A stretch of 33,450 nt of DNA, taken from positions 1 to 33,450 of the forward strand of contig WJMI01000280.1 in NCBI GenBank assembly GCA_014728015.1, read 5' to 3'. This document shows positions 1 through 33,450 of the stretch, one piece after another. Every line of letters begins with the position of its first letter. Positions within the stretch are counted from its first letter, which is position 1. Source of the stretch: Chitinivibrionales bacterium. GTDB lineage: Bacteria; Fibrobacterota; Chitinivibrionia; Chitinivibrionales; WJMI01. The notes under the pieces were generated by a model. The model had not been told where the DNA came from. It did no database searches and was given only the letters and a program-made list of their open reading frames with translations. The position numbers and the translations under genes are program-made.

Positions 1-1
1 C

Positions 2-151
2 CCGGGGTGTGACGGCGCGTTGTTCATGCGGGGGATCCGGGAAAAACTGCTCACGCTTCCCGACGAAACCGTCTTGTGGCCCGGACACATGAGCAGGACC
101 ACCGTCGGACGGGAGAAACGTCTCAACCCCTATTTCAGGGGCGGCGCGTGA
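2..151 (+). CDS. MBL-fold metallo-hydrolase (glyoxalase II-like), C-terminal fragment, truncated by window start
   Basis: Frame 2 reads PGCDGALFMRGIREKLLTLPDETVLWPGHMSRTTVGREKRLNPYFRGGA-stop; 'LPDETVLWPGH...TTVGREKRLNPYF' is the usual C-terminal signature of glyoxalase II-like MBL hydrolases. Confidence 0.75.
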   Translation, partial: PGCDGALFMRGIREKLLTLPDETVLWPGHMSRTTVGREKRLNPYFRGGA

Positions 152-173
152 TACCCCCGGCGCGCAGGACCTC

Positions 174-1094
174 ATGAAAAAACTTCCCTACCAGAAAATG
201 TTCCTGACGCATCTCGATCTCGAGAGGACCCTCAGCGGAAACACCATCGACTCGTATCGCTACGATCTTGACCGTCTTGCAGCCTATCTCGCCGGTAACA
301 ATGTCAAGGATATCGGCGCGGTCGACACCGGCCTTCTGTCCTCCTATGTGCGCTCGCTGTACGATATCGGATTTGCCGCCAGCTCGATTCAGCGCAACCT
401 TTCGGCGCTGCGGGGCTATTTCGCGTTCCTTGCATCCGAGGGCGCTATCGCATCGGACCCGACCGATCTGCTTGAAGGCCCGCGCGCATCGCGGTACCTT
501 CCCTCGGTGCTGTCGGTGGATGAGATACTTTCGGTACTGGGCGCCATCGATGTCTCCCGGAAACTGGGCGTGCGCGATCGGGCCATGCTCGAAACGCTGT
601 ATGCGACCGGGATGCGCGTCTCCGAGCTGTGCTCGTTCGCGTTCGAGCAGATACTGGAACGCGAGAAACTGGTCAGGATCGCGGGCAAGGGATCGAAAGA
701 GCGGCTCGTTCCCATCGGCGATATCGCGCTTCAGTGGATTGACGAGTATGCTCAGCGCGAGCGGCCGTTTCTGGCACGGGCCTTTTCGGACAGTACGGTC
801 TTTCTCAACGCACGCGGCCGCGCGCTTTCGCGCATGGGTGTATGGAAAATCATACAGAAACGCGTGCGGCAGGCGCATATCGAGAAAAAGGTTTCGCCGC
901 ATACGTTTCGGCATTCATTCGCCACGCATCTTCTGGAGGGAGGCGCCGACCTGCGCATGGTCCAGGAAATGCTGGGCCACGCGAACATCGTGACTACGGA
1001 GATATACACCCACGTGGACCGGGAGTATCTCAAGGAAGTACACCGGAGCTTTCATCCCAGAAACAGGCATCGCGGTTCCCTGATTTCGTCATGA
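174..1094 (+). CDS. xerD: Tyrosine recombinase XerD/XerC family
   Basis: 306 aa; N-terminal SAM-like core-binding region, then GKGSKERLVP, HTFRHSFATHLLEGGADLRMVQEMLGHANIVTTEIYTHV, i.e. the R-K-H-R-H-Y catalytic pattern. Confidence 0.92.
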   Translation: MKKLPYQKMFLTHLDLERTLSGNTIDSYRYDLDRLAAYLAGNNVKDIGAVDTGLLSSYVRSLYDIGFAASSIQRNLSALRGYFAFLASEGAIASDPTDLLEGPRASRYLPSVLSVDEILSVLGAIDVSRKLGVRDRAMLETLYATGMRVSELCSFAFEQILEREKLVRIAGKGSKERLVPIGDIALQWIDEYAQRERPFLARAFSDSTVFLNARGRALSRMGVWKIIQKRVRQAHIEKKVSPHTFRHSFATHLLEGGADLRMVQEMLGHANIVTTEIYTHVDREYLKEVHRSFHPRNRHRGSLISS

Positions 1095-1978
1095 CTGGAT
1101 CGTTTGTTCAGATTCACTATCACAACCGTACAGGCGGTGTGACCGCGGTGATGCGCCGCTACGCAGCGGCGTTTGATGGCGCGGGCCGCGCCGCAGCGAC
1201 GCGAAACCTGGTTGTGGCGGGAACGGAGACCTCTTTGTGCGGGGAAAGCGCGGAACTGATTGACATGCCCCGGTGCGCATACGCGCAGCACAAAACCATG
1301 TCGGAATTCCTTCGGGCGCGTGATATCCTGATGCATTCGCTTGGCGGGCTGGTATGCGATCCGTCAATGCCGCGGCCTGTCCGCGTGGTGGGGCACAACT
1401 TGACCCTCGGCAAGAACCTTGCGCTCTCTTCGGCGTTTGCAGCCATTGCGCGGCGGCACGCATCGGATCGCAATCTCCGGTTCTATTCCGTAGTACACGA
1501 TTTCGCCGAGGAGGGCCGCGCCCACATGGTGCGTCAGATATCGCGCGCGGAACAATGGGGATGGCCTATGTGGGACGACCTGTACGCATCCGGCGCGCGT
1601 GTCAGGTTCGTGTCGGTGTCGCCACGAAACACCCGGATACTCCGGCGCGCCGGACTGCCGGCGATCTGCCTTCTAAATCCTGTGGAAGAAAGCGCCCCGG
1701 CCCGGGGAAGGCTGTCCCGGCGGAAGCGCGCGCGCATCGCGGGCGGACTCGGACGGCTGGCGCGCATAGATGGTACCCGTTTTGATCCGGATCTGCCGTC
1801 ATTCCTGTATCCGGTCCGGATCATCTCCCGGAAAAACATCCTCGAAGCCATCCTTGTGTGCTGTCTCTCCGGTGGGGCAACCTGCTTGCGGGCGGTCCGG
1901 CCGATGCACCCGAAGATCGCGAGCTGTACCGGCAGGTTCTCTCATTCTGCCGCGAATATGACCTTCCGGTGGTGCTGA
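1091..1978 (+). CDS. Glycosyltransferase-like protein, N-terminal part (frame disrupted near 1856-1860)
   Basis: ATG at 1091 overlaps the xerD stop as ATGA. Coherent sequence (IHYHNRTGGVTAVMRRYA...FVSVSPRNTRILRRAG...SFLYPVRIISRKNILEAIL) ends its plausible homology near 1855; the tail CCLSGGATCLRAVRPMHPK looks out of frame. Confidence 0.6.
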   Translation: MTGSFVQIHYHNRTGGVTAVMRRYAAAFDGAGRAAATRNLVVAGTETSLCGESAELIDMPRCAYAQHKTMSEFLRARDILMHSLGGLVCDPSMPRPVRVVGHNLTLGKNLALSSAFAAIARRHASDRNLRFYSVVHDFAEEGRAHMVRQISRAEQWGWPMWDDLYASGARVRFVSVSPRNTRILRRAGLPAICLLNPVEESAPARGRLSRRKRARIAGGLGRLARIDGTRFDPDLPSFLYPVRIISRKNILEAILVCCLSGGATCLRAVRPMHPKIASCTGRFSHSAANMTFRWC

Positions 1979-2679
1979 ATACGGAGCGCCTGCGCCTGAC
2001 GAGAGGTGCCGGGGAACAGGGCACAAGCATATTTCCATATTTATATGCTTTCTGTGATGCTGCCGTGAGCACTTCCATCGCGGAAGGATTCGGTTATGCT
2101 CTCTACGAGCCATGGCTCTACGGCAGGCCCGTGATAGGCAGGCGTCCACAGGGCTTCAGCGCGCTGCCGGGCATGAAGGCGCGGCACCTTTATGCTCGTC
2201 TCCCGGTCCCGGCCGGCCAGGTACGGCTGCCCAGGCTGGTGTCGGCCTATCAGAAGCGCCTGCGGGCGGCTGGTGTGCGGGTGCCTTCCTCGAAACGGCT
2301 GGAGGCGGAGCTGGTCCGAAACGGACGAGTCGACTTTGGTACTCTTGACCAGGCAACGCAATGGGAGATTCTTGGGCGAATCGCCCGCGACCCGTCTGCC
2401 GGGAACAGGGAATTTGCCGTTTCCCTGCAGCCTTTTTTCCGGCAGATCAACGGGTTTTTCTCTTCTCCGATGGCCCGGAAGGTGATTTCCGGGAACCGCC
2501 TGGCAATCCGGCGCGCCTTGATCGGCACGGCCTTTCACCGGGCATTCACGCGCTGTTTCTCGTCAGCTCCAAGACTTCCTGCAAAGCCTCGTCCCGGCCT
2601 AGTGCGGAGCGCATTCGGGACGGTTGCAGGGCAAAGGCTCCTTCTGACTCCTCCCCGGTTGGTTCGGGCAAAAAAATAG
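1858..2679 (+). CDS. Glycosyltransferase-like protein, C-terminal part (continuation of 1091 ORF in another frame)
   Basis: Frame 1 continues as VLSLRWGNLLAGG...ELYRQVLSFCREYDLPVVLN...CDAAVSTSIAEGFGYALYEPWLYGRPVIGRR, typical of the nucleotide-sugar-binding half of GT-B glycosyltransferases. Confidence 0.6.
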   Translation: MLSLRWGNLLAGGPADAPEDRELYRQVLSFCREYDLPVVLNTERLRLTRGAGEQGTSIFPYLYAFCDAAVSTSIAEGFGYALYEPWLYGRPVIGRRPQGFSALPGMKARHLYARLPVPAGQVRLPRLVSAYQKRLRAAGVRVPSSKRLEAELVRNGRVDFGTLDQATQWEILGRIARDPSAGNREFAVSLQPFFRQINGFFSSPMARKVISGNRLAIRRALIGTAFHRAFTRCFSSAPRLPAKPRPGLVRSAFGTVAGQRLLLTPPRLVRAKK

Positions 2680-2688
2680 ACTTTTTGC

Positions 2689-2718
2689 TTGACTTTAGCT
2701 TCCTAAACATTGGATATT
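2689..2718 (+). promoter_or_regulatory. Putative sigma70-type promoter for the HU/IHF gene
   Basis: TTGACT (2689-2694), 18-nt spacer, GATATT (2713-2718), upstream of the strong SD AAGGAGG at 2731. Confidence 0.35.
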
Positions 2719-2743
2719 TATATACTTAGCAAGGAGGGCGCCC

Positions 2744-3058
2744 GTGTCGAACTCGACAAAACACGATCTTATTGCATCGGTTTCCAAGTTCACCGGTCTC
2801 ACCCAGGCCGATACCAAAATTGTGGTCGAGGAGCTTCTTGAGACCATCGCGAAATACCTGGAGACCAATAAAACCATAGAGATACGTGGGTTCGGCACGT
2901 TCTACACCAAAATCCGCAAGCCCCGTCCCGCCCGGAACCCCAAAACCGGCGAGGTCGTGCCGCTCCAGAGACGACGCGTACCGCTTTTCAAGTACTCCAA
3001 CGAGCTGAAGAAGCGGATTTCCGAGGAGCTGTCACAGGCAAATCCGGCCGCTGACTGA
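2744..3058 (+). CDS. HU/IHF family DNA-binding protein
   Basis: GTG start after AAGGAGG; 104 aa; VEELLETIAKYLETNKTIEIRGFGTFYTKIRKPRPARNPKTGEVVPLQRRRVPLFKYSNELKKRI matches the HU/IHF signature. Confidence 0.93.
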   Translation: MSNSTKHDLIASVSKFTGLTQADTKIVVEELLETIAKYLETNKTIEIRGFGTFYTKIRKPRPARNPKTGEVVPLQRRRVPLFKYSNELKKRISEELSQANPAAD

Positions 3059-3117
3059 GCCCTTCTCCGGGTTTCTCAAAAAAGCGCAACTCCGCCTCCG
3101 TAGACCGTCCTTTTGTC

Positions 3118-3147
3118 TTGACTCCATTTCTCCGATCACGCTATAAT
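3118..3147 (+). promoter_or_regulatory. Putative sigma70-type promoter for the envelope gene at 3207
   Basis: TTGACT (3118-3123), 18-nt spacer, perfect TATAAT (3142-3147), about 60 nt upstream of ATG 3207. Confidence 0.65.
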
Positions 3148-3206
3148 AAGGCGTGGATTTCCGCGCTTGCCGCGGCATTCGGAACTTACCCAAAGGGTGG
3201 CTACTC

Positions 3207-4715
3207 ATGAGCAAGGTCCTCAAGGGCTTCATCTGTGTTTTGCTTTCTGTCGGCGCCTGCCTGGCCCAGGAAACTGCGCCGCCGCCGGCGGACGGTACCG
3301 AAGAAGGTCAGAGTTCGCCGCTGAGCAGTTTCATCCCGGAAATTGCCGCTCCGGATTTCGATGCCCGTGCATCGGTAGGATTTAACTACGACTTCCTGAA
3401 AGACCCCACACGGGTTTCGTTCGACAATCCCAAGGGGTATATCGGCCTGAACATCCCGCTCAGCTACGCGATCCCGCAGGAGACATGGACAGGCCTGACA
3501 AGCGACCTCGCCTCCCTCTTCCCCGAGGGTGATGAATTCGAGCCCACCGCCCGGGCGCGGCAGAATGCCAACACGACAATCCGTGTCGAGGTCCCGATGC
3601 TTCGGGGCGTGGGGATGTTCTCCAATGTCCAGAATTTTTTCCTGAAGTATACCAACACGCTCGGCGAGCCCCGCATCCTGATCCAGCCTGATCTGGGTGA
3701 CCAGCTCGCCCTGGTGATGCAGGGAATGATCAGCGTGCCGCTCGAGGTCAGCCTGGGGTGGGAAACCATGACGTTCGGCTATGCCTATAAGGTCAATGAG
3801 CTGGTGAAATTCGCGGTCAACCTGCACCGCCATATTTTCCGGTTCAACCTCGCGGCAAAAATGGACATCGACCTTCTCGGCTACATGGACATCGATCTTA
3901 CCGAATCGGTGGTCGAGACCGCCGGTGAGGAAGCGGGCGACCTGGCCTCGGATCTGCTCGGGGAGATACCCCGGCAGTGGATCAATTACATGCTGTCAGG
4001 CTCGGCCAGCGGCCATTACGATGTCGAGGTGTGGTCCCCGACCTTTGCCCTGCATGTCTGGCGGTTCGGCCTGACATCGCGCCTCCACGTCAACACGCGC
4101 GCGCCCGGCCACCTCTCCGCGGAATATGTTGTTCCGTTCTTCGTGAATCCCGAGACCTTTGTCATGAAAGACCTCGGCGATATGGATTATATCATGGAAA
4201 ACGTCGACCGCTTTCTCAACGGTGAAACCGACACGGTCCAGCACACGTCGGATACCGACCTCGAGTGGCGGATGCCTCATGGCCATACGCTGACCTTTGA
4301 TATCGTTCCCGACAAGTTCTGGCTGTCCTACACCAAGCTGTTCGGCGAAGTGCAGATGCGCCTGGGCAATATTATCTCTATCGGCATGCAGCCGAGCGAC
4401 ACCACCGGAGCGGACACGGCCGCGGCGGCTCCCGACACCGTTGACTTCGATGTCGGTGTGAGCGTGGACCACATTATCATGATGCACGCGATGTTCCGGA
4501 ATGCATTTGTCAACCTGGGCATATTCTCGATGGATTTTCGTTACGGGGAGGACTCGGACCTGCTGGAGCAGGTGTACCCGGTGACGTTTGGCGGCGGGGC
4601 GCTTATGCCCGTGCTGAATTTCGGGACGGCCCTGGGCACAAAGCTGCAGCTTCTGCTGGAGCTTGACGTATTGCCGCTTATCGCCCTGAAGACCGGAGTC
4701 GTGTACTACTTCTAG
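3207..4715 (+). CDS. Putative outer-membrane beta-barrel protein of unknown family
   Basis: ORF 3153..4715; likely start ATG 3207 giving signal peptide MSKVLKGFICVLLSVGACLAQ. Alternating amphipathic strands and a C-terminal aromatic residue (TGVVYYF) suggest an OMP. Confidence 0.6.
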   Translation: MSKVLKGFICVLLSVGACLAQETAPPPADGTEEGQSSPLSSFIPEIAAPDFDARASVGFNYDFLKDPTRVSFDNPKGYIGLNIPLSYAIPQETWTGLTSDLASLFPEGDEFEPTARARQNANTTIRVEVPMLRGVGMFSNVQNFFLKYTNTLGEPRILIQPDLGDQLALVMQGMISVPLEVSLGWETMTFGYAYKVNELVKFAVNLHRHIFRFNLAAKMDIDLLGYMDIDLTESVVETAGEEAGDLASDLLGEIPRQWINYMLSGSASGHYDVEVWSPTFALHVWRFGLTSRLHVNTRAPGHLSAEYVVPFFVNPETFVMKDLGDMDYIMENVDRFLNGETDTVQHTSDTDLEWRMPHGHTLTFDIVPDKFWLSYTKLFGEVQMRLGNIISIGMQPSDTTGADTAAAAPDTVDFDVGVSVDHIIMMHAMFRNAFVNLGIFSMDFRYGEDSDLLEQVYPVTFGGGALMPVLNFGTALGTKLQLLLELDVLPLIALKTGVVYYF

Positions 4716-4793
4716 CAAGAGTGCCCCTCCGCCGCACCGGCACGTATCGTGACGGCGGACGGGCCAAAGCCATACATGCGAAAGGACAGGTCG

Positions 4794-7700
4794 ATGCCCT
4801 TACAAAGACGGTTGGCAGCTCTCTTCGTTCTCGGCCTCGCGTACGCGACGACGGCCGCGCAGTCGACCCCGTTTGTGTTGACTGAGTTTCCGGTGGTGGC
4901 CGTTGATGCTGAAACAAAGGTGTGGGTGAAATGGACCGGCATGTCGAGTGCTACCACGCCCGATCCCGCGCTTCGTTTCCCCGATTCAGGCACCGTCTAC
5001 TACAGCACGTCGCCCGGCGGATCCGATCCCGGGAACTATCCGGATTCCGTTACCGTATACTTCCCGGAATCGACGTATGTCGGCGAGGACATGTCCGGCG
5101 ACTCTCTATGGAATAGAGAATACCAGAACAACATCGGCGAGCCGGGCTCGCCGCCCCAGCGCGGCTCGGGGTTCAGGCCCGGCGACCAGGCCAACATGGG
5201 CGGCGGCGTGTACTATCTCATCGTCGCGAACAAGAAAAAGGGGTGGTACTCCAATGAAGTGAAAATCATTGTGGAAGTGCCGCGTCCCACGCAGCTCCTT
5301 TCGCCTGATGCCCGGGAGGAACTGGAGGATCTCACGCCCACGTTCGAATGGGAGAAAAACCCCGGGGTTCCCTATTACCATATCATCGTGTCCGATGAGG
5401 AGATTGCGGCGGACCTCGATGAGGAAACCGTGAACGGGCTCAGCATTATCTGGCAGGCAATAACCTCGAATACGCAGATTACCTACGGCGCGCCGGATCC
5501 CTCCGGGACGCTGACGGCCGATCCGCCTCCTTTGTCGCCCGGCATGGACTACAGCTGGGTCGTGCTCAACAACTATGGCAACCATCCCGCCACGACGTCG
5601 AAGCGGTTCGGGCTGCCCCGGAGTTTCAGCATCGCGGGCACGCCGATGCAGCAGCCCCGGAACGTGTATCCTTCCAACGACGATACCTTGTGGGTTGACA
5701 CGGAGCCCACATTCAACTTCACCTGGACCAATCTCGACAAGGAACATGCAAACACGTACAAGATTTATGTCTATGTCGCCGCCGATTTCGAAGGTGTCGA
5801 TGCGCAGGTTATCGAGTGGGAGACCGAGGTCACGGCCGGGCAGTTCGAGGGAGACACCGCCGAGGTGGAGGTCGATGCCGCATCCCTCTTCACCAGCAAC
5901 TTCTATCGCTGGCGCGTCATCGCGGTCAGTGATGAAGGCGCTGGCGCCACGGGCGAGATGACCGGGTTCCGGTATGCCGGCGTTCCCACCGGCGTCATGA
6001 AACTGTACACGCGCGAGCAAATCGATCTCGGCGACACCATTATTGAGAAGGCGGTTTCCGCGGCCGAGATTGAAATGGAAGTGCTCGAAGGGTCTCTCGA
6101 GCCGCCCCCCCTTTTCTATACGGGAAACGACGGCAGGCTTATCCGTTCGCGGCCGGCGGGTTCGTACCGGGTGACCGCGAGCAAGGACGGGTTTCTGCCC
6201 CGGACACGCACTATCACGATCGCCGAGGATGATACGGTAGAAACGATGTTTTATCTCGAGCGTCCCGCGGCAACCATCTACGGGAAGGTCGTTGACGGTG
6301 ACGGCCGGGCAATCGATCTGGCGACGGTCACCGGCGTGTCCGATCTGGGCGATACCACCGTGGCCGAGTCCGATGTGCAGGGCAATTTCGTGCTTAACTG
6401 CGAGGAGGCCGATTGGCAGGTCCGGGCAACGAAGCCGGGTTACGCGAGCTCGCTGCCCGGTGAAGTAAGTGTGCTGGACGGCCAGAGCGTGGACTTCGGG
6501 TCGATCGCGCTGAATGCCAACCCGTACACGCTCTCCGGCAGCGTCAAAAACCAGGAAGGCAAGTCAATCATCGGCGTCAATATCAGGCTGCTCGTTGACG
6601 GCGTGGAGATTGGCGAGGTGCCGTCAACGCCGCAGGACGGCTCCTATTCGTTCGCCGTCGAGGCGGGCACCTACACGCTGGTGGCGGCCAAGACCGGTTT
6701 CGCGACGGTCACGGCGACCCTGGACGTGCTCAGCTCGGTCCAGCGGACAATCACCATGACGTCCGGCGCCGCGCTGGTGCGGGGAAAGGTTTTCGGCGAA
6801 ACGTGGAGCGGGTCCCAGCGCGTGTACGCGCCGATAACCGATGCGACCGTGACCCTTATCGACACCTCGATGTCGCCCCCCGACAGCATCACGGCCGTTT
6901 CCGACGATGTGTACGGCGATTTCGAGATAAGCGTGCCCGCGGACAAGCGGTATCTCATGTATTCCAGCGCCGACGGCTACATCGCCGGGATGCGCGCGGC
7001 CCCGATCGTGACGGAGGCCGGGAAGACCCACGAAGTCAGCGACACACTCGAGGCCATGGCTTTCGTGCGGGGCATCGTGACCACCGGCGGAGGGGGCGAC
7101 GTGGTGCAGGGGGTGACCGTGTCCCTTGTCAATACCAGCACGTGGGCGGTCGCGGCGCAGGCCAAGAGCGATGCGGCCGGTGAGTTTGAAATGCGCAACA
7201 TCCCCGACGGCATCTTCCAGGTCCTCGGCGGCAAGGCCGGGGAATCCCGCGATGAGGGGGGCTATGCGCTCGACTCGGTCATTCTCGTCGACACCGGCGG
7301 TACCGCACTGCTCGACACCGCGGTGGAGATCAGCGAAGGACGGGCCATACGGCTTGTCAACACCCAGCAGCGGGTGATCGAAACCGTCAGTATCCGGGTG
7401 CGGTCCGGCGATAAGGCGGTTACATGGGTGGCCAGGCACGGCTCCGATCCTCTCAGCGCCGCATCGATCAAAGTCCGGGCTCCCCTTGTCAAGAGTCTCG
7501 GCATCGACGACACCCTGTGGGGCGTGGGGCCGGGCACGTATCTCGTCTCGGTCGATGCCGAAGCTGACACCATCGTGGACCTCTCCCGCCACCTGTTCAC
7601 CGTTCCCGAGACCGCCGATACCTTCCATGCCGATACGGTAAACCTGCCGGTCGCGCATGTCGCGGAGGACAGCGTGTCGCTCACCGCCGGCCGGATGGAG

Positions 7701-9422
7701 ATGACGATCGACGTGTACGGGCCGGCGCTGGATACCGCAGTCGTGTTCTACCGCGATGCCGGCGCCACGGCGTTTGACTCAGCAGGGTATGTTTCGGAGG
7801 ATGCCGGGACGGGCAAGCGGACATACACGTTCGACGTGCAGCCGCGGAAAAACGGCGCGGACATGGTGTACTACGTGAGGGCCGAGGACGGGGCCGATGT
7901 CTACGGGTACGAGCAGGAAACATACACCACGTATGTCCGTCCCGATGTGGGCACGCTCACCAAGATGGAGCTGGTGCCGTCCGCGGCGGACACGATGCTC
8001 TTCCCCGCGGATGCCGAGATTACCTTCGCGTTCTATGCATATTACGGGTCCAAATTCATCCGCGATACCACGCTCGACGGTGACTGGATCTACTGGAAGC
8101 TGCTCAACGCGAGCGGGTGCGCGTTCGACGGTTCCAAAACCTCGACCACGGGCCAGACAGCAACCCTGCAAACACCGTCATCGGGCACGGACAACGAGGT
8201 GGTCACCGTGCTCGTCACGTTTGTCTCATCGGAGCGGGAGCTTGCCGACGGCCTTTCTGATACGCTCCGTGCCTATTTCAGGGGATCGTCCAGCCGGCTC
8301 GACAGCGTCAGTGTCCGCCGCGTGGATGTTGACGGGCGCAAATATATCACCACGGCCCCGTCCGACGGCGCCGAGTTCGTTGCCGAGGGTTTCGATCGCG
8401 ACGATTCAGCCGTAACCATCACACCCGAATGGTCGATTGAGCCCGAAGAGGCGGGAACGATCAGCGGCAGGGGAGTGTTTTCGCCCGCGTCGAATTTCTC
8501 CGGCCACCTCCGTGTCGTGGCCGCGGTCGGCGCGACCTACGGAGAATACAACAAAAAAACCGGTAAGAAGATCAACGAATCCGGGCTCGAAGTCCATTAC
8601 CTTGTTCCCCAGTACCGTGACAGCGTATTCAACGGAATCGGGTGCTCGGTCGTGCTGCCGGACAACGCGGTCGATCCGAACAAAGAGGCCGAGATCATGA
8701 TTGCCGTCCCGCTTCTACAGAACCGCAACGAGCGCATATCCGGCGACTACAGCATTGTCGGCGATGCCTACGATCTCGAGGAGGTCAACGGCGTGAGCTT
8801 CGCCCTGGCATCGTCGGAAAGCCTTGGATTGCGGCTGGACATTCCGGACGAATACACCAAGGAATCCAAGGCGGGCTCCAGTGAATTCCATGTGGCGTTC
8901 TGGAACGAGGACAGCCTGCGCTGGGAGGCGCTGGCAAATTCCGAGACCGTGGATGACGGCGCGGCCGTCACCGCGAACATCACGCATTTCTCCCGGTATG
9001 CGGTCCTGTACAAAGCCGGGGGCGGCGCCGTATCCTGGGGCATCAAGCCGAATCCATTCTCGCCGTACGTGCAGCCGCGTGCCGAATACGGCTTTGATGC
9101 GCCCAGCGGAACATGTATCGAGGTGACTATTAAGAGGGCGGCCAGCAAGGTTGAGCTGGAGATATACAATGTCGTGGGCGATCGTCTGCTGCACACCGGC
9201 TTTCAAAATCCCTACACCAACGAGACCTACTTTCTGTGGTGGAACGGAAAGGGAAAGACCGGCAGGGAGGCTGATATCACCTGGATCAAGCCGGAACGGC
9301 ACTGGGGAGAGATACACGGCGACAAAATGTGCCGCAACGGCCGCTATTTCGCCGTGCTCACCGTGACCGATATCAAGAATGAGGAAGAACGTTTCATGAA
9401 GCCCATCGTGGTGTTCAAATAG
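4794..9422 (+). CDS. Large secreted modular protein with carboxypeptidase-regulatory-like (CNA-B-like) repeats and FlgD-like C-terminal Ig domain
   Basis: 1557-aa ORF 4749..9422; probable start ATG 4794 preceded by AAAGGA, signal peptide MPLQRRLAALFVLGLAYATTAAQ. C-terminus VELEIYNVVGDRLLHTGF...FLWWNGKGKTGR...CRNGRYFAVLTVTD resembles FlgD-like Ig domains. Confidence 0.7.
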   Translation: MPLQRRLAALFVLGLAYATTAAQSTPFVLTEFPVVAVDAETKVWVKWTGMSSATTPDPALRFPDSGTVYYSTSPGGSDPGNYPDSVTVYFPESTYVGEDMSGDSLWNREYQNNIGEPGSPPQRGSGFRPGDQANMGGGVYYLIVANKKKGWYSNEVKIIVEVPRPTQLLSPDAREELEDLTPTFEWEKNPGVPYYHIIVSDEEIAADLDEETVNGLSIIWQAITSNTQITYGAPDPSGTLTADPPPLSPGMDYSWVVLNNYGNHPATTSKRFGLPRSFSIAGTPMQQPRNVYPSNDDTLWVDTEPTFNFTWTNLDKEHANTYKIYVYVAADFEGVDAQVIEWETEVTAGQFEGDTAEVEVDAASLFTSNFYRWRVIAVSDEGAGATGEMTGFRYAGVPTGVMKLYTREQIDLGDTIIEKAVSAAEIEMEVLEGSLEPPPLFYTGNDGRLIRSRPAGSYRVTASKDGFLPRTRTITIAEDDTVETMFYLERPAATIYGKVVDGDGRAIDLATVTGVSDLGDTTVAESDVQGNFVLNCEEADWQVRATKPGYASSLPGEVSVLDGQSVDFGSIALNANPYTLSGSVKNQEGKSIIGVNIRLLVDGVEIGEVPSTPQDGSYSFAVEAGTYTLVAAKTGFATVTATLDVLSSVQRTITMTSGAALVRGKVFGETWSGSQRVYAPITDATVTLIDTSMSPPDSITAVSDDVYGDFEISVPADKRYLMYSSADGYIAGMRAAPIVTEAGKTHEVSDTLEAMAFVRGIVTTGGGGDVVQGVTVSLVNTSTWAVAAQAKSDAAGEFEMRNIPDGIFQVLGGKAGESRDEGGYALDSVILVDTGGTALLDTAVEISEGRAIRLVNTQQRVIETVSIRVRSGDKAVTWVARHGSDPLSAASIKVRAPLVKSLGIDDTLWGVGPGTYLVSVDAEADTIVDLSRHLFTVPETADTFHADTVNLPVAHVAEDSVSLTAGRMEMTIDVYGPALDTAVVFYRDAGATAFDSAGYVSEDAGTGKRTYTFDVQPRKNGADMVYYVRAEDGADVYGYEQETYTTYVRPDVGTLTKMELVPSAADTMLFPADAEITFAFYAYYGSKFIRDTTLDGDWIYWKLLNASGCAFDGSKTSTTGQTATLQTPSSGTDNEVVTVLVTFVSSERELADGLSDTLRAYFRGSSSRLDSVSVRRVDVDGRKYITTAPSDGAEFVAEGFDRDDSAVTITPEWSIEPEEAGTISGRGVFSPASNFSGHLRVVAAVGATYGEYNKKTGKKINESGLEVHYLVPQYRDSVFNGIGCSVVLPDNAVDPNKEAEIMIAVPLLQNRNERISGDYSIVGDAYDLEEVNGVSFALASSESLGLRLDIPDEYTKESKAGSSEFHVAFWNEDSLRWEALANSETVDDGAAVTANITHFSRYAVLYKAGGGAVSWGIKPNPFSPYVQPRAEYGFDAPSGTCIEVTIKRAASKVELEIYNVVGDRLLHTGFQNPYTNETYFLWWNGKGKTGREADITWIKPERHWGEIHGDKMCRNGRYFAVLTVTDIKNEEERFMKPIVVFK
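6268..7330 (+). repeat. Tandem divergent carboxypeptidase-regulatory-like domains inside the 1557-aa protein
   Basis: Four successive units: ATIYGKVVDGDGRAIDLATV; YTLSGSVKNQEGKSIIGVNI; ALVRGKVFGETWSGSQRVYAPITDATV; AFVRGIVTTGGGGDVVQGVTV, each followed by ...G.F/Y.f.... strands. Confidence 0.6.
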
Positions 9423-9474
9423 GTTCTGTGGCTGATGGATGACTGCTGACCATGCAAAGCGACCGGAGGAAAAC

Positions 9475-11034
9475 GTGACAACTCCTTTTCGGCTGGCGGT
9501 ACTCGCAACAGTGTCGTGCCTGTGTCTGGCGTTTGGCCAGGGCGAGGGTATGAAGACGCGGATCGGGCTGCTCGATCTCGATACCTGGGGAGGCGGGGAG
9601 ACTTTCGAGAGCGAAGCCCTCGACGTTCTCATGAGCCATCTTGCCGAGGTGGGCGCCTACGAGATATTCACCCAGGATGCCATGGAGGCAAGCTACGCGA
9701 AACTCGAACAGCGATTTCCGCAGCACTGCCGCGAGCCCCGCTGCGCCTGTGCCATCGGCTCATCGCTGCAAATGGACCGCATGTTGTATGGAACCCTCGA
9801 CAAGAACGAGAAACGCGTTGCCGTGCGCCTTACGCTCGTCGATGTGATGAGCCGGCAGATTATCGAGAAAGTGGAACTCGAAGGTGAGCCGGGCGTGGGC
9901 CTGTCCGATGTGCTCAGGGTTGCCGTCCAGAAGCTGCACGGGCTGGTTGACGAGGACGTGGATACGCGGACGCACACGTATTTCGGGAGGCAGGTTGACA
10001 ACCGTAAGCAGTTGCTGGTTTCGGCGCCGGCATGCATCGGCGCGGGTCTTGTTTTCGGCCTCGCGAGCGGCTCCCTGCTGAAAAAGGACGAAAACGGGAC
10101 AGTGCTCGAGAGCGACCAGTTCAGCTACTCGTCGTTCGACGGCGACATGGACGATGCTTTGGGCATCGCCAGCGGGGCGGACCTGATTCCGTTGTTCGGG
10201 CGTCCGGCGGCGATGGCCAACGCCTACGTGGCCGTATCCGACGATGCCTACGGTGTGCTGTACAACCCCGCCGGGCTGGGCTGGGTCGCCAACGCTGAGG
10301 CGACACTGGGCTACCAGTACCGCTTCGGCCTGAACGTGTTCGGAGCTGCATTTGTCAACAAGGCCACGCGAGAGATCGGGTTCGGCCAGGGGTTCCTTCA
10401 CTGCAGCGATCGCGAGAAGCTGTACTACGAGAACTACTTCTACTCGTCGTTTGCCTACAAGTTCAACGAATGGATACCGTTCCTGCGGCCGATCGGCGTG
10501 GGCGTGACGCTCAAGATCCTCAACGAAAGCACCGGGGAGGGAACGAGCGAAAGCTCCTCGACCGGGAGCTCGTTCGGCATGGGGCTGGATCTCGGCGCCC
10601 AGCTCGAACTGTCCGAGAATATCCGCGGCGGCATCCTGTTCAAAAACGTTCCCCGCCTGATGCGCACCTACAACTCCCTGACCGACTACTCCTACTCCGA
10701 GATCATGCCGCCGACATTCTACTGGGGCGGCAGTTTTCAGGCCGGGTACCTGACATTCCTCGTGTGCGAGGTCCAGACGCCGCTCAACGAGGACCAGGTA
10801 TGGCGGTTTGCCGGCGGGATCGAGCGGATACTCTTTCGCGTATTCAGAATACGCGCCGGTATCCAGAAAGAAGCGGATTTCGATACGCCGTGGAAATTCA
10901 CCGGCGGATTCGGTCTCAATGTCAACACCGAGTCGCTCTTCGGCAGGTACGTGATCCTCGACGGCTCGTATGAGTACAACACGCTCAGCGTGTTCGCGCA
11001 CCCGGTCAATATCTCTCTGCGATTCGGGTTCTAG
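9475..11034 (+). CDS. Fusion of LpoB/CsgG-like N-terminal domain and PorV/UPF0164-like outer-membrane barrel
   Basis: ORF 9439..11034; probable GTG start 9475 after GGAGGA, signal peptide TTPFRLAVLATVSCLCLAFGQ. N-part: RIGLLDLDTWGGGE...REPRCACAIGSSLQMDRMLYGTLDK...VRLTLVDV; C-part: FGRPAAMANAYVAVSDDAYGVLYNPAGLGWV. Confidence 0.6.
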   Translation: MTTPFRLAVLATVSCLCLAFGQGEGMKTRIGLLDLDTWGGGETFESEALDVLMSHLAEVGAYEIFTQDAMEASYAKLEQRFPQHCREPRCACAIGSSLQMDRMLYGTLDKNEKRVAVRLTLVDVMSRQIIEKVELEGEPGVGLSDVLRVAVQKLHGLVDEDVDTRTHTYFGRQVDNRKQLLVSAPACIGAGLVFGLASGSLLKKDENGTVLESDQFSYSSFDGDMDDALGIASGADLIPLFGRPAAMANAYVAVSDDAYGVLYNPAGLGWVANAEATLGYQYRFGLNVFGAAFVNKATREIGFGQGFLHCSDREKLYYENYFYSSFAYKFNEWIPFLRPIGVGVTLKILNESTGEGTSESSSTGSSFGMGLDLGAQLELSENIRGGILFKNVPRLMRTYNSLTDYSYSEIMPPTFYWGGSFQAGYLTFLVCEVQTPLNEDQVWRFAGGIERILFRVFRIRAGIQKEADFDTPWKFTGGFGLNVNTESLFGRYVILDGSYEYNTLSVFAHPVNISLRFGF

Positions 11035-12662
11035 ATATCTATCACCAGCAGGGTGATATCATCGGCCGGCTCCTGGTTGGGCCCGCAGAATTCCCGCTGG
11101 GTATCGAGGATCCTTTTCATGGCCTTGCGCGGGGGAAGCGCGAGGGTATCCAGCCCCGCCTGCTCGAGACGGTGGAGATCGAACATGTCGCCCGCATCGT
11201 TTTTCGCCTCGGTGAGACCATCGGTGTAGAGAATTACCCGCTGCCTGCCCGGCACGTACTTGAATGAGCTCTCGGCGAGCATCATGTCGGGGAACACGCC
11301 CAGAAACAGCCCGTCGGCCTTTACCTGCGAATGGGCCCCGCTCTTCTTATCAAAAAAGAGCGCGGGACAATGGCCCGCCGAAGTGTAATGGAGCACGTTC
11401 TTGCCGGTGTCGAGAACGCCGTAGAATACCGTGACAAAGTTATCGGTGCGTATCTCGGAAAGAAACGTCCGGTTGATGCGCTCCAGCGTCTTCTGCGGAC
11501 CGATCTTGGTGTCGGCGAACGTTTTCAGGAGCACTTTGACCATGGACATGATCAACGCCGATGCCACGCCGTGTCCTGAAACGTCGGCGACCACGATGCC
11601 GAACAAGCCGTCGGCAATCTGGAAAAGATCGTAGTAATCTCCGCCCACGAGCTCGGCCGGGATATACTTGAACCCCACCGATACTTCATCGGTATCTTCG
11701 ATGTCGTGGGGGAGGAGCCCCTGCTGGATGGTTCGGGCATGCTCCAGGTCCTTGTTGATGCGCGACTGCGCGACCCGGAGATCGTGGTTGACCACCTTGA
11801 GTTTCTTGTTGGCATCCTGCAGGTCATCATTGGCGATCTCGAGCGCGTTGAAGATCCGGAAGTTCTCAATTATGATGCCGGCCTGGTTCAGGATGGTCGA
11901 CAGGGTCGTGATATGGTCGGAAGTGATTTTCGCCTTGCGGACCGAGCGGTCCATCCAGAATACGCCTTCGGCCTTGAAATTGGGGCATGCGATGCAGCGC
12001 TTGCGCCGCTCGTTCTCGGACAGCCCGCTGGCATCGTCGCCCCCGGAGCCCATGATGCTCCAGCAATACGGATTGAAACTGCCATGCGCCGGACAGGACA
12101 GCTTCTTGCAGTTCTTCGCATCCCAGCACGAGCGTGTCATCTTGCTGATCAGTGGCATGACAAGATAGGACTTCGAATCGAGACGCTCGGCAAATACGTC
12201 CGCCTCGGGGTCGGGGTTGTCAACCAGGAAATGACGGTTCAGGAACACGGCATCCGTTATCTCCCCACCCTCGAACCCCATGGGAATGGTCAGATCAGCA
12301 AGGGAGGACTCGTCGATACCGACCCAGTCCTTGGGTTTCAGGCAGAATTCCCTGGTGTCGATCTCGAACAGGACGACCCTGTCGAACTCAATGATTTCCT
12401 GGATGCCCAGAAGGACGGTTTTTACTATCCTGTCCGGATCGGTGCTGGAGTGCATGACCTTGGTCAGCTCGTTGATGAGCGACGTGTTCATCAACTGGGC
12501 CTTCAGGTTCTCATTCTGATTGCGCAGGCGGTTCATCTGCCGCCCGACATCAGTGCCGGGGCCCCTGGAAGGGGAAGTGGGAGTCTTTTTCGGCATAAAT
12601 GCCAAAATACTGCTGTCGCCGCAATCGGGGCAATCTTTTGTGCCACCTGCCGCGGCGGGCAC
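11031..12662 (-). CDS. SpoIIE/PP2C-type serine phosphatase with GAF domain carrying a Cys-rich insert
   Basis: GAF-like N-half; PPM/SpoIIE half AELVGGDYYDLFQIADGLFGIVVADVSGHGVASALIMSMVK...YTSAGHCPALFF...ILYTDGLTEAKN...ADDITLLVIDI. Start is GTG 12662 or internal ATG 12596. Confidence 0.88.
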   Translation of the reverse strand: MPAAAGGTKDCPDCGDSSILAFMPKKTPTSPSRGPGTDVGRQMNRLRNQNENLKAQLMNTSLINELTKVMHSSTDPDRIVKTVLLGIQEIIEFDRVVLFEIDTREFCLKPKDWVGIDESSLADLTIPMGFEGGEITDAVFLNRHFLVDNPDPEADVFAERLDSKSYLVMPLISKMTRSCWDAKNCKKLSCPAHGSFNPYCWSIMGSGGDDASGLSENERRKRCIACPNFKAEGVFWMDRSVRKAKITSDHITTLSTILNQAGIIIENFRIFNALEIANDDLQDANKKLKVVNHDLRVAQSRINKDLEHARTIQQGLLPHDIEDTDEVSVGFKYIPAELVGGDYYDLFQIADGLFGIVVADVSGHGVASALIMSMVKVLLKTFADTKIGPQKTLERINRTFLSEIRTDNFVTVFYGVLDTGKNVLHYTSAGHCPALFFDKKSGAHSQVKADGLFLGVFPDMMLAESSFKYVPGRQRVILYTDGLTEAKNDAGDMFDLHRLEQAGLDTLALPPRKAMKRILDTQREFCGPNQEPADDITLLVIDI

Positions 12663-12718
12663 AGGCCGGGCAGGCCGGAAAAGGGCCTCCGGGCCCTGCC
12701 CTTGACTTCAGCCGGCCG

Positions 12719-12747
12719 TTTGAAACATTTTTGACAGGCTCCATAAT
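12719..12747 (+). promoter_or_regulatory. Putative promoter of the TPR / histidine kinase / ParA-M23 cassette
   Basis: TTTGAA (12719-12724), 17-nt spacer, CATAAT (12742-12747), upstream of SD GGAGG and TTG start 12778. Confidence 0.3.
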
Positions 12748-12777
12748 ATTACGGACAGCCGGGCTGGAGGATTCGCC

Positions 12778-13449
12778 TTGGAAATCAAATACAGCAAGAG
12801 GAAACAGGAATTGCGCAGCGATCCTGTCATGGAAGGGATTGTCAATGCGCGCGATTTTGTCCGCGAAAACAGCAATACGCTCCTGTCAGTGGTGATTGTT
12901 GCCTTGCTCGTGGTGGGCGGTTTTGCCGCATACACTCATGTCAAGAGGTCCAGCCAGGAGCGCGCCGCCGATGCTTTCGGCAAAGCGATCACCGCCTATG
13001 CCGCGGGAAACAATGCCCGTGCGGTCGAAGCATTCTCTTTAGTGGCCGACAAATACCGGAGCGCTCCGCAGGCCGCCTATGCCGCCTATATTCTCGGCCA
13101 TCTCTATCTCGGCCAGGGCAATTTCGACGAAGCGGCCACGTGGTTTGAGGTTGCGGTCAATCACAAAAATGGCGGTTTCGTGTCGGGAGAAGCGCTCGAG
13201 TCTCTCGCATTGTGCTATGAAGCGAAGAATGACCTCGCGCGGGCATTCGAATACCTCCAGAAAGCGCTGGCTGAGAAGTCGGTCAAGTACAGGCATCCGG
13301 CCATTCGATGGAAACTCGCCCTGCTGAGCCGGAAGATGGGCAGACACGAGCAAATGCGCCAGTACTGCCAGGCAATTCTTTCAGATACTCTCGCTTCACA
13401 GTACCGGCAGAAGGCTGAAAACCTTCTGGCCGAACTCAAAGTGCTGTAA
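12778..13449 (+). CDS. Membrane-anchored tetratricopeptide-repeat protein (YfgM-like)
   Basis: TTG start after GGAGG; N-in TM helix NTLLSVVIVALLVVGGFAAYTHV followed by TPR helices (AAYAAYILGHLYLGQGNFDEAATWFEVAV, EALESLALCYEAKNDLARAFEYLQKAL). Confidence 0.8.
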   Translation: MEIKYSKRKQELRSDPVMEGIVNARDFVRENSNTLLSVVIVALLVVGGFAAYTHVKRSSQERAADAFGKAITAYAAGNNARAVEAFSLVADKYRSAPQAAYAAYILGHLYLGQGNFDEAATWFEVAVNHKNGGFVSGEALESLALCYEAKNDLARAFEYLQKALAEKSVKYRHPAIRWKLALLSRKMGRHEQMRQYCQAILSDTLASQYRQKAENLLAELKVL

Positions 13450-13521
13450 GGCGGGCCGACAGTGGTCATGCCGGCCTGTCCGTGCGTCCGGTCCGGCCGG
13501 CATGATCGCAGTGTCCCTGCG

Positions 13522-15177
13522 ATGACTCATCAGAATTCAATAACACTCACCGATGCTCTTATCGAGGTCTTCCAGGCCATCAATACAGGGGCCGACCTGG
13601 TGTCAATACTGGGAACGACCAAGGACGTTGCCATGCGGCTGATAGATGCCGAACGCGGTTCGATCTTTCTTCGCGACCGCGCCGGCAGGAGCGTATGGAC
13701 GCTTCTGGCGGACGGCGTGCAGATGATACGTGTCCCCGAGGGCAGGGGGATTGTGGGAGAGGTGATACGCAACAACGCCACGATGACCGTGGCGGATGCA
13801 TCGAAGGATGCGCGGTTCTACGGAGACATAGACAAGCAGACCGGCTATGTCACCAAAAGCATCCTCTGCGCGCCCATGTGCAACCGGCACGGCGAGGCAT
13901 TTGGCGCCATCGAGCTGCTCAACAAGCAAAGCGGGCCGTTTACCGAAGAAGATGAGCGGACGCTGGGCATATTCGGCACGCAGGCGGGCCTGGCCATCGA
14001 GCATGTGGAGATGTACGAAGACCTCGAGCAGAATCTGCATCAGTTCCAGCTGCTCGCTGCTATCCAAGACAACATCAACGCGGCAATGGAAGTCGATCAG
14101 ATCTGCCGGGAGATTCTCTCAAAGCTTCTTCCACTGGTAGGCGGCCTCGCCGGGGTCATTCACATAACAATCGGTGCGAAACCGATCTACTGCGGGTATA
14201 GCGCCGGTGACGGGCTCGTGGTGTGGGAATCCGATGAGGCCAGGGAGTGCCCGGGATTCATCAAGGATCTGATCGATGCGGTTGAGAGCGTGCCTCCAGA
14301 ACGCCGTGACGGACATGTCATCAATCTGCCGGACCTCGTCTGTGTCGAAATGGTCAGGGAGGACCGCGGCATCGGGTACCTCGCGGCACGGCTTGCCCGG
14401 GATGAGTCACGCCTGTTCAACGCGCGGCCGCTTGACTATCTCAAGATCATCGCGGCGCAGACAGTAACCCTTCTCGACAAGAAGGAGGCCATGGATGAAC
14501 GCAAACGATCCGAAAAGCAGGCGCTTCTCGGATCGATGCTGTCTATGGTCGTCCACGACATGAAAAACCCCCTCTGTGGCGCGAGCGGGTTTGCGCAACT
14601 GATACGGCAGAAGACCGGCGATGAGGGCATACGCAAGTACAGCAACAAGATTCTCGATGTGCTCGAACGGCTCGAGCGCATGAATAGTGAGCTGCTCATG
14701 TATGTGCGCGGCGACTCTGTACAGCTCGAGCGGTCGGAGGTGCGCCTCCGGGAGCTTCTGGAGCAGCTCGTGGAATCCATGGCAGAAAGCTTCGCTCTCG
14801 GGGGCATATCCGTGAGCGTGCGGTGCGAAAGCGGAGAGGACATCGAGATCCAGGCCGACCGCGATCGCCTGGTCCGCGTATTCACCAACATTCTTTCAAA
14901 CGCCCGCGAGGCTATCGACGGCAGCGGCGCGATAAACATCGTGGTCGGGGGAGACAATGGAAACGCGCGGATCCGGTTCAGCGATACGGGCAAAGGCATG
15001 CCGGCCCATGTGGCCCGGCGCGTGTTCGAGCCGTTCGTGACCCACGGCAAGAAAACAGGGACCGGCCTCGGCATGGCTATCGCGCGGACCATTGTGGAGC
15101 GCCACGGCGGCTCTATCACCGTTGACAGCACTTTGGGAAAAGGCACCATTTTCACAATAAACTTACCGATACCTTGA
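13522..15177 (+). CDS. Cytosolic GAF-domain sensor histidine kinase
   Basis: ORF 13462..15177, likely ATG 13522. GAF (LIDAERGSIFLRDRAGRSVWTLLADG...), H-box MVVHDMKNPLCGASGFAQLIRQK, N-box RVFTNILSNAREAID, G-boxes FSDTGKGMP and GTGLGMAIARTIVERHGG. Confidence 0.92.
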   Translation: MTHQNSITLTDALIEVFQAINTGADLVSILGTTKDVAMRLIDAERGSIFLRDRAGRSVWTLLADGVQMIRVPEGRGIVGEVIRNNATMTVADASKDARFYGDIDKQTGYVTKSILCAPMCNRHGEAFGAIELLNKQSGPFTEEDERTLGIFGTQAGLAIEHVEMYEDLEQNLHQFQLLAAIQDNINAAMEVDQICREILSKLLPLVGGLAGVIHITIGAKPIYCGYSAGDGLVVWESDEARECPGFIKDLIDAVESVPPERRDGHVINLPDLVCVEMVREDRGIGYLAARLARDESRLFNARPLDYLKIIAAQTVTLLDKKEAMDERKRSEKQALLGSMLSMVVHDMKNPLCGASGFAQLIRQKTGDEGIRKYSNKILDVLERLERMNSELLMYVRGDSVQLERSEVRLRELLEQLVESMAESFALGGISVSVRCESGEDIEIQADRDRLVRVFTNILSNAREAIDGSGAINIVVGGDNGNARIRFSDTGKGMPAHVARRVFEPFVTHGKKTGTGLGMAIARTIVERHGGSITVDSTLGKGTIFTINLPIP

Positions 15178-15188
15178 AGGAGAGGCGC

Positions 15189-15533
15189 ATGAAAGTTATC
15201 ATTATGGAGGAATCCCGGAAGCGTAACAGCCAGATTGCAGAGTTGCTTGAGCGTCGCAAGCACCAGGTGGTGTCCTGCGCCGGATCTGGCGAGTTCATGG
15301 AGGCCCTGTACAAAGGCTCCGCGGACAGAATCCTCATGAATGTGGAGGCGTGGCAGCGCGGAAACGCGATGTACAAATATTTTGATATTATACGAAGAAT
15401 GGGGGCAACGCCGGTCGTATTCTACAATGCCCCGGAGAACTTCGTGAATATCCCGTCGCGCGAACAGAACCAGGGAGACAGGGTCCTTACAAAGCCCGTT
15501 GAGACGGAGGCGGTTGTCGAGGCCCTCGAATAG
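15189..15533 (+). CDS. Receiver-domain-like protein, phosphoacceptor Asp replaced by Asn (pseudo-receiver)
   Basis: ATG 15189 after AAGGAG; 114 aa: KVIIMEESRKRNSQIAELLERRKHQVV...RILMNVEAW...GATPVVFYNAPE...VLTKPVETEAVVEAL fits the REC fold, N51 at the phospho-Asp position. Confidence 0.7.
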   Translation: MKVIIMEESRKRNSQIAELLERRKHQVVSCAGSGEFMEALYKGSADRILMNVEAWQRGNAMYKYFDIIRRMGATPVVFYNAPENFVNIPSREQNQGDRVLTKPVETEAVVEALE

Positions 15534-15541
15534 GAATTCCT

Positions 15542-17389
<1,848 letters not shown>

Positions 17390-17410
17390 CCCCGCTTTGC
17401 GCCGGGCTCA

Positions 17411-18568
17411 TCATCCCCACAGCCGCGAGCGCTTTTCTCCCAGAAGCAGCTCGTGCGTTTCCTCAAGAAGGTCGGGGATGGCCAGGTCCTCGGGACAGCG
17501 CGGCAGGCAGGCGCCGCAACGCGTGCACTTGTCGGCTTTTTTTCCAGGAAACCAGTCGCCTCCCGACTCGAGCAGGTTGTAGCGCATCTTCCCGAACGCG
17601 GTCATGTCGAAAGCAATGCCCAGGTTCCTCAGCCTCAGTATTTCCGGAATGGCCACGTCCTCGGGGCAGGGCATGCATTTATAGCAGACCGTGCACCTCG
17701 TGTCGCCCAGGGCCTTTCGTTCGGCCTGCTCCCAGCGGGACACGGCATCGCGCTCCTCTTTCGTAAGCTCCGGCGGGCCGTCAAGGGCCGGCAGGTGGGC
17801 ATCGAATTGCGAAGGGTCCGCCGCGCCGATAGCGAGCGTCGTGATACCCGGCTGCGTGAGGAGCCACCGGTGCGAAAGCACCAGCGGCGCCACTGGCGCG
17901 CAAACGTCGACAAGCCTGGCGGTCGGTTGGGCAAGCATGCCGGGTTTCTCGGTCGGTGAAAGGACAAGTACGCCGACGTCTTTTTCGCGGGCAAGCGCCA
18001 CGGTTCGGGCGTTGCGCCGGTGTGTGATGAAATGGTGCAGGCTGACCGCGGAGAACAGGCCGGTGTTGATGGTCTCCTGTATGAGCGACGGCTCCCCGTG
18101 TGTCGAGAACGCCGCGTGACGGACCGTACCGGCATCCATGGCCGCCTGGATTGCTTTCAGACATCCGTTCTTGCCCAGCGCCGCATCGAACTTCTCGCGC
18201 GTGTTAATGCCGTGCACGTCCAGGATGTCTATATAATCGACCCCGAGCTTCTTCAGGGCCTCGTCGATAAAGCGCAATGCTTCGTCCCGGGGAGCAGGCG
18301 CGCCGATCTTCGTCGTGATGTAAAACTTCTCCCGTCCCACCTCGTTCAGCCCGAGTCCCACCAGGCGTTCGCTGTTGCCGTATCCGCGGGCGGTATCGAT
18401 GTGGTTGATACCCAGCTCCGCGGCCCGGCGTATCGTGGCGACCGCGTTGGCTTCCTTTGCGGCGCGCTCCTGTGCGCTGCACGCGGACTCATCAAAGGGG
18501 ATGCGCATCGCACCGAATGTGAGCACCGAGATAGTGAGATTGGTCCGCCCGTATCGACGGTAGTACAT
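17411..18568 (-). CDS. Aldo/keto reductase with C-terminal 4Fe-4S ferredoxin-type domain
   Basis: MYYRRYGRTNLTISVLTFGAMRIP...GINHIDTARGYGNSERLVGLGL; C-terminal CTVCYKCMPCP and CTRCGACLPRCP cysteine motifs. Confidence 0.92.
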   Translation of the reverse strand: MYYRRYGRTNLTISVLTFGAMRIPFDESACSAQERAAKEANAVATIRRAAELGINHIDTARGYGNSERLVGLGLNEVGREKFYITTKIGAPAPRDEALRFIDEALKKLGVDYIDILDVHGINTREKFDAALGKNGCLKAIQAAMDAGTVRHAAFSTHGEPSLIQETINTGLFSAVSLHHFITHRRNARTVALAREKDVGVLVLSPTEKPGMLAQPTARLVDVCAPVAPLVLSHRWLLTQPGITTLAIGAADPSQFDAHLPALDGPPELTKEERDAVSRWEQAERKALGDTRCTVCYKCMPCPEDVAIPEILRLRNLGIAFDMTAFGKMRYNLLESGGDWFPGKKADKCTRCGACLPRCPEDLAIPDLLEETHELLLGEKRSRLWG

Positions 18569-18584
18569 AAGCCCCCCTTGGCAA

Positions 18585-20264
18585 CTACTCCATGCCGGCC
18601 TTGTTCAGCAGCTCGCGGGCGTGCTCTTTTGAGATGTCGCTTTCCCCGCCGAGCATGCGCGTTATCTCGTCGATCTTCTCGTCGCCGCTGAGTTTCCGCG
18701 CGCGGGTCACCGTGCGCGAGCCCTCCATGGTTTTGTAGACCAGCACATGCTCGTCGGCACGGGATGCTATCTGATGCAGATGGGATATGCAGAGCACCTG
18801 GTGGGTCCGGCTCAGCTTCCTGAGCGCCGCCCCCACTTCCCGGGCAAGCAGGCCGCCGATACCCGAGTCGACCTCGTCGAATATGAGCACCGGGATATGG
18901 TCTTTCTCGGCCATGAACGTTTTGACCGCGAGCATGAGCCGCGATATCTCGCCGCCGGAGGCGATCTTGGCAAGCGGCAGAAAGGGCTCGCCGGGGTTTG
19001 TCTTCACCATGAATTGGAGTTCCTCCAGCCCGTGCTGGGCAATCGCCGGTTCCGGAAGAAACGCCGTCTGCCACTTTCCGTCGGTAAACCCGAGCCGGGC
19101 CATGGATGCGCCGACCCGCTTGTCGAGTTCCCGCGCGGCAGATGCGCGGGCCGTGCTCAACTCGGCGCCGGCCTCGGAACATGCCTTCTTCGTCTCTGCT
19201 TCACGCCCGGCCAGTACCGCCCGGTCGGATGCCATGTTTTCCAGGGAATCGAGGTCCTGCTTGAGCCGGTGCTGTGTTTCGAGAAGGCCCTCGTACCCGC
19301 ACGAATGCTTCTTCTTGAGACGCTGTATCTTTGCCAGCCGGGCGTTGAGCGCATCGACGGCGGCCGGATCGGATGCCAGCTCTGCCTCGTCCCGGTATGA
19401 TTCCGCGAAACGCTCAAGCTCCGGCACGAATGCCAGGGCGTTTTCCATATCGTCCAGCCAGGTCCGCGCGCGCTCATCATAGCGGGCGAGTGACTCGAGG
19501 TGTTTCTTGACCAGTGCCAAACGATGATCGAGCGCATCACCGTCCTCGCCGCCGCCAAGCGCCCCTGCGATGGCCGCGATGCATTCGAGGCGCTCGCTGA
19601 CCGAGGATATCCGCCGGAGGTCTTCCTCGAGGCGCTGCTCTTCCCCCGGCTCAAGATGCAGCGAGGCCAGCTCATGGTGCTGGAATTCCAGGACATCGCG
19701 CTTTGCCGCGAGCTCCCGGGCCTTGTGCTCGTGATTCTCGAGGGCAGACCGGGCCTCGGCATACGCCAGCCATGCGCTGTCATAGGCGCGGCGCGCCGTT
19801 GAGACGGCCGGAAGGCTGTCTATGAGGATACGCGGCGTGTCGGCCTTGAGAAGCGACTGGTGCTCGTGCTGGCCGTGCAGATCCACGAGCAGGTCGCCCA
19901 GCGTTCTGAGCGTAGCGAGCGGGACGGGTACCTGGTTGATGCGGATGCGGTTCCGGCCGGTGCGCGCCAGGGTCCGCCGCAGGATAAGCGTCCCGTCGTC
20001 GGCCTCGATCCCGGTCTCGGCAAGCAGGCGCGAAAGCGCAGGAGACAAGCGGTCGAATTCGAGCACCCCGCTGATTTCGGCTTCGTCGGTGCCGCTGCGA
20101 ATCGACTCCGAGGATGCGCGCTCGCCGAGGAGCAGGCCGACGGCGCCGACCAGGATGCTTTTCCCCGCGCCTGTCTCGCCCGTAAAGACTGTCAGGCCCG
20201 GGGTGAGATCGAGAGCGAGATCATCGATGAGCGCGAGGTTTTTTATCCGGAGTTCCCGAAGCAT
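18585..20264 (-). CDS. recN: DNA repair protein RecN
   Basis: MLRELRIKNLALIDDLALDLTPGLTVFTGETGAGKSILVGAVGLLLGERA...VDLHGQHEHQSLL...KIASGGEISRLMLAVK...VLIFDEVDSGIGG. Confidence 0.96.
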   Translation of the reverse strand: MLRELRIKNLALIDDLALDLTPGLTVFTGETGAGKSILVGAVGLLLGERASSESIRSGTDEAEISGVLEFDRLSPALSRLLAETGIEADDGTLILRRTLARTGRNRIRINQVPVPLATLRTLGDLLVDLHGQHEHQSLLKADTPRILIDSLPAVSTARRAYDSAWLAYAEARSALENHEHKARELAAKRDVLEFQHHELASLHLEPGEEQRLEEDLRRISSVSERLECIAAIAGALGGGEDGDALDHRLALVKKHLESLARYDERARTWLDDMENALAFVPELERFAESYRDEAELASDPAAVDALNARLAKIQRLKKKHSCGYEGLLETQHRLKQDLDSLENMASDRAVLAGREAETKKACSEAGAELSTARASAARELDKRVGASMARLGFTDGKWQTAFLPEPAIAQHGLEELQFMVKTNPGEPFLPLAKIASGGEISRLMLAVKTFMAEKDHIPVLIFDEVDSGIGGLLAREVGAALRKLSRTHQVLCISHLHQIASRADEHVLVYKTMEGSRTVTRARKLSGDEKIDEITRMLGGESDISKEHARELLNKAGME

Positions 20265-21157
20265 TATGTCCGTTCTCTGCGGAGCTTGTAGTCCTGGCCC
20301 CAGTGAAGCTTCTTTCGGAGGAGCTCGAAATAGGAGCGCTCCCCCAACTGAATAAGGTTGGTCTTTGCGCCGGCATGAGAAACGACAACCTCATCGCCCT
20401 GCCGCAGCCGCGCGGAATCAATGCCGTCGGCGCTGATCATCACGCTGGGGTTTTTCTGATTGACCACGAGCCTGACAGGCTTGTCGGACGGGAGTATGAG
20501 AGGACGCTCGGTGAGCGAGTGGGGGCAAATGGGTGTCAGCAGAAACGCGCTCACCGCCGGGTCCACGATCGGCCCTCCCGCGGAGAGCGAATAGGCCGTC
20601 GAACCGCTGGGCGTGGCCACCACGATGCCGTCAGCCTGGAAATCGGTGATGAACCTTTTGCCGTGCCATGCCGATATCGAGGTCAGCTTCGGACTGCCGG
20701 CACGATTGATGAAGATATCGTTAATTGCGGAAAACGTGCGGATGGTCTTGCGCCGGCGCCTCAGCCTTGCCTGAAGCACCATCCGGCTGATTATGCGGTA
20801 GTTGCCCCGGTGAATCTTGAGCAGCGCGGATTCGACATCTTCCGGACCGATATCGGTCAGGAAGCCGAGCGAGCCGAGATTGATGCCCACAACCGGCTTT
20901 TCCGAGAAGCTGGAGAGATGCGCGACCGCGAGAAACGTGCCGTCACCGCCAACCGATACGAGCGCCTGGCTGTTGGTGATAAGGGATCGCTGCGAGCGGG
21001 CAATGCGGGCTTTGGGCGGCAGGAGTCCCTTGAGAGACGGATGAAACAGGATCGGGATCTTGTGTGCCTGGGCCCACACGTGAATGCGCGTGAGCACGTC
21101 CACGGTTTCCGCCGTGCGCTTGAATGATACAATGCCGAGAGAATTGACGCGTTTCAC
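20264..21157 (-). CDS. nadK: NAD(+)/NADH kinase
   Basis: ALVSVGGDGTFLAVAHLSSFSEKPVVGINLGSLGFLTDI; FQADGIVVATPSGSTAYSLSAGGPIVDP; overlaps recN start as TAATG. Confidence 0.95.
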   Translation of the reverse strand: MKRVNSLGIVSFKRTAETVDVLTRIHVWAQAHKIPILFHPSLKGLLPPKARIARSQRSLITNSQALVSVGGDGTFLAVAHLSSFSEKPVVGINLGSLGFLTDIGPEDVESALLKIHRGNYRIISRMVLQARLRRRRKTIRTFSAINDIFINRAGSPKLTSISAWHGKRFITDFQADGIVVATPSGSTAYSLSAGGPIVDPAVSAFLLTPICPHSLTERPLILPSDKPVRLVVNQKNPSVMISADGIDSARLRQGDEVVVSHAGAKTNLIQLGERSYFELLRKKLHWGQDYKLRRERT

Positions 21158-21172
21158 GTCGGCCCTTTCCCC

Positions 21173-22516
21173 CTATTTCCGGTATTCACCTATCTCGTCG
21201 AGCATCGCCGCGAAACCCGGCCATCGCTGGGATAGTCCGGTATCGGCGATGCTTGTCGCACCCAGGCACTTCAGCCCGGCAACGGCGAACGCGCCGCCCA
21301 GCGACGGCGGCAGATCGTCGTCCAGATCAAATCCGTCAAGCTGCTTAGCCCCGTCGATAACAATGCCGTCCGGCATTTCCCCGTGCCGCCCGCCGAGCGC
21401 GCGCACGCAGGTGAGGATTCGTTCGATGCCGTCGGGTTCATCGTCGCGCAGTGCGCCCAGACCTCTCAACACCGATTGACCCTGGGCGAAGCATGCAAGT
21501 ACCACCATTGACGGAATGTGTGCGGCATACTGGTACAGGGGCGTGCAATCCGTCTTGCGGCCGAGGAGATCGAACCGTTGGAGCTGTATCATGCCCACAC
21601 GTCCCCCGGACGTGGCACCGGTTTCCTGGACCGCGGGACGGCACCCCATCTTGCGAAGAAGGCTGAGCACCGGCGTGGCCCATGGTTCCAAAGGCATGTT
21701 TTCGACCACCAGATTGCCCCGCTGCACCAGTCCCTTTGCGGCCAGCAGAATGCTTCCGAGGATATCGTCGCCCGGCAAGGTGATGGCCGCCTCATCGTTG
21801 GAGCCGGCCGAGAAATCGGCATTCAATAGATACGAAACCCCCTGGTCGGACTTCTTACGGGCACGCAGAAACCGCATTCGCTTGGCCAACGCTTCATTCT
21901 CGGCACCTTCGCCGGCGCTTTTCAGCGTGAACGCATATCCCAGGGCCGGAAGCAGGATGCGCAGGGGGCTCGGGAAATGGAAATCGATCTGGTGAGATAT
22001 CCTGCGCCGCAGGCCCATGGCAAGGCCGAGCAATGCGTGCAAGGCATCGGCATCTGCGGCGGCGGGTATGGCAAACGCTTCGCTTGACATGAGCGACAGG
22101 GCCGCGCCGCCGTTACGATCCTTCGACACGATCTCGCAGCCCGCGCTTCGCGCGAGAGACTGCCAGCGCGCGATCGCCTTCGCGGGCGTCTGCGCGAACA
22201 CGATGTCCTTTTTCAGGCCCAGCAGCAGGAACACGATGAAATCGCGGAAACGAAATGATGCGGCGGGAAGAGTGATCGATCCCGCATCGTCGTCCTGTCG
22301 GGGCGTCACGCGCCACTGGTCGCCCTCGGGCGCAATGTCCAGGGCCGGCGCGAGCAGCTCGCGAAGCCCCTCGGTAAGAGGGCATGATACCACCGGCGCG
22401 ATACGCATGGGCCTGCCGGCGCCGAGCGCCGTCACGCTGCTCAGGAGAAGAAGATCCGGACTGGGCGGAAGCACTATCCTTCCGCCGATTGCCTTGGCTG
22501 CTTTCACCGTAAGCAC
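21173..22516 (-). CDS. EPSP synthase (AroA)-family protein, highly degenerate active site
   Basis: ORF 21173..22624; likely GTG start 22516 just after tyrA. Fold-level similarity: AITLPGDDILGSILLAAKGLVQRGNLVVENMPLEPWATPVLSLLRKMGC; IPSMVVLACFAQGQSVLRGLGALRDDEPDGIERILTCVRALGG; LSQRWPGFAAMLDEIG. Confidence 0.7.
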   Translation of the reverse strand: MLTVKAAKAIGGRIVLPPSPDLLLLSSVTALGAGRPMRIAPVVSCPLTEGLRELLAPALDIAPEGDQWRVTPRQDDDAGSITLPAASFRFRDFIVFLLLGLKKDIVFAQTPAKAIARWQSLARSAGCEIVSKDRNGGAALSLMSSEAFAIPAAADADALHALLGLAMGLRRRISHQIDFHFPSPLRILLPALGYAFTLKSAGEGAENEALAKRMRFLRARKKSDQGVSYLLNADFSAGSNDEAAITLPGDDILGSILLAAKGLVQRGNLVVENMPLEPWATPVLSLLRKMGCRPAVQETGATSGGRVGMIQLQRFDLLGRKTDCTPLYQYAAHIPSMVVLACFAQGQSVLRGLGALRDDEPDGIERILTCVRALGGRHGEMPDGIVIDGAKQLDGFDLDDDLPPSLGGAFAVAGLKCLGATSIADTGLSQRWPGFAAMLDEIGEYRK

Positions 22517-22520
22517 AACG

Positions 22521-23642
22521 TCATTTCCTTTCCCATGCCGAGAACCCGTGCCGCCCGAGGACCTCGATGGCCCGGATTGCGGTCGCCTGACCGTCAAACC
22601 CCAGCTTGATCGTGCCGCCTTCACCCTCGCGCACCTTGACGACTTCTATGTCTTTGATGTTGATATTCTCCGCAGCGAGCGACTGCGAAATCGACGCTAT
22701 GATGCCGGGCTGGTCCTTTGCCACCACCAGGACTTCGTGCAGCGGGTTGATGAATCCCTTGCGGTCCGATGGTATCTGCTCGCGCGCCCGTTGTGCCCGG
22801 TCGAATTGCTCGCCGAGATTGTCATCGAACAGGTCCGCGCGCATGCGCGTGAGAAGCTGCGCGCACGCATCCAGGATCGGCGCGATCGTTTCCTTATTTG
22901 TCGTGAGAATGTCGTGCCACATGGCATAGGGCGCCGAGGCAATGCGTGTGACGTCCCTGAATCCGCCGGCCGCCAGTTGCAGCGTCCCGGGCAGCCGATC
23001 GTCGGCCGCTTTCGCGAGGTTTACAAGGGCGACGGCAAGCAGGTGCGGAACGTGGCTCACCGTGGCCGCTATCGTGTCATGGACCTCGGGGTCGAGAAAC
23101 GCGTGCCGGCACCCGAGATACCGCTTGAGAAACGCGGCGAACGCGGTGTCGCGATCCGCGGGCGCGCCGCCGGGCGGCGTGAGTACGTAGAGCGCGTTCT
23201 GAAAGAGATACGGGTCGGCGGCGGACGGCCCGCTTTTCTCGGAACCGGACATGGGATGCCCGCCGACAAAATGCACGTGTTCGGGAAGAAACTCCCGCGC
23301 CGCCCCGACAATCGTACGTTTCGTGCTGCCGACGTCGGTCACCAGCAGGCCCTCCGGGAGAGAAAGCGAACCGAGCTTTTCAAGGCATTCGATAATGGCC
23401 AGGATGGGAGAGCAGATGAACACGGCATCGGCCCGTGCCACAGCGTCACTGAGCGCATCATAGCCGTATCCTTCGTCGATACACCCGAGGTTTTTCGCGG
23501 TCTGGATTGCCGCCGGCGAGGAAAGGCCGATGATGGTTCCGTCAAACCCCGATGCTTTCAGCGCCAGCCCGAGCGAGCCGCCCAGAAGGCCGACACTGTG
23601 AATCACGATCGTGCGGGGAACCACTGGTGTCGTCTCGTTCAC
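22521..23642 (-). CDS. tyrA: Prephenate/arogenate dehydrogenase with C-terminal ACT domain
   Basis: IHSVGLLGGSLGLALKASGF; VTDVGSTKRTIV; FVGGHPMSGSEKSG; VSHVPHLLAVAL; ACT-like EVLVVAKDQPGIIASISQSLAAENINIKDIEVV. Confidence 0.92.
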   Translation of the reverse strand: MNETTPVVPRTIVIHSVGLLGGSLGLALKASGFDGTIIGLSSPAAIQTAKNLGCIDEGYGYDALSDAVARADAVFICSPILAIIECLEKLGSLSLPEGLLVTDVGSTKRTIVGAAREFLPEHVHFVGGHPMSGSEKSGPSAADPYLFQNALYVLTPPGGAPADRDTAFAAFLKRYLGCRHAFLDPEVHDTIAATVSHVPHLLAVALVNLAKAADDRLPGTLQLAAGGFRDVTRIASAPYAMWHDILTTNKETIAPILDACAQLLTRMRADLFDDNLGEQFDRAQRAREQIPSDRKGFINPLHEVLVVAKDQPGIIASISQSLAAENINIKDIEVVKVREGEGGTIKLGFDGQATAIRAIEVLGRHGFSAWERK

Positions 23643-24385
23643 GCGGCAACGTCCTTCCGGTGAAGAAGGTACTGTACTTCGCCCTGCTTGGTGAGGGGAA
23701 TCACGGCATCGCGATAGAACTGGATTATCACTTCGGTATTGACTATGCTGCGGATGTCATGATTGACCTGTGTTTGAATATGCCCGGCCTTCGCCCGGAC
23801 CCGGGCGCAGATCTGGTCCTCGACATCACGGCGCGTGAGGAGCTGAAGGATCCCCTCGCTGTCGCCCGATGCGATGCGATCGCGATACCGATCCGGATCG
23901 CCCCGATATTTGCTTTCCGCCACATACAACGCTCCGTAGTGCACCCGGCGGGCGACCGCCTGCAGCGCCATGACATCATGCTCCACGCTCGACCCGTACT
24001 GGCCGTCGTCCCCGTCGGGGCACAGCCTGGGCAGCAAGGCAAAATACGCCTCGGCTATGCGCGATGAAACGTTCACGCAGTCGTAGTCGTCGACCGCCAG
24101 GCAGGTGGGGGCCAGCGTGACCGCGCGCTTTGGTGGCGGAAGATTTCCGGTGAACGGGCGTTCCTCGGGCACGCAGAACCTGCCGAAATGCGCATCCATT
24201 TCCTCCTGGTATCGCAGCCGCACGTCGAACAGGCTTTCGCGTTCGGCGCCCTCGAAACCGCTCTGGCCGGGCTGGTATGCCGCGGCATTGACTCTGAACT
24301 GCGCGCGGTCTATCAGCTTCATAATGATAGTCTCCTCGAGGCCCTCGAGCTGCGCGGCTATCAGATGTAAATCCAGTTGTTTCAT
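23639..24385 (-). CDS. Chorismate mutase, eukaryotic (yeast Aro7 / plant CM)-like AroQ type
   Basis: ATG 24385 after GGGAGG. LEETIIMKLIDRAQF, GSSVEHDVMALQAVARRVHYGALYVAESKYRGDPDRYRDRI, LLTRRDVEDQI, FYRDAVIPLTKQGEVQYLLHR align with yeast Aro7p (recalled: [49 protein letters not shown]). Confidence 0.85.
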   Translation of the reverse strand: MKQLDLHLIAAQLEGLEETIIMKLIDRAQFRVNAAAYQPGQSGFEGAERESLFDVRLRYQEEMDAHFGRFCVPEERPFTGNLPPPKRAVTLAPTCLAVDDYDCVNVSSRIAEAYFALLPRLCPDGDDGQYGSSVEHDVMALQAVARRVHYGALYVAESKYRGDPDRYRDRIASGDSEGILQLLTRRDVEDQICARVRAKAGHIQTQVNHDIRSIVNTEVIIQFYRDAVIPLTKQGEVQYLLHRKDVAA

Positions 24386-25203
24386 CGGCGCCTCCCGGAA
24401 GGGCATATGGTGGCCTTCCTGAACCGGCGGACCGCGCGCCCGATTGCCGCAAGCATTGCCCCGGTATGCGCGTGTTCCTTCTCGACAATGCTCACGAGCC
24501 TGCTGCCGACAATGGCCCCGTCGGCGCCGGCATCCCGCACCTCTGCCACGTGCCGGGGTGAGGACAGGCCGAATCCCACGCACAGGGGAAGAGAAGTCAG
24601 CCCGCGCAACCGCCGTATGGTCTGGCGCACCGATGTGCTGAAATCCCTGTGTACGCCCGTAGTGCCCAGACGGCTTACGACATACACGAATGCGCTGGTC
24701 TGCCTGCAGATGAACCGGATGCGTTCGGGCGGGGTCAGCTCCGACACGATAAACACGCTGGCCAGGCCGTGTTTGCGCATCGCCTTGAGAAGGTCGCGCG
24801 ATTCCTCGGGCGGCATATCAGCCACCAGAAGGCTGTCGATGCCCGCATCCGCCGCGGCGGCGCAGAATGCCTCACAGCCCAGGTGATGCATCGTATTTGC
24901 ATAGAGCAGAAGGCCGAACGGCGCATCGGTCGCGGCCCTCAGCCGCCGGATCATGGCGAAAAACCGCGCCGGGGTGATGCCTGATGCGATGGCGCGCTGC
25001 GCCGCCCGCTGATTGACCGGGCCGTCGGCCATGGGATCGGAGAACGGATACCCGATCTCGAGGATATCCGCGCCGGCCGAAAGATACGCCCGCAGGATCT
25101 TTTCGCTCGTCCGCAGGTCCGGGTCGCCGGCCACCGCGAAGGGCACGAACGCGATCCGGTTCTGTTTTCTTACCGCTGAAAAGGCGTTGTCGTACCGGCT
25201 CAT
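24382..25203 (-). CDS. trpA: Tryptophan synthase alpha subunit
   Basis: ATG 25203; [69 protein letters not shown]. Confidence 0.95.
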
Positions 25204-26402
25204 ATCTTCAACCCGGCAGCATCGGCGATGTGGTGGATGTCCTTGTCGCCGCGGCCCGAAAGGTTGAGCACCATGATTGACTTCCTGGGCATCTTCGGCG
25301 CCCGGCGCATGGCGTAGGCAACCGCATGCGCGGATTCGAGCGCGGGAATGATGCCTTCCTTCTCGCACAGCATTTTAAATGCCGCGATGGTCTGCTTGTC
25401 GGTGGCATGCGTATACCGTGCCCGCCCCTGGGTGTGCAGGAGGGCGTGCTCAGGACCTACGCCGCTGTAGTCGAGTCCCGCCGAAATGGAATGGGTCGTG
25501 GCAATCTGCCCGTTTGTATCCTGGAGAATGTACGAATAGTAGCCGTGCAGCACGCCCGTGCGGGACTGCCGCGAGGGTGTCAACCGGACGGCGTGCTTCG
25601 CGGTCCGCAGGCCGAGCCCGCCAGCTTCCACCCCGACGAGCTTCACCGATGTATCCTTGAGAAACGCGCCGAATATGCCAATCGCGTTGGAGCCGCCGCC
25701 CACGCACGCAACGACCTCGTCGGGAAGCCGGCCCGTCTGGCGCAGGACCTGCCGGCGGGTTTCCCGTCCGATGACCGACTGGAAATCACGCACGATGGTC
25801 GGATAGGGATGCGGCCCCAGCGCCGACCCCAGGACATAGTGGGTCGAGCGGACGGTCCGGGTCCAGTCGCGCAGCGCCTCGTTGACCGCATCCTTGAGCG
25901 TCCTGCTTCCGCTGTCAACCGGCAGTACCGTGCATCCCAGAAGGTTCATGCGAAAGACGTTCGGCTGCTGGCGCTCCATGTCGACGGTGCCCATGTAGAC
26001 AGTGCACTTGAGGCCGAGAAGCGCGGCCGCGGTGGCGGTAGCCACGCCGTGCTGTCCCGCGCCGGTCTCGGCGATAATACGTTTCTTGCCCATATGGCGC
26101 GCCAGCAGAGCCTGGCCGAGCGAGTTGGTGATCTTGTGGGCGCCCGTATGGTTCAAGTCTTCGCGCTTCAGATATATCTGCGCGCCCCCCAGGTACCCGG
26201 AGAGGCTTTTGGCGTGATACAGGGGGGTCGGGCGGCCGTTGTAGGTGCGCAACAGATCGCGAAAGGTGCGTTGAAACGCGCGGTCACGCTTGATCGCCGC
26301 ATACGCGTCTTCCAGCTCGTTCAGCGCGGGCATCAGGGTTTCCGGCGCGAAACGGCCGCCGTATTCGCCGAAGTATCCTTTTCGTTTTCGCGATCGCCCC
26401 AT
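25200..26402 (-). CDS. trpB: Tryptophan synthase beta subunit
   Basis: [95 protein letters not shown]. Confidence 0.97.
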
Positions 26403-26414
26403 GAGCCCACGACC

Positions 26415-27371
26415 TCAGTTTACAATGCGGCATAGACGTCCGGCGCGCAGTCCCGACAGGAACCGCCTGCCGGGCGTAAACGACCATGCCACGCAGACTA
26501 CCGCGCCCTTGAACAAATGCCCGCCGACCGGCCCGGTGTAGCGCGAGTCAAAACCGTCGCGCCAGTTGTCGGCAACCAGGAAATAGTATGATTCCTTGAC
26601 ACGGTACGTATCAACCGCGCTCCCGTCGCGTGTGAGCGAGAACCCGAGGGAGACACTGTTGCCGGTCAGTACCGCCGCGAGGTATTCCTCGAGACGGTCC
26701 CAGAAAAACCACTGGTTCGCCAGATGCGCCGGGACCTCCCCGAGCGGACCCTTGTACAGACTGAAATCGCTGATGAAGTAGTCGGCAACAATGCTGTCGT
26801 CAACCTGTATCCACGGCTGGAGAATATACTTCCTCGGGGAATTTTCTTGTTGTATGACAGCCCACAGAAAAATGAAGTCGCGGAGGGTGAGGGTGTCGAG
26901 TGCATAGGTGTCGCCGGGAACCGGGAGGCGGAAGGGATCGATCCAATCGCGGGGCGAGTACCCGGGCGGCAGCACATCGGCGCTGTCCTCCTTGCCCACG
27001 AGCTTTTCGGTGGGTTCGTTGAGTATCGATACGATGCCGTTGCTGATGCTGACGATGTCGCCGGGAATGCCCGCGATGCGGAGGCAGCCGAGGTCGGTAT
27101 CGTTGCGCGGATGCCGGAACACCACCGGCGTCCGGCGCGAGAGACGCACGAACCATTGCAGCGGCGGGGCGCAGGCCGCGCGCGACAGAAGCACCCGGTC
27201 GCCCGGGAGCAGCGCGGGCATCATCTGATCGGTCGTGATCAATACGGTGTCGAACAGGGCCCACTTGACCGCAACGCCGGCCAGTACGGCGATCAGGAGC
27301 AGTTTCACGACACGGTATGCCATGAGCCTGAAGTCAAGCGGCGCGCGCTGCTGAGTGTGCGTGCCGTTCAT
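26415..27371 (-). CDS. Signal peptidase I-family protein, catalytic Ser/Lys apparently substituted
   Basis: N-terminal TM; box B TTDQMMPALLPGDRVLL; box D LGCLRIAGIPGDIVSI; box E FLVADNWRDGFDSRYTGPVGGHLFKG. Confidence 0.78.
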   Translation of the reverse strand: MNGTHTQQRAPLDFRLMAYRVVKLLLIAVLAGVAVKWALFDTVLITTDQMMPALLPGDRVLLSRAACAPPLQWFVRLSRRTPVVFRHPRNDTDLGCLRIAGIPGDIVSISNGIVSILNEPTEKLVGKEDSADVLPPGYSPRDWIDPFRLPVPGDTYALDTLTLRDFIFLWAVIQQENSPRKYILQPWIQVDDSIVADYFISDFSLYKGPLGEVPAHLANQWFFWDRLEEYLAAVLTGNSVSLGFSLTRDGSAVDTYRVKESYYFLVADNWRDGFDSRYTGPVGGHLFKGAVVCVAWSFTPGRRFLSGLRAGRLCRIVN

Positions 27372-27372
27372 G

Positions 27373-29172
27373 CTATTCCCTCGAAAGCACCGCGAGGAAC
27401 GCCTCCTGCGGGATTTCCACGTTGCCTATCTGCTTCATGCGTTTTCTCCCTTCCTTCTGCTTCTCCAGGAGCTTGCGCTTCCGCGTGATATCGCCGCCGT
27501 AGCACTTGGACGTGACATCCTTGCGAAACGGCTTGACCGTGGTCCGCGCGATAACGCGTGTGCCGATAGCCGCTTGAATGGCGACCGGAAACATCTGGCG
27601 CGGAATGCGCTCCTTCAGCTTGGACGTGATCGATTGACCGTACGAGTATGCGGTGTCGCGATGCACGATCGCGGAAAACGCATCGACAGGCGCGCCGTTG
27701 ATAAGCACGTCGATTTTGACCAGATCCTCGTCGGTGTACCCGTCAAACTCGTAATCCATGGATGCATACCCGCGGGAGACACTCTTGAGCCGGTCGAAGA
27801 AATCCACAATCAGCTCTGCCAGCGGTATGCGATACGTGAGGTTGACCCGCGTCTGCTCGAGATATTCCATTGAACCCATCTGGCCGCGCTTTTCCTCGCA
27901 AAGCTTGATGATGGCGCCGACGTGGTCGGCGGGCGTGATAATCTGCACTCTTGCGATGGGCTCGCGAATGGATACGATGCTTTGGGGCGACGGCAGCTTG
28001 GCCGGGGAATCGATGTATACCGCCGTCGTATCTTTTGTTGCAATTTCATACTTGACGTTAGGGACCGTGGTGATAATATCGACGTTGTATTCCCTGAGGA
28101 GGCGTTCCTGCACGACCTCCATGTGCAGCAGGCCGAGAAAACCCGCCCGGAAGCCGAAGCCGAGCGCAGTGGACGTTTCCGGCTCGAAACTGATGGCGGC
28201 ATCGTTGAGCTTCAGCTTGTCGAGTGCCGCGCGCAGGTCCTCATAGTCGGCCTTGTCAATCGGGTACAGGCCGCTGAACACCATGGGCTTCACTTCGACA
28301 TACCCCGCAACCGGCTCGGCGGCGGGGCGGCGACGCGTAGTGACCGTGTCGCCGATCTTGATGTCCGAGAGGTTCCTGATAGTGGCCATCACGTAGCCGA
28401 CCTCACCGGCCCGGAGCAATTCCTCTGGTACGAATCCCAGCCTGAAACAACCGACTTCATCGGTTTCGTATTCGCGGTCGTTGGCGAAGAACCGGATTTC
28501 TTCGTTTTTTCTCAACTCGCCGTCGAACAGGCGCACGTACGCAATCGCGCCGCGGTATGAATCGAATACCGAGTCGAACACGAGCGCCCGCAGCGGCTGT
28601 GACGGATCCCCTCTTGGTGAAGGGATGTCGGTGATAATCCGGTCGAGAACCGCCGCGACACCTTCGCCGGTCTTCGCGCTGCAGTGGATAATGCCCGACG
28701 GGTCCACGCCGAGCAGATCGGCAACCTGGCGGCCGACTTCCTGAGGGTGGGCCGACGGCAGATCAATCTTGTTCAGGACCGGGATTATCGCGAGATCGTG
28801 CTCAAGCGCGAGATAGATATTGGTCAGCGTCTGGGCCTCGATCCCCTGCGTGGCATCCACTACCACCACCGCGCCTTCACACGCAGCAAGAGAGCGCGAA
28901 ACCTCATACGTGAAATCGACATGGCCGGGCGTGTCGATGAGATTCAACGTGTAGCGGCCCCCTCCGGGAGCAGCATACTCCATCCGGACAGGATGCGATT
29001 TGATCGTGATCCCGCGCTCCCGCTCCAGATCCATGTTGTCCAGGATCTGCTCCATCATCCTGTCCTTGCTTACCGTGTCGGTCAGCTCCAGAAGCCGGTC
29101 GGCAAGCGTGGACTTACCATGATCGATATGGGCGATTATGCAGAAATTACGGATATTATCTCTGTAGTCCAC
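27373..29172 (-). CDS. lepA: Elongation factor 4 (LepA)
   Basis: [61 protein letters not shown]-terminal [40 protein letters not shown]. Confidence 0.98.
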
Positions 29173-29458
29173 AGTGATGTCTGCCTGCGCGTTTGGGCAC
29201 GAGAGAATGACGGGCCCATGCTTTTTGGCTTTGTGCCCTCGAACGCCTGAAGCGTCCGCGGCAAAAAGCTGCCGCTATCGCGACAAATCCTTGAAAAATA
29301 TACAACGTGCAGGGCGATCCACGGTGCCGCGTACCGGCGATTGTAGTGCAAAGGACATGAGAACCAACAATAGCCCTTCACGTGGATTTGGACGATATAA
29401 TTGGATATAATATTGTATAGCGCCAAGGCGTATCAGTTGAGACTCAAGGGGGGATCTC

Positions 29459-31324
29459 ATGACGCATATCAAGCCTGCGGCCTGCCTGTTCTTCCTGCTC
29501 GTTCTCACGGTCCCGTCACGACCCGATATCGTCTACCTGAACGTGGGGGATGCATTTCAGGACTCGGTGGATGCCTATCCCGAAGGGACCCATTTTGTGA
29601 TCAGGTCGGGCGTGCACCGCATGCAGGAAGTGGACCCCAAGTCATACGATATATTTGCCGGCGAAGACGGCGCGGTGATGAACGGCGCGCGCCTTCTGAC
29701 AGACTGGGTCGATGAAGGTTCGTACTGGTCGCATGCGGGCCAGACCCAGGAAGGGGCGCCGGTGGGAAACTGCAGGGATGACCGCCCGATGTGCCTGTAT
29801 CCGGAAGACATGTTCATGGATGATGATTTCATGGTCCGTGTCGGATCCCTGGGCGATCTGGGCGCGGGCAGGTGGTACTTTGATTACGATGCCGACAAAG
29901 TATATATCGCGGACAATCCCTCGGGGCACACGCTTGAAGTGAGCGCGGCCGGGCATGCGTTCAAGGGAACGGCCTATGGCGTGACGGTGCGCAATCTGGT
30001 GATTGAGAAGTACGGGCAGGCCGCCCAGTGGCCGGCCCTCCTGCGTACGCATCAGCCCGAGGGCGAGGAAGAAGACAGCAGCCGGATCGATGACGGCTGG
30101 ATAATTATGGGCAACGAAATCCACCACAACCATGCCGTGGGCATCAAGGTTTTCGGGCTTCGCAACTATGTTATCAAGGACAACTATGTGCACCACAACG
30201 GCCACCTCGGGGTGAGTATCGTGGATGGTGACAACGGACTGGTCGAAGGCAACGAGATTTCGGAGAACGTTGTTGATGCCGTGGGCATCCGGGTCGCCGA
30301 GGAAGGCGGAACCAAGTTTGTGCGAACGAAGAACCTTGTTCTGCGCAGTAACTGGTGTCATCACAATCACGGGGCCGGTATCTGGGCAGATATCGAAAAT
30401 ATCAATGTGATCTGGGAAGGCAATCTGGTGGAGAACAATGGTTCCCAGGGGATTTTCCAGGAGATCGGCGGCTCGGCTGAGATATTCTGCAACGTTTCCC
30501 GGATGAACGGGACCCAATGGAGCGGATGGCTGTACGGCGGGCAGATCCTGGTTTCGCACTCCTCCGATGTCGAGATTCATCACAACGTGCTGGAGATATC
30601 CGCCACGGGTTCGGACAACAGCGGCGGCAACGGTATCACCATGGTGTATCAACCCGATGATGAGGGCAGGCTTCCGCTGCGCCCGAGCCGCAATTACATC
30701 CATCACAACCATATCACGCACAAGGGCACCCGCGGATCGACCGGTTTGGGCGCGGCGTGGAATGACAGCGTCGATCCCGCGTTGATAGACCAATACTTCG
30801 ATCCCGACAGCAACACCTTTGACTACAACCACTATCATGTGCCTGATTTGAGCAGGGGATATATCCACTGGAGATACGGGGACAGATGGCTGGGAAACCT
30901 GGACAGGTTCCAGGGTATCGGCCAGGAGGCCAATGGTACTGCGGATACCGATATCGACACGCGTCAATCCTTTGGCCAATGCGAAGATGCCCTGGCTGCG
31001 GTGCCTTCAGCCGGTGAGGCCGGACAGAAAGACATAGATCCAACCGCCGTCGCGCCGGAACAGGTCAGGACACCAACCAGTGCCGCGCGACCTTTCACAC
31101 GATACAATGCGGTCAGCGGATTGCTTTCGGCCTGGGCCGGCGGCATGTCTTCGGCGTTCGCCGTTTCGGTGCATGATGCGCGCGGCAGGCAGATGCAGGT
31201 CAGGCGGGGAATGGGCCTGAACCGCGTGGACATCGACCTGGGCAGGTTTGGCGCGGGCATCTACCTGGTCACGGTCACTACCGAAAGCGCGCGCGCCGCG
31301 CGAACGGTGAATGTTCTTCGCTAG
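29459..31324 (+). CDS. Secreted right-handed parallel beta-helix protein with T9SS type A-like C-terminal domain
   Basis: SD AAGGGGGG; signal peptide MTHIKPAACLFFLLVLTVPSRPD; repeated N.I..N/HHN coils (IHHNHAVGIKVFG, DNYVHHNGHLGVSI, SNWCHHNHGAGIW, IHHNHITHKG); C-terminus VHDARGRQMQ...VDIDLGRFGAGIYLVTVTTESARAARTVNVLR. Confidence 0.8.
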   Translation: MTHIKPAACLFFLLVLTVPSRPDIVYLNVGDAFQDSVDAYPEGTHFVIRSGVHRMQEVDPKSYDIFAGEDGAVMNGARLLTDWVDEGSYWSHAGQTQEGAPVGNCRDDRPMCLYPEDMFMDDDFMVRVGSLGDLGAGRWYFDYDADKVYIADNPSGHTLEVSAAGHAFKGTAYGVTVRNLVIEKYGQAAQWPALLRTHQPEGEEEDSSRIDDGWIIMGNEIHHNHAVGIKVFGLRNYVIKDNYVHHNGHLGVSIVDGDNGLVEGNEISENVVDAVGIRVAEEGGTKFVRTKNLVLRSNWCHHNHGAGIWADIENINVIWEGNLVENNGSQGIFQEIGGSAEIFCNVSRMNGTQWSGWLYGGQILVSHSSDVEIHHNVLEISATGSDNSGGNGITMVYQPDDEGRLPLRPSRNYIHHNHITHKGTRGSTGLGAAWNDSVDPALIDQYFDPDSNTFDYNHYHVPDLSRGYIHWRYGDRWLGNLDRFQGIGQEANGTADTDIDTRQSFGQCEDALAAVPSAGEAGQKDIDPTAVAPEQVRTPTSAARPFTRYNAVSGLLSAWAGGMSSAFAVSVHDARGRQMQVRRGMGLNRVDIDLGRFGAGIYLVTVTTESARAARTVNVLR

Positions 31325-32859
31325 CGCGTGTCCTTTTTCGGCGGGCCGACCGAACCGCGGTGCACGAAACGCGGCTCGGCCGGCTTGTTTCCCCGCCGGT
31401 CGGCCCGCACGGGAATGTCGCCGATGAAGACGTGGGCGATTCCGTAGGCCAGCTCATCGAAACCCTGATCCACGGTGGATATGGGGTGCCGTCGGAAATC
31501 GGGGATGTCATCGAATGCAACGATCGACATGTCCCCGGGAATCGACATACCCAGGAAACGAAAAAGATAATAGTACGACGTTGCCAGCGCCTGGTTGGGC
31601 GCGAGGAGCGCGGTGATGCGGCCTTTCGACAGCAGGCGATGTATCGAGGGTACCGCACGCCGGAGCTCCGTGCGCGCGAGCGCCTCGCGCTGGTGCGCGC
31701 CGGCGCGCGGATGCCCGCGGTCGATTGTTTCGGCGATGGTCGATACGAAATCGAATATTCCGCTGTCGTTGTTCATGTCCCATGAAAGCCATTTCTCGCG
31801 CGCATCCTGATGCTCATAGGTGATGGTCATGGCTGGAAAAAGATCACGCGCAAGCCGTCCGATCGTGTCTACCCGCCGGTTCAGCCACACGTGATCCACC
31901 AGGCTGGCGGGGACATGAAAGCCGATCCGGCGATGCCCGGCATCGGAGAGGGACTGAAGTGCCGCGCCGACCATGGCATCCTCGTCGGCATAACAGTGAT
32001 AGCATCCGGCGCGACTGACCCGGCTCCACTCAAAGGGAAGGCTGGTGCCGTCGTGATCGATCCATACCACGGGCTTTTGAAATCCGGAAAGCCATTTCAC
32101 CCACAGATCGAGATCGAGAAAGTCATTGACATACGATACAATCACCGTTCCCAGATACCGGTTCCCCAGCGAGTTGATTAGCGATAGAATATCCTTGCGC
32201 CCGGATGCATAGAAGCGGCTGCTGATGTGGGGCTCGCCCGCAAGCACGGTTTTCACTTCGATGCCGTGACGGTTCAGCTCCTGGAACAGTCCTGATGCCA
32301 GAGGGGCCATGTATTGGGAAAACAGGCTGCGCCGCCAATCGCGATACTCCCTGAGCAGTACAAGCACCACCGGACCCGTTGCGCGCCGCCACTGTGCGGC
32401 CCCTGTCCGCCGGGAGATGCCTTCGGCCGGCCCGACAATCCACTTCTTACCGTGCTTGTGGATCAGCTTCTCGCCTTCGAGGAGCTTCAGGGCCGCACAC
32501 GCCGTGTTCTTAGACACGCCATGCGCCAGCACAAACGTTGCTACTTTGGGAAGGCTTCGTCCTGTTTTGTAGATGCCGCTGGTGATTTTGTCCCTGATGC
32601 TGTCGCGGAGCCCGGCGGCGGCATTGCCGGCGGTTGTGTCCGTTGCGTCCCGGTGTTCGCGTCCCCGAACGATGGTTCTCTTCCCGCGCGATGATTGAAG
32701 CAGTCCCTCCTTACACAGGAGGTGTACTGCTTTCAGCATGGTGCCCAGGGAGACACCGTAGTCCGCCGAGAGCTTCTTGAGTGACGGCAGACGCGCTTCG
32801 CTGCCGCGTTGGATTTCGGCCCGCAGCCGCCGCGCGATGGTTTCGTGGAGAAAGGGCAT
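31321..32859 (-). CDS. Transcriptional regulator: two tandem GntR-type winged helices + LacI/periplasmic-binding-like sensor domain
   Basis: ORF 31321..32937, likely ATG 32859. wHTH1 MPFLHETIARRLRAEIQRGSEARLPSLKKLSADYGVSLGTMLKAVHLLCKEGLLQ; wHTH2 LRDSIRDKITSGIYKTGRSLPKVATFVLAHGVSKNTACAALKLLEGEKLI; LacI-like ...SDAGHRRIGF..., ...GMSIPGDMSIVAFDDIPDFRRHPISTVDQGFDELAYGIAHVFI. Confidence 0.85.
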   Translation of the reverse strand: MPFLHETIARRLRAEIQRGSEARLPSLKKLSADYGVSLGTMLKAVHLLCKEGLLQSSRGKRTIVRGREHRDATDTTAGNAAAGLRDSIRDKITSGIYKTGRSLPKVATFVLAHGVSKNTACAALKLLEGEKLIHKHGKKWIVGPAEGISRRTGAAQWRRATGPVVLVLLREYRDWRRSLFSQYMAPLASGLFQELNRHGIEVKTVLAGEPHISSRFYASGRKDILSLINSLGNRYLGTVIVSYVNDFLDLDLWVKWLSGFQKPVVWIDHDGTSLPFEWSRVSRAGCYHCYADEDAMVGAALQSLSDAGHRRIGFHVPASLVDHVWLNRRVDTIGRLARDLFPAMTITYEHQDAREKWLSWDMNNDSGIFDFVSTIAETIDRGHPRAGAHQREALARTELRRAVPSIHRLLSKGRITALLAPNQALATSYYYLFRFLGMSIPGDMSIVAFDDIPDFRRHPISTVDQGFDELAYGIAHVFIGDIPVRADRRGNKPAEPRFVHRGSVGPPKKDTR

Positions 32860-32933
32860 TGTATCACGCCGGGGGAGAGTGCATTTCGATTCGGGTTTGT
32901 CAAAAAAAATAGGTTCTGGGTGCAATCGCTCCG

Positions 32934-33450
32934 TCACGGGGCACGGTCGATTGCCGCGGCGATACGTGCGGCAAACTCGGGGAGGGACGGGTCGCGGGCG
33001 CCCATGGAGATGACCGCATCCCCGGCCTCTGCCCGTCGGGCTACATCTTCTACCGCTTCATCGCGATCCGCCGGTGCGCGTACGTCGGCGGCGCAGCGTT
33101 GCAGCCTTCTGGCGATATCCCGCGACGAGATGTCTTTTCGGGTCGTGCCGCCGGCGTAGTATATCGGGAGCACGTACAGCGTATCTCCCTCACGAAGCAT
33201 GTCGTTGAATGCAGTGGAGAGATCCTCGAGCATGAAACGCGCAGGTGCAAATCCGTGCGGCTGAAACAGGGCGTGCAGGCGCGGCGCGAGGCGCCGGGCG
33301 GCGGCGAGCGCGGCGCGAACCTTGTCCGGATTGTGCGCGTAGTCATCGATGACCGTGATACCGCGTTTCGTGAGAATGCGGTCGAACCGGCGGGCAATGC
33401 CGGCATACATGCGCGCCCCCCGCGCGAGCGTGCCGGGATCCACCCCGAGC
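32934..33450 (-). CDS. Mur ligase (MurC/Mpl-like) C-terminal part, continues beyond window
   Basis: Frame open to window end; GIARRFDRILTKRGITVIDDYAHNPDKVRAALAAARRLAPRLHALFQPHGFAPARFM matches the C-terminal domain of UDP-MurNAc ligases. Confidence 0.8.
   Translation of the reverse strand, partial: LGVDPGTLARGARMYAGIARRFDRILTKRGITVIDDYAHNPDKVRAALAAARRLAPRLHALFQPHGFAPARFMLEDLSTAFNDMLREGDTLYVLPIYYAGGTTRKDISSRDIARRLQRCAADVRAPADRDEAVEDVARRAEAGDAVISMGARDPSLPEFAARIAAAIDRAP

What the first reader, a model, noticed from the sequence alone, without database searches (positions are those of the whole stretch)
26415..27371. Signal peptidase I-like protein lacking both catalytic dyad residues
The SPase I box order is retained, but the catalytic Ser of S-M-x-P-T-L is Gln (Q49-M-M-P-A-L; cag, codon 27225-27227) and the general-base Lys of K-R-x-x-G-x-P-G-D is Leu (L97-R-I-A-G-I-P-G-D; codon 27081-27083). 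Box E (ADNWRDGFDSRYTGPV) is kept. It sits 1 nt after lepA, the usual lepA-lepB arrangement, so a non-catalytic copy appears to occupy the canonical locus.
Basis: partly seen in the sequence, partly recalled or inferred. Interest (0 to 1): 0.66.

Follow-up and report, generated by a model that had tools for sequence, protein, structure and literature searches.

The report
Conserved dead signal peptidase beside lepA
Across most of the bacterial phylum Fibrobacterota the gene next to lepA, where many bacteria keep the enzyme that trims exported proteins, encodes a copy that has lost its cutting residues yet is kept under selection, so it probably binds or scaffolds rather than cuts, while a second, intact gene elsewhere does the cutting.

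Summary
Window 26415-27371(-) encodes a 318-aa type I signal peptidase homologue 1 nt after lepA, with Gln49 for the catalytic Ser and Leu97 for the general-base Lys. The third active-site residue, E. coli Ser278, is also gone (Gly273), so box E is only partly kept. The host is a Fibrobacterota genome near Chitinivibrionales. This is not decay: 27 further genomes of the order carry orthologues (Gln 27/28, Leu 26/28), mostly lepA-dead copy-trpB, with dN/dS 0.15-0.30. In Fibrobacteraceae and three further families the lepA-linked S26 gene also lacks one or both residues, through different substitutions: 0 of 47 copies keep the dyad. All 31 unlinked copies, one clade, keep Ser, Lys and Ser278, including the one in this genome on contig C273. 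The AlphaFold2 model (pLDDT 86.7) has the signal-peptidase fold; structural matches include the proven dead homologue SipA. Best reading: a phylum-wide non-catalytic, membrane-anchored adaptor or scaffold; its client is unknown. Dead SPase homologues are known in Gram-positives (SipA, SpsA), so this is a new variant of a known kind. Automatic annotation would call it active.

The parts
26415..27371 (-). Catalytically dead signal peptidase I (S26) paralogue, 318 aa
27255..27332 (-). Predicted N-terminal membrane helix (residues 14-39)
   Evidence: AlphaFold2 model
27225..27227 (-). Gln49 codon (CAG) at the catalytic Ser90 position; Q in 27/28 orthologues of the order
27081..27083 (-). Leu97 codon (CTC) at the general-base Lys145 position; L in 26/28
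26679..26711 (-). Domain II motif W221-F-F-W-x-R-L-x-x-Y-L231, conserved mainly in dead copies
26538..26573 (-). Box E remnant A267-D-N-W-R-D-G-F-D-S-R-Y278: D275/S276/R277 kept, Lys-supporting Ser278 is Gly273
27373..29172 (-). lepA (EF4), directly upstream
   Evidence: LepA_C, GTP_EFTU; linkage
25200..26402 (-). trpB, directly downstream; the same order lepA-dead copy-trpB in 17 loci including the window

Best explanation
The gene encodes a signal peptidase I paralogue that cannot cleave signal peptides and is kept as a non-catalytic, membrane-anchored protein facing the periplasm. SHOWN: the catalytic Ser, Lys and the Lys-supporting Ser are replaced; the fold and membrane helix are retained (by prediction) and cleft positions stay hydrophobic (V43, I45); the protein is conserved under purifying selection at the lepA locus; a separate intact signal peptidase exists in the genome. 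INFERRED: it works as a binding or scaffold protein. The active-site and cleft columns fixed in the active enzyme are relaxed, while new constraint lies on domain II (S139-P-x-D142, F203, G208, P214, W221-F-F-W224-x-R) and on the N-terminal and membrane region (D13, K36, D41). It therefore most likely holds exported proteins, or a component of the export machinery, through domain II and possibly the old signal-peptide cleft, as proposed for SipA.
For: Substitutions at the Ser90, Lys145 and Ser278 equivalents. 28 orthologues in the order with Q 27/28 and L 26/28. dN/dS 0.15-0.30 for six pairs of the order and 0.12-0.15 for two Fibrobacteraceae pairs, against 0.04-0.21 for the active copies. lepA-linked copies missing Ser or Lys in further lineages with different substitutions (V/L, G/K, A/G, S/R, A/R): 0 of 47 keep both, against 31 of 31 unlinked copies. 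Active copies form one clade, 99/99. Model pLDDT 86.7, pTM 0.82, with Foldseek matches only to signal peptidases below E 0.01. Columns conserved only in dead copies cluster in domain II. SipA precedent: no activity, essential for pilus polymerisation, proposed to hold a client (PMC4049620).
Against: No client or phenotype is known. Presence does not track type IX secretion or the type IV prepilin peptidase. The gene is dispensable over evolution, absent in most f7 genomes and in genera g10 and g22. Cleft residues are less conserved than in the active enzyme, so peptide binding by the cleft is not assured; in SipA a cleft-blocking mutation had no effect.
Confidence: 0.62

Rival explanations
1. 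It is a non-catalytic subunit of a heteromeric signal peptidase: it pairs with the active LepB of the same cell and changes its substrate choice or activity.
For: Nearly every genome with a dead copy also has an active copy (a few drafts are incomplete); the dead copies kept the fold, membrane helix and part of the box-E scaffold, with new conserved columns in domain II.
Against: No direct evidence of interaction. The active copy survives with its dyad unchanged in lineages that lost the dead one, so it does not need a partner.
Confidence: 0.2
2. It is still a hydrolase with a rebuilt active site (another nucleophile or base, for example in Fibrobacteraceae Ser with Arg).
For: Ser139, Asp142, Arg164 and Asp165 are (nearly) invariant. 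In Fibrobacteraceae the Ser is still there in 14 of 16.
Against: No conserved Lys is available except K36 at the membrane helix. Ser139 lies in a segment that also aligns to a Tyr-Ser of E. coli LepB outside the boxes. The replaced residues differ between lineages (Q/L, V/L, G/K, A/G, S/R), which is not what a new shared mechanism gives.
Confidence: 0.07
3. It is a decaying pseudogene left at the lepA locus after the active gene moved.
For: It evolves faster than the active copy (36% against 57% mean identity over the same 14 genomes) and has been lost in several lineages.
Against: Intact frames, dN/dS 0.12-0.30, Q49 fixed in 27/28, and columns conserved only in the dead copies.
Confidence: 0.03

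Closest known systems
Bacterial signal peptidase I (LepB/SipS/SpsB, MEROPS S26A, Pfam PF10502)
   Same: Fold, N-terminal membrane helix, boxes B-E in order, D280-S281-R282 motif, and next to lepA as in E. coli.
   Different: Ser90 is Gln, Lys145 is Leu, Ser278 is Gly, Gly272 is Ala and Arg275 is Trp; new conserved domain II motif.
SipA of Streptococcus pyogenes (PMC4049620; PDB 4n31)
   Same: SPase-I fold with both dyad residues replaced (Asp/Gly) and the Ser278 and Gly272 equivalents changed too; found by sequence (E 1.9e-11) and fold (E 2.6e-5, TM by target 0.70).
   Different: SipA lies in pilus gene clusters of streptococci and has a small domain II. This one lies next to lepA, is vertically kept over a Gram-negative phylum and has a large domain II.
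SpsA of Staphylococcus aureus (PMC12445088)
   Same: Second signal peptidase homologue lacking both catalytic residues in a genome with an active one, dispensable.
   Different: SpsA has no defined function and was not compared here by sequence. From general knowledge it sits beside the active spsB, whereas here the active gene is unlinked.

Membership tests
Active type I signal peptidase (S26A) | Catalytic Ser (E. coli S90) | tested here: not met
   Gln49; Q in 27/28 orthologues
Active type I signal peptidase (S26A) | General-base Lys (E. coli K145) | tested here: not met
   Leu97; L in 26/28
Active type I signal peptidase (S26A) | Lys-supporting Ser278 in box E | tested here: not met
   Gly273; G 21, A 7 of 28
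Active type I signal peptidase (S26A) | SPase I fold | tested here: met
   AlphaFold2 pLDDT 86.7; Foldseek to E. coli LepB E 2.6e-10
Active type I signal peptidase (S26A) | N-terminal membrane anchor | tested here: met
   Helix 14-39, hydrophobic, a prediction
Active type I signal peptidase (S26A) | Cleaves signal peptides | not testable with these tools
   Needs an assay
Non-catalytic SPase homologue (SipA type) | SPase I fold with the Ser/Lys dyad replaced | tested here: met
Non-catalytic SPase homologue (SipA type) | Peptide-binding cleft retained | tested here: inconclusive
   Cleft positions F84, I86 and I144 remain mostly hydrophobic (V/I/L; V/I; C/L/I) but vary more than in the active copies
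Non-catalytic SPase homologue (SipA type) | Located in a sortase-pilus cluster | tested here: not met
   Neighbours are lepA and trpB

The most novel reading that the evidence does not exclude
A Gram-negative phylum carries a two-gene signal peptidase in which the lepA-linked dead copy is a regulatory or substrate-selecting subunit of the unlinked active LepB, a bacterial counterpart of the multi-subunit eukaryotic signal peptidase complex.
Probability: 0.15. Interest if true: 0.75.

Novelty: new variant of a known kind. Interest (0 to 1): 0.56.

Why it matters
Dead signal peptidase homologues were known as Gram-positive oddities (SipA, SpsA). Here one is ancient, vertically kept over much of a Gram-negative phylum of cellulose and chitin degraders, and holds the locus where the working enzyme is expected. 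It shows that the lepA neighbour cannot be taken as the active signal peptidase, that standard models (TIGR02227) name it as active, and it gives a natural set of dead-enzyme lineages with different substitutions for asking what a signal peptidase fold does without cutting.

Tried and rejected
T9SS translocon (SprA), T9SS cargo tails and the prepilin peptidase PilD as functional partners: present or absent regardless of the dead copy, so rejected as correlates. Alternative Ser/Lys dyad: no conserved Lys outside the membrane helix end. Pseudogene: rejected by dN/dS. Remnants at lepA in genomes without the gene: no convincing trace; tblastn hits at E 0.02-1 only, and a 0.3-kb lepA-trpB spacer in one genome. 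Literature on Fibrobacterota: no mention of an inactive signal peptidase in two genome papers searched. A first profile for a collection scan was too diverse.

Full report
OBSERVATION. The reverse-strand ORF 26415-27371 is open, 318 aa, and starts 1 nt after the lepA stop. Pfam and NCBIfam recognise it as signal peptidase I, TIGR02227 above its curated cut-off. In a profile alignment to E. coli LepB the catalytic Ser90 column is Gln49 and the Lys145 column is Leu97. The catalytic network is gone, much as described for SipA of Streptococcus pyogenes (PMC4049620).

WHERE IT LIVES. The window is contig C214 of a 4.2-Mb draft genome (94% complete). Named records of close relatives are Chitinivibrionales, Chitinispirillaceae and other Fibrobacterota genomes. 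The same genome has one other S26 signal peptidase gene, on contig C273 (407 aa, PTGSM...DYIKR...GDNRDNSMDSR), with Ser, Lys and Ser278 in place. Taxonomic names for the lettered families and genera (f7, g10 and so on) are not given by the tool; Fibrobacteraceae for f8 is my inference from genome sizes and the number of sampled species.

CONSERVATION. Orthologues were found in 27 further genomes of the order, roughly 32-44% identical over the full length. Gln is kept in 27/28 (one Leu) and Leu in 26/28 (one Tyr, one Met). Eight pairs of dead copies give dN/dS of 0.12-0.30, close to the active copies at 0.04-0.21 (simple Nei-Gojobori counts, some pairs near saturation at synonymous sites). Frames are intact. 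So this is a maintained protein, not a sequencing error and not a decaying gene.

PHYLUM-WIDE PATTERN. lepA neighbours were read in further families. Family f8 (16 genomes over six genera), and one genome each of families f9, f10 and f13, also carry an S26 protein directly after lepA. None keeps the dyad: f9 Val/Leu, f10 Gly/Lys, f13 Ala/Gly, f8 Ser or Ala with Arg at the Lys position (16/16 Arg). In total 0 of 47 copies keep both residues, against 31 of 31 unlinked LepB copies that keep Ser, Lys and Ser278. Of the 47, lepA lies next to 45: codirectional in 43 and in opposite orientation in two (L052, L056); for L037 and L059 lepA is not in the stretch held. A tree built without the catalytic columns puts all unlinked active copies in one clade (99/99) and the order's dead copies in another (100/99); the grouping of all lepA-linked copies is weak (80/49), so one origin of the dead lineage is likely but not proven. 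The gene is absent beside lepA in the sampled genomes of families f7, f11, f12 and f14 and genera g10 and g22 (some contigs end too soon to tell). Within the order this is most simply loss, since one such genome has lepA and trpB with only a 0.3-kb spacer.

STRUCTURE. AlphaFold2 with 27 orthologues gives pLDDT 86.7 and pTM 0.82, with a helix at 14-39 followed by the SPase I beta domain and a large domain II. Foldseek matches below E 0.01 are all signal peptidases: E. coli LepB, SpsB, SipA and an Enterococcus homologue. Global TM-scores to LepB are modest (0.46-0.54 by target), probably because domain II and its placement differ.

MECHANISM. Shown: no catalytic dyad; fold and membrane helix kept (by prediction); selection on the protein. 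Columns fixed in the active enzyme around the active site and cleft are relaxed in the dead copies, while F203, G208, P214, F223 and W224 of domain II, S139 and D142, and D13, K36 and D41 near the membrane helix are (nearly) invariant only there. Inferred: function rests on binding through domain II and the membrane-proximal part, possibly also the old cleft. The closest worked example, SipA, has no peptidase activity and is essential for pilus polymerisation; its mutants at the former dyad and cleft still work. A role as partner of the active LepB is the main rival. Candidate client systems (T9SS, type IV prepilin peptidase) did not track the gene.

VERDICT. It fails the membership test for an active signal peptidase and passes that for a non-catalytic homologue. 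Similar dead homologues are known in Gram-positives, so the kind is known; the lepA position, the phylum-wide retention, the several different dead states and the conserved domain II were not found in the papers searched. That novelty statement is limited to the open-access library searched.

Noticed in passing
L064-L073, L108-L110, L152, L154, L155: In family f8 (Fibrobacter-like) the lepA-linked dead copy has Cys at both the Gly272 and Ser278 positions in nearly all copies (for example CEKGSNC, C-x5-C), which would suit a disulfide across the former active site.
   Followed up: partly
L062 (G018:C86): A strongly degenerate S26-like protein in a family f7 genome, not beside lepA, with no recognisable box B or D; it may be the last trace of the dead lineage there.
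   Followed up: partly
L052, L056 (genus g5): The dead copy lies near lepA but in opposite orientation, so the operon has been broken while the gene was kept.
   Followed up: no
L102-L107: Extra short S26 proteins (about 150-300 aa) with Ser and Lys in place in four genomes of the order, a further signal-peptidase-like lineage.
   Followed up: no
window 29459-31324 (+): 621-aa protein with an N-terminal signal-like sequence and a repetitive beta-helix-like body; its C-terminus resembles a T9SS sorting tail by eye. The genome has 50 matches to the T9SS tail family.
   Followed up: no
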